From: Victivallales bacterium
Lineage (GTDB): Bacteria > Verrucomicrobiota > Lentisphaeria > Victivallales > Victivallaceae
Direction: 5' to 3'
DNA: 52,946 nucleotides
Assembly: GCA_031261965.1 (NCBI GenBank)
Contig: JAISIP010000115.1
Span: 1 to 52,946 of the forward strand
The position numbers were made by a program, and so were the translations under genes. Shown in pieces: positions 1-52,946 of the stretch (position 1 is its first letter; each line of letters opens with the position of its first letter). The notes under the pieces are model-generated. The model did no database searches. It had not been told where the DNA came from and saw nothing but the letters and a program-made list of their open reading frames with translations.

Positions 1-748
1 CCGCCACGGTCATTAAATGGACAAAAAAGACGCTTGCAACCGTGAGCGTTATGAGGCTTTTCCATTTTTTTACGTAAATATCCGTGGCGGCGGTCATACG
101 CGAAACCATACCGTGGGTAAGTTGATCGCCTTTTTGCATCAGCGTGCCGAAAAACGGCAATTTCTCGATCCAGCGGTGAAAGAAAATCACACACGACGCG
201 CCAAGTCCGGCGAGGCAAAGCCCCGCAAGCGCAATTATGCCGAGTTCCCGCATAGCGTCGGTCAACTCAATTTGCGGCAGCTGGATTCTCATCAGCAACG
301 GAATAACCGGCACAAGCAGAATCAGTGCCAGCGAAAAAAGCGCGATCATACCGATAATGCGATCCATGAGAATCGTAAACGCCCCTTCGACTTTGCTGCC
401 GGCTTGGGAACGTCTGGAAAGAACGCCCATTTTTACCACGTCCCCCCCGATCGCTCCACCGGGAATCACCAGCGAAAAAAAGTTCCCCTGCATGGTCAGC
501 GAAAGTGCTTCAAAGGGCGAAAGCTCCACCTCAAGCAACCGGGTCAGTCGCAACCACCGCCAGGCGCATACGAGAATATGGCTGAGGTAAACTATCAACG
601 CCGGGAGCAACCATTTGTAGTTGAATTCTCTAAAGCCCTCGGCGATTTCGGCAGGGTTGCGTAACACCAGATAGCCGACGATACCTCCGGCGATTGCCAG
701 CTTGATAAAAAACCAGAGAAACTTTTTCAGTTTTGCAAACGAAATCAT
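1..748 (-). CDS. LPG-synthase-like flippase-type membrane protein (UPF0104), 3' part outside window
   Basis: Reading the minus strand from the ATG at 748 gives an open frame of 249 codons that runs off the left edge, so the C-terminus is missing. The protein begins MISFAKLKKFLWFFIKLAIA and has a hydrophobic first helix (about residues 8-28), a second helix around the 'WLLPALIVYLSHILVCAWRW' stretch, and the family-typical segment GNFFSLVIPGGAIGGDVVK, followed by further membrane helices. This pattern matches the lysylphosphatidylglycerol synthase TM-domain/UPF0104 family of inner-membrane proteins. Members include the membrane half of MprF and many stand-alone proteins of unknown transport role. 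An AGGA sits about 10 nt before the ATG. Nothing in the visible part shows the aminoacyl-transfer domain of MprF, so lipid lysylation should not be assumed. It is divergent from nfo. Confidence 0.75.
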   Translation of the reverse strand, partial: MISFAKLKKFLWFFIKLAIAGGIVGYLVLRNPAEIAEGFREFNYKWLLPALIVYLSHILVCAWRWLRLTRLLEVELSPFEALSLTMQGNFFSLVIPGGAIGGDVVKMGVLSRRSQAGSKVEGAFTILMDRIIGMIALFSLALILLVPVIPLLMRIQLPQIELTDAMRELGIIALAGLCLAGLGASCVIFFHRWIEKLPFFGTLMQKGDQLTHGMVSRMTAATDIYVKKWKSLITLTVASVFFVHLMTVA

Positions 749-868
749 TGGAAAAAATCCTATTTGTCATGTCTATTAAAGTAGCATAAAAATTCCGGTT
801 CGGCAATCGCCGGGTACTCTATTTTTGGGGTTTTTTTATACCGTTCGAATTTGTAAAAGGAATATCAA

Positions 869-1726
869 ATGGAATCAAAGGAACATAAAAAATATATCGG
901 AGCGCATGTCAGCACCGCCGGAGGCGTGGAAAACGCGCCGTTAAACGCCCATGCCATCGGAGCCACCGCTTTTGCTTTATTCACCAAAAATCAACGCCAA
1001 TGGAGCGCGCCACCGTTGACGGAAGAGTCGATCAGGGCTTTTAAGGCGAATTGCGAAAAATTCGGATACGATCCTGAGTTCATCTTGCCCCACGACACCT
1101 ACTTAATCAACCTCGGTCAGCCGGATTTGGAGAAGCGCAAGCGTTCACTTGCGGCGTTTATCGATGAACTTGCCCGCTGTAACGCACTTGGGCTAACTAA
1201 ACTGAACTTTCACCCCGGCAGTCACCTGAACGAGGTCACGCTTGAGGAGGAACTCAAACTCATCGCCGAGAGTGTCCGTGAAGCGGTAGATGCCGTTCCA
1301 AACGTTTCGGCAATTTTTGAAAACACCGCCGGGCAAGGCACCAACGTCGGCTACCGTTTTGAACAGCTTGGCACGATGTTAGAGTTGGTCGATCGTCCCG
1401 GTCGGGTCGGGGTTTGCCTCGATACTTGCCACACGTATGCGGCGGGTTACGACCTTAAAACGGAAGACGGCTACGCTCAAACTTTCGCCGATTTTGCCCG
1501 TTTCGTCGGTTTTGAAAACCTTAAGGGAGTGCATTTAAACGACTCCAGGAGCGTTCTCGGCGGTAAACTTGACCGTCATGTCAGCATTGGCGAGGGTGAG
1601 CTTGGTCTCGAGTTTTTCCGCCGTTTAATGCAGGACGAACGTTTTGACAATATCCCGTTGATTCTCGAAACTCCCAACGAAGAAATTTGGGCAAAAGAGA
1701 TCTCAATGCTCAAGGATTTCGCCTGA
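869..1726 (+). CDS. nfo: Endonuclease IV (AP endonuclease, family 2)
   Basis: 285 aa, the same length as E. coli Nfo, with near-identical blocks across the whole protein: KYIGAHVSTAGG at the N-terminus, FALFTKNQRQW, ILPHDTYLINL, NFHPGSH, FENTAGQGTNVGYRF, CLDTCHTYAAGYD, HLNDS, DRHVSIGEGELG and LILETPNE. These carry the His/Asp/Glu ligands of the trinuclear zinc site. The family is a TIM-barrel enzyme that cuts DNA 5' to abasic sites and removes 3'-blocking groups in base-excision repair in the cytoplasm. The ATG at 869 is preceded by AAAGGA. Relative to E. coli the start carries six extra charged residues, balanced elsewhere. It appears to be a single-gene unit; about 180 bp of AT-rich DNA follow, holding the promoter of the next operon. 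Confidence 0.95.
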   Translation: MESKEHKKYIGAHVSTAGGVENAPLNAHAIGATAFALFTKNQRQWSAPPLTEESIRAFKANCEKFGYDPEFILPHDTYLINLGQPDLEKRKRSLAAFIDELARCNALGLTKLNFHPGSHLNEVTLEEELKLIAESVREAVDAVPNVSAIFENTAGQGTNVGYRFEQLGTMLELVDRPGRVGVCLDTCHTYAAGYDLKTEDGYAQTFADFARFVGFENLKGVHLNDSRSVLGGKLDRHVSIGEGELGLEFFRRLMQDERFDNIPLILETPNEEIWAKEISMLKDFA

Positions 1727-1820
1727 TCATTGCTCCGAACCTGAACCATGGTTTTTAATGTTTTGCCAATAAAGCTTATAAATTTGCACCAAAAATACCA
1801 TTGCTGCTACAATTTTACTA

Positions 1821-1849
1821 TTGTCATTGGCTAATTTTTATACTATAAT
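1821..1849 (+). promoter_or_regulatory. Sigma70-type promoter of the pseudopilin/glycosidase operon
   Basis: TTGTCA at 1821-1826 and a perfect TATAAT at 1844-1849 are separated by exactly 17 bp in an AT-rich stretch. The expected transcription start is near 1856, giving a leader of about 50 nt before the ATG at 1905, which has AAGGAAAGG upstream. This is the best promoter match seen in the window. Confidence 0.7.
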
Positions 1850-1904
1850 ATTACATAGAAACGCATGACATAACTACCACTATAAAAAAGGAAAGGCAAA
1901 AAAC

Positions 1905-2718
1905 ATGAGAACAGGGAACAGGGAACAGGGAACAGGGAACAGGGAACAGGGAACAGGGAACAGGGAACAGGGAACAGGGAACAGGGAACAAATTCACTCT
2001 AATTGAACTTCTCGTGGTAATTGCGATTATCGCAATCCTTGCTTCCATGTTGTTGCCGGCACTCAATCAAGCGCGTGAGCGGGCAAGATCGAGCAGCTGT
2101 GCCAGTAATCTAAAACAGAGTATCGCCGGAATGCAATTATATTCTGATGACAATAAAGGCTATATGGTTTGTTACAGCCGTGACAACGCTCCGGGTGGTG
2201 CGGTTTACGGGTATTTTTGGGCGCGGTTGTCGTGGGGCAAAAATGCCAGCGGTTACAATATGAACAAAGCCGGGGGCGGATACATACCGTCTTCGGTTCT
2301 CAGGTGTCCGTCATCTTTGAAGCATACCGGCGACTGGTTCAACAGCTATGCCATGTACAATTCCAACTGCGAATGGGCAGGGACGTATAAAAACTTGTCG
2401 AAAGAGTTAGGGGAGTGTTTTTACCGATATGATTCCTTGAACGGTGAGAGTTACTTGTTGCCCAAGCGGATGAAGCAACCGAGTGTTTTTACTGTTTTTT
2501 CGGACTCCATTGTCGTCAAGGCCGGTACCAATGCGGGGAAAGCATGTTTTGTCTTCCGAAGTGTCAACCAGTTGGAGGGCGGCGGCATGTATGGTCAACA
2601 TAGCAAACGGGCTAATGTGGCGCATGCGGACGGGCATGTCTCTTCGTACAACAAAGAGCAGGCGGCCGCATCGAAAATGAAAATTTCCATATTCTACAAT
2701 GAAGGAGACGTATTGTGA
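1905..2718 (+). CDS. Prepilin-type N-terminal methylation domain protein with H-X9-DG motif, frame switched by heptamer repeat
   Basis: The frame coding for [20 protein letters not shown] at 1990 onward and ending at 2718 has no ATG; its first usable internal codon is a GTG at 2014, inside the membrane helix and with no ribosome site. The ATG at 1905 has a good AAGGAAAGG site but reads through the heptamer tract in another frame and stops at 2004-2006. The distance 1905-2014 is 109 nt, one base over a multiple of three, so losing one 7-bp unit (or gaining two) would join leader and body. The body has the type IV pilin/pseudopilin N-terminal helix, then a globular part with cysteines and a C-terminal [12 protein letters not shown] (H-X9-DG) motif typical of the abundant PVC-group pseudopilin-like proteins, whose function is unknown. 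As sequenced it is probably OFF. Its stop overlaps the start of the next gene (GTGA), suggesting translational coupling. An assembly error in the repeat is the main alternative. Confidence 0.75.
1910..1986 (+). repeat. Heptanucleotide tandem repeat, 11 units of AACAGGG
   Basis: Eleven perfect copies of AACAGGG (1910-1986), plus AACA of a twelfth, lie between the ATG at 1905 and the conserved prepilin segment [10 protein letters not shown] at 1990. The unit has no stop codon in any forward frame, and 7 = 1 mod 3, so each gain or loss of a unit changes the reading frame. This is the arrangement of a slipped-strand phase-variation tract. Confidence 0.9.
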
Positions 2719-3290
2719 AACATTGGATTTTTGTCGCGCTTTTGTGTATGGTCGCGTCCTCTCTTTGGGCGGATACGGTAGCCAATCCCGTTAAGGACGG
2801 GGGGAAAATCTACTTCAAAAACAAAAAAAACAAACTATCTAACAGCGTCGCTCTGTCAACCTTACCCCGCATCGAAGGGGAGAACCCCGGAGTGCGGATC
2901 GACTGCGCCCAAGGCGAGGACATCGCCTATTTTGAGTGGGGGTTGCCGAGAGCAAAAGTGTTGCCGAAATTCCAAAAAGCCGAATTTCAAGTAAACATGC
3001 TTTTGCCGGAGAATCATCCGGGTCGGGCGGTCAATTTGCGATTGATTGACGTAGATGGCGAAATTTTCCAGTTTCGCACCTCAATACCGGCGACCGGCGA
3101 TGGCAAGTGGCATGATTTGCTACTCAATGCAGATGCCGAAAATCCGCGATTCGTCGCCAGTTGGGGAGGGGGCAACAAGGCCGATAAAAAGCTCACTATG
3201 CCGGTTAAGTTGATCGGCATTACCGTCGATCTTAGAGCCGGGAGCGGTGAACTTGGACTGGGTCTGATTTCGTGCCGGGTTGGAGATTGA
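2715..3290 (+). CDS. Secreted single-domain protein, duplicate of the N-terminal domain of the following glycosidase
   Basis: 191 aa. It starts at GTG 2715, overlapping the preceding stop (GTGA), with AAGGAG eight bases upstream. Residues 1-19 form a signal peptide ([19 protein letters not shown]). The rest is nearly collinear with the first 190 residues of the next protein, sharing stretches such as [26 protein letters not shown] and [10 protein letters not shown]. It ends where that domain ends, with a TGA one base before the next ATG. The predicted fold looks like an all-beta, carbohydrate-binding-like module, but I cannot name a family. Role inferred from context: a soluble or surface partner binding the same ligand as the glycosidase. 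It could also be a recent, functionless duplication product. The short spacing and the preserved ribosome site argue that it is translated. Confidence 0.7.
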
Positions 3291-3867
3291 GATGAAGCAT
3301 TGGTTTCTTGCTGTGCTTCTATGCATAGTCGCTCCCTCGCTCTCGGCGGAAACGGTGGCAAATCCCGTGACGGACGGGGGAAGAATATATTTCAAAGACA
3401 AGAAAAACAAAACTGCGGGTAACTTCCCTCTGGCGAGTCTACCCCGCATTGACGGAGAGAACCCAGGAGTGCGGATCGACTGCGCCCAAGGCGAGGACAT
3501 TGCCTACTTTGAATGGGGGTTGCCGAGAGCGAAAGTATTGCCGGAGTTCCTGAAAGCCGAATTCCAAATAGACATGCTTTTGCCGGAGAATCATCCGGGT
3601 CGGACGGTCAATTTGCGACTGATTGACGCCCACGGAGAAACTTTCCAGTTTCGTACCTCATTGCCGAAGGCGGGAGATGGCAAGTGGCATGAATTCACAC
3701 TCACTGTAGATGCCGAAAATCCGCGCTTCGCCGCCCGTTGGGGTGGCGGCGAAAAGGCTGACAAAAAGCTCACTATGCCAATTAAGCTGATCGGCATTAC
3801 CGTCGATCTTAAAGCCGGGAGTGGTGAACTTGGACTGGGTCTGATTTCGTGCCGGGTTATCGACAGC
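2715..3867 (+). repeat. Tandem duplication of a ~575-bp coding module
   Basis: The segment 2715-3290 is repeated at 3292-3867 with many substitutions but no visible large gaps (repeat period about 577 bp). The first copy is a stand-alone gene; the second is the N-terminal module of the glycosidase. Divergence is spread over both copies, so this is not an assembly artefact. Confidence 0.85.
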
Positions 3868-6285
3868 AACGCCCCGTGTGAAGTGAAGTTGCTGACCGGA
3901 ACGGGAAGTCCCATTCATGTTTTGAAACCGGAAGACGCGGGGCAACTTGCTCTTTGCGTGATCAATCCCCGCCCCAAGCCGTTAAAAGGAACTCTCCGCT
4001 GGGAAATGAGCGGAGTACGCGGCGAAAATCTCGGGGATGCAAACGTCGAACTCGACCTTGCCATTGCAGAGAAAAAAGAGCTGAAACTGCCCGTCCCAAC
4101 CTTGTTCGGGGTCTACCGCATCGCGATTTCAGTAAAAGACTCCGATCCGGCGGTTCGTTTTTTGGATAAGAAACTTTCTTTTGCCTACATGGTTCCGGCG
4201 AATACGCTGAACATCAAAAAAGACGGCTTTATTTTCGGCGTTTGCTCCCATCCGCAGCGTCACAATGCCGAGTCTCAGAAGCTTGAAGCGATGGCGGCAT
4301 CCTATTGCGGCGCAACTGCGGTTCGCGACGATGTCGAGTGGCAACGAGTTCAACCGCGAGAGGGAGTCTGGAATTTCGACTCTTTCGACCGTGTGGTCAG
4401 TACCTTCGGCAAATACGGCGTTGAAGTTCTGCCGATTTTGAGCTATGGCGTGGCATGGGCGACGGCGAAGGATTGGAAGCCGATCAACCCGAAATCTTAC
4501 CCCCGGTCACGCCCGGATTACGGGCATTGGCGTACTTTTGTTTCGCATTTCGCGAAACGCTATCGCGATAAAATCCGTTATGCGGAAGTCTGGAATGAGC
4601 CTGATCTTTATTCGTTTGCCAATTTTCCGGCCGATGAGTACGTAAAAATGATGGAGATCGCCTATGAGGAGATCAAAAAAGAGGCGCCCGAGTGGAAAGT
4701 TTTGTGCGGCGGTTTTGCCTGTTTGCCCGGACAATCGGGAAAATCGGGAAACCCTGAGGTCATGCCCGCCGTGATTCGGTCTGGGGCTTACGATATTTTC
4801 GCCTTTCACGGTCACGGTCTTTTCGGCGGCTATCGCAACCAGATCAGGCGACTGCCTTCATTTGGCAACACCAAACCGTGGTATGCCAACGAAACGGCGG
4901 TTTCATCGATGATTTACGGCGAAGACGTTCAGGCAGGAACACTTTTTCGGAAGCTGATCTTTTCGTGGGCGGAAGGTTCGATCGGCTATAACTGGTACGA
5001 TCTTCGCAATGACGGATTCAACCCCAAAAACAACGAACACAATTTTGGGCTTGTAACCTACGACTTCTTCCCCAAAAAAGCCTATGTCGCCTACAATATG
5101 CTTGCAAGCCTCTATCGGGGCGGAACTTTCCTACGGGAAGTGAAGCTTGAAAAAGATTTGCAGGGCTATCTCTTTTTGAGTCGGGAGGGCGATCAGCTGT
5201 TGTCTGCCTGGAGTGACACCGGGGATGACCGGGTGTTGCCGCTGTTGGTTTCCGGCATCAACGGAAATGCCGAGGCCATCGATTTGTATGGCAATGCCAG
5301 AAAATTGGAAAATTTCGATGACGCGGTGATTTTTGAAGTAGGCGACGAACCGGTCACTTTGCGGATAGCCGGGCAAAAAGGCGATATTAAAGTAACGGGA
5401 GCTCTGGTGCGGCCGCTCGGAGATATTGAGGCGATTCCCGGCGGGAAAAGTGTTTTTAGCTTTGAGTTCTCCAATCCCGCCGACAAGCCCCGTGAGTTGC
5501 GGCTGAAATTGACCCTGCCCCTCGGACTTTCGGCGAAAAACTTAGAGAGGAAGATCCGGATTGCGGCAAAAGGCAAAGCTGTAGCGGAATTTAACGTTGA
5601 TGCGCTGCCCGCCTTTCGTTCGTTGCCCGCTGCTCCGCAACAGTTGACGCTAAAGGTGGATGGTCGTTCATTTCGCAACAAAGTCGGGTCAAGTACGATT
5701 ATCCCCGCGAAAGGTTATCGTACAGAGCCGGATTTTGAGTTAAAGGACGGCGGTCTTGTTCATCCCCTCGTCCCGAACATGCCGGATACGGCATATATGT
5801 TCTGGCAGGGCGTGCAGGATCTCTCCAGTAAAATCTATCTTGGACGCGACGGCGATGCACTTCTGTTGCGCGTGGAAGTAACAGATGACAAGCACGTTCA
5901 ACCCAATTCCGATTCCGAGGTCTGGAAAGGAGACAATATCCAGTTTGCCCTCCAGATTCCCAATCAGAAAGGTTTCTGGGAGTTCGGACTTACCCGGACC
6001 GACGCAAAAACAAGCGAGGTTTTCGCATGGAACGCACCTGTCGGGTTCGATATGGCCAAAGCCGTTGCGGCGATTCGATTGGAAACTGCACGCGATGAAG
6101 ATAGGAAACTAACCACGTACGAGGCGCGGATTCCGTTTGGAGTCATCGGTTTGACGTCAAAGGAATTCCGCTTCAATTTACTGGTCAACGACAACGACGG
6201 ATTCGGCCGCGAGAGCTTTATTCGCATTGCTCCGGGGTTGGGTACGGGGAAGAGTACGGAGCTTTATCCGAAAATAAAGTTTTGA
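3292..6285 (+). CDS. Secreted clan-A glycoside hydrolase (GH39/GH5-like barrel) with C-terminal CBM9-like domain
   Basis: 997 aa from the ATG at 3292; an upstream in-frame TTG at 3280 is unlikely because GGAG lies six bases before 3292. Order: signal peptide (1-19), duplicated N-terminal module (about 20-190), a beta-rich linker domain, a TIM barrel (about 310-640), another beta domain (about 650-800) and a CBM9/DOMON-like domain (about 815-997) with segments such as DDKHVQPNSDSEVWKGDNIQF. The barrel has YAEVWNEPD with Glu436 as the likely acid/base and WYANETAVSS with Glu534 as the likely nucleophile, the usual clan-A pair. Family placement within GH39/GH5-like enzymes is uncertain and the substrate unknown; a plant or host polysaccharide is likely. 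It is translationally coupled to the two upstream genes and ends just before a strong terminator. Confidence 0.75.
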   Translation: MKHWFLAVLLCIVAPSLSAETVANPVTDGGRIYFKDKKNKTAGNFPLASLPRIDGENPGVRIDCAQGEDIAYFEWGLPRAKVLPEFLKAEFQIDMLLPENHPGRTVNLRLIDAHGETFQFRTSLPKAGDGKWHEFTLTVDAENPRFAARWGGGEKADKKLTMPIKLIGITVDLKAGSGELGLGLISCRVIDSNAPCEVKLLTGTGSPIHVLKPEDAGQLALCVINPRPKPLKGTLRWEMSGVRGENLGDANVELDLAIAEKKELKLPVPTLFGVYRIAISVKDSDPAVRFLDKKLSFAYMVPANTLNIKKDGFIFGVCSHPQRHNAESQKLEAMAASYCGATAVRDDVEWQRVQPREGVWNFDSFDRVVSTFGKYGVEVLPILSYGVAWATAKDWKPINPKSYPRSRPDYGHWRTFVSHFAKRYRDKIRYAEVWNEPDLYSFANFPADEYVKMMEIAYEEIKKEAPEWKVLCGGFACLPGQSGKSGNPEVMPAVIRSGAYDIFAFHGHGLFGGYRNQIRRLPSFGNTKPWYANETAVSSMIYGEDVQAGTLFRKLIFSWAEGSIGYNWYDLRNDGFNPKNNEHNFGLVTYDFFPKKAYVAYNMLASLYRGGTFLREVKLEKDLQGYLFLSREGDQLLSAWSDTGDDRVLPLLVSGINGNAEAIDLYGNARKLENFDDAVIFEVGDEPVTLRIAGQKGDIKVTGALVRPLGDIEAIPGGKSVFSFEFSNPADKPRELRLKLTLPLGLSAKNLERKIRIAAKGKAVAEFNVDALPAFRSLPAAPQQLTLKVDGRSFRNKVGSSTIIPAKGYRTEPDFELKDGGLVHPLVPNMPDTAYMFWQGVQDLSSKIYLGRDGDALLLRVEVTDDKHVQPNSDSEVWKGDNIQFALQIPNQKGFWEFGLTRTDAKTSEVFAWNAPVGFDMAKAVAAIRLETARDEDRKLTTYEARIPFGVIGLTSKEFRFNLLVNDNDGFGRESFIRIAPGLGTGKSTELYPKIKF

Positions 6286-6300
6286 ACTGTTTCGCATTGA

Positions 6301-6330
6301 CGGGCTTGAACGATATTCAAGCCCGTTTTT
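6301..6330 (+). terminator. Rho-independent terminator of the glycosidase operon
   Basis: Perfect 10-bp stem CGGGCTTGAA / TTCAAGCCCG (6301-6310 and 6316-6325) with a 5-nt loop, followed by TTTTT, starting 15 bp after the glycosidase stop. Confidence 0.9.
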
Positions 6331-6361
6331 CATTCCGCATGTATCCATAAGCCATACGGAT

Positions 6362-6382
6362 AAAAGGTTTTGCCTTCTCGCA
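6362..6382. repeat. 21-bp dispersed repeat, inverted copy at 50757-50777
   Basis: The 21 bases at 6362-6382 (ending in GCCTTCTCGCA) are the exact reverse complement of 50757-50777. Here the sequence stands alone between the operon terminator and a MITE. At the other site it forms one arm of a hairpin. The rest of the gap 6286-6587 holds only the terminator, this repeat and the MITE. Confidence 0.7.
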
Positions 6383-6398
6383 AAATTGCCTCTCTTTA

Positions 6399-6564
6399 GG
6401 CTACCTCTAAAAACTGGAAATTTGGCTAAAAATTGCAGCTCACCATTGTATGCTCGGTCTTGCTCATGGCTGGTTAACTCTATGTTAGCCAGCTACTTGC
6501 AAGACCGCACCTCCAATTTGTGAATCTACTAATTTTCAGCTCAACCCAGTTTTTAGAGATACCC
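6399..6564 (-). mobile_element. Full-length MITE-like element (166 bp), copy A
   Basis: Flanked by a 4-bp direct repeat TTTA (6395-6398 and 6565-6568). The ends are GGCTACCTCTAAAAACTGG and the complement of GGGTATCTCTAAAAACTGG. Read on the minus strand it aligns along its whole length with the element at 40131-40297, including an internal hairpin around CTGGCTAACATAG/GTTAACCAG and a CGGTCTTGC...GCAAGACCG pair. A short direct duplication of its right end (TAGAGATACCCTT) follows at about 6569-6581. No coding capacity; presumably mobilised in trans. Confidence 0.8.
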
Positions 6565-6587
6565 TTTAGAGATACCCTTTACGTGTT

Positions 6588-7859
6588 TTATTCGGCGCGA
6601 AGTACCGTAATCGGATTTTGTTGAGCTGCTTTGTAGGCGGGGTAAGTTCCGAAAATCACTCCGGTAATGCTGGAAATCGCCAACGACAAAATAATGCTCC
6701 ACGCCGAATAAATCGTCGGCATTTTGGAGTAATAGGTGATCGCCGAGCCGATACCTACTCCCAGCGTGATTCCTATGATACCGCCAAGAGAGGTGAGAAA
6801 CACCGTTTCAATCAGAAATTGCAACAAAATATCGGCTTTTTGCGCACCTAACGCCCGGCGCGTGCCGATCTCCTTGCGTCGCTCAAATACGCTTGCAAGC
6901 ATAATGTTCATAATTCCGATACCGCCGACCACCAGCGAGATCCCCGCGATTGACCCCATGACAATGGTAAAAATATTTTGAGTTCGTTCGCGCTGTCGCA
7001 AAAGTTCCAGCGGAACAACCATGCCCCAATCTTTGGTGTCGGTATGGGCTTTTTCCAGATAACGGGCAATCCGTTTTGAGGTGTTGTCGATGTAACTGGT
7101 GTCCGCGATTTTGACTAAAAACAAATCGTACTCAATGCGGGTGATTTTGTAGGCGTATCCCTCACGCACAAAAGTGTAATCCTTGTAGAGCGCCCGCGCT
7201 GTGGTGATCGGAATGAAGATCATATCGTTTTGACCGCCAATCTCGGGGTACTGCGTGCCGTAGACGTTATCGACGATTCCGACGATCCGAAACACCATAT
7301 CTTCGATCCGAATCGACCCGCCGACCACGTCAGTGTCGCCGATCGCAAAAAGCCTGCGTTTGACGTTTTTGCCGATGACGCACACCAACGCGTTATTTTG
7401 ATAGTCCGCCGGCGAAAACCAGCGGCCTTTTTCGATTTTTGCCGAAGAGTCCTGCAAAAATTGATAATCGCAGCCGATTAACTTTAAATCGGTACGCTGT
7501 AATCCTTTGAGTACCTTTTTTCGGGCATCGAACACGGTGGTAATGCGTTCGATGTTGTCCATTTTCATAATGTTGCTGACATCTTTTGCGCTTAGCCCGT
7601 ACCGCTCCATCACCCCGGCGTTGTCCGAACTTTCGCTCTTGCCGTCAACAGGAGGACGCTTTGAGAACAAAATAATCTTATCAATACCCATCGCCTCGAT
7701 TTGAGCCAGTGCCGAGCGTTTTGCCCCCTCGGAAATCGCCAGCATCGCAATTACGCTGCCAACGCCGAAAATCACGCCGAGCGATGTGAGAATTGAACGG
7801 ACTTTGTGCAACAGGAGATTGTGCAGCGAAAGCCCGAAGAGATCGCGCATAAGCATCAT
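6588..7859 (-). CDS. MacB-like ABC transporter permease
   Basis: 423 aa from the ATG at 7859, which overlaps the stop of the ATPase gene (ATGA) and has GAGG upstream; longer upstream frames lie inside the ATPase gene. The protein has a first membrane helix in LTSLGVIFGVGSVIAMLAIS, a large periplasmic domain (about residues 50-300, MacB_PCD type) and three C-terminal helices with the FtsX signature region (GGIGIMNIMLASVFERRKEIGTRRALGA). This is the topology of MacB-type mechanotransmission exporters. It ends the four-gene operon secretin-adaptor-ATPase-permease. The substrate cannot be read from sequence; family members export macrolides, peptides, siderophores or lipoprotein-like cargo. Confidence 0.88.
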   Translation of the reverse strand: MMLMRDLFGLSLHNLLLHKVRSILTSLGVIFGVGSVIAMLAISEGAKRSALAQIEAMGIDKIILFSKRPPVDGKSESSDNAGVMERYGLSAKDVSNIMKMDNIERITTVFDARKKVLKGLQRTDLKLIGCDYQFLQDSSAKIEKGRWFSPADYQNNALVCVIGKNVKRRLFAIGDTDVVGGSIRIEDMVFRIVGIVDNVYGTQYPEIGGQNDMIFIPITTARALYKDYTFVREGYAYKITRIEYDLFLVKIADTSYIDNTSKRIARYLEKAHTDTKDWGMVVPLELLRQRERTQNIFTIVMGSIAGISLVVGGIGIMNIMLASVFERRKEIGTRRALGAQKADILLQFLIETVFLTSLGGIIGITLGVGIGSAITYYSKMPTIYSAWSIILSLAISSITGVIFGTYPAYKAAQQNPITVLRAE

Positions 7860-8656
7860 TGTGTTACCTCGTTGATCTCGACTTCCGCCTTGTCGCGTTG
7901 TTCTTCTATCTCCTTGAAGACCGCGTGTTCCTGCTTTTTTACCTCCCACTCAAGCAAGGTTTCGTCGATTCGCCCGTCCCGCAACCGGATGATTTTGTCG
8001 TAATGCGGTCCGAGTGCCGGATTGTGTGTCACCATGACGATGGTCACGCCCTGTTCGCGGTTCAACTCGTGAAAAAGCTTCATAATTTCATCGCTGGTTT
8101 TTTCGTCGAGATTCCCGGTTGGTTCATCCGCTAAAATAAACGCCGGGTTGTTCGACAACGCCCGCGCAATCGCGATACGTTGGCACTCGCCGCCGGATAG
8201 TTGGGTCGGGCGGTGTCCGAGTCGGTGTCCGAGTCCGACCCGTTGCGCGAGATCGAGCGCCCGTTTGCGTCGAATCCGCCCCGCAATCCGCCCGTAAATC
8301 ATCGGGACTTCGATATTTTCCTCCACTGAGAGATGCGGAAAAAGATTGAAGCTCTGAAAAATGAACCCGATTTTGCGGTTTCTGATCGTCGCTTGTTCAA
8401 CATCAGTCAGCTGACTGACCTCGGTTTCCTCCAAAAAATATTGCCCTGCGGTTGGCACGTCGAGCATTCCCAGGATGTTTAACAACGTCGATTTGCCGGA
8501 GCCGGAAGTGCCGATAAAACCGACGAATTCGCCTCGTTTGACCGTCGCATGAATGCCTTTCAGCACGGGAACTTGAAGATCGCCGGTGATATAGGTTTTG
8601 CGAATGTCGATCAACCGGACAATATCGCCGCTTTGATGCACTTCCTTATCGGGCAT
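7856..8656 (-). CDS. ABC transporter ATP-binding protein (MacB/LolD class)
   Basis: 266 aa. Walker [11 protein letters not shown]-loop region [14 protein letters not shown], signature LSGGE, Walker B with [12 protein letters not shown], and an H-loop in MVTHNPAL. This is the LolD/MacB class that pairs with FtsX-like permeases. The C-terminus has a charged tail of about 40 residues ([23 protein letters not shown]) not found in LolD, probably a short helix. Its start overlaps the adaptor stop (TAATG) and its stop overlaps the permease start (ATGA), so the three are made together and probably act as one inner-membrane pump. Confidence 0.92.
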
Positions 8657-10182
8657 TATTTCGATTCCTGGTTTTTCTGATACGGACGATAAAGGTAAAC
8701 CACGTCGCCTTCGGAAATCCCGCTTGTGATCTGGACGAAATTATCGTTCGACTCACCGATGGTCACATCCTCTTCTTCCGGTCCGGTTAAGCCGTTGCGA
8801 TAGACGAAGAATCGGTCGTTGTCCTCAAAAACCGCTTCAACCGGGACGAATAAAGTCTTGGGAATCGTCTTGGTCACAATGTGAATTTGTACACTCATGC
8901 CGTTCACCATTTGAGGTGATTGGTGGTCGAATTTGATTTTCGATTTGTAGATTTTCGGCGACGACGAGTCCCAGTTTACCAAATTTACCGGCAATGTGTC
9001 GATATGTGAAATTTCCCCGCCGAACTTCACGCCCGGCAAAGAATCCGGAGAAATTACCGCCCGGTCGCCGATCTTGATTTTTGAGCGATATTGCTCGGGC
9101 AAATCAAAATCGACCACGAGATTGGACATTTCCGGGATCGTGACCAACACTTGTCCCTTGTTGATTTCAATACCCGGTTTGATGTCCAAATTGCCCCAGC
9201 GGCGATCGGGGTCGCCGTAAATTACCACTCCGTCAACCGGGGCACGCAATTCCATCATTTCCATATAGCTTTTGTAGCGGTTGAGCTGGTCGTCGGTGCG
9301 TTTGATTCGGCGGCGATAGTTCTCAATGGATTTGTCGGCTTGTACGATCTTCGATTCCGTGGAGATTTTCACCCGGCGCAAATTCAACTTCGCCTGCTCG
9401 TAAGCGTTAAAAAGACGGGTAAGTTTGCTCGGATTGTCGTAACGGCGAAACACCCGCAAATCGTCTTCGGCGGAATCCAGAGAGTTCTCTTTTTCATCGA
9501 TTTTGGTTTGAGCCTCTTTGAGCAGCTGGCGCTTCTTGTCCTCGGCGTTTTCGCCCTCATTGACGGTGACTTCGCTGTCGCGTGTCGTGGCGTAACTCTT
9601 TACCGCCGTCGCCAGTGCCGACTCGGCGTTGGTGATCGACAAATCCAGCGAATCGCGTTTGCTGGAGCGTTCAAAGCGGCGATATTTACGCATGGCATCA
9701 TCGGTTTGAAGCAAATTCTCTTCGGCTGCCTGTAAATCCGCGGCATTGGTGCTGATCTGAATTTTTTTCGATTCTACCGCCAAATCGAGTTCTTTTTTCA
9801 GGTTATCCAGCTCGATTTCGAGGTTTTCGATTTGCTCTTTTAGCTCGTCGGTTTCAAAACTTGCCAAGAGGTCGCCGGCTTTGACTTTGCCGTTTTCATC
9901 GATGACCCAAAGCAATTTGGTGCGATAATTGGCTTGCAGCGAGAGCTTGTGTTTATGGCTGGCGTTTACATAACCGCCTAATTGCAGACCGATGACCAAG
10001 TCGTCGCGGACAACTTTGTAGGTGCGATCTTTGTCCATGGCGTCTTTTGTCTGTTTCTCCTCAAGGCTTTGCTGTTTTGCCAGTCGCCGCGGTTTGATTA
10101 CTCCAAACCAGACCCCGGCGACGATTCCGCCGATCACGGGAAGCATGATCAGCCAAGTAAGTTTTTTTCGGCTGAGTTTCAT
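8656..10182 (-). CDS. MacA/HlyD-type periplasmic adaptor protein
   Basis: 508 aa. One N-terminal membrane anchor (LTWLIMLPVIGGIVAGVWFG, about residues 9-28), a lipoyl half-motif (VIGLQLGGYVNASHKHKLSL), a long alpha-helical hairpin region (about 110-310, rich in Lys/Glu/Asp), the second lipoyl half (MELRAPVDGVVIYGD) and a C-terminal beta-barrel/membrane-proximal domain. The helical hairpin is longer than in E. coli MacA (371 aa), which fits a pump reaching a different outer-membrane partner. It lies three bases after the secretin gene and overlaps the ATPase start, so it is the physical link between pump and outer-membrane channel. Confidence 0.85.
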   Translation of the reverse strand: MKLSRKKLTWLIMLPVIGGIVAGVWFGVIKPRRLAKQQSLEEKQTKDAMDKDRTYKVVRDDLVIGLQLGGYVNASHKHKLSLQANYRTKLLWVIDENGKVKAGDLLASFETDELKEQIENLEIELDNLKKELDLAVESKKIQISTNAADLQAAEENLLQTDDAMRKYRRFERSSKRDSLDLSITNAESALATAVKSYATTRDSEVTVNEGENAEDKKRQLLKEAQTKIDEKENSLDSAEDDLRVFRRYDNPSKLTRLFNAYEQAKLNLRRVKISTESKIVQADKSIENYRRRIKRTDDQLNRYKSYMEMMELRAPVDGVVIYGDPDRRWGNLDIKPGIEINKGQVLVTIPEMSNLVVDFDLPEQYRSKIKIGDRAVISPDSLPGVKFGGEISHIDTLPVNLVNWDSSSPKIYKSKIKFDHQSPQMVNGMSVQIHIVTKTIPKTLFVPVEAVFEDNDRFFVYRNGLTGPEEEDVTIGESNDNFVQITSGISEGDVVYLYRPYQKNQESK

Positions 10183-10185
10183 TTC

Positions 10186-11691
10186 TTACTTCCCGTCGGT
10201 TGGAGCAGTTGCGGTTGATTCGGCTTTGGATTCCACTGTTACTTTGACTGTCGGTTTATTGTCGATCAATCCGCCTTGAGTCGAAGTTTCGGGGGACTTA
10301 ACGGTATTCTCGCTGTCAAGCGTAATGGGGGTATTTTTGAACTCTTTGCGCCGACGTTGTTCGACTCCGGGAAGTGCCCCGGTGATCTCTTCGGCGAATT
10401 TCTTAATGGAGCGTTTGTGCATCGGGTAACTGTCGGAATTCGCGACGATTTCACCGAGCTTTTCGCTGAGTTTGGCGTTGCGGTCGAAATCGTAGAAGAC
10501 CCCGCTGGCGACTTGATCCGGCGAGAGAATGTGAATTTTTAGAAAAAACACCAGCTGGGTGACTTCTTTAAGCTCGTTTTTGCCGGTGAACAACTCCCCG
10601 ATGAGCGGAATATCCGAGAGAATCGGCACGCGCTGTTGCTGAAGCGTGTTGCGGTTGCTGTACAACCCGCCCATCATTACGACTTGTTTGTCCTGCATTC
10701 GCAAATGGGTTTCGACGCTCCTGGCGGAGATGACCGGCACCGAGTATGAGGCGTCACCGCTGGAAACGGTTTCGTAACGCTGTACGTTTGACACTTTGGG
10801 ATAAACCCGCAAGGTCACGTTATCGCGATTGATCATGCTCGGCTCAACTTCGAGCGTAACACCGACGTTCTTGAACTTGGTACTCATCTGAATGCTGGTT
10901 CCGGTGGTGGTCGCTTCTTGAATCGGGATCTCTTCGCCGGTTACGATTCGGCTGACTTCGTTGCGCGAAATAAGGATGTTGGGGCTGGAAAGCACCGTCG
11001 CGTCTTGCGCAGTCTCCAACCATTGAAACGCGATGTTCATCGAATCCCTGCCGGCATAGGGGGTAAATTCGCCGGAAAAACCTGAGGTGGTGGGGGTGGT
11101 GTTACCGGGGATTTGGGTCTGGGCGCCGGTCTTATAGCGCGATCCCTGAAACATAATCGACAAATTGCGCTGCATTCCGTCGCCGAACATCACTTCGACC
11201 ACTTTGGCTTCAATTAAAATTTGCGGTGAAGGCAGGTCCATTGCTTCGAGAATTTCCCGATAGCTGTTTACATCATCTTTGGGTGCGGAAATGACCAGCT
11301 CGTTTTGTTCATCGAGCGGCTCGACCAGCGTCGTTCCGGTGATCACTCCGTCGAGTGCTTTAAACATCTTCTTAGATGAGGTGAAGCGCGGTCTGAAAAT
11401 CAGCGTGGCGCGATCGTTCGGCGCTTGAATGACCTTGCAATACGGCGGCTGGATCTGGGTGGAGAGGTTGTGAACTACCGGGAGCGGCGCATCGGCGGAG
11501 AAGAGTTCGGTCAACTCTTCGATCACCGAACGGACGTTTCGCTTGCCTCGGGCTAAATCCTCTTCGGTGCGAATGGTCGGTTTCTCGGCATCATCGGCGA
11601 AAAGCGACGTTGCGAACACCATCATAAGCAAGGCGATTGAACCGCATACAACTGTTGCCGAATTCATCCGGCGAAGTGATTTGACAAACAT
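10186..11691 (-). CDS. Secretin-family outer-membrane protein (GspD/PilQ-like)
   Basis: 501 aa. N-terminal signal sequence (IALLMMVFATSLFA, cut near residue 32), an N-domain with IQPPYCKVIQAPNDRATLIF, a KH-like N-domain ending in LPSPQILIEAKVVEVMFGD, and the secretin core: SSPNILISRNEVSRIVTGEEIPI, a transmembrane beta region, then MGGLYSNRNTLQQQRVPILSDIPLIGELF and VFFLKIHIL. It is shorter than GspD/PilQ and has few N-domains. After the core comes a low-complexity tail of about 100 residues. It is first in an operon with MacA/MacB-like genes and has no type II secretion or pilus genes beside it. A TATAAT hexamer on the minus strand at 11745-11750 may belong to its promoter, but no well-spaced -35 is seen. 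Confidence 0.85.
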   Translation of the reverse strand: MFVKSLRRMNSATVVCGSIALLMMVFATSLFADDAEKPTIRTEEDLARGKRNVRSVIEELTELFSADAPLPVVHNLSTQIQPPYCKVIQAPNDRATLIFRPRFTSSKKMFKALDGVITGTTLVEPLDEQNELVISAPKDDVNSYREILEAMDLPSPQILIEAKVVEVMFGDGMQRNLSIMFQGSRYKTGAQTQIPGNTTPTTSGFSGEFTPYAGRDSMNIAFQWLETAQDATVLSSPNILISRNEVSRIVTGEEIPIQEATTTGTSIQMSTKFKNVGVTLEVEPSMINRDNVTLRVYPKVSNVQRYETVSSGDASYSVPVISARSVETHLRMQDKQVVMMGGLYSNRNTLQQQRVPILSDIPLIGELFTGKNELKEVTQLVFFLKIHILSPDQVASGVFYDFDRNAKLSEKLGEIVANSDSYPMHKRSIKKFAEEITGALPGVEQRRRKEFKNTPITLDSENTVKSPETSTQGGLIDNKPTVKVTVESKAESTATAPTDGK

Positions 11692-11974
11692 TTTTGGGGT
11701 GTCCTCGATTTATTCTATAAGTAATTATTATGTAACTATTATCGATTATATTTTAGTCGTCTTGAGGCAAGTTTCTCCGAAAGAATCATTTGCCTTACTC
11801 CTGCTGTTAAAAACTTTATACCAACATTGCATAATTGCAAGCTTTTTTTGAAAAAATTTTCGCTTTTTTTTCTGCTCTCTTGAACGGTTTAAGATTTTGA
11901 AGTAAACATTGAACCGTCAAAAAATTTAAAAAATCAAAATTTTCATAAAAAAATACTTTACTTTCACAAAAACC
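11692..11974. other. AT-rich divergent intergenic region
   Basis: 283 bp between the divergently transcribed secretin operon and the glycosyltransferase gene. It is very AT-rich with A and T runs, holds a minus-strand TATAAT at 11745-11750 and a TTGAAC at about 11880 on the plus strand, but no convincing complete promoter, RNA gene or ORF. Confidence 0.5.
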
Positions 11975-13573
11975 ATGTTACCTTTATTGTTGGCGGCTAT
12001 GAAATTTATTGTGGAACAACTTGACCCGATTACCCGGAGATTTGTGGAATCACACCCCGGAACTTCTGCTATGGAAGTGACCAGCCGCACTCAACAGGTG
12101 CGATATTTTGTGATTGCCGCGGGGTTATTGTTGTTGCTGAAATTTCGGTGGGACTACTTTCTTTTTTTAGTGACCGCGTTTTTGATGTTTTGGTACGCCG
12201 TTGCGGTGATCTTTCGCGGTGGAGCGGCGGTTCTTTCATGGTTCGGTCACGGCGAAGAGATCGTCACTGATGCGGAAGTCGCGGCACTCAATGACGACGA
12301 ATTACCTGTCTACACCGTGCTTTTGCCCCTCTATCATGAAGCGAATATCGCGGCAAAAGTGGTACGCAATATGGGACACTTGAATTACCCCAAAACGAAA
12401 TTGGAAGTCTTGCTTTTGCTGGAGGCCGACGACGACGAGACCCGCAATGCGCTGAAAAAAGATGGTCTGCCCGCCTATTGCCGGGTGTTGACAATTCCCG
12501 ACGCACCACCCAAGACCAAGCCGCGTGCCTGCAATTTCGGGCTGGCGCAGGCACGTGGTCAGTTTAGTGTAATTTATGATGCCGAAGACGCACCCGAGCC
12601 GGATCAGCTAAAAAAGGCGTATATTGTTTTTCAGCGCGATTTAGACCAAAAAGTGCTTTGCGTACAGGGTAAACTCAACTATTTCAACAGTCGCTACAAT
12701 TATCTGACTAAATTATTTACCGTCGAGTATTCGACCTATTTTGATCTGACTTTGCCGGGGTATGGACTTTTTAAGTTGCCGTTGCCGCTCGGTGGCACCA
12801 GTAACCATTTTCGTACCGGGCTTTTGCGCGAAATCGGCGGCTGGGATCCGTTTAACGTGACAGAAGATTGCGATCTCGGGTTGCGCATTTATGAATACGG
12901 CTACCGGACAAAACTGGTCAACTCTACCACTTTTGAGGAGGCGAATTCCCAAATCTGGAACTGGATGCGCCAGCGTTCCCGCTGGGTAAAAGGTTTTATT
13001 CAAACCCATCTGGTGCATTATCGCAACCCCTTTAAAACGGTAAAACGCCTTGGATGGTATGGCACCTTGGGCGGATTTCTCGCCATCGGCGGCAGTGCCA
13101 TGATGATGTTGACCAACCTTGTTTTCTGGGTGATGCTGCTATTCTATGCCGCTCTGGTCTTGCATGGGGTCGCTTCCGGGGTGGCGTTGGGAGATTTAAT
13201 CGTCGGACCGCAACAGCCTGGAGCTTATGACGGGCTTAGAGTCGGGGGCGTTGCGTTGCGGGCATGGCCGCTGGTGTTTGTGGGGGCAAATGAAGATCCG
13301 TTCTGGTCGATTTTTTCGCAAATTTTCTTTGTCGGAGCGCTGGTCATGTTTTTTGCCAATTTTATCTTTATCGGGATCGGAGTCGCCGCCTGTGTCAAGC
13401 GAAAATTTTATTGGCTGATTCCCTTTGCGTTGTTAATGCCTTTTTACTGGTTGCTGATTTCGTTGGCGGCCTGGAAAGGTTTTATTCAAATATTCACCAA
13501 ACCGTTTTATTGGGAGAAAACCAAACACGGGTTAACCGAAATCCCCGAGTCATATAAGGAGGAAATCGCATGA
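11975..13573 (+). CDS. Membrane glycosyltransferase family 2 (cellulose synthase-like)
   Basis: 532 aa. Two N-terminal helices (about residues 48-85), a cytosolic GT-A domain and at least four C-terminal helices. The catalytic signatures are present in order: [11 protein letters not shown], a D-rich motif YDAEDAPEP (metal/UDP-sugar site), [10 protein letters not shown] (general base Asp) and QRSRWVKG (the Q-x-x-R-W motif). This organisation is that of processive GT2 synthases that polymerise and extrude beta-linked polysaccharide. The product is unknown. Two in-frame ATGs (11975, 12001, 12071) are possible starts; the first gives an odd Leu-rich beginning, so a start at 12001 cannot be excluded. 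Its stop overlaps the start of the pseudopilin-like gene (ATGA). Confidence 0.85.
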
Positions 13574-14241
13574 AAAAGCAATCATTCACCCTCATTGAAC
13601 TGCTCGTCGTAATTGCGATAATCGCGATTTTGGCGGGGATGTTGCTCCCTGCTCTGAATCAGGCGCGGGAACGGGCAAAAACCACAACTTGCCTGAACCA
13701 GCTTAAACAGCTGAGCCTGGGTTGCGAGATGTATCGCAACGACTTCCATGACCGAATGCCGCCGTGGATCTCGGTGCTTTATCCCAGCTACGTAGGCACC
13801 GACAAGACCTTTCATTGCCCGAAAGACGGCAACGAACCGGATACCGCCGTCGGGAACTGGATCGCCCGGCCGGACAAGAAGTACGATGAAGCCTACGACC
13901 GCCCCGGCAAGGTAGGGGTACACGGCAACCCGACCAACAGCGATGTGGAGAAGATCAGTTATTTCTATGAATTTACTGAAGCTCCCTGCACTTTTGCCAC
14001 CGAAATCGGCGAAAGCGGTTCTCGGACTTGGAACGAGTACAAGACCAAAAATATACGAAACGATATTTGCGCGGAAAACGGACCGTACAAAGATCGTAAA
14101 TACTCCTCGTTCCTCAGTAACTTCCCGACGATCCGTTGTTTTTGGCACATGAGAAACGGCGAAAGCAAGCCGATTCTCAATGTATCCTACAATGGCAATA
14201 CTTTTGAAAGCAAGCTTAAGTGGGAAGACGGAACCTGGTAA
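13570..14241 (+). CDS. Prepilin-type N-terminal cleavage/methylation domain protein
   Basis: 223 aa. Starts [20 protein letters not shown], the complete type III leader and helix that the gene at 1905 would have if in frame, with Ser instead of Gly before the Phe. The leader would be processed by a prepilin peptidase. The globular part is soluble, rich in aromatic and charged residues, with four or more cysteines. It has no clear H-X9-DG motif, so it differs from the product of the 1905-2718 gene. ATGA overlap with the glycosyltransferase and AGGAGG upstream make it part of a two-gene operon closed by a terminator. Function unknown; such proteins are numerous in Lentisphaerota, far more than a pilus would require. 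Confidence 0.85.
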
Positions 14242-14250
14242 TAAGCATAA

Positions 14251-14288
14251 AATCCGCCTTTGCAATGTGCAAGGGCGGATTTTTTTTA
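14251..14288 (+). terminator. Rho-independent terminator after the pseudopilin-like gene
   Basis: Stem AATCCGCCTTTGCA paired with TGCAAGGGCGGATT (one G-T pair), a 3-nt loop and a run of at least seven T. It lies nine bases after the stop codon. Confidence 0.85.
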
Positions 14289-14298
14289 GAGATGCTCT

Positions 14299-14724
14299 TT
14301 AGTTTTTTGGTGCTACCTTATTGCGAAACGAGAAGAAACGGTGACCGAGGTAACTCCATATTATCCCGACCGCGGTCAGCAAAATATTTGCCCAAACCGG
14401 GTTTATTTTAAACAGTTCGACCAATATGGCAAGCAAGGCAATTCCCAGCAATGTTGAGCTGCCGTATATCGTCCAGCATTTGATGTATTCTTTCCAATAG
14501 TTCCCATGTGTCCGAAATACAAACCATTTGTAGCAGAGAAACGCGTTGGTGACGGCGATAATGTTGGACGGAACGGCAATCAGGAGATAATTGCGCGGAG
14601 TCCCCCACGATTCATACGCCAACGTAAAGAGTCCCACTCCGAAGAGGGTATTCCACCCGCCGACAAGAAGATAGCGGGCGAATTGCCGTAATTCAGATTT
14701 TTTACACAATTGAAAAAGCATCAT
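14299..14724 (-). CDS. GtrA-family membrane protein
   Basis: 141 aa with four predicted membrane helices. The N-terminal block LRQFARYLLVGGWNTLFGVGLF and the C-terminal block GIIWSYLGHRFFSFRNK are characteristic of the GtrA/DPMS family of small flippase-like proteins that help move or position polyprenyl-linked sugars. It is the last gene of the minus-strand glycan cluster. Specific substrate unknown; consistent with O-antigen or teichoic-acid-like decoration. Confidence 0.85.
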   Translation of the reverse strand: MMLFQLCKKSELRQFARYLLVGGWNTLFGVGLFTLAYESWGTPRNYLLIAVPSNIIAVTNAFLCYKWFVFRTHGNYWKEYIKCWTIYGSSTLLGIALLAILVELFKINPVWANILLTAVGIIWSYLGHRFFSFRNKVAPKN

Positions 14725-14754
14725 CGAAATATCATCTCAGATATTTGCCTGATT

Positions 14755-15810
14755 TTATAGGGTGGTTGGTATGGCATAACAGACCGTTTCAAAAAAATTG
14801 CCGCAATGTTGACGTAAATAGAAATTTCCCGGATATTCCCAGCTATTGAGCAAAAGCGGAATGCGGAAAATATCTTCCGGCTTATGATAGACGCAAATCG
14901 CCAGCATAGGGTGGTATTGAGTGATAATTTTGCGCATTCCGTTCAATGCGGCTTCTTCAAAACCCTCAATGTCAAGTTTGATATAATTGGGGAATTCGCC
15001 AAATAAAATATCGTCCAATCGGCAGACGGGAATTGAGACTCCTTCTTGGGCGACATGGCTGCCGAGGTCACCGGATGTGCAAAAATTCACCTGCCCGGTG
15101 AAATCCCCAACTCCACAAGGAAATAGCGTAATTGGAAATTTCGAGTTCAAATTTTTGATTCGCGTTGAAAGCTTTCGGAAATTTTCGGGATCGGGTTCAA
15201 ACGCCCAAACTTGTTCAAGCGAAAGTCCGTGGCATATAAACTCCGCAATCGTATCGCCGTCATATGCGCCGAGGTCGGCAAATTTCAATCCACTCTTCAG
15301 GAAGGGGACATCTGATGGAAAATATTGGCAATGTGCCTCTATTTGAAAGTCGCCGGAAAGTTCGCCACGACTTTTTGCTGCAATTTGCTGTTGGTAAAGC
15401 AATCGACTTTTTTCGTCTGCCCACAAGCCGTCCGCCGCTTGGATTTCAGCTTGATGATCCCGGTAAAAATCGCTTGAAGACAAATTGTTATAGTCGCCGA
15501 TTTTGTCGTAAAAATCCACATAAAATTTCAGAAACGGTATGATCGTATTAAATCCAAGCTGCTTTAAAAATTCGGCGATACAGTAATGATCCGCATCGGG
15601 AGCTGGGTTGTAAACCCCGATTATTATCGGCATGGTGCGGTCGATACCTGGATCGTCAGGTGACAAAACTTTGATATTGCCGCAAGTTTTCTCCTCAGGG
15701 GAACGGTCGAGGCAAGCCGCAGCGGTGATTCCGTGGTTTTGCAAAACTTCAAAAATCAGTTTTCCCGCGTTCCCCGCGCCGTAAATATAGCAACTTTTGA
15801 AATTCCACAT
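14755..15810 (-). CDS. FkbM-family methyltransferase with N-terminal Rossmann-like sugar domain
   Basis: 351 aa. The N-terminus (CYIYGAGNAGKLIFEVLQNHG) is a nucleotide-binding Rossmann half-motif, as seen in fused sugar-metabolism methyltransferases. The C-terminal half (about residues 160-335) is the FkbM SAM-dependent methyltransferase: LKFADLGAYDGDTI (SAM motif I), VWAFEPDPENF, then IKLDIEGFEEAALNGM. FkbM proteins O-methylate sugars or other hydroxyls. AGGAG is five bases before the ATG. It follows the KdsC-like gene by 7 bp, in a contiguous run with the glycan genes, so it probably methylates the polysaccharide or its special sugar. Confidence 0.85.
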   Translation of the reverse strand: MWNFKSCYIYGAGNAGKLIFEVLQNHGITAAACLDRSPEEKTCGNIKVLSPDDPGIDRTMPIIIGVYNPAPDADHYCIAEFLKQLGFNTIIPFLKFYVDFYDKIGDYNNLSSSDFYRDHQAEIQAADGLWADEKSRLLYQQQIAAKSRGELSGDFQIEAHCQYFPSDVPFLKSGLKFADLGAYDGDTIAEFICHGLSLEQVWAFEPDPENFRKLSTRIKNLNSKFPITLFPCGVGDFTGQVNFCTSGDLGSHVAQEGVSIPVCRLDDILFGEFPNYIKLDIEGFEEAALNGMRKIITQYHPMLAICVYHKPEDIFRIPLLLNSWEYPGNFYLRQHCGNFFETVCYAIPTTL

Positions 15811-15817
15811 ATGTCTC

Positions 15818-16288
15818 CTATGGAATTAGTTTAGTGGATTGCAAATGCTCCAGTAACTCCCAGATGCTGCCCTCGCCGCCGCGCACATTCAGCTTTATAT
15901 TGGAAATTTCTTTGACCTCGGGTATCGCATTGGCGGGGCAGGCGGAGTATTTGACCAGTTTCATCACCGGTATATCGTACTTGCCGTCCCCGACATAACA
16001 GGTCTCATCGGCGGAAAACCCGGTCTCAGCCAAAATTTCGTTTAACGCCTCCGGCTTGTTTTTACAGCCGTTGTAAAAGAAATCAGGCTTAAAACGGTCG
16101 CGGAAAAACAGCGTAATCGGCGTGGCTTCACCGGTGATCAACCCAACTTTAAGCTTACGCCGTTTCATTTCAAAAACCGCGTCAATATCCCTAAAATCAA
16201 TAGTCTTGTATTCATTGCCGCGCGAATCTACCGTGACCCGACCGTCGGTCAAAACCCCGTCAATATCCAGTAAAACCAATTTAATCAT
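15818..16288 (-). CDS. KdsC/KDN-9-phosphatase-type HAD phosphatase
   Basis: 156 aa from the ATG at 16288, which overlaps the TPP-enzyme stop (ATGA). HAD motif I is LVLLDIDGVLTDG with both catalytic Asp; motif II is GLITGEATP; motif III/IV is CYVGDGKYDIPVM. It has no cap domain, which is the KdsC/YrbI (C0) subclass working as tetramers. Known relatives remove the phosphate from Kdo-8-P, or from KDN-9-P in Bacteroides, where the gene sits beside a NeuB-type synthase, as it nearly does here. The likely substrate is therefore the phosphorylated 2-keto-acid made by the NeuB-like enzyme at 18077-18922. I cannot decide between an 8- or 9-carbon product. Confidence 0.85.
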   Translation of the reverse strand: MIKLVLLDIDGVLTDGRVTVDSRGNEYKTIDFRDIDAVFEMKRRKLKVGLITGEATPITLFFRDRFKPDFFYNGCKNKPEALNEILAETGFSADETCYVGDGKYDIPVMKLVKYSACPANAIPEVKEISNIKLNVRGGEGSIWELLEHLQSTKLIP

Positions 16289-18072
16289 TTTTCGCACCGC
16301 CCTTTTTGTTCCGCTATCATGTTGATAGCAACCTCCTCCGCCGGGAGGTACGGCCACATGTCTTCGAGCGGCTTGGAGATCATGCCGCCGTCGGGCAGTT
16401 TTTGCGCCTGCACTTTGGGCGAGATCGCCTGATTCGGGGCGATTTTTACCCGGCACATCACCGGGTCGTCGCCACTTAACACTTCGGAGATTTTTAGCGT
16501 GAGTTCCGTATTGGAGTTGATTTCCACCGTGCGAATGTCGTACACCTTGGCTTGCCGTGTCACATTCGGCAAGGTCAGCCCGCTGCCCGGGTCGGATCCG
16601 ACAAAGAAGCCGTCGAACATATTGCGTTGAGTGTTCATAATGCTGACGTAACCGCCGTTGTCCCAGATGAACATCTTAATCGGTAATTTTAGCCGTCTTA
16701 CGGTCTCAAGCTCCTGAATATTCATCTGAAAAGCCCCGTCACCGTTGATAAGCACGGTTCGCCGCCCCCCGTGGGCGAGGCATGCCCCGATCGCGTACGG
16801 CAACCCGAACCCCATCGAACCCAGCCCGGCGGCGTTTTTGATTTTTTGCCCGGCTTTGACACTCATTGCCTGGTAGGTGATTTCACCCGCCGCCCCCGAA
16901 CTCTCCGGCACAATTATTTCGCCTATTTGCAACTGGCGGAACAGCTCGTCGGTAAAAGCGTAGAGATTGACTCCGTTGGCCTCTCTGGCGTATTCCGGCA
17001 AAACTACCGGGTATTTTTGCTTTAGATTCCGGCAGTAGGAGATCCATTCGGCGTGTTCGTCAAGCTTAAGATTCAACGATTCCAATGCGTCAACGAAATA
17101 TTTGGCGTCGCTGATCACCGATAGATCGATACCCTTGATCTTTTTGATTTCCGCCGCGTCAATGTCCACCATGATTTTCTTGGCGTTGCGTCCGAAGTCC
17201 GCGCTGTTAAAGGCGGTCAAACTCGGATCAAGCCGACTGCCGACGACAAGCAGCAGATCGGCGTTCTGCACAATAAAGTTCGCCGGGCGAGAACCCATAA
17301 TGCCGGGGCAACCGAAACAGAGCGGATGGTCGCTCGGCAAAAGGTCGATGGTTTTCCAGCTGCACAGCATGGGAATATGATTGCTTTGAGCCCACGCAAC
17401 CAGACGCTCCGCCGCATTCGCCGATTTCGCCCCGTTGCCGATCAGCAAAAGCGGGCGTTTGGCAATGGTCAGCAAATCGGCAATTTGCTTGGTCGGCAAC
17501 ACCGGGATATTTTCCTTTGGCGGGGTAAAGCAGGAAAGTTTATTTTCGTCGATGAGCGAACCTTGCACATCAAGCGGAATATCGAGCCAAACCGGTCCCA
17601 TTCTCCCTGTCGTGGCTTCATGCCAGGCGCGTTCGAGATGGCAGCGAATATCTTCGGGGTTCATCACCGTTACGGCGTATTTGGTAATCGGCTTTACCAT
17701 CGAAACAATATCCACCTCTTGCGAACCCATTTGGCGAACCCCGGTGTCTCCTTTTAAATCGGAGCGTTTCGCCTGTCCAGAAATCATAAACATCGCCGTG
17801 GAATCGATAAACCCGGCGGCGACGGCGGTAATCGTGTTGGTGCTGCCCGGACCGGAAGTGACCAGCCCCACGCCAGGGCGATTGGTGTGCTGACCGTATG
17901 ATTCAACGGCGATCGCGAGGGCTTGTTCATGCAAAAAACAGGTGTATTTCAGCGTTTTATGGCGACCGAGCGAATCATCGAGGTGCATCGCGCCGCCGCC
18001 GGGCAGCATAAATACCTGTGCAACACCGTGATCGGCAAGAAAATTCATCACATAATCGGAGAGCTTGATCAT
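16285..18072 (-). CDS. Thiamine-diphosphate-dependent enzyme, acetolactate-synthase/YerE-like
   Basis: 595 aa from the ATG at 18072, four bases after the NeuB-like stop. Order: PYR domain with the cofactor-activating Glu49 in FLHEQALAIAVESYGQ, a central domain (about 190-330) and a PP domain with the ThDP motif NGDGAF (Gly444-Gly446) to DNGGY (Asp471-Asn472). It groups by pattern with the acetolactate-synthase large subunits found in O-antigen loci. The best studied of these, YerE of Yersinia O:VI, transfers an acetyl unit from pyruvate to C4 of CDP-4-keto-3,6-dideoxyglucose to make the branched sugar yersiniose. Here the three genes making that substrate lie upstream in the same operon. A housekeeping acetolactate synthase is less likely: no small regulatory subunit and a glycan context. 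The sugar product is inference. Confidence 0.8.
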   Translation of the reverse strand: MIKLSDYVMNFLADHGVAQVFMLPGGGAMHLDDSLGRHKTLKYTCFLHEQALAIAVESYGQHTNRPGVGLVTSGPGSTNTITAVAAGFIDSTAMFMISGQAKRSDLKGDTGVRQMGSQEVDIVSMVKPITKYAVTVMNPEDIRCHLERAWHEATTGRMGPVWLDIPLDVQGSLIDENKLSCFTPPKENIPVLPTKQIADLLTIAKRPLLLIGNGAKSANAAERLVAWAQSNHIPMLCSWKTIDLLPSDHPLCFGCPGIMGSRPANFIVQNADLLLVVGSRLDPSLTAFNSADFGRNAKKIMVDIDAAEIKKIKGIDLSVISDAKYFVDALESLNLKLDEHAEWISYCRNLKQKYPVVLPEYAREANGVNLYAFTDELFRQLQIGEIIVPESSGAAGEITYQAMSVKAGQKIKNAAGLGSMGFGLPYAIGACLAHGGRRTVLINGDGAFQMNIQELETVRRLKLPIKMFIWDNGGYVSIMNTQRNMFDGFFVGSDPGSGLTLPNVTRQAKVYDIRTVEINSNTELTLKISEVLSGDDPVMCRVKIAPNQAISPKVQAQKLPDGGMISKPLEDMWPYLPAEEVAINMIAEQKGRCEK

Positions 18073-18076
18073 CACT

Positions 18077-18922
18077 TCAGCCCCGCATCTTTTTGCGAAC
18101 AACCATCTCCTTATCGGAGAGTTCGCGTTTGCCGCTGCCGAGTGCCGACTCCATAAGGCGAATATCCCGGACGAATTCGATCAGCTCCACGGGTTCTACC
18201 GAAGATGCCTGATCGGAGCCGTACATGGTGCGATCCAAAGTGATATGACGCTCCACCGAGCAACTTCCCAATGCCACCGCACCTAACGTGGCGATATTGC
18301 CGATCTCGTGGCTGGAGTAACCCACCGGGCAATTGTAACGCTTGCGCAACTCCGGGATCAGCAACAAATTGGCGTCTTTGGGTTCCATCGGGTAAATCGA
18401 AACACAATGCAAAAGCTCAAACGGGCAGTCGTGTTTGCGGAATATTTCCACGGCTTGGTCAATCTCCTCCCAGGTACTCATCCCGGTAGCGATAAAAGTG
18501 TAGCGTTTCTCCTCGGCGACGGTTTCCAAAAGCGGAATATTGGTCAGCACCGGCGAGGCGACTTTGTTGTACTTTAAGTTGTAGACACGCAAAAACTTTT
18601 GCGCATCTACATCCCACGCCGAGGCGAACCATTCGATATTCTTGGTGCGGCAATAAGCGTCGATTTCGTTGTACTCTTCCTTGTTGAATTCCAGAGCTTC
18701 CTTTTGGTCGCGCTGGGTAGTTCCCCACGGGCTTTGCCGGGGGCTGTCGAGGAATTCAGCCGTGTAGACCTTGTCAATCGTCCGTTTTTGAAATTTTACC
18801 GCATCGCAACCCGCGAGAACAGCCGCGTCGATCAGCGACTTGACGATATTCAAGTCGCCGTTGTGGTTGATCCCGATTTCGGCGGAGATGAAAAGATTGT
18901 TGACCATATGATTGCCGTCCAT
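18077..18922 (-). CDS. NeuB-type sialic-acid-like synthase lacking the SAF domain
   Basis: 281 aa; NeuB proteins are usually about 340. The whole NeuB TIM barrel is present: ISAEIGINHNGD, GCDAVKFQKR, FASAWDVDA, FIATGMSTWEEID, LLHCVSIYPM, VGYSSHEIG and SVERHITLDRTMYGSDQ. These carry the residues for PEP and metal binding. The protein stops right after the barrel, without the antifreeze-like (SAF) domain that normally contributes an Arg to the neighbouring subunit's active site. Members condense PEP with a hexosamine or hexose (or its phosphate) to form 9-carbon 2-keto acids. The KdsC-type phosphatase downstream suggests a phosphorylated acceptor. No CMP-sugar synthetase is visible. Start codon choice is open between 18922 and the ATG at 18907, which has GGACGG upstream. 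Confidence 0.82.
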   Translation of the reverse strand: MDGNHMVNNLFISAEIGINHNGDLNIVKSLIDAAVLAGCDAVKFQKRTIDKVYTAEFLDSPRQSPWGTTQRDQKEALEFNKEEYNEIDAYCRTKNIEWFASAWDVDAQKFLRVYNLKYNKVASPVLTNIPLLETVAEEKRYTFIATGMSTWEEIDQAVEIFRKHDCPFELLHCVSIYPMEPKDANLLLIPELRKRYNCPVGYSSHEIGNIATLGAVALGSCSVERHITLDRTMYGSDQASSVEPVELIEFVRDIRLMESALGSGKRELSDKEMVVRKKMRG

Positions 18923-18969
18923 GCTATAAGTTTTTCACTACAATACCCGTCATTGAGGATAAAATCAAG

Positions 18970-20295
18970 TTATTTGCAACTTTTCTCAACAAATTCCCGA
19001 ATGGTTGAGACCATAAAATCGAGTTTCGCCTGGCTCATGCCCGGATACAGCCCGATCCAAAACGCGTCGTTCATGATTTTATCGGTGTTGGTCAATTTTC
19101 CGACCACGCGGTAATCGACCCCGTTGCGCAATGACTCAAAGCAGGGGTGACGCGTGAGATTTCCGGCAAAAAGGTTGCGGGTCTGGATTTTTCGCTCCTC
19201 AAGATAAGCTACAAGTTCGTTGCGCGAAAAGTTCGCTTCTTTAGTCAACGTAATGAGAAGTCCGAAATAAGAGGGGTTGGAATTCGGCGTTTTCTCAAAA
19301 ATCGCCAGCTCCGGTAAATCGCCCAAATTGGCGCGCAAATACTCGTAGTTCTTGCGGCGAAGCCGGGTGAATTCCGGGACTCTCTCCAATTGGGCGCAAC
19401 CGATCGCCGCTTGCAGATCGGTCGCCTTGAGGTTGTAGCCAAAGTGACTGTAGACATATTTGTGATCGTATCCCGGCGGAAGCGTGCCGAATTGCCGGGT
19501 GAATCGGTTGCCACAACGGTTGTCTTCGCCCGAACGGCAGGAGCAATCGCGCCCCCAGTCGCGCATAGACAGCGCTATTTTCGCGAGCAACGCATTGCTG
19601 GTGTAGACCGCTCCGCCTTCGCCGGTGGTAATATGATGCGGCGGGTAAAAACTCGATGTGCCGATGTCCCCCCAACTCCCGGTAAGTTTGCCCCGGTATT
19701 CCGAGCCGAGTGCATCGCAATTGTCTTCAATCAGCCAAAGTCGATGCCGGTCGCAAAAAGCCTTGACCATATCGAGGTTGAACGGGTTGCCCAGAGTATG
19801 GGCGAGCATGACCGCTTTGGTGCGTGGCGAAAGCGCCGCTTCAAGCCCGGCGGGGTCGATGTTGGCGGATTTTAGCTCCACATCGACAAATACCGGCACT
19901 GCGCCGTATTGCACAATCGGGGAAACTGTGGTCGGAAACCCGGCAGCGACGGTGATGACTTCGTCGGAACGCAAAATTCGTCTGTCTCCGAGCAAAGGCG
20001 AGGTTAGGGTCATAAACGCAAGCAAATTCGCCGACGAACCGGAGTTGACCAAAAGTGCGCTTTTCACGCCGAGAAATTTGGCGAGTTTGTCCTCAAACTC
20101 CTGAGTGTATCGCCCGGCGGTGAGCCAAAACTCCAGCGCGGCATCGACCAAATTCGTGAGTTCGGAACTCCCGTAGACACGCCCGGCGTAATTTACGCGA
20201 TTTTCGCCCGGCTTGAATGCCGTTTCCGCCGGGGCGGAGTCGCCATACGCTTTGACCAAGGCGAGAATTTGTTCGCGCAACTCTATTTGACCCAT
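18970..20295 (-). CDS. rfbH: CDP-4-keto-6-deoxy-D-glucose-3-dehydratase (E1, RfbH/AscC/DdhC)
   Basis: 441 aa, aminotransferase fold. The PLP lysine is replaced by His in SSFYPPHHITTGEGG (His220/His221), the mark of this dehydratase. The [2Fe-2S] ligands are present as Cys193 (IEDNC) and Cys251, Cys253 and Cys261 in the RDCSCRSGEDNRCG segment, at the same numbers as described for the Yersinia E1. It needs a separate reductase (E3, AscD/DdhD-like) to complete C3 deoxygenation; none is in the window. AGGGG precedes the ATG, which overlaps the rfbG stop by 13 bases. With rfbF and rfbG it forms the standard CDP-3,6-dideoxyhexulose pathway. Confidence 0.93.
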   Translation of the reverse strand: MGQIELREQILALVKAYGDSAPAETAFKPGENRVNYAGRVYGSSELTNLVDAALEFWLTAGRYTQEFEDKLAKFLGVKSALLVNSGSSANLLAFMTLTSPLLGDRRILRSDEVITVAAGFPTTVSPIVQYGAVPVFVDVELKSANIDPAGLEAALSPRTKAVMLAHTLGNPFNLDMVKAFCDRHRLWLIEDNCDALGSEYRGKLTGSWGDIGTSSFYPPHHITTGEGGAVYTSNALLAKIALSMRDWGRDCSCRSGEDNRCGNRFTRQFGTLPPGYDHKYVYSHFGYNLKATDLQAAIGCAQLERVPEFTRLRRKNYEYLRANLGDLPELAIFEKTPNSNPSYFGLLITLTKEANFSRNELVAYLEERKIQTRNLFAGNLTRHPCFESLRNGVDYRVVGKLTNTDKIMNDAFWIGLYPGMSQAKLDFMVSTIREFVEKSCK

Positions 20296-21353
20296 GAGAG
20301 TTCCCCTTTAATGGCGGATTCAATATAGCTGTCCAAATCCGATGCCGTATTGATCTGACCTTGGTCGTAAAAATCGCGATACCATTGGGCGGTTCGGCGA
20401 ATCGCCTCTTCGGCGTTCCAGACCCCGTGCCAGGCGAGTTCTTTTTTTGCTTTGGAGCAATCGAGGCGCAAGAACTTACTTTCGTGCAGCGCATCAAGTT
20501 GCGGAGCGAATCTAAAATTTACTTGCGGGAAAAATTTCTTGAACTTGGCGGCGACTTCGCCGACCGTCAGCGTATCTAAAGAATCCGGACCAAAATTCCA
20601 GCCCATCGCCGCAAAGGCACTCCCCTCGTATAGCATTTGCCCAAGGGTCAGATAACCGCTTAACGGCTCAAGCACATGCTGCCACGGGCGAACCGCGTCG
20701 GGGGAACGCAACGGCTCAACTTTTCCGGCGATCGCCGAGCGAACCAAGTCAGGAATCAGCCGATCCGCCGCCCAATCGCCTCCGCCGATCACATTTCCGG
20801 CGCGGGCAGTGCCGAGCAAAACTCCGCGGGGGTTAAAAAAGCTGTCGCGAAAGCTTGCCGCTACAATCTCTTGCCCGGCTTTGGAGGCACTGTAGGGATC
20901 GTAACCTCCGAGCGGATCATCTTCGCGGTGTGCGAGGTCGGATTCGTCGTTGCGGTAACATTTATCGCTGCTGACCACCACGATCGCTTTGACTTCCTCG
21001 GTGCCGCGCAAAGCTTCGAGCAAATTCACCGTCCCGGCGATATTAGTGGAAAATGTTTCGACCGGGTCGGAGTAAGAGCGTCTGACCAGCGGTTGCGCCG
21101 CGAGGTGAAAGACGATTTCCGGACGAAAATCTTTTACGATGCGTTCGACGTTTTTGGCGTCGCGTATATCGCACCATTCGGAGCGGATTGGAAGGTCAAG
21201 CAGTGTGTAGTGAGACGTTTCTGTCTCTGGCGGGAGAGCAAGCCCGCAAACATCGCTGCCGAGCCGGAGTAACCAGGCGACCAGGTGACTGCCCTTAAAG
21301 CCGGAGTGCCCGGTCACTAAAACCCGCCGATGATTGTAAACGTTGCCGAACAC
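20283..21353 (-). CDS. rfbG: CDP-glucose 4,6-dehydratase
   Basis: 356 aa from GTG 21353, chosen because a GGGAG lies ten bases upstream, the preceding gene ends four bases before it, and the NAD motif GHSGFKG then sits at residues 15-21; the longer frame would run into rfbF. Extended SDR: HLAAQPLVRRSY, SSDKCY (the Thr/Ser-Asp-Lys catalytic set), YSASK (the Tyr-X3-Lys pair) and ARAGNVIGGGDW. It converts CDP-glucose to CDP-4-keto-6-deoxyglucose with bound NAD+. Second enzyme of the CDP-dideoxysugar branch, made between rfbF and rfbH in one transcript. Confidence 0.93.
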   Translation of the reverse strand: MFGNVYNHRRVLVTGHSGFKGSHLVAWLLRLGSDVCGLALPPETETSHYTLLDLPIRSEWCDIRDAKNVERIVKDFRPEIVFHLAAQPLVRRSYSDPVETFSTNIAGTVNLLEALRGTEEVKAIVVVSSDKCYRNDESDLAHREDDPLGGYDPYSASKAGQEIVAASFRDSFFNPRGVLLGTARAGNVIGGGDWAADRLIPDLVRSAIAGKVEPLRSPDAVRPWQHVLEPLSGYLTLGQMLYEGSAFAAMGWNFGPDSLDTLTVGEVAAKFKKFFPQVNFRFAPQLDALHESKFLRLDCSKAKKELAWHGVWNAEEAIRRTAQWYRDFYDQGQINTASDLDSYIESAIKGELSWVK

Positions 21354-21357
21354 GCGC

Positions 21358-22176
21358 TTAATTCTCCCAGTGCTTTGTCCACGGCGCGTTGCCGGAGTTC
21401 CAAAGCTCATTTAGCAGTTTATGTTCACGCGGGGTATCCATACACTGCCAGAAACCGTCGTGACGCAACGCCGCAAGATTGCGGTCTTTCAGCAAAGATT
21501 GCAACGGGCGGGATTCAAAAAAGCAGTCGGGTTTCCCCTCCAGATAACGGGTGATGACTTCGCGATTCGCCACCATAAATCCGCCGTTGATATAGCGGTC
21601 ACTATGGAGCGGTTTTTCGGTAAATCCCTCCACCAATGCGCCATCGAACTTCATTTCGCCAAACCGCCCGTCGGGGTGAACGGCGGAGATAGTGAGCAAT
21701 TTGCCGTTTTGGCGGTGAAGCGCGAGCAATTCGTCGATATTTATATCAGACAGCCCGTCGCCGTAAGTCAGAAAAAACTCTTTATCTTCCGGCTTGAGGT
21801 AGCGACCCGCCCGCAAAATTCTCCCGCCGGTCATGGTTTCTACCCCGGTGTCGGCGAGAGTCACTTCCCAGTCGGCCTCAAAGGATTCGCCGTGGTAGGT
21901 AATGCCGCGGTCTTTGCCCAGCCGGATGGTTATATCGGTTGAACGGGCGTGAAAATTGAGAAAATAGTCGATGAACTCTTCGCGCTTGTAGCCCAAACAG
22001 AGGATAAAACGATTTACGCCAAAGGTGGCGTATCCGCGCATAATATGCCATAAAATCGGCTGTTCCCCGATCGGAACCATCGGTTTGGGTAAAAGCTCGG
22101 TCACTTCCCGCAGGCGTGTACCCTGACCGCCGCAGAGAATCATCGCCGGGGGCATCGACTGTTGCGATTTTTTCAT
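21358..22176 (-). CDS. rfbF: Glucose-1-phosphate cytidylyltransferase
   Basis: 272 aa from the ATG at 22176 (AAAGGAAACGTC directly upstream). The ATG at 22263 would add 29 residues of repeat-derived sequence and has no ribosome site. It has AMILCGGQGTRLREVTELLPKPMVPIG, the nucleotidyltransferase loop, and the RfbF/DdhA-type blocks FILCLGYKREEFIDYFLN and LTYGDGLSDINI with the metal-binding Asp. It makes CDP-glucose from CTP and glucose-1-phosphate, the entry step of the CDP-3,6-dideoxyhexose route. Near the C-terminus it has QCMDTPREHKLLNELW, as usual for the family. Confidence 0.94.
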   Translation of the reverse strand: MKKSQQSMPPAMILCGGQGTRLREVTELLPKPMVPIGEQPILWHIMRGYATFGVNRFILCLGYKREEFIDYFLNFHARSTDITIRLGKDRGITYHGESFEADWEVTLADTGVETMTGGRILRAGRYLKPEDKEFFLTYGDGLSDINIDELLALHRQNGKLLTISAVHPDGRFGEMKFDGALVEGFTEKPLHSDRYINGGFMVANREVITRYLEGKPDCFFESRPLQSLLKDRNLAALRHDGFWQCMDTPREHKLLNELWNSGNAPWTKHWEN

Positions 22177-22239
22177 GACGTTTCCTTTTGTTGACAAAGG
22201 TAATGTATCATCATCCCTCAAAAAGTCAATCGAGATTCC

Positions 22240-22258
22240 GTTTTTTAGAGGTAGCTCT
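22240..22258 (-). repeat. Fragment of the MITE family at the rgpF-like 3' end
   Basis: TTTTTTAGAGGTAGC resembles the end of copies at 40131-40297 and 36758-36817. Only one end is seen. Read on the minus strand it supplies the CTCTAA stop of the RgpF-like gene. Confidence 0.5.
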
Positions 22259-23033
22259 TGCATCTGTAAAGAATCCTGAAGAACAGTTTGCGCAAAAATA
22301 ACATGCGCGGAAGTCCCAAGGGGCGGGAACGGTAATCCGAAAAACGCAATTTGTTTTCATAGACAAGTACGCCGAACATCATTTCGTAAGCGTGCGACAA
22401 ATTGGTCCGGTGATCCGCAACTGCGGGAAAGTCGGTGAATGCTATTTTGTGTTGCAGAGGCTTGAAAATCTCAGCTCGGCATATAAACATGGTTCCGGAA
22501 AGGAATCCGCGCTCTTGGGTTTTTATGCCGAGGCGTTTCAGCTCCGGGGCAATGAACGTTGAATCATAGGGCATATTGTAACGCTCGTAATCGATCCAGC
22601 AATCGCCGTTGCCGACCATTCCGATGGTCGGATCTTCGCGAAAGAGAGCGAGGGTTTGATTCACCGCCGTGGGCGAAGAAATAAACTTTAGTAGCATACG
22701 CCTCCACCGCTTACCGTAAATCCAGCGATAGTTGACATGGCAAAAGCATTCACGGATATTGCGTTTGGTATGCAATTTTACGATAAAATCGAAGTCGTCG
22801 AGATTTACGCCATTGACGGTGTCGATAAACGGCGCGATGTCATAACCGCGATTTTCCAGAACCCGGATTTGAGCATCGGGAAATTCCGCAAGAATCTTCC
22901 GACTCAAATCCGGGTCATCTTTACACATGGTGATTTGAAGCCGGGTTTGCTGTTGCGGCAAAAGAGCGATGCACGGCTTTAGCTCTTCCCACAACTCCGA
23001 ATAGAAAATATGACAACAAACGAGAATTCTCAT
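22245..23033 (-). CDS. Rhamnan synthesis protein F (RgpF)-like
   Basis: 262 aa. Blocks VLENRGYDIAPFI and VKLHTKRN, GMVGNGDCWIDY and FLSGTMFICRAEI are those of the RgpF family, which occurs in rhamnan and O-antigen loci and behaves as a glycosyl-phosphate or glycosyl transferase. It begins the minus-strand glycan operon (or is just upstream of rfbF by 68 bp). Its last codons are CTC TAA, part of a MITE-end sequence, so the original C-terminus may have been replaced. There is no clear ribosome site. Confidence 0.7.
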   Translation of the reverse strand: MRILVCCHIFYSELWEELKPCIALLPQQQTRLQITMCKDDPDLSRKILAEFPDAQIRVLENRGYDIAPFIDTVNGVNLDDFDFIVKLHTKRNIRECFCHVNYRWIYGKRWRRMLLKFISSPTAVNQTLALFREDPTIGMVGNGDCWIDYERYNMPYDSTFIAPELKRLGIKTQERGFLSGTMFICRAEIFKPLQHKIAFTDFPAVADHRTNLSHAYEMMFGVLVYENKLRFSDYRSRPLGLPRMLFLRKLFFRILYRCKSYL

Positions 23034-23072
23034 GTTGTAACTTACAGCCTGTTTTGCCCAAATTCAAGTAGA

Positions 23073-23137
23073 AGTTACCTCTGAAAACAGGAAGCTTGAT
23101 TAAAAATTTCAACACAAGCCAGTTTTTAGAGATACCC
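23073..23137. mobile_element. Short degenerate MITE-family copy
   Basis: 65 bp from GTTACCTCTGAAAACAGG to CCAGTTTTTAGAGATACCC, with imperfect inverted ends and AAAAATTT internal sequence as in the other short copies. AGAGATACTC following at 23140 is a partial second copy of the right end, as also seen after the element at 6399-6564. No target duplication is visible. Confidence 0.6.
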
Positions 23138-23187
23138 TTTAGAGATACTCTACTGTATCGGCATGAAATGTTTTTTCCTTGCAGGGC

Positions 23188-23219
23188 AAAAAAAACCTCC
23201 GCCCCAAAACGGAGCGGAG
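23188..23219 (-). terminator. Rho-independent terminator of the 61-aa gene
   Basis: On the minus strand CTCCGCTCC (23219-23211), a 5-nt loop and GGGGCGGAG pair over nine bases with one G-T, then a T-run of eight. It lies about 30 bp after the small gene's stop. Confidence 0.85.
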
Positions 23220-23246
23220 ATTTCCAACAGTCGTAAAAACTACGAC

Positions 23247-23432
23247 TTACTTCACCTGAGCTTTGCCCTTTTCCCAGACATCTTTGCCGACAAACGCGGT
23301 CAAGCTACGGCCATCGGCGGTCTTTGCCTTGAACGCATAACGTTTACGACCGGCGTCCCCGAAAGTCACGCAAGCGATAACATCGGCGGTAACTTTGGCC
23401 TTGGCTTTGACATCATAAAAACTGTGCTTCAT
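23247..23432 (-). CDS. Small basic hypothetical protein, 61 aa
   Basis: Strong GGAGGGAG ribosome site before the ATG and a terminator of its own behind it, so this is a true, probably well-expressed gene. The sequence is Lys- and Ala-rich (KAKAKVTADVI, RKRYAFKAKTADGRSLTAFVGKDVW), with alternating polar/hydrophobic stretches typical of a small beta-barrel, and no signal peptide or membrane helix. I do not recognise a named family; a small nucleic-acid-binding or ribosome-associated role would fit the composition, but this is a guess. Neighbours (a MITE fragment and a methyltransferase) are not informative. Confidence 0.75.
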   Translation of the reverse strand: MKHSFYDVKAKAKVTADVIACVTFGDAGRKRYAFKAKTADGRSLTAFVGKDVWEKGKAQVK

Positions 23433-23589
23433 CGTTCAACTCCCTCCTGATTTAGTTGTGGTGAGGCTTGGTAGCTGGACTAATTATACTTAGCCTTGCA
23501 AATAAATGCAAGCATAAAAAAAGAAAAAAATCAAAAAAAAATGATTTTTTCTTAAATAAAAGCGGGTTTGAGGCGATTTTTGCTCAAAA

Positions 23590-24336
23590 TTAGGACTTGA
23601 AAGCAACCGCCCGAAGTCGGCGATAATCGACGACGAACTCCCTGCCGTTCCAAAGCAACGGTCGGCAGGCGGTCTCCACTTCAGTTAGGATTTGCTCTTG
23701 CTTCGCAGAAACGAAGAGCGACAGATCGTTTTTGAGAAAACAGCGAACCCAAGCTTTCAGCCCGTCCGCGCCGCCGGGCAACGGGGTGAGGCGATCAAAT
23801 TCCAGCACACGTTCCGGCTCAAAATTCGCCCGCTTCAGCCGATCGAAAAATTCATCGGGGGTCGGGCAATAAAACCGCTCGCGATATTCGTGTCCGTGCC
23901 GGGCACTCGCCGCCGCAAAAGCCTGACGTATGGTTGCGATATTGCTGGCTGCACCGAATTCACAAACCAGCTTTCCGCCGGGTTTTAAGGCGCGGTGAAT
24001 TTCCGACAGCAACCGATCCACATCGGGAATCCAATGAAATACCGAGTTGGAAAAGACCGTGTCGAACTCCGCATTGTACGGCAATTCGAGTGCGTCGATT
24101 TCGGCGAACATAAGCTCAGGGTGAAAATAGCGTGCTTTGACGATCGTTTCCGCCGAATTGTCGATGCCCAGAACTTTTGCCCCGTTGCCCGCTAATTCCG
24201 CCGACAGATCGCCGTTTCCGCACCCCAGGTCGAGAATCTTTTGCCCGAAAGAGGTGTCCACGTGAACCATAAGCGTCTTGCCGTACTCGGCAAAAACATC
24301 GGTTTTGCACGGATTGTTTTTAGTGTTTTTTTCCAT
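23590..24336 (-). CDS. Class I SAM-dependent methyltransferase (Tam/UbiE type)
   Basis: 248 aa. SAM motif I GQKILDLGCGNGDLSAEL, motif II VLGIDNSAET, then FDTVFSNSVFHWIPD and LKPGGKLVCEF, the order seen in the trans-aconitate 2-methyltransferase-like and Methyltransf_11/25 groups. The C-terminal part after residue 170 has the WVRCFL and RRL blocks of Tam-like enzymes. AAGG precedes the ATG by 11 bases. No neighbouring pathway gives the substrate; a small carboxylate is a reasonable but unproven guess. Confidence 0.85.
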   Translation of the reverse strand: MEKNTKNNPCKTDVFAEYGKTLMVHVDTSFGQKILDLGCGNGDLSAELAGNGAKVLGIDNSAETIVKARYFHPELMFAEIDALELPYNAEFDTVFSNSVFHWIPDVDRLLSEIHRALKPGGKLVCEFGAASNIATIRQAFAAASARHGHEYRERFYCPTPDEFFDRLKRANFEPERVLEFDRLTPLPGGADGLKAWVRCFLKNDLSLFVSAKQEQILTEVETACRPLLWNGREFVVDYRRLRAVAFKS

Positions 24337-24418
24337 ATTTTTATTACCTTATACATACTATACTGTAAATTTCCGTAGGAATCAAGGAAAAAAATCGAAC
24401 AATATTACAGTTGAACTC

Positions 24419-24447
24419 TTGCTATTTTTGTAAGAAAGGTGTATTTA
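24419..24447 (+). promoter_or_regulatory. Possible promoter of the SPFH/metal-ATPase/ABC operon
   Basis: TTGCTA (24419-24424), 17-bp spacer, TATTTA (24442-24447). Four of six matches in each hexamer or better. Upstream is AT-rich. If used, transcription would begin near 24454, inside the short ORF described next, so the true promoter may instead lie further upstream (TTGAAC at 24411). Confidence 0.35.
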
Positions 24448-24448
24448 T

Positions 24449-24487
24449 ATGAAAATGAAAAAGTACAATCCTAAAGTTGCGAGGTGA
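24449..24487 (+). other. Possible 12-codon leader ORF
   Basis: ATG at 24449 with AAAGGTG upstream encodes MKMKKYNPKVAR and stops at 24487, four bases before the GTG of the SPFH gene. It may couple translation to that gene or may be chance. The last codons overlap the GAGGTG that serves as ribosome site for the GTG at 24491. Confidence 0.25.
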
Positions 24488-24490
24488 AAC

Positions 24491-25774
24491 GTGGAGCGAA
24501 AAAACGATATTCGCGAAGAGATTGACAATAGTCGGCTAATGACCAAGCTGTCGGTAATGGGGGCGATTCTCACGCTTATTTTGCTGCTGATTCCGGTTTT
24601 GATTTTCGGCGTGATAAAGCCGGGCTTGATCGGGTCGGATGCGTTTGCTCTCGGGGTGATTCCCTATTCGTTGGCACTGATGTTTGCGATTGCGTCGATG
24701 ATTTACGGTATGCTTGCCACTTCCGCCGCGCAAGAGGCCGAGGAAAAGCAGCTGCTGGAAAAACGTAACGACACCCACGCGTTAAATGTCGATGAAGATG
24801 TCCGTTTTACGGCGGGGCGTTCGTTTGAAAACTATAAAAAGTACGCTCCTTACGTGCTTTCTATTTTGGGTGCGATTTTAGTGGTGGTGTTGCTGGTGGC
24901 GTTCTCGCGTCACTGGAGCGGTCGGTTGGAGAAACCGGTCGTTGCCGATACGGTTTACGGACCGGTGGCTTCGGCGGTATTCGCCGCATTGAGTCTTTTT
25001 ATGGGGGCGTTTTTCGTCGGGCAATCCCGCCACCCGGCTTTTCGCTGGCTGAGGGCGTTCGGAGCCTGGTTGTTATCGGGATTCGGCATGATGTTCGTCG
25101 CTATGCTCGTGACGGTTTTTGCGTCTGACAGCAGCGGGGTGGATATTGCGACTGCCAAGACCTTGTTTGTTATTCTTGCGATCCTCGGCGGTGAATTTTT
25201 GGTGAGTTTTGTCATTGAGTTTTACCGTCCGCGAACCATGCGTGAAGTTCGCCCGATCTTTGAGAGTAAACTTTTGGCACTCTTTACCGAACCGGGCGGA
25301 GTTATGCGCAATATCGCTTTGGCGCTGGATTATCAGTTTGGCTTCAAGGTTTCGGGAACGTGGCTTTACAGTTTTATGGAGCGATCGTTTTTCCCGGTGA
25401 TTCTCTTTTGGGCGTTGATTTTTTGGACATTTACGATGATTCACGAGGTTGGACCAAGTCAAGTGGGAATCAAGGAGCGATTGGGCAAAGTCGTGAGTGA
25501 GGAGCTTTTAGAACCGGGGATTTATTGGACGCTGCCTTATCCGTTTGGCAAGGTGAGACGCTTCAGCTGCACCGAGATTCACCAGGTTGTGGTGGGTGAG
25601 GCACATGAAGACGGCGACTCCGCCGAAGAGGAGATCCCGGATGACGGTCACGGTCACAACAAAACTCCGAAGAAGGATTCCGCTCATAAACCCTCCCCGG
25701 TGGTGCTTTGGACAGTCGGTCACGGCACTGAAAATAATTTTATCGTAGCGGTTGACCCGAGTTTCCGCAAGTAA
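24491..25774 (+). CDS. Large HflK/SPFH-like membrane protein, N-terminal part up to an in-frame TAA
   Basis: 427 aa from GTG 24491 (GAGGTG six bases upstream). About six N-terminal membrane helices (residues about 20-40, 50-75, 115-137, 155-172, 185-210, 222-240), a further helix near 300-325 (FFPVILFWALIFWTFTMI), then the start of an SPFH/band-7 domain: VGPSQVGIKERLGKVVSEELLEPGIYWTLPYPFGKV, a His/Asp-rich insert (EEEIPDDGHGHNKTP), and VGHGTENNFIVAVDPSF. The TAA at 25772-25774 interrupts the domain. The same frame stays open after it and continues the SPFH domain (next entry). Together they would make a protein of about 667 aa. Either a nonsense mutation, an error in the sequence, or stop-codon readthrough; I cannot tell which. 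Confidence 0.75.
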   Translation: MERKNDIREEIDNSRLMTKLSVMGAILTLILLLIPVLIFGVIKPGLIGSDAFALGVIPYSLALMFAIASMIYGMLATSAAQEAEEKQLLEKRNDTHALNVDEDVRFTAGRSFENYKKYAPYVLSILGAILVVVLLVAFSRHWSGRLEKPVVADTVYGPVASAVFAALSLFMGAFFVGQSRHPAFRWLRAFGAWLLSGFGMMFVAMLVTVFASDSSGVDIATAKTLFVILAILGGEFLVSFVIEFYRPRTMREVRPIFESKLLALFTEPGGVMRNIALALDYQFGFKVSGTWLYSFMERSFFPVILFWALIFWTFTMIHEVGPSQVGIKERLGKVVSEELLEPGIYWTLPYPFGKVRRFSCTEIHQVVVGEAHEDGDSAEEEIPDDGHGHNKTPKKDSAHKPSPVVLWTVGHGTENNFIVAVDPSFRK

Positions 25775-25831
25775 AAAACCGACGATAAAGCCAAAGAAGA
25801 CCGCAACGTCGCGTCGATCGCGTTTATCCGT

Positions 25832-26494
25832 ATGAGCATTCCGATCGATTATCGGATTCGGCTCGACGGGGTGATGGATTACGCCTACCGCAACGCCGAC
25901 CCGGTCGCCACGCTTACGCTAATTGGTCAACAGGCGGCGACGGAATATATGGCAAGTACTTCAGTATTAAGTATTATGTCCGAAGGTCGCGCAACGGCGC
26001 AAGCGGCTTTGCAGGAGCGGATTCAAAAATTGGCCAACGAACATCATCTCGGGGTGGATATTGTCAAAGTGATGATTTTGGACTCCCACCCCCCGGTGGA
26101 AAAAGTCGCACCCGCTTTTCAGGATGTAATTGGCGCTTTGGAGGAAAAGGAAGCGACCGTGCTTAAGGCGAAAACTTATGCGGCGCGAACCGTTCCCGAG
26201 GCGCAAACCTCGGCGGCGCGGGTTCTTTCCGACGCGAATTCCTACCGTTATCATACGGTCACTATTGCCGAGGCGGAAGCGGGGAGATTCAAAACCCAGC
26301 TGGCTACTTATCAATTGATGCCGCGTATGTTCCGGCTCGACTCCTATCTCGACTTTTTGGAAAACGACAGCAAAGATATTAAAAAGTTCATCGTTGCTTC
26401 CGGGCTTGAAAACGAAGTTTACCAGTTGAATTTTGAGACCAAGCAGCAGCTTGATTTGATTGATGTCGATGCAAGCGCGTTAAGCGGTAATTAA
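25832..26494 (+). CDS. C-terminal part of the large HflK/SPFH-like protein (same frame, after the internal stop)
   Basis: 220 aa from ATG 25832; the frame is open from 25775 (KTDDKAKEDRNVASIAFIRM), in phase with the preceding ORF, with no ribosome site before 25832. The protein has the second half of an SPFH domain (IPIDYRIRLDGVMDYAYRNADPVATL, EYMASTSVLSIM, QKLANEHHLGVDIVKVMI) and the coiled-coil Ala/Glu-rich stretch that follows it in HflK (EEKEATVLKAKTYAARTVPEAQTSAARV). On its own it would be a soluble fragment lacking the membrane region. Its level of conservation argues that the interruption is recent or that the full-length protein is still made. Confidence 0.7.
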   Translation: MSIPIDYRIRLDGVMDYAYRNADPVATLTLIGQQAATEYMASTSVLSIMSEGRATAQAALQERIQKLANEHHLGVDIVKVMILDSHPPVEKVAPAFQDVIGALEEKEATVLKAKTYAARTVPEAQTSAARVLSDANSYRYHTVTIAEAEAGRFKTQLATYQLMPRMFRLDSYLDFLENDSKDIKKFIVASGLENEVYQLNFETKQQLDLIDVDASALSGN

Positions 26495-26533
26495 CAAATA
26501 AACGGTTTTTACATAAAGGGAGGTTTTCTAAAG

Positions 26534-27475
26534 ATGGCAGTAGGTAAATTTTTCAAACATTGGTCGCCAATCCTGTTAGGTGTGGTTGTGGCGGTTATTC
26601 TTTTGATCGCGGTTTTCTCTTATCAGTTGAATCAGACAGAAAGCGCGGTCGTCACTACTTTTGGCAGTCCTGAGGCGGTGACTGAGCCGGGGTTGCATTT
26701 CCGCTGGCCGTTTCCGTTTCAGAAGATCTACAAATTCGATCACCGCATTCGCTGTTTCGAGGGCGGAGCCGGTAAGATCGAAGAGACCATGACCAAAGAC
26801 GGTCAGAATATCTTAATTGGAATCTATGTCAATTATCGGATTAACGCGGTCGAGAGGTTTTTCCGCACGCTGGAAAATATGACCAACGCCGAAGAACGGC
26901 TCAACAGTTTGATGCGTTCCGCCAAAAATACGACGCTCGGTCAATACCAGTTCGGACAAATCATCAATACCGACCCGAAACAAATGCAGCTCAATGAGAT
27001 TCAGGACAAGATTCTTGCTCGGCTCAAAACCGACACCGCCAATTACGGAATTGAAATCATCAGCGTCGGAATCAACACCATCAACGTCCCGGAGAGGATC
27101 AGTGAAAAGGTGTTCGACCGCATGGTGGAAGACCGCAAAGCAGTAGCCGAGGGTTATCTCGCCGAAGGCGTCCGGCTGGCTTCCGACATCCGCATTAAGG
27201 CGGATCAGGAAAAAGCCGTGATGCTTGCCAAGGCGGAGGCGGAGGCGCGGGTGATTCGAGCTCAAGGCGATGCCACTGCTGCGGAGTTCTACTCGGTGTT
27301 TCAGGAGAATCCTGAGTTGGCGGAGTTTTTGCGCAAGCTTGACTCCCTGCGTCAGGTTATGCAGGGGCAGACCGTGCTGGTACTTAACACCGACGTTGCG
27401 CCGTTCGATCTTTTGAAGCCGGGGGCGGAAATCCTCGGACCGGTAAAGACGAAGACGGTCAAGAGTGGAGAATAA
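26534..27475 (+). CDS. hflC: HflC-like SPFH/band-7 protein
   Basis: 313 aa. One N-terminal helix (about 11-31), then the SPFH domain: QTESAVVTTFGSPEAVTEPGLHFRWPFPFQKIYKFDHRIR, MTKDGQNILIGIYVNYRI, and the C-terminal helix with LAKAEAEARVIRAQGDATAAEFY. It is the standard prohibitin-like architecture of HflC, which with HflK forms a cage around FtsH in the inner membrane. The ribosome site is GGGAGG ten bases upstream. It lies between two HflK-like genes and before a metal ATPase; ftsH is not in the window, so the local partner could be the transport proteins instead. Confidence 0.85.
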   Translation: MAVGKFFKHWSPILLGVVVAVILLIAVFSYQLNQTESAVVTTFGSPEAVTEPGLHFRWPFPFQKIYKFDHRIRCFEGGAGKIEETMTKDGQNILIGIYVNYRINAVERFFRTLENMTNAEERLNSLMRSAKNTTLGQYQFGQIINTDPKQMQLNEIQDKILARLKTDTANYGIEIISVGINTINVPERISEKVFDRMVEDRKAVAEGYLAEGVRLASDIRIKADQEKAVMLAKAEAEARVIRAQGDATAAEFYSVFQENPELAEFLRKLDSLRQVMQGQTVLVLNTDVAPFDLLKPGAEILGPVKTKTVKSGE

Positions 27476-27481
27476 CTCAAG

Positions 27482-28600
27482 ATGGAAGAAAGCAAAAGCG
27501 TAATCAAGGGCGAGTTCGACCGCTCCGGGCAGTATGACTCCGGGCTGAAGTCGCTGGTGCGAAGTCTGCAATGGGCGTTTATCTTCCTTTTAGTGGTCAT
27601 TGTCGGGCTTTTGGTCTACTTTGTGACGGCGGGCGGATACTTTTCGGTTGAGCCGCAACACGCGGTTATTGTTATGAAGTTCGGCAAAGTCGAACAAACT
27701 TACACCTCCGACGGTCACTGGTTTTTGCCTTACCCGGTCAACCGCTGGGTTATGGTCAGAACCAATCAGCAGTCGTTGCAAGTTGATTTTTTGCCGGCGG
27801 AAACACCGGACGGTGCTCCGCCGCAGGCATTGCAACCGGGTCGGGATTCCTATCTCATTACCGGGGATGCCAACATTATTCATTCGACCTGGCGCATGAC
27901 CTATCACGTCTCAAATCCGGCGCGATATTTCCAGTCTCTATCGACACCGGAAGATCCGGGTGCCTCTGATACTCAAGAGTTGGATGTCAACGGGTTTGCC
28001 GGAACCCGCGGTCCGCAGACGTTGTTGCGCAATCTGTTTCGCGAGGCGGTAATCAAGGTGACTTCGAGTTTGCCGGTGGATTCCATGCTGTACGGCGGCA
28101 GGGCGGCTTATTCCGATGCGGTACGCAATGAGTTTGCGCAAAAACTTCTACTGATTGATTGCGGGGTTGAGGTGGACAATGTCTCCTTAGAGCAGGTGTT
28201 CCCGCCGCTTAAGACCAAGCCGGCGTTTGACGAAGTCGCCGCCGCGTCCAATACGGTTGATTCGTTGCGCAGCAAGGCCGAGCAATATGCGGTGCAGGCG
28301 AGCAACGAGGCACTCGCGACCAAGACGGAGTTGATTTCCCGGGCAGAGACTTACAAAGAGATGGTAGTTTCGGGAACCAAGGCCGAAAGCGTCTATTTCC
28401 AAAAGATACTTGAGCAGTATAAGAAGAATCCGCGTACGGTGCTTATGACGCTTTACACCAATACGCTTGCCGAGGTGATGAATAAGCAACAAGGCAAGTA
28501 TATTCTCGGCTCTTCCGGTCCCGGGACAAAGCAGGTTCGTCTCCTGCTCAATCATGAACAGAAACGACAGGCTCCCGCCGAAGTCGCGGAGGGGAAATAA
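27482..28600 (+). CDS. hflK: HflK-like SPFH/band-7 protein
   Basis: 372 aa. Membrane helix at about 30-52 (WAFIFLLVVIVGLLVYFVTAG), then an SPFH domain (FSVEPQHAVIVMKFGKVEQTYTSDGHWFLPYPV), coiled-coil helix (NTVDSLRSKAEQYAVQASNEALATKTELISRAETYKE) and a C-terminal LMTLYTNTLAEVM segment typical of the HflK oligomerisation end. It starts seven bases after hflC and ends three bases before the metal ATPase. HflK name is by architecture; three SPFH genes in a row are unusual for HflKC, which is normally a pair. Confidence 0.8.
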   Translation: MEESKSVIKGEFDRSGQYDSGLKSLVRSLQWAFIFLLVVIVGLLVYFVTAGGYFSVEPQHAVIVMKFGKVEQTYTSDGHWFLPYPVNRWVMVRTNQQSLQVDFLPAETPDGAPPQALQPGRDSYLITGDANIIHSTWRMTYHVSNPARYFQSLSTPEDPGASDTQELDVNGFAGTRGPQTLLRNLFREAVIKVTSSLPVDSMLYGGRAAYSDAVRNEFAQKLLLIDCGVEVDNVSLEQVFPPLKTKPAFDEVAAASNTVDSLRSKAEQYAVQASNEALATKTELISRAETYKEMVVSGTKAESVYFQKILEQYKKNPRTVLMTLYTNTLAEVMNKQQGKYILGSSGPGTKQVRLLLNHEQKRQAPAEVAEGK

Positions 28601-28602
28601 TC

Positions 28603-30624
28603 ATGGCTGAAATTGTGAAAAAAGGACATAAAAACGCTGAAAATTGCACTTGTGAGCACGAAGGGCACACACACGAGCATGAATCTAAAGGCTATTGCCC
28701 GTGCGGACACGATGCGGTCGAGGGCGGAGTAGGTCACGACCGCGCCATGGGGAGAATCGGTTTTGCTATTCTTGGCGGTCTGCTGACGATAAACTCGTTC
28801 GTTTTAGAGTATTTCCTGCCGGGGCAGGAGTTCGCCGCAAAGATGAGTGCGTTGTTTGGTGCGTTCGTTTTGGCTCTTCCGATTATCGTAACGGCGATCA
28901 AGGATTTGGTGAACGGCAAGGTCTATATGAATGAACTTGTCGCGTTGGCGATTCTTGCGGCGTTGGCGAGCGGAGATTTTCAGACGGCGGGAATCATCGC
29001 GTTCTTCCTGTTGCTGACGATTATCATTGAAACGCGTACTGCCAGCGGCGCGCAACGTTCGATCGAGGAGTTGATCAAACTTACTCCCAATACGGCGCGT
29101 CGGCTTGAGGGAGAGAATAACTCTGAAGTTGAAGTGCAGGTTTCGGAGCTGAAGATAGGCGACCGCATTCGGGTGCGACCGGGCGAAAATTTCCCGGTGG
29201 ACGCTAAGATTATCGCCGGGGAAAGTACCGTAAACCAGGCGTCGATCACCGGCGAATCGCTCCCGGTTGACAAAAGTGTTTGCGACGATGTCTTTGCCGG
29301 GACGCAAAATCTGACCGGGTTGGTAGATCTTGAAGTCACCAAGGTCGGCGAAGACACCACGCTGGGCAAAGTCAAAGATATGATTCTTCAGGCGGAACAG
29401 AGTCGTACCCCGGTGGTTCGGATCATAGACCGTTATGCCGGGTATTACACTCCGACGGTACTGATGCTGGCGTTGATTACCTGGTATTTTTCAAAGGGCG
29501 ATATGAATCGGGTGATCACTCTTATGGTGATTTCGTGTCCTTGCGCGGTAGTGCTTGCCACCCCGACTGCGGTAGTGGCGGCGGTGGCGGCGGCAGCGCG
29601 TCTCGGGATCTTTATCAAAAACGTCGCTCACCTTGAGTTGGCGAGCAAAATCACGGCGTTCGTCTTTGACAAAACCGGAACTTTGACCGATGGTTTGTTG
29701 TCGGTGGTGAAGCTCAATCCGTTTGGCGATGTCACTCCGGCGGAGTTGCTCAAAGTCGCGGCGTCGGCGGAGCAGTACAGCAACCACCCGACTGCGGTGG
29801 CGTTGCAGAAACTTGCCGGCGAAGCGACGCTCCAGCTGGATTGCGCGAGCGATTTTCAGGAGACTCCCGGCAAAGGTGTCACTGCGAAAATCAACAAAAA
29901 AATCTGCATGGTGGGTCGGGCGAACTGGCTTGCCGAGCAAGGGGTGAAACTCCCGGAGAAACACGACGAGGACACCGAAGGCATGAGTGTAATGTATGTG
30001 GTCAACGACGGTAAAATGCTCGGCTGGATCGGTCTAAAGGATAAGCTCCGCCGTGAATCCCCGGCGATGATCGCGGATTTGCGTCGGCTCGGTGTGCGTT
30101 TTGTCGCAATGGTGACCGGGGACCGCAAATCGGTGGCGGAGTCGGTGGCGGCGCAAGTCCAAATTGATGAATTCAAGAGCGAATGCCTGCCGGAGGGCAA
30201 GGTGGAGTTTGTCGAACGGGTCAAACAGACCGCCCGTGTGGCGGTGGTTGGCGACGGGGTGAACGATGCTCCGGCACTGGCGGCGGGGGATCTTGGCATC
30301 GCGATGGGGGCGATCGGTAGCGACGTGGCGATCAACAGTGCGTCAATTGCCCTGATGACCAATGATTTGCGCCGTATTCCCATGTTGGTGTTTCTCTCGC
30401 GCAAATCGCGAATGGTGATCAATCAAAACCTCGCGTTTGGCATGCTGTTTGTCTTTGGCGGCATTTTGCTCTCGGTCTTTGGTTGGATGACTCCGATTTG
30501 GGCGGCGGTGCTGCATGCAGGCAGCACGTTGATTATTATTTTCAACAGTGCACGCCTGGTGCGTACCGGGGAGGAGCTTACGCTCGAGGAGCAGGCTCAA
30601 AATCAAGACCGGACCGAAGAGTAA
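28603..30624 (+). CDS. P1B-type heavy-metal translocating ATPase
   Basis: 673 aa. The N-terminus has a His/Cys-rich tract (HEGHTHEHESKGYCPCGHD) instead of an HMA domain, probably a metal-binding tail. TGES actuator motif; CPC at 312-314 in the membrane (VISCPCAVVLATP); phosphorylation Asp356 in DKTGTLTDG; HP dipeptide in SNHPTAVALQ; hinge GDGVNDAPALAAGD. The final membrane segment ends HAGSTLIIIFNSARLVR, resembling HEGST of P1B-4 and D-containing ends of ZntA but matching neither exactly, so the ion (Zn, Cd, Co or Pb) is open. GAGGGG before the ATG, three bases after hflK. Role: export or maturation of metals across the inner membrane. Confidence 0.9.
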   Translation: MAEIVKKGHKNAENCTCEHEGHTHEHESKGYCPCGHDAVEGGVGHDRAMGRIGFAILGGLLTINSFVLEYFLPGQEFAAKMSALFGAFVLALPIIVTAIKDLVNGKVYMNELVALAILAALASGDFQTAGIIAFFLLLTIIIETRTASGAQRSIEELIKLTPNTARRLEGENNSEVEVQVSELKIGDRIRVRPGENFPVDAKIIAGESTVNQASITGESLPVDKSVCDDVFAGTQNLTGLVDLEVTKVGEDTTLGKVKDMILQAEQSRTPVVRIIDRYAGYYTPTVLMLALITWYFSKGDMNRVITLMVISCPCAVVLATPTAVVAAVAAAARLGIFIKNVAHLELASKITAFVFDKTGTLTDGLLSVVKLNPFGDVTPAELLKVAASAEQYSNHPTAVALQKLAGEATLQLDCASDFQETPGKGVTAKINKKICMVGRANWLAEQGVKLPEKHDEDTEGMSVMYVVNDGKMLGWIGLKDKLRRESPAMIADLRRLGVRFVAMVTGDRKSVAESVAAQVQIDEFKSECLPEGKVEFVERVKQTARVAVVGDGVNDAPALAAGDLGIAMGAIGSDVAINSASIALMTNDLRRIPMLVFLSRKSRMVINQNLAFGMLFVFGGILLSVFGWMTPIWAAVLHAGSTLIIIFNSARLVRTGEELTLEEQAQNQDRTEE

Positions 30625-30652
30625 AACCCATTATTTGAGGAATTAGTATACA

Positions 30653-31831
30653 ATGGCTGAACAGCGTGAATCAATCGCAAGAGCCGTAGGGCTCACCAAG
30701 GTGTTCCGGGATTTCTGGGGACGACCGAAGGCAAAAGCGGTGAACGATATATCTTTCACTATCGAACCCGGCGAAGTTATCGGTTTACTCGGACCGAACG
30801 GTTCGGGTAAATCGACTACGGTAAAGATGCTTTTGGGGTTGCTTTACCCCACGGGCGGAATTTTGAATGTTTTGGGTCGTTCTCCCCGGGCGGTCGAGAC
30901 TAAGCGGGAGATCGGCTATCTGCCTGAGGAGTCCTATCTTTACAAGTATCTGACCGCCGAAGAGACGCTTGATTTCTTCGGTTCACTCTTTAATCTTTCG
31001 CGGGCGGATCGCAAGATGCGTATTGAGCAGTTGCTTGATATGGTCGGCATGGCACATGCCCGCCGTCGCCGGGTCGGTGAGTTCTCAAAAGGAATGGCAC
31101 GCCGAATCGGGTTGGCGCAGGCAATGATCAACGACCCGGAGTTTCTGATTCTCGACGAGCCGACCTCCGGGCTTGACCCTTTGGGGTGCAAAGAGGTAAA
31201 AGATCTGATTCTCGCGCTGAAACGACGGGGCAAAACCGTATTGATTACGAGCCATTTACTTAGCGATATTGAGGATGTTTGTGATCGGGTCATCATACTT
31301 TACGGCGGCAAAATCCGGGCGATGGGCGAATTAAATACGCTCTTGACTGTGTCTAACGAAAACCGTATTGTGACCCCGGAGTTGCCTCCGGCAGCGATGA
31401 ATGCGGTTCTGAAAATTTTGCGGGAAAATCTTAAAGGCGAAGAGTTTTTGGTGGATCATCCGCGCCGGACGCTTGAAGAGTTTTTCCTCGACGTGGTGAT
31501 GAAAGCGAAGTCCGACAAAGTCGAAACCGCCGGAGTTTCCGGCGGCGGCAAGATCGCCGACTATCTGTCGCAGGGAGATGAGAAATCGGCGGTGCTTGAG
31601 TCGCTGGTGGGAGAAACGGCGAAATCAAAACCGATTACCGCCGAGCCGGAGAAATCGGTCGATATCCATCACGCGGCGGAGGCGGTATCCGATAAATTGG
31701 AACATCTGATTAGCGAACCGACCTTGCCGGACACCGAGCCGGATGAATCGGAAGAGTCAAACGCGAACTCCGATGCTAAGCTCAAAGAAGTTGACGATCG
31801 GCTCAACGATATTTTGGGAAATCGTAAATGA
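30653..31831 (+). CDS. ABC transporter ATP-binding protein (CcmA/NatA class) with C-terminal extension
   Basis: 392 aa. Walker A GPNGSGKST, signature variant EFSKGMARRIGLAQ, Walker B EFLILDEPTSGLDP, H-loop LITSHLL. The ATPase core ends near residue 235; the remaining 155 residues are an acidic, low-complexity extension (EPDESEESNANSD). This class drives export of lipids, polysaccharide or antibiotics with a two-component permease. It overlaps the permease start (ATGA). The long extension may contact the permease or SPFH proteins. Confidence 0.9.
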   Translation: MAEQRESIARAVGLTKVFRDFWGRPKAKAVNDISFTIEPGEVIGLLGPNGSGKSTTVKMLLGLLYPTGGILNVLGRSPRAVETKREIGYLPEESYLYKYLTAEETLDFFGSLFNLSRADRKMRIEQLLDMVGMAHARRRRVGEFSKGMARRIGLAQAMINDPEFLILDEPTSGLDPLGCKEVKDLILALKRRGKTVLITSHLLSDIEDVCDRVIILYGGKIRAMGELNTLLTVSNENRIVTPELPPAAMNAVLKILRENLKGEEFLVDHPRRTLEEFFLDVVMKAKSDKVETAGVSGGGKIADYLSQGDEKSAVLESLVGETAKSKPITAEPEKSVDIHHAAEAVSDKLEHLISEPTLPDTEPDESEESNANSDAKLKEVDDRLNDILGNRK

Positions 31832-33264
31832 ACTCATTTTGGGCGATTGTAAAACTGACCTTTCGCAATGCGTTCAGGTCACACATCTTTCAGTTGCTGC
31901 TGTTGTTGCTGCTCCTATCGGTGATTATCATCCCGAGTACGGTCTCAGGCGACGGCACGGCAGGGGGGTTTATCCGGGTGTCGTTGCTGTACAGCCTCTC
32001 CACAGTCGGGTCGATTTTGGCGTTGTCATCAATCTGGCTGGGTTGCCACGCCATGACGCAGGACATCGACAATTATCAGTTGCATATGGTTGTAACCAAG
32101 CCGATTTCAAGAATCAGAATCTGGTTGGCGAAGTGGATGGGAATTTATCTGGTTCATCTGATTTTGCTTTTGGTTGCTTCCGGAGCGATCTATTTTATTA
32201 TTCTTTACAAGTACAATCAGCAGGATTTCCCTCCGGCGGAGCGTGAAAAAATCCGCAATGAGGTTATGGTCGGACGGCGGGGATTTTGGCCTAAACGGGT
32301 TGAATTGGACAAAGAGAGTCAAAATTTAGTCAAAGCGAAGATTGAGCGGTTGCGTTCTCGCGGGCAAGACGTTGATACTTCGCCGTCCGCGCAAGACAAG
32401 ATGCTCAAAGAGGCGCGTATAGAAATTCTCAGCCGGGAGTCGGAGTTGGAATACAATGTTCCCAAGGAGTTTGAATTTACCGGTCTGCCGACTGATTTGG
32501 ATAAACCGCTGTTTTTGCGTTACCGCCCGTATGTCGGAAAAATCGCGACCGAGGGTCAGCGTATGACGCGCTCGCTGTGGGTCGTGGCCATTCCGAAAAT
32601 CGCCGAAAAATCTCCGGCGGCCAAGGCTGCTGAAGCGAATGCCCCCCAAGAGCGTTATGCTTATACAACGCAGGCGTTGTCGGAGTACCCCGAGCAAGTT
32701 ATGTCGGGTGAATTTCACGAAAAAATTCTACCGGCGAGCTGGAAAGTCATCGCGCCGGACGGCACAGTTAAATTGGGTTATTTTAATTTCGACGATATGC
32801 GTGAAAAACAGTATTTTCAGCCGGGTGACGGCCCGCAGTTGCTGATCGAAGTCACCGGCTTTTTTGAGAACTATTTGCGTTCGGTGGCGGTAGTGGCACT
32901 GGAACTTTTGATCCTTTGCGGATTAGGGTGTGCATTCGGCGGCATTTTGACGTTGCCGACAGCGATTTTTGTGGCGATTTCGTATATGCTTTTTGGCAGT
33001 GTTGCGGTTTATATGACCAGCCAGGAGTATCTTGCCGGAGTTTCCGACCATATCGGGCAATTGATTGCAAAGTTGTTGCTTTGGATAGTCATTCCGTTGC
33101 AGGCGTTTGAGGTTTCCGGTCTGGTGGCAAACGGCGAAGTCGTGGAATTCAGTTATTTTTGGGCGTTGTTCAAGAGTTTTTTCATCTACCGTGCATTGCC
33201 GTTGTTCTTGCTCGGAATGATTTTATACCGACGACGGGAATTGGGATTGGTGATACGCAAATGA
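31828..33264 (+). CDS. ABC-2-type transporter permease
   Basis: 478 aa. Two N-terminal helix groups (SHIFQLLLLLLLLSVIIIPS; GSILALSSIWLGCHAMTQDI; VHLILLLVASGAIYFIILY), a large extracytoplasmic domain (about 135-345), and C-terminal helices (VVALELLILCGLGCAFGGILTLP, FVAISYMLFGSVAVYM, LLLWIVIPLQAFEVSGLV). This fits an ABC-2 permease with an inserted periplasmic domain. Partner of the ATPase before it (ATGA overlap) and of the 532-aa protein after it (ATGA overlap). Confidence 0.85.
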   Translation: MNSFWAIVKLTFRNAFRSHIFQLLLLLLLLSVIIIPSTVSGDGTAGGFIRVSLLYSLSTVGSILALSSIWLGCHAMTQDIDNYQLHMVVTKPISRIRIWLAKWMGIYLVHLILLLVASGAIYFIILYKYNQQDFPPAEREKIRNEVMVGRRGFWPKRVELDKESQNLVKAKIERLRSRGQDVDTSPSAQDKMLKEARIEILSRESELEYNVPKEFEFTGLPTDLDKPLFLRYRPYVGKIATEGQRMTRSLWVVAIPKIAEKSPAAKAAEANAPQERYAYTTQALSEYPEQVMSGEFHEKILPASWKVIAPDGTVKLGYFNFDDMREKQYFQPGDGPQLLIEVTGFFENYLRSVAVVALELLILCGLGCAFGGILTLPTAIFVAISYMLFGSVAVYMTSQEYLAGVSDHIGQLIAKLLLWIVIPLQAFEVSGLVANGEVVEFSYFWALFKSFFIYRALPLFLLGMILYRRRELGLVIRK

Positions 33265-34859
33265 GTAAATTCAGAACACTTGTTATGTATCTTAGGTTGA
33301 TCTTTGTCAGCTTGGTGTTGCTTTTTGGAGTAAGCGAAGTGGAGCGAAAACTCGACGGCGCGGTGGCGGAACACAACTTGCGCTTCACCGGGCAGATCAA
33401 AAACGCTCCGCCGTTAGTGACGTTTACGACCGTGGCGCTTGGCAGTTTTCGCGGCTTGGTCGCCGATTTACTGTGGCTTCGCACCGGTTCGCTGCAAGAG
33501 AAGGGCAGCTATTTTGAGATGGTGCAGTTGGCGCGTTGGATCACTGATTTGCAGCCGACATTTTCGGGTGCGACCGCCTACTTGGCGTGGAACATGGCGT
33601 ACAATATTTCGGTTACTTGTTCGAGTTTCGAGGACAGATGGCGTTGGGTCAACGAGGGGATCAAGCTGATTCGCGATCAGGCGATCGAGTATAACCCCGA
33701 AGATCCGATTTTGTACAAAGAGCTGGCGTGGATTTTTCAACATAAGCTCGGCAATATCTTGGACGATGCCAACTTGTACTACAAAAATCGGCTTGCGGTT
33801 CAACTAACCAGTGTGGTCGGTTCCAAGCCGGACTGGGAAGGCATGGCATCAGCCCCGGTGGGCGAACGCGAATTTCTAAAAGCTTATCCAGAAGACAGCA
33901 GAATTTGGAAAGCGGCTAAAGCGGCGGGTTACGAAAATTACGCGGCACTGTATACCGCGTTCAAAGCCACCGAACCGGCGGTGTTGCCCCAGAGTTTTTT
34001 GAATCGCATTGCGGACGATGCGGAATTGACCAAAAAACTCACCGATTATTTCCGTGCCGAATATTTGCGCGAAAAACTAAAACTTGACTCCAAAGTCATC
34101 GTTGAAATCGACAAAGAATACGGCAAATTGGATTGGCGCGTGCCGGAGTCTCAGGCGATTTATTGGGCGACTATGGGGATTAAACGCACACCGAGTCACG
34201 AAGACATCAATTGCGACCGTATCATCACCCAGTCGCTTTATGAGGCATTTCGCAGCGGGCGGATTTTGATGGTTGACGAAAAATCGTTTGAGACGATCAC
34301 TTTGGTTCCCAACATTCAGCTGGTTGACTCGGTGTTTGACCGTTACAAAAAAGTGCAGGAAATTTACGATAAGGATCGTGATTTTTCCAGTTTCCGTAGT
34401 GCTCGGATCAACTTTATCAAAGAGGCGGTGGCGATATTGTGGAATTACGGCAGTTTCAGCAAGGCGGCGGAGTATTACAAGAAACTCCAGACCGAAGAGC
34501 CGGGTATACATAAATTATCGCTTGAAGCGTTTGTTATGCAACAGTGGGCGGAAGAAGTTCGCGATGCGACGGTGAAAAAGGCCAGCGAAATCGTCTCCGG
34601 GTTGATTATGCGCAGTTTGTTTTATCTGGTCTACAACGACCACGATGCGGCGGTGGCAAATGAGCGTATGGCGCGTTATGTTTACGCCAAATATCAGCGA
34701 GAGATGGGAGATCAGGCTCGTACCACGTTGCCCCCCTACAGTGAGATGAAAAAAGCGATGGTTGAGAATTTAAGCAAAACTCTCAACCCGGTTATGGCTG
34801 AGATTCTCAAACAGAGGGTTAAAGAAGATCAGGCGCTCGGAGCAGCAAAGGCGCAATAA
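33261..34859 (+). CDS. Conserved-looking hypothetical membrane-anchored protein, 532 aa
   Basis: Start at ATG 33261 by overlap with the permease stop (ATGA). One N-terminal membrane anchor (YLRLIFVSLVLLFGVSE, about 9-25), then a mostly helical extracytoplasmic region with Trp-rich repeats reminiscent of TPR-like helical pairs (WLRTGSLQEKGSYFEMVQLARWITDLQP; AWNMAYNISV; YNPEDPILYKELAWIFQHK). I do not recognise a catalytic motif or named domain. Its tight coupling to the ABC permease suggests an accessory subunit in the periplasm, perhaps for substrate capture or delivery. Confidence 0.7.
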   Translation: MSKFRTLVMYLRLIFVSLVLLFGVSEVERKLDGAVAEHNLRFTGQIKNAPPLVTFTTVALGSFRGLVADLLWLRTGSLQEKGSYFEMVQLARWITDLQPTFSGATAYLAWNMAYNISVTCSSFEDRWRWVNEGIKLIRDQAIEYNPEDPILYKELAWIFQHKLGNILDDANLYYKNRLAVQLTSVVGSKPDWEGMASAPVGEREFLKAYPEDSRIWKAAKAAGYENYAALYTAFKATEPAVLPQSFLNRIADDAELTKKLTDYFRAEYLREKLKLDSKVIVEIDKEYGKLDWRVPESQAIYWATMGIKRTPSHEDINCDRIITQSLYEAFRSGRILMVDEKSFETITLVPNIQLVDSVFDRYKKVQEIYDKDRDFSSFRSARINFIKEAVAILWNYGSFSKAAEYYKKLQTEEPGIHKLSLEAFVMQQWAEEVRDATVKKASEIVSGLIMRSLFYLVYNDHDAAVANERMARYVYAKYQREMGDQARTTLPPYSEMKKAMVENLSKTLNPVMAEILKQRVKEDQALGAAKAQ

Positions 34860-34931
34860 AACGCAAATAGGCTTCGCAGACGGTTGGAATGATGAATTGA
34901 ATCGCCCATGTTGGGCAAGTGAGGGAACACA

Positions 34932-36176
34932 TTGGAGGAGTGGTTTATTTTCTTTGGCGCGATCGCAGTTGCGATGATCGTGTCGCATATTTGCTCTTTA
35001 ATGGAGGCGGCGTTGCTCAGCATTTCGCCGAGTCAGCTTGCCGATCTCAGGCACAAGAATCCTAAAATCGGGCAAATATGCCTATCTTTGAAACATGATA
35101 TAGACAAGCCTATCGCGGTGATTTTGATTATCAATACCGCCGCGCATACGATTGGTGCGGCGGTCGCCGGCGGAGCGGTCAGTACGACCATCGGCAGTGA
35201 GTACATGAGTGTGTTTACCATTGTTTTTACGCTGTTGATGGTGCAGTACACCGAGATTTTGCCGAAGACGCTCGGAGTGCGGTTCAACAAAAAGGTGTTG
35301 CGTTATGTCGCCCACCCGCTACAGGTGACGATTTGGTTTTTATTGCCGTTGATTAAGCTGACGCATTTTATCAACCGACCGTTTGAACGCCGCCGACCGC
35401 AAAAACCGACTACCGCCGATGAAATTTCCGCCTTGGCGGCGTTGGCGCGTAGTTCGCAGATGATTTCGACCCGGCAGGAACGGATTATTCGCGCCGTGCC
35501 GCGGCTGTCGGAGCAAACCGCTTCAAAGGTCATGTTGCCGATTGCGAATATCTCGTTTTTGAGTTCGGATCAGACGGTTTCTGACGCGATAAACGCGACC
35601 GGGACGGATTTTCACACCCGTTACCCGGTTTGTGACCAGGGCGATAAAAACAAGGTTCTCGGGTATGTCAATTTCAAGGAGTTGGTGGCGACTTGTCGTG
35701 CCCACCCCGGTTCGCAACCATTGACCGATATTTTGCGTCCGATCGCGTTTGCGGAGCCGGACGACACTGCATCGGAGTTGCTTGAGCGGTTTGCCAGTCA
35801 ACATTGTCATATGACGATCGTGCGTGACCCGAAAAACGGGAAAACGCTCGGATTGGTCACTTTGGAGGATATTGTCGAGGAGTTGCTGGGCGATTTGGAC
35901 GATGAATTCGACCCGTTGCCACGGACTTTTTACACGCCGAGCGAATTCTTTTGGGTAGTAGGCGGGGGCGTCCCGATGACGTTGCTGACCCGCGACACGC
36001 ATTTGAATTTGCCGCGCCGTTCGGAGCCGGTGGCGGTTTGGTTTGCCCGGATGTTGAAGCGTCCGCCTAAGGTGGGTGATACGTTTCGGCATGGAAACGC
36101 CGAATTTTATGTGCGTAAAATCCGGCGCGGTCAGGTGTGGGAATTTAATCTAAAAAGAATCAAAGTTGAAGGATAA
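34932..36176 (+). CDS. DUF21/CBS-domain protein of the CNNM/CorC family
   Basis: 414 aa from TTG 34932; GAGGG sits six to seven bases before. DUF21 membrane domain (ICSLMEAALLSISPSQL; IAVILIINTAAHTIGAAVAGG; helices to about residue 150), two CBS domains (about 205-320) and a C-terminal CorC_HlyC domain (SEFFWVVGGGVPMTLLTRDTHL). Family members are linked to Mg2+/Co2+ efflux in bacteria. Placed after a metal-ATPase operon, which agrees with a role in metal homeostasis. The start codon TTG is rare in this window, suggesting low expression. Confidence 0.88.
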   Translation: MEEWFIFFGAIAVAMIVSHICSLMEAALLSISPSQLADLRHKNPKIGQICLSLKHDIDKPIAVILIINTAAHTIGAAVAGGAVSTTIGSEYMSVFTIVFTLLMVQYTEILPKTLGVRFNKKVLRYVAHPLQVTIWFLLPLIKLTHFINRPFERRRPQKPTTADEISALAALARSSQMISTRQERIIRAVPRLSEQTASKVMLPIANISFLSSDQTVSDAINATGTDFHTRYPVCDQGDKNKVLGYVNFKELVATCRAHPGSQPLTDILRPIAFAEPDDTASELLERFASQHCHMTIVRDPKNGKTLGLVTLEDIVEELLGDLDDEFDPLPRTFYTPSEFFWVVGGGVPMTLLTRDTHLNLPRRSEPVAVWFARMLKRPPKVGDTFRHGNAEFYVRKIRRGQVWEFNLKRIKVEG

Positions 36177-36181
36177 ACCGT

Positions 36182-36769
36182 ATGATTCGATTGGTGTTGT
36201 TAGCCGGGGTTTTCGCCCTGCTTGGCGTGGTCGGGTGTACTGATATTGACTATGTCGGGCGGGAATTTGAGTCGACCCCGGTTTCGGAGCAAGTGGCGTA
36301 TTATGTGAATCGCGAATTGATTCCGCCCGGCGAATTTCGGATTATGGGCAGAGTGACGATCACCGCGCCGGACGGAACGGACGGTTACGATATTCAAGAG
36401 TTGCTGCAAAAAAAAGCGCGGGAATACGGGGCGGACGCGGTAGCTCTGGTGGAGGCACGCAAAATCCCGGTTGGTGTATACGAAAAGACGGAGACTCCCA
36501 AGGCGTTGAATTCCGATAACCCGGCATCACGCAGGGACGCGGATGCGCAAAAAGCTGAGATAAAAGAGTACGGCGAACCGGTGAAACTAAGCGGCGAGCG
36601 AAATTTTCGGTTAGAGGTAGTCATTGAAGCTCTTTTTTTAAAAAAGAAGACCACGCTTGAAGAGTTGACCAAGGATCAGGACGCGGAAGTCAAGGAAATT
36701 CTCGGAGTTCCCTCCGAACCGGCGAGAATCCCCGCTCCGACTCCGACGTTGCCTCAAGGAAATCTCTAA
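36182..36769 (+). CDS. Lipoprotein of unknown function
   Basis: 195 aa with a signal peptide ending in LLGVVGC, so Cys19 would be lipidated. The rest (YVNRELIPPGEFRIMGRVTI; DIQELLQKKAREYGADAVALVEARK; LKKKTTLEELTK) resembles small periplasmic alpha/beta lipoproteins with the YdgH-like heavy-metal-binding-type fold, but I cannot name a family. The final codons GGA AAT CTC TAA belong to the MITE inserted at 36758; without it the protein would end ...PTLPQE. It follows the CNNM-like gene by five bases. Confidence 0.75.
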   Translation: MIRLVLLAGVFALLGVVGCTDIDYVGREFESTPVSEQVAYYVNRELIPPGEFRIMGRVTITAPDGTDGYDIQELLQKKAREYGADAVALVEARKIPVGVYEKTETPKALNSDNPASRRDADAQKAEIKEYGEPVKLSGERNFRLEVVIEALFLKKKTTLEELTKDQDAEVKEILGVPSEPARIPAPTPTLPQGNL

Positions 36770-36817
36770 AAACTGAGCTGCAAATTTCAGCCAAATTTCC
36801 AGTTTTTAGAGGTATCC
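36758..36817 (+). mobile_element. Short MITE copy (60 bp) between convergent genes
   Basis: Starts GGAAATCTCTAAAAACTGAG, ends CAGTTTTTAGAGGTATCC, flanked on both sides by TCAA (36754-36757 and 36818-36821). The right-hand TCAA holds the minus-strand stop codon of rluB; the left end supplies the new plus-strand stop of the lipoprotein. It is the same length as, and collinear with, the copy at 40585-40644. Confidence 0.85.
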
Positions 36818-37534
36818 TCAAGAATAGGATTTCAGACTCTGGGCGACTTCAGCGGCAGAGAGTTCGCGAAATGTTCCTTCGGGGAGATCGCCGAGTTCAA
36901 GCTCGCCGATTTTGACTCGGCGCAATTCGACTGTGGGCGATCCGGCGATGGCGGTCAGGCGCCTGATTTCGCGTTTTTTTCCTTCGTTGAGCAGGATTTT
37001 GTAGCGGGTTGCTCCGAGACGCGAAATGGAGATGACTTTGAGCAGTTCGCCGTCGTCGATGATTCCGGTGCGTATGCGTTCGAGTTCGGCGTTGGTAAAG
37101 TCGCGGGTTACCCGGACGATGTAGGTTTTCAAAATCCGATTGCGGGGGTGGGTGATTTTTTCGATGTAATCCCCGTCGTTGGAGAAGAGGATCAAGCCGG
37201 AACTCTCTTTGTCCAATCTTCCGGCGGAGAAGAGGCGAACCGGCGGGGTCAGGGTAATTAAGTCCACGGCTTTAAGCGGGGCGTGGGGGTCGGAATGGGT
37301 GCAGACGTAGCCGCGCGGCTTATTGAGCATGATGTAATGAAGTTGCGCAATTATTTTTACGGGATTTCCGTCAAAAGTGACCGTATCGGAGGGGGCGACC
37401 TGAAATCCGGGTTCAAGTACGACTTTGCCGTTGACGGCGATGCGGCCTGATTTGACCAGATCTCCGGCGGCGCGACGGGAGGCGACTCCGGCGGAGCTTA
37501 AAAATTTTACCAGTCGCTCTTGGGATTCGGGCAT
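36818..37534 (-). CDS. rRNA pseudouridine synthase, RsuA/RluB family
   Basis: 238 aa. N-terminal S4 RNA-binding domain (ERLVKFLSSAGVASRRAAGDLV) then the synthase fold with the catalytic Asp in SAGRLDKESSGLILFSNDG, and the KKREIRRLTAI and GELELGDLPEGTFRELS segments typical of the family. It makes pseudouridine in rRNA; RluB (23S, position 2605) versus RsuA (16S, 516) cannot be separated without alignment. AAGGA upstream of the ATG. Divergent from rsmI with a 14-bp inverted repeat between them, so both rRNA modifiers may share a control region. Confidence 0.9.
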   Translation of the reverse strand: MPESQERLVKFLSSAGVASRRAAGDLVKSGRIAVNGKVVLEPGFQVAPSDTVTFDGNPVKIIAQLHYIMLNKPRGYVCTHSDPHAPLKAVDLITLTPPVRLFSAGRLDKESSGLILFSNDGDYIEKITHPRNRILKTYIVRVTRDFTNAELERIRTGIIDDGELLKVISISRLGATRYKILLNEGKKREIRRLTAIAGSPTVELRRVKIGELELGDLPEGTFRELSAAEVAQSLKSYS

Positions 37535-37557
37535 AATATCGATATTCCTTTTTAAAG

Positions 37558-37601
37558 AGCTGATTGCAAAACTATTTTGATTCGTTTTTTTGCAATCAGC
37601 T
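37558..37601. promoter_or_regulatory. 14-bp inverted repeat between divergent rRNA-modification genes
   Basis: AGCTGATTGCAAAA (37558-37571) and its perfect complement ending at 37601 flank a 16-bp AT-rich spacer. It lies 24 bp before the rluB-like start and 60 bp before rsmI. It could be an operator, a hairpin in either leader, or a relic of a mobile element (a MITE-like AGAGATGACCTTTAG follows at about 37604). Confidence 0.45.
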
Positions 37602-37661
37602 ATAGAGATGACCTTTAGAAGTAGCCTTTATATAGATTACACCTAAAAACGAAAAGTTGCA

Positions 37662-38351
37662 ATGGAAAACACAGGAAAACTTTACTTAGTCAGCACTCCG
37701 ATCGGAAACCTTGAAGACATCACCTTGCGGGCGTTGTCGATTCTAAAAAGTGTCGATTTGATTGCGGCGGAAGATACCCGCCACACCCGGCAGTTGCTGA
37801 GTCATTTTGATATTCACACCAAACTTATCAGTTTTCACGCCTTTAACGAACACCGCAAAACCGAGGGGTTGATTGAGGAAATTAAAAACGGGTTGTCGGT
37901 GGCATCGGTTTCGGATGCCGGTACGCCGTCGATCGCCGACCCCGGCTTCTTTTTGGTACGCGAGGCGGTTCGCAACGGGATTGTCCCCGAGGTGATTCCG
38001 GGGGTTTCTGCGTTGACGTTTGCCGCGACCGCGTCGGCATTGCCGGTGGATCAATTTGCGTTTTTTGGTTTTCCCCCGGTCAAATCGGGGCGGAGGCAAA
38101 AATTTTTCGAGGCGATTCGCCAGGAAAACAGGACGGTGTTCTTTTTTGAATCTCCGCACCGAATCGCGAAAACCCTGCCGGAAATCGCCGAAATAGTGGG
38201 CGGCGAAGCTCAAGTTGCAATTATCCGCGAAGCGACCAAGTTGCACGAAGAAATTCTGCGCGGGACGGCGGCGGAACTTGCCGAACTTGCGACCGACCGC
38301 CAGTGGCGCGGTGAATTTGTCATCGGAGTCCATCCCCCTGATACCCTTTAG
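37662..38351 (+). CDS. rsmI: 16S rRNA (cytidine-1402-2'-O)-methyltransferase RsmI
   Basis: 229 aa. Tetrapyrrole-methylase fold: LYLVSTPIGNLEDITLRAL at the N-terminus, DLIAAEDTRHTRQLL, SDAGTPSIADPG, VIPGVSALTFAATASALP, FFGFPPVKSGRRQKF and FFESPHRIAKTL. It uses SAM to methylate the ribose of C1402 in 16S rRNA. It is about 50 residues shorter than typical RsmI, lacking the C-terminal helical extension. Its last codons (GATACCCTTTAG) resemble a MITE end, so the extension may have been lost. The methylase core looks intact. Confidence 0.93.
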   Translation: MENTGKLYLVSTPIGNLEDITLRALSILKSVDLIAAEDTRHTRQLLSHFDIHTKLISFHAFNEHRKTEGLIEEIKNGLSVASVSDAGTPSIADPGFFLVREAVRNGIVPEVIPGVSALTFAATASALPVDQFAFFGFPPVKSGRRQKFFEAIRQENRTVFFFESPHRIAKTLPEIAEIVGGEAQVAIIREATKLHEEILRGTAAELAELATDRQWRGEFVIGVHPPDTL

Positions 38352-38384
38352 TGAGCTAAAAAGATAGTTTTGCAATTAGATTAT

Positions 38385-38415
38385 TTGACAAAACAAGGTT
38401 GACAGTGTTTATTAT
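38385..38415 (+). promoter_or_regulatory. Candidate promoter of the rloA-like gene
   Basis: Two TTGACA hexamers occur (38385-38390 and 38399-38404) in AT-rich DNA. A TATTAT -10 candidate lies 19 bp after the first. The second has no good -10 at 16-18 bp. Either may serve; spacing is imperfect. Confidence 0.35.
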
Positions 38416-38466
38416 GTTAGAATATGTAATTTTTTTGCAAAAAATGGCGATATATAGAGGAATGTT

Positions 38467-39765
38467 ATGATTATATCGTTTACAGTACGCAATTATAAGT
38501 CGCTCAAAGACGAGACAACTTTACACTTTAGCGCAGTTGCAAATGACAAGATTCACCCAGAAAATATCGCGTATCCGGATAAGAACGAGAAAATTCCCGT
38601 GGTGCGTTCGGTGGGTATTTGGGGAGCAAACGCCTCAGGCAAGAGCAATGTACTTGACGCGCTGCAAGCCTTATGTTCTTTGGTTAATCGCTCACATAGA
38701 AATGATTTGGATGGAAAAATTCGTGAATATCGCCCTTGTATGCTAAAATCGGAATGTAAAAAGTCCCCGATATTTTTTGAGTTGGATTTTATCGATAAAA
38801 ACAAAGAACATTACATTTATACAGTTGAGTTCCTTGAAGATCGAATTATTAAAGAAAGCCTTGAGTTTTACGATTCACCCAAGCCAACTACTCTTTTTTT
38901 GCGTGAACTGACCGTTGATGGGAAAACACCGATTAAATTTAGCTCGAAGCTTACCGGGGCGAAAGCAATATCATATCTTGACAATCAAGCCTACTTAAGT
39001 GTCGCGGGGAATACATCTGACAGCTCTGAGCTGATTAAGAATGCCTATCGCTATATTCGCGATGGAATCAACTTTATTTCTCATGATGAACTATCTATTG
39101 AATACTTGACCGATGATATTTACCGAAAGAAATTGGCGGCTCTTTTGCACTGCTCGGATACCGGAATTACGAATGTCAACTATCAAAAAAGAGAGTTATC
39201 GGAAGATGTGCTTAAGCATTTTCCGAAAGAAATGCCGGAAAAAATTAGAGAACGCATACTGTCAGACCTGCAAGCAGAGCCGATTTTTCTTCACCAAAAT
39301 TCAGATGCGGAATTTCATAGGGAGGATGAATCTGCCGGAACACGAAGGCTGTATAGCATCGCGCCATATATCCTTAAAGGGATCTCCTTGCCGGAAGTTT
39401 TTGTCTTTGATGAGTTGGAACGTGAGTTGCATCCGAAATTGGCGGAGATGATTATTCGGTTATTTCATGACGAAAAAGTTAACGGTAATAATCCGCAACT
39501 GCTGTTCACAACCCACAATACGTCGTTGATGAATTCCGATTTGTTTCGCCGCGACCAAATTTGTCTTACGCAAAAAAGAGAAAACGGCGCGACTGAGTTG
39601 TCAAGTCTTGCGGATTATGATAAAGTCCGACCTGATACCAATTTTGAAAAATGGTATAGGGAGGGGCGTTTTGACGCAATTCCTGAATTGAACTACGAAA
39701 TGTTGCGTGATACAATTTGTGCGTCTTTTTATGCTGACAAGATAGAGGACAATCACGATGAGTAG
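38467..39765 (+). CDS. rloA: RloA-like AAA/ABC-type ATPase (AbiL system component A)
   Basis: 432 aa. N-terminal MIISFTVRNYKSLKDETTLHFSA, the start seen in RloA/AbiLi and related OLD/SMC-like ATPases. Walker A GANASGKS at 53-60; a long insert domain (about 90-280); ABC-type signature region DESAGTRRLYSIAPYI; Walker B EVFVFDELERELHPKLAEMII; and LLFTTHNTSLMNSD (H-loop). RloA acts with RloB in abortive-infection-type antiphage defence (AbiL). It overlaps the rloB start by 8 bases. Here the partner is broken, so this ATPase may be idle. An RBS of AGAGGA lies shortly upstream. Confidence 0.85.
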   Translation: MIISFTVRNYKSLKDETTLHFSAVANDKIHPENIAYPDKNEKIPVVRSVGIWGANASGKSNVLDALQALCSLVNRSHRNDLDGKIREYRPCMLKSECKKSPIFFELDFIDKNKEHYIYTVEFLEDRIIKESLEFYDSPKPTTLFLRELTVDGKTPIKFSSKLTGAKAISYLDNQAYLSVAGNTSDSSELIKNAYRYIRDGINFISHDELSIEYLTDDIYRKKLAALLHCSDTGITNVNYQKRELSEDVLKHFPKEMPEKIRERILSDLQAEPIFLHQNSDAEFHREDESAGTRRLYSIAPYILKGISLPEVFVFDELERELHPKLAEMIIRLFHDEKVNGNNPQLLFTTHNTSLMNSDLFRRDQICLTQKRENGATELSSLADYDKVRPDTNFEKWYREGRFDAIPELNYEMLRDTICASFYADKIEDNHDE

Positions 39766-40584
39766 GCGTGAACGTACTAAGACTAAAAAGCAGCCCAAGC
39801 CTACTTTTCGGATTTATATCGAAGACAAAAAAAGTGGGTGTCAATATATACGCGATTATTTGCATATAGGACGCGATTATCACGGAGATTTGATACAAGT
39901 TACGCATCCTTCATCACATTCGCCCGAGGGGTTATTGAAAGTGGCAGAGAGCGGGCAAATCGGGGGTCTTGACGAGGACGAGACTTGGATCGTTTTTGAT
40001 CACGATGGACATAATATCTTAGAGAATGGGCGAAAAAATGTTCCTCAAGTATTTAAACGAGCAGGAAACGCAAAAATAAAAATAGCATTCTCAAGTATTT
40101 CTTTTGAAACGTGGATTTTGATGCATTTTTGGGTATCTCTAAAAACTGGCTTGAGGTAACAAATCAGCATATTCGCAATTTGAAGGTGCTATTTTGCAAG
40201 TATCGGGCTAACATAGAGTTAACCAGATACGAGCAAGGTCGCGCATACAAATGCGAGATGCGATTTTTAGCCAAGTTTCCAGTTTTTAGAGGTAGCCTTT
40301 AAATATACGACAAAATCGTATGAAACTTGTGGTGCTCTAACAAATGAAATAAAAAAGCATATTCTCAATTACGACAAAGGGATGGAGAATTTATTTACCT
40401 GCGCAACCAATAAAGGCAGCTTGCCTAACGCAATCACAAATGCCACAAAATTATGTAGCGAGATGAAAAAAACAACCCAGATACTGAGATTTGTAATATG
40501 AACCCCTATACAGACTTTCATTTACTGTTAAAGGCTATAGATGATTTTCTTGAAAAATATCGCAGGATTAAAACAGCCGATTAA
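39758..40584 (+). pseudogene. rloB: RloB-like (AbiLii) gene, interrupted by a MITE and frameshifted
   Basis: The N-terminal part (39758-40130) starts MSRRERTKTKKQPKPTFRIYIEDKKSG and has ETWILMHF before the break. At 40131-40297 lies a 167-bp MITE; removing it together with one 4-bp target copy gives MHF followed by KYTTKSYETCGALTNEIKK in the same frame, so the gene was whole before insertion. Further on, an A7 run at about 40466-40472 shifts the frame: with eight A the reading continues SEMKKNNPDTEICNMNPYTDFHLLLKA to the TAA at 40584, and NPYTD is a family-like ending. RloB is the Toprim-related effector subunit of the RloAB/AbiL pair. The two lesions mean no functional RloB is made from this copy; the truncated 133-aa product ends in MITE sequence. 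Confidence 0.85.
40131..40297 (+). mobile_element. Full-length MITE-like element (167 bp) inside rloB, copy B
   Basis: Starts GGGTATCTCTAAAAACTGG and ends CCAGTTTTTAGAGGTAGCC, with TTTT (left) and TTTA (right) as imperfect 4-bp flanks. Aligns along its whole length with copy A read in reverse (6399-6564), including the internal hairpin with GGCTAACATAGAGTTAACC. Interrupts the rloB frame. Confidence 0.9.
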
Positions 40585-40644
40585 GGACACCTCTAAAAAC
40601 TGAGCGATAGTTTTTAGCCAAATTTTCAGTTTTTAGAAGTATCC
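40585..40644 (+). mobile_element. Short MITE copy (60 bp) directly after rloB
   Basis: Starts GGACACCTCTAAAAACTGAG, ends CAGTTTTTAGAAGTATCC; same length and layout as the copy at 36758-36817. It begins at the base after the rloB stop codon. No clear target duplication. Between it and the next gene (40645-40683) nothing else is seen. Confidence 0.8.
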
Positions 40645-40683
40645 GCTATTGTGCAATCGCCTGAAGAAAAATAGAGGTGCGTT

Positions 40684-40998
40684 ATGAAAATAAAAGGTCT
40701 TTGGGACAAAAGTGATCCAAGGATTTTTCTCTATAAGCACCCTAAACATAAATGGATGGGGGTATCGCTCAATTTCGCTCATGCGAAAGCGTGGCGGATT
40801 TTATTTTTGATGTTATTGCCGGTAATTATATATCTTACAATAATGATATTGATAATCGCGATATTGCGGGAATTGCCACCTCTTTTTTGGTACATCAACT
40901 GTTTGTTTTTGCTTGTTTGGGCAATCTGTATTACCATATATGCCTTCCGACTGGCCGCCAAAGATGCTTTATGGCATAAAGACGAGGACGATAAATAA
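40684..40998 (+). CDS. Small hypothetical membrane protein, 104 aa
   Basis: GAGGTG lies five bases before the ATG. Two membrane helices (WRILFLMLLPVIIYLTIMILIIAIL and FWYINCLFLLVWAICITIYAF, about 36-60 and 66-90) with charged ends (MKIKGLWDKSD; KDALWHKDEDDK). I recognise no family. It sits beside the RloAB pair and may be a passenger of the defence locus. A hairpin (TCAAGCTTC/GAAGCTTGA at 41051-41078) follows but lacks a T-run. Confidence 0.55.
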   Translation: MKIKGLWDKSDPRIFLYKHPKHKWMGVSLNFAHAKAWRILFLMLLPVIIYLTIMILIIAILRELPPLFWYINCLFLLVWAICITIYAFRLAAKDALWHKDEDDK

Positions 40999-41093
40999 AC
41001 CCCATCTCCAAAGGCTGAAATCTAACATCTCATTTACTCCGCCGGCATCCTCAAGCTTCGCACTTTTATGAAGCTTGAGCGACATCACCAAAA

Positions 41094-44000
41094 TCATTTT
41101 TTCAGCAATCTTGGAGCGTGGGTAATGCCGAACGGCTGGAGTTGGTACTCATAGCTGAACATGTCGCCGTTACTGCGCCACGCCACCGGACCTGCCCAAT
41201 GACATCGGAATGCCAGATGCACCGCCCCGTGGCAATTCATCCGGCTGCCGTAAAGCGTAAGGTCAAGTTTATGTTCACCTTTGGCTACTTTGCCGAGTTC
41301 GCACTGGTAAGGCGCAAACGGCAAATCGCCCGCTTCTTTGCCGTCAAGTGTCGCATCGAGCAACACTCCGCGATACCCGCACAAGGGAACCTCTTTTGCC
41401 GTCTCCGTGTTACAGAGACCCGGTTCCACCCCGCTTATCCGTGACGGAATGCGCAACAGCAGTTCTTGTTCTTCGTTTTGAGTAAAGCTGCAATGATAGG
41501 TGATGTTTCCGCCGTAAAACGGCAAGCCTTGCCGGGTGACATCGCCCCAGACCAATTTTCGCACCGGCTCAATTATCCTGGCAGAATCCCCCAAAAGCTC
41601 TACTCCGAAGTCCCCGAGAATAAAGCAACGTTCCACGTTGCAGGATTCGGTGTAAGCGATTCGGACGAGTAACTCATGTTGCCCGACCGACAAGCGCGGC
41701 AAAGGCGTGGTTCGCAAAGAGCGATCCACCCAATAGCCGTTATCGTTAAATGGAACTCTTACGCCGTCAAGGTAAATTTCGGCATTCTCAGGTTCTTCCA
41801 GCGCGAACTGCGGGGACTCTACATCGATTTGCGTTTCGATTGTATAGAGCAATTCCAAAGTTCCGAGAACTTTAGTGGATTTACCATGTACATAAGGTTG
41901 CACAATTCCGCCGCTCCGACGAGGCAGACCTAAAGAGGCGCGACATAAGTTGTCAAGTCGCAAAATCTCTTCCGCTTTTTGCCATTCTCCATCGCCGGAC
42001 AAACGCCATTGGGGGCGGTCGAGCAAAAGCACGTTCGGCTCGTCAAGCGAAATCGGAATCACCCCGGAGAGGTGAAGCATCGTTGCCGTTTCAATATCCT
42101 TATCGTTCAACAACGGCACGCCGATCATACTGCCTTGGCATTGGGTGGACGGCAAAAGTTTCACCAGCAACGAACCGTGCGGATACATGGGGAATTCAAA
42201 AATGGTCCAATTGTTTTCATGTCTGCCGAGAACCGGGGTCTGCTTGCCATTTGCCGTATCAAGGTAGATCACCTGCCAAAGCCCGCGAACTTTGATCATC
42301 ACCGGGTTGGCTCTGCCGATTCGTTCGGTATTCGCAATAAATAAATAACGCGCATCTTTGTCTTCGCGCATCTGATAGAGCAGATTCGACAAAGGATAGC
42401 CGTCTTGTTTTACCACCGCGACATCGCGCAACTTTTCAATAGCGTGCAAAACCGAGTTGCGGTTAAACGTGATTTGTTCGGATTGCGCCGCAAGTTTTTT
42501 TACCCGGTCGGACTCCACTGCGTCACAGCAAACCGGCACATCCCCGGTGAAAATCACTCTCCCTCCGGCTTGGCGAAAGGATTCAAGCCGTTCAAGCGTT
42601 GTGCCGCGCAACGTGATCGACGGCGGGACAATCACTACATCATAAGCCATTTCGCCGACTTTGAAGCTCTTTTCGGATTGAACCGGCGAAAGCTCCGGCA
42701 AAAGCGATTCCGCTATCAAGTCAAAATCGACCAATCCGTGCAACAACCATTCGATCAACGCTTCAAATGTTTCGGTGAGGAAATTCCGGCGGTCGGCAGT
42801 CATATCCTGCGGACCGAACACCAACCAAAACGACTCAATCGGGTGAATCACTCCAACCCGAACCCGAGCCTTGCCCCGGGTCATCGCGGTGTTGACCCTG
42901 GCAAAATGTTCGGCGATGATCGAATACTTTTTGTACCACGCCGACTGATAGTTGATCGATGCCGGGTAATCGCGCTTTGCCTCGCCCGCCATCGAAACCC
43001 ACGCCAAATGCGGAACTCTGACAGTTACGCCCAGTGCAGCCTGCCAATCGCCGTGACCTTTATGTCCTTTAAAATCCCAGTCCCAGTCGGTCACGCCGTC
43101 CAACTCTGAAAGCACACCGCCGCGACCGTACTGGTGCGACGCGCTTTGCGCCTGTTTTGCCGTGACGTACTCAAAACTGTCGCAAAGCATATCAATACCG
43201 GGGAGTTGGAAACTGCGATAACTGCGCATCGCCTCACCAAGTGCCGCAGTTTGCGATTCCAGCGAACGCTCCTCCATCATATGCCCGGAAAAAACGATAT
43301 TGTGCTTTTCGCACCATTCGCCGATCTTATCGGCGAACGCCACAGTAAAACGCTCCGAAACATGATCATGGTAGCGATAACGGGCGAGAGAAAACTTTCC
43401 GTCAGGCAACTCCCAAATCACTTCGGGAAAGGTCGCGAACAAGTCGCAGTTGTAAGCGGTGCGGTAACTCTCCGGCAAGTCATCGGTAAACGGAAAACGC
43501 GCATCGCACTTTTCGGTGGCAAAAGTCAAGGATTGTTTACGCGTAAATTGCGGTTCGTCAGTAAAGATAGACGGAATTGTATGCCCGAACTCTTTGCCGA
43601 ACTTGCGGAAATACGCTTCATAGGTCAAATCGATGAATTTTTGTATTGCAGCCGGATTCAGCGTATCAACATAGGTCTGGTTGTTGAACCACGACTCAGG
43701 ATTCGCCACCATCAAATAAGCGTAAAACTTCTCGGCATCCGCATCCGGGCTGTCGTCTTCGCCGATTAGCCGATAGCGTTCCAATGCTCCGGCAGGGTCA
43801 AGTTTTACCGAGTAGGCGGCGAGAAACCGCCCGGAGTTGTCGTTGTTCGCATCGATCTTTTGCGTCCGCCGATTCGGGGTAAACAGCAAATATCTGGCGC
43901 GAAATTTCGGATTCCTGGTCACCGATCCGCCCGCCGCGCCGGAGGGCCAACGATCTTCATCATAGAGATAGGCGAGCATATCGAGTTTTTTCGCATTTTC

Positions 44001-44243
44001 GACACATTCGCTCACTCGGTTCATGAAGTCCGCGCCGAGATATTCGGTCGCCAAACCGGTGCGGGAGTGCATGTGAAAGCCGCCCATGCCCATTTCTTTA
44101 AAAATATAAATCTGTTTTTTGAGTTCTTCCGCCTCAAGTTTACAGTTCCACGCCCAAAACGGAGTGTCGCGATAAAGTGCTTTTGGCGATGCGAAAAGTT
44201 GATCGAAGTTCTCATTGCGATCTTTTGCGTACAAGTTTTCCAT
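41094..44243 (-). CDS. GH106-like glycoside hydrolase (alpha-L-rhamnosidase type)
   Basis: 1049 aa with no signal peptide. N-terminal barrel blocks: TPFWAWNCKLEAEELKKQI, MGMGGFHMHSRTGLATEYLG, LYDEDRWPSGAAGG, and IPSIFTDEPQFTRKQS, with further blocks FSGHMMEERSLE and DWDWDFKGHKGHGDW. This order matches the large GH106-like hydrolases that are expanded in Lentisphaerota. A later part (about 470-600) has glutamine-amidotransferase-like folds, and the C-terminus has beta-sandwich domains (about 790-1000). The substrate is probably rhamnose-containing glycan, but subfamily assignment is uncertain. No transporter or regulator is adjacent. A GG...GGAA run shortly before the ATG is the only ribosome-site candidate. 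Confidence 0.7.
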   Translation of the reverse strand: MENLYAKDRNENFDQLFASPKALYRDTPFWAWNCKLEAEELKKQIYIFKEMGMGGFHMHSRTGLATEYLGADFMNRVSECVENAKKLDMLAYLYDEDRWPSGAAGGSVTRNPKFRARYLLFTPNRRTQKIDANNDNSGRFLAAYSVKLDPAGALERYRLIGEDDSPDADAEKFYAYLMVANPESWFNNQTYVDTLNPAAIQKFIDLTYEAYFRKFGKEFGHTIPSIFTDEPQFTRKQSLTFATEKCDARFPFTDDLPESYRTAYNCDLFATFPEVIWELPDGKFSLARYRYHDHVSERFTVAFADKIGEWCEKHNIVFSGHMMEERSLESQTAALGEAMRSYRSFQLPGIDMLCDSFEYVTAKQAQSASHQYGRGGVLSELDGVTDWDWDFKGHKGHGDWQAALGVTVRVPHLAWVSMAGEAKRDYPASINYQSAWYKKYSIIAEHFARVNTAMTRGKARVRVGVIHPIESFWLVFGPQDMTADRRNFLTETFEALIEWLLHGLVDFDLIAESLLPELSPVQSEKSFKVGEMAYDVVIVPPSITLRGTTLERLESFRQAGGRVIFTGDVPVCCDAVESDRVKKLAAQSEQITFNRNSVLHAIEKLRDVAVVKQDGYPLSNLLYQMREDKDARYLFIANTERIGRANPVMIKVRGLWQVIYLDTANGKQTPVLGRHENNWTIFEFPMYPHGSLLVKLLPSTQCQGSMIGVPLLNDKDIETATMLHLSGVIPISLDEPNVLLLDRPQWRLSGDGEWQKAEEILRLDNLCRASLGLPRRSGGIVQPYVHGKSTKVLGTLELLYTIETQIDVESPQFALEEPENAEIYLDGVRVPFNDNGYWVDRSLRTTPLPRLSVGQHELLVRIAYTESCNVERCFILGDFGVELLGDSARIIEPVRKLVWGDVTRQGLPFYGGNITYHCSFTQNEEQELLLRIPSRISGVEPGLCNTETAKEVPLCGYRGVLLDATLDGKEAGDLPFAPYQCELGKVAKGEHKLDLTLYGSRMNCHGAVHLAFRCHWAGPVAWRSNGDMFSYEYQLQPFGITHAPRLLKK

Positions 44244-44370
44244 TTCCGATACCTATTTTTAGGTGATTATCGAGTGATAAACATAGAATACCCGTTTTAT
44301 TGCGAAATTTCCATCACAATTCAATCAAAAAACCGCACAAAACAATCAAACCAACAAAGCTGAGTTTTCT

Positions 44371-44454
44371 AAAATCTTGGAAATCGTGTTATATTGTACT
44401 GTAAAAATCTTGGAAATCGTGAATATTGTCTATTTGAAAATCTTGGAAATCGTG
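44371..44454 (+). repeat. Three 18-bp direct repeats at 33-bp intervals (iterons)
   Basis: AAAATCTTGGAAATCGTG occurs perfectly at 44371-44388, 44404-44421 and 44437-44454. Starts are 33 bp apart, close to three helical turns, so bound proteins would lie on one face of the DNA. The last copy ends 19 bp before the ATPase ATG at 44474 and likely overlaps its promoter or leader. Confidence 0.9.
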
Positions 44455-44473
44455 TTTTTATTGGGAGAAGATC

Positions 44474-45826
44474 ATGAAGCGAAAAATCTATAACCAATTG
44501 CTTGACTGGAAAAGCAACGATGCTAATCGAACCGCATTGCTTATCGATGGGGCAAGGCGAATCGGTAAAAGTTATATTGTCAATGAATTCGCCAAAAAGG
44601 AGTACAAATCCCATATTTTGATCGATTTCAATCGGGTTTCTGCGGATATAAAAGACCTTTTTGAACGTCATCTAATGGATTTAGACACCTTCTTTTCTTA
44701 CCTTTCGGCATTCTTTAATGTGCAACTATATCCTCATGAGTCCTTAATTGTGTTTGATGAAGTACAGCTTTTCCCAAAAGCGAGAGCGGCTCTCAAATAT
44801 CTGATTGCAGATGGACGCTTTCACTTTATTGAGACTGGTTCGCTTATGTCGATCAACGCCAATACCAGCGAAATAGTTATTCCGTCGGAAGAGCGGCATA
44901 TAAAGATGTATCCATTTGATTTTGAGGAGTTTTTGTGGGCGATCGGCAATGAAACGCTTATGCCGGTTATTCGCGAAAATTTTAGCGCAATGCGTCCCAT
45001 GGGACAAATGTTGCATCGTAAAGCTATGGATTTCTTTCGCCAATATCTGATTATAGGTGGAATGCCTCAAGCACTTCAGGAATATGTCAATAGTCGAGAT
45101 TTTGAAAGAGTCGATGCGATAAAGCGTGACATTCTCACCTTATATCGGGCGGATATTGTAAAACATGCCAAAGGGTATGCGCGAAAAGTCGAAGCGATTT
45201 TTGATGAAATCCCGGCACAGTTGCAAAAGCATGAAAAGCGATTTAATTTGGCATCGCTGTCAAAAAATGCCCGCTTACGCGACTATGAGGATTCATTGTT
45301 TTGGCTGTCCGATGCCATGATTGTGAATATTTGTTGGAATTCATGCGCACCATCCATTGGGCTAAAGCAAAATATGGATAAAAGTACACTGAAATGCTAT
45401 ATGGCTGATACCGGGCTTTTGATCAGTCATACCTTTGACGAAAAAGGCATTGCAAACGAAGAGATTTATCGCAAATTACTTTCCGGCACGCTGGAATTCA
45501 ATGAAGGAATGATTATAGAGAACGTTGTTGCGCAAATGCTAAGTGCCGTCGGACATAAATTGTATTTTTACTCTAATTCAGGAAAAGACAACAACGCAGA
45601 GCGTATGGAGATAGATTTTTTAATTTCCAAAGCCAATATAACCAATCGTCATAATATTTCCCCCATAGAGGTAAAATCAGGTAAGAACTACACTTTTACC
45701 TCGCTTAAGAAATTTAGAAATAAGTTCCCGGCGCAGTTACACCAGCCATATCTTATCCACGCTCAAGATGTTATGCAAAAAGAGGGTTTTGCATGTATCC
45801 CGCTGTATATGACTCCTCTGCTGTAA
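44474..45826 (+). CDS. AAA_14/DUF4143 ATPase
   Basis: 450 aa. Walker A LLIDGARRIGKS, Walker B LIVFDEVQLFPKA, sensor motif FIETGSLMS; then a helical middle region and the DUF4143 C-terminal part with IEVKSGKNYTF and FYSNSGKDNNAERMEIDFLI (nuclease-like PD-(D/E)XK-type residues). GGGAGAAG lies upstream of the ATG. Such proteins are common in anaerobes of the gut; function is unproven, and a role in DNA handling or plasmid-like regulation has been supposed. The three iterons upstream suggest specific DNA binding. Its stop is near a MITE insertion. Confidence 0.88.
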   Translation: MKRKIYNQLLDWKSNDANRTALLIDGARRIGKSYIVNEFAKKEYKSHILIDFNRVSADIKDLFERHLMDLDTFFSYLSAFFNVQLYPHESLIVFDEVQLFPKARAALKYLIADGRFHFIETGSLMSINANTSEIVIPSEERHIKMYPFDFEEFLWAIGNETLMPVIRENFSAMRPMGQMLHRKAMDFFRQYLIIGGMPQALQEYVNSRDFERVDAIKRDILTLYRADIVKHAKGYARKVEAIFDEIPAQLQKHEKRFNLASLSKNARLRDYEDSLFWLSDAMIVNICWNSCAPSIGLKQNMDKSTLKCYMADTGLLISHTFDEKGIANEEIYRKLLSGTLEFNEGMIIENVVAQMLSAVGHKLYFYSNSGKDNNAERMEIDFLISKANITNRHNISPIEVKSGKNYTFTSLKKFRNKFPAQLHQPYLIHAQDVMQKEGFACIPLYMTPLL

Positions 45827-45832
45827 CCTAAT

Positions 45833-45915
45833 GGGTATCTCTAAAAACTCACCTTGAGTTACAAAATTGCCAGATTCGCAATTTTTAGCCAAGTTTCCTG
45901 TTCTTGGGGATACCC
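45833..45915. mobile_element. Medium MITE copy (83 bp) between convergent genes
   Basis: Starts GGGTATCTCTAAAAACTC and ends GGGGATACCC; flanked by TAAT on both sides (45829-45832 and 45916-45919). Its left and right halves match the two ends of copy B (40131-40297) joined without the middle, so it is an internally deleted derivative. The right TAAT and the last C of the element form the stop of the mutarotase gene. Confidence 0.85.
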
Positions 45916-46814
45916 TAATTCTTTACGCTGATTTTTTGGCTCAAGACATGTGTCTTGCCGGGAGGAATAACGCGGCGATCTTTAAAGGCGTTGGCAGCTT
46001 CAATGCAGACCATGGTATGAAATTCATCATCGTCCAAATATGGCATGGCATGGGCTTTGGCGATCCACGGATTCCAGACCACGGTCGAAGCACTGCCGGA
46101 TTTTTCCACCAAAATTGTCCGCTCAAACCCGGGGTCGTAAATCTCAATTGCCCCGGTGGTGTCAAAGTAGACTCGATCCACCTCGCGATTGATGATTATA
46201 TCGCCGTTTTGCACGCGATCGAACTTTTCCAAGCCAACGATGTACTCATTGTACATGGCTTGGTCAAGCCCTTTTATCGCGATTTTTTCCACCGCTTTGA
46301 CGTTAAAGTAGGGATGGAGCGCGTCGGTGATAACTTGTTCAGCAGGTGAACAATTCTTCATCGACAGCGTCATAAGCAAGCTTTTACCGATCACAAACTC
46401 CATGCGCAATTCAAACGGGAAAGCCACCGGCATGGCAGTGACATCTTCGGGGTGCAGCTCAAATGCAATTCGCGTGGCGTTGCTCTCGGAAGCGACTTCC
46501 GCAACTTGCCAATCCGAAAGTCGGGCAAAACCGTGCTTGGGTAACGCCGGGTCGGATGCCGAACCAAAATACGGCCAGCAAATCGGAACGCCGCCGGAGA
46601 TCGCTTTATTAGGCTCAAACACACTCCGTTTACTCATCCAAATCACCGGGAGTTCGCCGTTCGGAACAAACTTCATTAAGTGTGCGCCATGTAGACAAAT
46701 CTCCGCTTCCGCCTCGCTGTTTTTGATTTCCGCAGTGATAAAACCGCCCGAAATCAACTTAAAATTGATTGATTCGGAACCGAATTTCTTTTGTAACTCG
46801 TTGATATTACTCAT
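45915..46814 (-). CDS. D-hexose-6-phosphate mutarotase (YeaD-type aldose epimerase)
   Basis: 299 aa from ATG 46814, which has AAAGGAAAATATC upstream; a start at 46835 would be within the preceding gene. Galactose-mutarotase-like beta-sandwich: EICLHGAHLMKFVP, GGVPICWPYFG (Cys/Trp-Pro block), LPKHGFARLSDWQV with the catalytic His, TDALHPYFNV, VVWNPWIAKAHAM. YeaD-type enzymes interconvert alpha/beta glucose-6-phosphate or related sugars. The start overlaps the stop of the preceding unknown gene by eight bases. Confidence 0.88.
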   Translation of the reverse strand: MSNINELQKKFGSESINFKLISGGFITAEIKNSEAEAEICLHGAHLMKFVPNGELPVIWMSKRSVFEPNKAISGGVPICWPYFGSASDPALPKHGFARLSDWQVAEVASESNATRIAFELHPEDVTAMPVAFPFELRMEFVIGKSLLMTLSMKNCSPAEQVITDALHPYFNVKAVEKIAIKGLDQAMYNEYIVGLEKFDRVQNGDIIINREVDRVYFDTTGAIEIYDPGFERTILVEKSGSASTVVWNPWIAKAHAMPYLDDDEFHTMVCIEAANAFKDRRVIPPGKTHVLSQKISVKN

Positions 46815-47931
46815 CGATATTTTCCTTTTGCCCAACCGGGGTGAGCGGATACTTTCTTATGTTTGCCACGCCTACTGACCCGGCGAACAGTCCCTCCGCC
46901 GCCGAGTCGATTCTCAGACTGAATCCCTTTTTCGCCAACTGGCGATTTCCCCAAAGATAGAACGCCAAATAATCGTCGAAATCGAAGTGTTCAAGCTCCT
47001 TTTTGCCCGGTCGCTCCAAATGTGCCGCCGCAACGCAAATCCCTGTAGTAAGCCCTTTTACGCACAAATTAGACGCTCCGTGCCGAACAAAATCGCGAAA
47101 AATTCTCCGCGATGTTGCGGCGGTCAGGCAAGGACAACTCGCCGCCTTTTGATCAAGCTTGATTCGTTTGCCCGACTCGGGGAGCTTTGTCGTTGCGAAG
47201 TCAAGCACCGATTCCGTCGCGGGAACGGCGAAATCATCACCCGACAGCGACCACGCGAAACTGTTCTTAAACCGCCACGGACGTTTCTCAATCGTCGATT
47301 CCGGCGGGAAAGCAAAAATTTTGCGCGTTAACACCACGCCGGCGGCGGAGACCATTAGCGCGTATTCACCCTCAACTTCCGGCAAATGCATCGCGGCACG
47401 GTGTCTCCAAAGGTCGCCGCCGGCATTAAATTCCACACTGTTTTTATCGGCGGAAATCAAACGTACTGAAACGACAAGCTCGCGTCCGCGATAAATTTCC
47501 AACTCCTTTGAGTCAAGCTCGACTTTGCGAAATTCGCTCTCGCCGAAGACCAGATATTCCAGACGCTCCCACGTTCCCGGAAATACCACAGGTTCAAGCT
47601 CGACAGAGCTGACGATTCCGCGATTGACCGCGCCGATGTCCACTGTCCACGACGCAATTCCGGCAACCATTTGCAATTCTCGACCGACTCGGTATTCACA
47701 GCCGAACGGAATAATCGACTCCGATTCGATTGATGCCGAGAGTGCGTCAAGTGAATCGTGAGAACGCAAACGTTTGATTAACGCCCCGTCTTCTTTGAAA
47801 TTTCCGCAACGCGTGCGGCCGAGGCGCAATAGTGGACGCGACGCGGTTGCAAGCTCAAAAGCATATTCACCATCGGCAAACACCGTGCCGGTGAACCCCG
47901 GTCCGGCTATAATCTTTTTTGTTTCACTCAT
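46807..47931 (-). CDS. Hypothetical protein, 374 aa
   Basis: Start at ATG 47931, four bases after the nitroreductase stop; a start at 48060 would lie inside that gene. No strong ribosome site, so translation is probably coupled. No signal peptide or membrane helix. The sequence mixes beta-rich regions (VVFPGTWERLEYLVFGESEFRKVELDSKELEIYRG; EGEYALMVSAAGVVLTRKIF) with a C-terminal CxC-containing stretch (SCPCLTAATSRRIFRDFVRHG). It overlaps the mutarotase, which suggests a link to sugar metabolism. I recognise no family. Confidence 0.65.
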   Translation of the reverse strand: MSETKKIIAGPGFTGTVFADGEYAFELATASRPLLRLGRTRCGNFKEDGALIKRLRSHDSLDALSASIESESIIPFGCEYRVGRELQMVAGIASWTVDIGAVNRGIVSSVELEPVVFPGTWERLEYLVFGESEFRKVELDSKELEIYRGRELVVSVRLISADKNSVEFNAGGDLWRHRAAMHLPEVEGEYALMVSAAGVVLTRKIFAFPPESTIEKRPWRFKNSFAWSLSGDDFAVPATESVLDFATTKLPESGKRIKLDQKAASCPCLTAATSRRIFRDFVRHGASNLCVKGLTTGICVAAAHLERPGKKELEHFDFDDYLAFYLWGNRQLAKKGFSLRIDSAAEGLFAGSVGVANIRKYPLTPVGQKENIDE

Positions 47932-47935
47932 ACAA

Positions 47936-48445
47936 TCAGTCGATAATTTCAAAAATTTCATTCTCCGGCTTGCGCTGTAGCGGCAAAGCCTCCGACGCCG
48001 CATAACCCAAAGGCGCAATCGCCAAGGCACTCCACGGGGCTTCCAACTTAAGCGCATCATTCATCTTCTTTAGATCGTAAGCACACACCCAGCAAGTGGA
48101 AAGCCCCTCCGCCGTGGCGGCAAGCACCACATGCTCAAAGACAATACCCAGATCAATCTCGACAATCGTATGGTCGTCTCCTGCGCGTCGCCACGCGTTC
48201 TTGGTATCGCCCAGCGCAACTAAAATCACCGGGGCTTCGGGCAAAAACCGTTGCGGACACGCTTCGCAGATTGCGGCACGCAACTTCGCGTTGCGAATCG
48301 CCAAAATCTTGAACGGCTGCCGATTGCACGCCGTCGGGGCAAGCGACGCGGCATGGGCGATTTTTTTGAGCAACTCATTTGCAATCGGACGATCCGAATA
48401 GTGCCGAATACTCCGTCGATTTGAAACAACATCGTAAAAATCCAT
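47936..48445 (-). CDS. Nitroreductase-family protein
   Basis: 169 aa from the ATG at 48445 (GCGAGG upstream), with the FMN-binding N-terminus MDFYDVVSNRRSIRHYSDRPI, then SLAPTACNRQPFKILAI, and the C-terminal AATAEGLSTCWVCAYD and IAPLGYAASEALPLQRKP blocks. Nitroreductases are dimeric FMN flavoproteins reducing nitro groups, quinones or flavins with NAD(P)H. First gene of a small minus-strand unit nitroreductase - unknown - mutarotase. Confidence 0.9.
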   Translation of the reverse strand: MDFYDVVSNRRSIRHYSDRPIANELLKKIAHAASLAPTACNRQPFKILAIRNAKLRAAICEACPQRFLPEAPVILVALGDTKNAWRRAGDDHTIVEIDLGIVFEHVVLAATAEGLSTCWVCAYDLKKMNDALKLEAPWSALAIAPLGYAASEALPLQRKPENEIFEIID

Positions 48446-48628
48446 AATAACCTCGCTTTCGGTTAACAAAAGGGCATCCAAAATTCATCGGTTTGACAAT
48501 TTAGCCGAAAAGCAATGAGAAAGCAAATTTTCCTGCCGAATTTCTCGAAATTTTTCGTGCAAAACCCCAATCTGGATGTTATATTAAACAGTGTTTGAAA
48601 TTTATATAACGCACATCGGAAAATCTAA

Positions 48629-49393
48629 ATGTTGGCAAAACGCATTATTCCCTGCCTGGACGTGACCGGAGGGCGGGTCGTTAAAGGGGTTAATTTCGTC
48701 GGATTGATCGATGCCGGCGACCCGGTGGAAATCGCCCGGCAATACGACGAACAGGGAGCGGACGAGCTGGTTTTTCTCGATATCACCGCCAGCAGCGATG
48801 CCCGCGACACGATGATCGATGTGGTTGAACGCACCGCCCGTCAAGTTTTTATTCCGCTCACCGTTGGCGGTGGAATCCGCACCGCCGGGGACATTCGCAA
48901 AATGTTGCTCTCAGGCGCCGACAAGACCTCGGTGAACACCGCAGCGATCCTCCGCCCGGATCTGATTCGCGAAGGCGCGGAGCGATTTGGCAGTCAGTGC
49001 ATAGTTCTCGCCATCGATGCCCGCAAAGTTCCGGGTGAAGACCGTTGGATAGTTTACACTCACGGTGGTCGCAAGGCTACCGAACTCGACGCGGTTGAAT
49101 GGGCAGTACGCGGAGTTGAACTCGGTGCCGGGGAAATCCTCCTGACCAGTATGGACGCGGACGGCACTTGCGCCGGATACGATTGCGAACTCACACGCCG
49201 GGTTTCAGAGGCGGTTTCCGTCCCTGTGATCGCCTCCGGCGGTGCCGGGACGCTTGACCATTTAGCCGAAGTGCTTGACAAAGGCAAAGCCGATGCGGTT
49301 TTAGCGGCAAGTATTTTTCACTTTGGCACTTACACTATTCCAGAGGCAAAGAAATTTTTAAAAGGACACGGTATTCCGGTTCGTGAAGCATAA
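48629..49393 (+). CDS. hisF: Imidazole glycerol phosphate synthase subunit HisF
   Basis: 254 aa, the usual length. [20 protein letters not shown] contains catalytic Asp11; the second catalytic Asp is Asp130 in [12 protein letters not shown]-barrel phosphate-binding motifs [12 protein letters not shown] and [13 protein letters not shown]. It is the cyclase half of the HisF-HisH enzyme forming imidazole glycerol phosphate and AICAR in histidine synthesis. The other his genes are not in this window; it is followed at 12 bp by a malic enzyme, so the histidine pathway is dispersed here. Confidence 0.97.
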
Positions 49394-49405
49394 GGATAAT
49401 ACACC

Positions 49406-50746
49406 ATGACCAAAGAAGAACTCAAAGCGCAATCGCTTGCCTATCACCAGAACCCCACACCCGGCAAAATCTCCATGATCGCCTCCAAACCGTGCGACAC
49501 CGGCGCGGAACTCGCGTTGGCGTACACCCCCGGCGTGGCGCAACCTTGTCTTGAAATCAAAGAACACCCCGAAACCGTCTGGGAATACACCACACGCGGC
49601 AACCTTGTCGCGGTGGTCAGCGACGGTACGGCGGTTCTCGGTCTGGGCAATATCGGTCCGGAAGCTGGATTACCGGTAATGGAAGGCAAGGCGGTACTCT
49701 TTAAGCGGTTTGCCGATATTGACTCGATTCCTTTGTGCATCGGCAAAGTCTTCAACGAAAAAGGACGATCCGACGCAGCTAAAATCATCGAAACAGTCGA
49801 ACGTCTGGAGCCGACTTTCGGCGGGATAAATCTTGAAGACATCGGCGCACCCGCCTGTTTTGAAATTGAACAAACCCTAAAGAAGCGCATGAATATCCCG
49901 GTGTTTCACGATGATCAGCACGGTACGGCGATTATTTCGCTCGCGGCGATTATCAACGCACTTAAGTTGACCGGCAAAAAAATCGCAGAGTGCAAGTTTG
50001 CGGTAAATGGAGCTGGAGCGGCGGGAATTTCCTGCTCGCGTTTTTACATTACCGCCGGGGCGAAAAAAGAGAATTTTATCCTTTGCGATTCCAAAGGAGT
50101 AATTCACAAGGGACGTACCGATCTTAATGCGGAAAAAGCGGAATTCGCCGTCGAAACCGAGGCGAGAACTCTGGCGGACGCAATGAAAGGCGCGGATATT
50201 TTTCTCGGATTTTCCGCACCTAATTGCGTTACTCCGGAAATGGTCAAGACAATGGCTCCCAACCCGATCATCTTCGCTATGGCCAACCCGGTTCCTGAGA
50301 TTTTTCCCGATGTTGCGTTATCGGCCGGGGCGGCGGTGGTGGGAACTGGTCGGAGCGATTTCCCCAACCAGATCAACAACGTTCTCGGGTTTCCCGGCAT
50401 TTTCCGGGGGGCACTTGATGTGCGTGCCAAGGACATCAACGAACCGATGAAATTAGCCGCATCGCTGGCATTATCGGAGTTGGCGACTGAGGAAATCCCC
50501 GACGAAGTCAAAGCGCAACTGAAAATCGCCTACCCCGACGATGCCAAGTCCGGCATGTTCGACGGTAAAGTCGGCGAAATCAATATTCGTTGTGTGATTC
50601 CGAAACCGTTCGATCCCCGGGTCGTTCCCCGCGTGGCGCGTCGAGTTGCCGAGGCGGCGATGAAATCCAACGTAGCGCAACTGGAGATCACCGATCTTGA
50701 CGCTTACGAAAAAAGCGTCGCCGAACGCCTGCAATCCGGTCGCTAA
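49406..50746 (+). CDS. NAD(P)-dependent malic enzyme
   Basis: 446 aa. Catalytic N-terminal domain with [53 protein letters not shown] and [16 protein letters not shown], then the NAD-binding domain with [16 protein letters not shown] and FALANPVPEI-like [13 protein letters not shown]. It decarboxylates malate to pyruvate. It lacks the phosphotransacetylase domain found in MaeB, so it corresponds to the short form. NADP versus NAD use cannot be read with confidence. Confidence 0.93.
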
Positions 50747-50756
50747 AAAAGCTTGA

Positions 50757-50814
50757 TGCGAGAAGGCAAAACCTTTTAGAGATACCTTTTAGGGAAAGTT
50801 TTTTCCTTCTCGCA
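50757..50814 (+). terminator. Hairpin after the malic-enzyme gene, carrying the 21-bp dispersed repeat
   Basis: TGCGAGAAGGCAAAAC (from 50757) pairs with GTTTTTTCCTTCTCGCA (to 50814), with two mismatches. It begins 11 bp after the malic-enzyme stop and could end its transcript, though no T-run follows the second arm. The loop contains a MITE-end-like stretch (TTTTAGAGATACCTTTT). Its left arm is the reverse complement of 6362-6382, so this is a repeat as well as a possible terminator. Confidence 0.5.
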
Positions 50815-50819
50815 CACTT

Positions 50820-50986
50820 AGAGCTTATCAACTAATAAACGAGAACGCTCTGACTTGCCCCGATGAGCCATTCACTTGTCGAAAAAAATCGTAGATATTT
50901 CTTCCAATATCCCCGATTTTTTTCAACTGCGCGACTGGTTGCCCGGTGCTTCGTCATAACATTTCCATTATTAGTTGATAAGCTCT
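50820..50986. mobile_element. 167-bp element with perfect 19-bp inverted termini
   Basis: AGAGCTTATCAACTAATAA at 50820-50838 and its perfect complement at 50968-50986 bound 167 bp between the malic-enzyme gene and the ABC-F gene. ACTT occurs at both outer flanks (50816-50819 and 50988-50991, with one extra base on the right), a weak target duplication. An internal palindrome (AAAAAAATCG...CGATTTTTTT) is also seen. No relation to the other MITE family. It has no ORF of note. Confidence 0.75.
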
Positions 50987-51008
50987 TACTTTTCCAAGAC
51001 TTACGGTG

Positions 51009-52946
51009 CTATTTTTGTTCCTGGTGGATTCGTTCGTTTTCCTGTCGGATAGTTTCAAGTTCCGAAGCGGCTTTTTCCCAATCGTCCATAGTTTTTGCCA
51101 GCGACTTTTGAATCTTGGACAGCTTTTGATTGACGGTGGCAAAATCAATTTTACCGTCGGAAGAGAGTTCTTTAAGCAGTTCGGCTTGGCGTTTTTCCAA
51201 ATCTTCGAGCTGTTTCTCCAACTCCTCGACCTTTTGCTCTGCTGATTTCTTTTTCGCCGAGAGTGCGTTGCGTGCCTGCGCCCGCTCTTTGCGCCGGTTG
51301 CGTGCCAGATCCGGCGAACTGCCCGCCCCCTGAAAATCCGGCGAAATCGCGATGCCGGAAGCCCGCAACTCGGCAGATTTCTCCAGGTAATAGTCATAAT
51401 CGCCAAAGTATTTTCTTATCCCCGGCGACTCCATAGCGATAATCCCGGTAGCGACGTTTCGCACAAATTCAATGTCGTGACTTACTACGCAAACCGTGCC
51501 GGAATAACTCTTGAGAGCCTCTTGCAACAACTCACGCGCCGCAATATCAAGGTGGGTAGTCGGCTCGTCCAACACCAAAAAATTTGGGGGATTAACGAAA
51601 ATTCGGGCGAAAAGCAGGCGAATTTTTTCGCCGCCGGAGAGTACCTTGCACTGTTTTGATGCCGCGTCTCCCGAAAAGCCGAACGAGCCAAGCACATTCA
51701 TCAGCCCCGATGCCGGCACTCCTGCCGGGAGATTGCTGCGAACCACATCGTAAACACTCTGATCCGGCGGCAACAGATCGGCGAATTCCTGCGCCTGATA
51801 GCCGATAACCGAATGATGACCAAGCACAATTCTCCCTGAAGTAGGCTTGAGCATACCGACCAAAAGTTTCAGCAAAGTGGTCTTGCCCATTCCGTTGTAG
51901 CCGATAAACGCCAACTTGTCGCCGGCGTCAATCGACAAATTCACTCCACTAAAGATCTGCTGCCCCGGGGTGTAAGCAAATGACATATTTTCGATCCGCG
52001 CTGCTTCAGTTCCACCTGGAGGCGGTGCAGGAAAACGGATCGCGCCGTGATAACTGAGATCGTCCGGCAGGTCGATTTGCTCCATTTTATCCAACGCTTT
52101 TTGCCAACTCTTCGCTTGAGCGGCTTTGGAACTTTTGGCGCGAAAGCGGTCGATCACCCGTTCAAGATGTTCTTTTTTTCGATCGGAATTGCGTTTGGCG
52201 GACTCAAGATTCCGACGGCGTTCGTCGCGCTCGCGCCGATAATAGTCGTAATCACCGGGGTAGCGCGACACCTGCCCGGAATTGACTTCAAGGGTTAAAT
52301 TCGTGAGTTTGCGCAACAAAAAGCGGTCGTGCGAAATCAACAGCAACGTCCCCGGGAACGATTTGAGAAATTTGCAAAGCCACTCCACCGCCGGAATGTC
52401 AAGATAGTTCGACGGCTCGTCCAACAGCAAAATATCCGGGCGGGAAATCAACACCCGCGCCAACGCCGCCCGCATTCTCCAACCGCCGGAAAACGATGAA
52501 AGCGTTTGCGAGAACTTCGATTCGGCGAAACCCAAATTGCTGAGTGCCTGTTCCGCTTCGACTTCGAGCCGATACGCGCCAAGATGTTCTATCGTCGATT
52601 GCAAATGCCCGTGGCGGTCGAGCCATTTTTGCAATTTATCGTCGTCTTCTGTCCCGGCATGAAGCAGATCTTCGAGGTGAATAAGCTCTTTTTGCATATC
52701 GCGTAATTCGGGAATAGCATCGGCAGTAAACTCCAGCAACGGTCGGGCGGCATCAGCTTCCGGCAAATGTTGCTTGAGAATCCCCAAGCGCATATCCTTG
52801 GGAATCTCCACCGCGCCGCGATCCGGCACGATTTCGCCGGTAATAATGCCAAAAATCGTACTTTTACCGGCTCCGTTTGGTCCGACCACTCCGATTCGAT
52901 CGCCGGTGTTGACCCGAAATGTGGCGGAGTCCAAAATCACCTCGCC
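51009..52946 (-). CDS. ABC-F family ATPase, N-terminus outside window
   Basis: The frame reaches the right edge, so the first 5-20 residues are missing; a GTG at 52940 lies inside the normal N-terminal strand and is not the real start. Two ABC domains: the first with VGPNGAGKST, FSGGWRMRAALA and ILLLDEPSNYLD; the second with IGYNGMGKTT (a less usual Walker A), LSGGEKIRLLFA and LVLDEPTTHLD. They are joined by a linker with a coiled coil (RRERDERRRNLESAKRNSDRKKEHLERV), the Uup/EttA-type arm, and followed by a C-terminal coiled coil (about 90 residues, rich in Glu/Lys). No membrane domain. ABC-F proteins act on the ribosome (translation factor or antibiotic protection); which type cannot be told here. 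Confidence 0.9.
   Translation of the reverse strand, partial: GEVILDSATFRVNTGDRIGVVGPNGAGKSTIFGIITGEIVPDRGAVEIPKDMRLGILKQHLPEADAARPLLEFTADAIPELRDMQKELIHLEDLLHAGTEDDDKLQKWLDRHGHLQSTIEHLGAYRLEVEAEQALSNLGFAESKFSQTLSSFSGGWRMRAALARVLISRPDILLLDEPSNYLDIPAVEWLCKFLKSFPGTLLLISHDRFLLRKLTNLTLEVNSGQVSRYPGDYDYYRRERDERRRNLESAKRNSDRKKEHLERVIDRFRAKSSKAAQAKSWQKALDKMEQIDLPDDLSYHGAIRFPAPPPGGTEAARIENMSFAYTPGQQIFSGVNLSIDAGDKLAFIGYNGMGKTTLLKLLVGMLKPTSGRIVLGHHSVIGYQAQEFADLLPPDQSVYDVVRSNLPAGVPASGLMNVLGSFGFSGDAASKQCKVLSGGEKIRLLFARIFVNPPNFLVLDEPTTHLDIAARELLQEALKSYSGTVCVVSHDIEFVRNVATGIIAMESPGIRKYFGDYDYYLEKSAELRASGIAISPDFQGAGSSPDLARNRRKERAQARNALSAKKKSAEQKVEELEKQLEDLEKRQAELLKELSSDGKIDFATVNQKLSKIQKSLAKTMDDWEKAASELETIRQENERIHQEQK

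Follow-up and report, generated by a model that had tools for sequence, protein, structure and literature searches.

The iteron systems of plasmid initiators, which are autoregulated, provide the background against which the repeat arrays in front of DUF4143 genes can be compared. They have in common with the locus described here short asymmetric direct repeats, near-helical spacing and an adjacent AAA+/winged-helix gene; they differ in that several genes of our type occur per assembly, that the encoded protein has a PD-(D/E)XK-like domain and that any origin at our locus would be hypothetical. A second comparison is with the archaeal AAA+/STAND ATPases PABY2304 (2qen) and SSO1545 (2fna), whose AAA+/winged-helix fold is like that predicted for residues 1-321 of the ATPase studied here; the identity is only 16-18%, however, and the match ends before the C-terminal nuclease-like part. 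The third is PADLOC PDC-S01, a single-gene phage defence candidate whose profile and domain make-up our protein shares. PDC-S01 has been described as an ATPase fused to PD-(D/E)XK, widespread and horizontally moved, with ∼39,000 genes; it was ranked fourth in frequency among prokaryotic defences, validation being pending for most such candidates (PMC12988326); in a rumen genome set it was the most frequent individual locus (PMC13356809). The sections of these two papers available to us give no mechanism for PDC-S01, and those of PMC12988326 do not mention an upstream array. No upstream repeats appear in the titles and abstract openings of papers on DUF4143, PF13635/PF13173, COG1373 and PDC-S01; preprints and most subscription papers lay outside this survey, and a description elsewhere is possible.

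The window analysed here is the whole 52,946-nt stretch of contig JAISIP010000115.1 from a Victivallales bacterium. A first-pass annotation had placed three 18-bp iterons with a 33-bp period in front of an ATPase gene, 19 bp before its start codon, and the coordinates proved exact when re-read. Iteron 1 (AAAATCTTGGAAATCGTG) lies at 44371..44388 on the plus strand, followed on the same strand by two identical copies, iteron 2 at 44404..44421 and iteron 3 at 44437..44454; the spacing is exactly 33 and 33 bp, and 19 bp separate the last copy from the ATG at 44474. When up to 3 mismatches were allowed, one further and weaker match to AAAATCTTGGAAATCGTG was detected in the window, at 8852 with 3 mismatches (chance expectation 0.17; four matches were reached in 0 of 100 shuffles). 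The 13-base core AATCTTGGAAATC is confined to the three iterons in the 2.38-Mb assembly, and on this ground a genome-wide repeat was rejected. Dinucleotide shuffling of the upstream 350 bp, repeated 300 times, never gave an array score as high as the observed 34. The two 15-bp spacers are identical to each other at only 3 of 15 positions; plain tandem duplication is therefore not the case. CRISPR repeats are ∼23-47 bp long and are separated by unique spacers of similar length. With 18-bp repeats, 15-bp gaps and three copies the window array does not have the make-up of a CRISPR array, and that reading was rejected on the repeat and spacer sizes.

The gene behind the array (44474..45826, plus strand) encodes a 450-aa ATPase that matches AAA_14 (PF13173) and DUF4143 (PF13635), both far over the Pfam cut-offs, and the PDC-S01 models (best E 5.5e-114), and by these three profiles it is a member of the AAA_14-DUF4143/PDC-S01 family. 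Three other representatives also match the PDC-S01 models (E 1.2e-59, 3.2e-94 and 1.4e-164). Profile searches of NCBIfam and PHROGs gave no match for the window protein, and a sequence search of solved structures returned two chance-like matches alone (E 0.47 and 0.54). A structure model built with a 33-sequence alignment reached pLDDT 88.8 and pTM 0.89, compared with pLDDT 51 for a shallow alignment. In our reading of this model, an AAA+ domain would occupy residues ∼1-205, helices and a predicted winged helix ∼206-325 and a PD-(D/E)XK-like domain ∼340-450; strands 284-290 and 301-310, which follow helix 268-280, would fit the winged helix. The predicted fold, winged helix included, has its best structural matches over residues 1-321 in 2qen (Z 16.7) and 2fna (Z 15.3), and then in CED-4, plant NLRs, Avs5 and Orc/Cdc6. 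The PD-(D/E)XK-like residues are intact: E379, D381, E399 and K401 are invariant in 33/33 aligned sequences, the pattern expected of a putative PD-(D/E)XK nuclease-like C-terminus.

Similar iterons were searched upstream of DUF4143 genes elsewhere, a check put forward in the first-pass annotation; with changed letters, they accompany homologues from at least six phyla. Most genomes came from two families, one in Lentisphaerota and one in Clostridia, picked because the matches were there. A scan of genome contigs yielded 10 relatives at 63-74% identity, three titled Lentisphaerae/Lentisphaeria and seven Clostridium/Clostridia, and reading of the DNA found window-like iterons upstream of all 10. 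By the scorer, 8/10 have arrays of 3-6 copies spaced 32-33 bp apart; L014 (33 bp) and L017 (66 bp) have just two copies each. The repeat letters differ across these close loci (TTGGAAATCGTG, TTGAAAACGTG, TTGAATTCGTG, TTGATTTCGTG and TCGCGATTTCGTG) and are nearly constant inside each. The carriers are patchy: a close homologue (E <1e-190) occurs in 6/78 genomes of the window's family, the window's own included, and a homologue (E up to 1e-100) in 20/243 genomes of the Clostridia family, three of which were already known carriers. A distant set comprised 16 loci at 28-62% protein identity, chosen for variety from 72 matching plasmid and phage-bin records (59 plasmid, 13 phage), plus L269. Arrays of 32-34 bp with a score of at least 20 were present in 11 of the 16 (L193-L196, L199, L201 and L204-L208), a 42-bp array in L200 (clade I, the window's own protein clade) and two weak copies each in L198 and L202; none was found upstream in L197 and L203. 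The array-bearing hosts include Segatella, Prevotella, Parabacteroides, Agathobacter, Collinsella, Glaesserella and Criblamydia; Segatella copri DSM 18205 and Collinsella aerofaciens are among the natural carriers. A first viral scan with the window protein as single query found no relatives; IMG/VR loci provided many more arrays at 33-34 bp.

Taking a score of at least 20 as a called array, and DUF4143 genes less than 75% identical as the gene set, we found called arrays upstream of 41/123 genes, the other 82 having none. The alternative raised in the first-pass annotation, that the repeat would occur upstream of unrelated genes only or be conserved beside no homologue, is not borne out: the repeat is conserved beside homologues. 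Called arrays were rare in control regions: 1/75 downstream of DUF4143 genes (in L038, where it belongs to a neighbouring clade-I DUF4143 gene), 1/60 upstream of other genes in the same loci, 0/28 upstream of other ATPase genes (weak ATPase_2 matches) and 0/984 in shuffles. The single hit among the 60 control genes was rejected as a lone DUF4143 array; it is an IS21 end. Neighbouring iterons are 89% identical, a figure inflated by the way the copies are found, versus 40% for the spacers.

The period of the array follows the protein clade. In clade I it is 33 bp in Lentisphaerota, Bacillota, Bacteroidota, Actinomycetota and Pseudomonadota and 32 bp in Chlamydiota, and the called arrays of this clade divide into 27 at 33 bp, three at 32 bp, one at 34 bp and one at 42 bp. 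Clade II, a second protein group with a WCGK motif in Walker A, has a period of 23 bp (five called arrays at 23 and two at 22 bp); one called array at 32 bp belongs to clade III and one at 27 bp to the remaining genes. The combined lag z was 39.6 at 33 for clade I, 23.3 at 23 for clade II and 14.7 at 32 for clade III. Genes of clades I, II and III that lack a called array carry the clade lag weakly as groups (peaks at z 15.1, 15.2 and 12.8, respectively); the controls gave a maximum z of 4.0 for 42 other genes and 3.8 for 47 clade-I downstream regions. The single best lag was 32-34 in 46/61 clade-I rows and 7/9 clade-III rows, and 22-24 in 9/11 clade-II rows; for control genes it was 32-34 in 2/60 and 22-24 in 4/60, and for downstream regions 5/75 and 4/75, respectively. 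Clade labels were set by locus id, which gave 61 rows labelled clade I versus 59 in the tree, the excess arising from L032 and L228 with two genes each; the tree holds 121 of the 123 rows, as equal names were merged, and L020 was omitted from the protein alignments because of a frameshift. Fresh loci were sampled from plasmid records (6 of 103 for clade II, 3 of 49 for clade III). Lag 23 was top in all six clade-II loci (Collinsella, two Bacteroides, Prosthecochloris, Actinomyces and Lentilactobacillus), with an array score of at least 20 in three; 2/3 clade-III loci gave 32 (Treponema) or 33 (Bacteroides finegoldii), and Desulfosarcina gave neither. The canonical DUF4143 group has no common period, and isolated arrays were seen in L088 (27 bp), L089 (21 bp) and L099 (62 bp), the last two of which dropped out at 75% clustering. 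Iteron similarity falls weakly with protein distance (rho -0.22 for the winged helix and -0.21 for the AAA part), and by domain this correlation does not single out the winged helix over the AAA part. We concluded that phased arrays often precede genes of a very common ATPase-nuclease family and that the spacing follows the protein subfamily.

In pairs of genes 84-94% alike from different genomes, the common DNA mostly equals the array plus the ORF, and the flanks are unrelated. Among the 24 distinct pairs with enough flank in the best 80 rows, 13 of which stem from six Clostridia loci, the common DNA begins 79-142 bp upstream of the start codon in 21 and stops within 20 bp of the stop codon in 19, the other five extending more than 20 bp past it. 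Neighbour genes differ between plasmid loci. In the window, the left edge of the cassette is placed at 44354..44370, as DNA common to sister genomes G073 and G074 stops at 44350-44353, 17-20 bp before iteron 1. The right side (45827..45921), which is largely a MITE-like inverted repeat, is absent from the sister genomes; vertical homology resumes at ∼45922, and the sisters carry other genes in between. In the Bacteroidales plasmid locus L198, homology to a relative breaks off 11 bp short of the first (weak) iteron and is regained 5 bp beyond the stop codon; where L198 has the cassette, that relative has a HipA segment. Sequence comparison shows that the array with its clade-tied period is transferred together with the gene, within such cassette edges.

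Two features of these sites are recorded here in their own right. One MITE-like copy, with ends GGGTATCTCTAAAAACT, lies directly 3' of the window ATPase gene at 45833-45915, and others lie at 6548, 23121 and 40131; the assembly of 2.38 Mb has 459 matches to the GGGTATCTCTAAAAACT ends at up to 2 mismatches (229 plus, 230 minus) against 2 for the reversed control, and several pairs ∼150 or ∼65 bp apart are among the matches listed. In the two Bacteroidales plasmids, the DUF4143 cassette (L198 2193-3894) and a HipA_N-HipA segment (L273 2001-3708) stand in the same slot; the HTH gene that precedes this slot is truncated in L198.

The sharp ends of the common DNA, the other DNA carried by sister genomes at the window site and the HipA segment in the relative of L198 would all suit a one-gene mobile element that is moved by the ATPase-nuclease and for which the array serves as an end or an integration site. 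An IS21 end also carries similar phased repeats: on a Segatella copri plasmid (L193 1497-1582) a 23-bp phased set, like the DUF4143 arrays, stands at an IS21 end and adjoins a DUF4143 gene that has a separate 33-bp array. Unlike IS21 ends, the DUF4143 arrays are on one side only, and their neighbours vary by locus. A search of 38 loci found 6 iteron-like copies elsewhere (3.5 expected) and no excess on the 3' side, so two-sided repeat-bearing ends are not what these loci have. Both compared sites, in the window and in L198, are replacements, which may have gone in either direction; there is no clean empty site at either. Furthermore, arrays have anywhere from 3 to 8 copies and lie 3-197 bp from the ATG, and the one in L199 appears to be in inverted orientation compared with the rest. 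We regard a mobile-element end as quite unlikely.

The same inversion counts against repeats that act in RNA as a leader structure or that are neutral tandem duplications, and we concluded that variable copy number, variable distance and the inverted array are easier to reconcile with an operator than with either a transposon end or a leader RNA. The repeats do stand upstream of the start codon, and in L193 a -7-like TATCTTTG was seen by eye before the array, which may thus be transcribed there; in L205 and L207, in contrast, TAnnTTTG, which we take to be a -7-like promoter motif, follows the last iteron (also by eye). An Rfam search gave no match at E<=1, and known RNA families were rejected on this result. 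Neutral tandem duplication was rejected since spacers diverge and iterons do not. An action in RNA or a neutral origin is thus the least probable reading considered here, and highly improbable in our view.

The window array surrounds a candidate promoter. An extended -10-like TATATT lies at 44390..44395 (plus strand, consensus match), and the final letters of iteron 1 form its TG; a consensus scan of 44240-44480 gave no full sigma-70 (-35/-10) promoter. In 24/32 loci the best -10-like site is in or beside the array, compared with 12.5 expected by coverage, which is a generous null because promoters and arrays both lie near the gene. This tendency to overlap promoter-like sites counts against a further possibility, that the iterons serve replication or partition and an initiator-like ATPase acts on its own origin. 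In plasmids, iterons are typically found next to an initiator gene, and an AAA+ domain plus winged helix resembles Orc1/Cdc6 (Z ∼11). Also against it, DUF4143 genes number seven in the window's 2.38-Mb assembly and up to 14 elsewhere, and the nuclease motif is invariant. A replication role is very unlikely on these grounds.

We consider it probable that the ATPase uses its predicted winged helix to bind the array, which would act as a self-operator controlling the ATPase's own promoter. The first-pass annotation had likewise supposed a phased operator bound by a dimeric or oligomeric protein, for which it put forward the ATPase as one candidate, and the comparisons support this guess. Arrays are conserved at homologues, rare in controls, travel with the gene and have a period set by clade, which makes the ATPase the most economical reader; since the protein subfamily sets the spacing and not the letters, the protein is best explained as the array's reader. 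The binding by the ATPase, the repression and a link to defence are what we infer. The array would be an autogenous operator read by the ATPase encoded downstream: several copies would sit side by side on the phased iterons, contacting them via the predicted winged helix, and the inter-subunit distance would set the period at 33, 32 or 23 bp by clade. The array would lie in and around the promoter, where bound ATPase would occlude RNA polymerase; a potentially harmful single-gene defence candidate would be kept low, its level being set by its own concentration and probably modulated by the ATP state. Iterons plus ORF would then form a self-sufficient transferable cassette that requires no host regulator. 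Counting against this reading are the 82 genes with no called array, the six further DUF4143 genes of the window's assembly (clade III or other), which likewise lack one, the isolated arrays of other periods, the result of the scan of 44240-44480 for a full sigma-70 promoter, and the weak fall of iteron similarity with protein distance.

A separate host-encoded regulator could instead bind the array and switch the ATPase gene. Many defence loci have dedicated regulators, and RptR, a repressor, is reportedly the subject of one paper; the ATPase's own binding to the array is, moreover, deduced. Yet the spacing tracks the ATPase clade across phyla, and most pairs have array plus ORF in common and no common neighbours. 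One two-copy form of the motif, TTGNNNNCGTG, has nine matches in 78 genomes, seven beside the gene and two GC-rich and chance-like. A host regulator therefore appears rather unlikely. We also thought of, and hold unlikely, a bolder variant of the self-operator, in which the array is both resting dock and trigger: a STAND-like ATPase-nuclease would be kept stacked in phase along its own promoter until displaced, for example by a phage changing transcription, supercoiling or the nucleotide pool, and displacement would free active nuclease and open the gene in a self-contained sense-and-respond cassette. If true, this would be a protein-plus-array cassette transferable across phyla and among the commonest in prokaryotes. 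A more speculative detail of this variant is that 33-bp and 23-bp steps each leave ∼50-70 degrees of rotation when a turn takes 10.5 bp, near one subunit of a six-fold helical assembly.

In the canonical-clade loci L058, L059, L060, L075, L077, L117 and L071, upstream palindromes of ∼33-39 bp replace the direct repeats. Inverted repeats with a score of at least 12 were found upstream of 8/42 other (non clade I-III) genes versus 0/126 shuffles; the palindromes were found after looking, some of the eight may be unrelated hairpins, and the eight include L010, L038 and L172, which lie outside the canonical clade proper. The same threshold was reached in 6/61 clade-I and 3/9 clade-III genes. The canonical-clade palindromes may represent the same self-operator in dimeric form. 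Palindromic copies ∼32 bp apart, between the direct-repeat and palindrome types, were seen by eye in L202 (Fusobacterium) and L269 (Acinetobacter); for the two copies in L269 the scorer chose another pair.

The clade-matched cis-element supplies each PDC-S01 subfamily with a defined putative DNA ligand whose spacing is known, and the spacing of the array allows subfamilies to be told apart by DNA alone. The array also bears on how a self-contained nuclease gene crosses phyla without harm to its new host.
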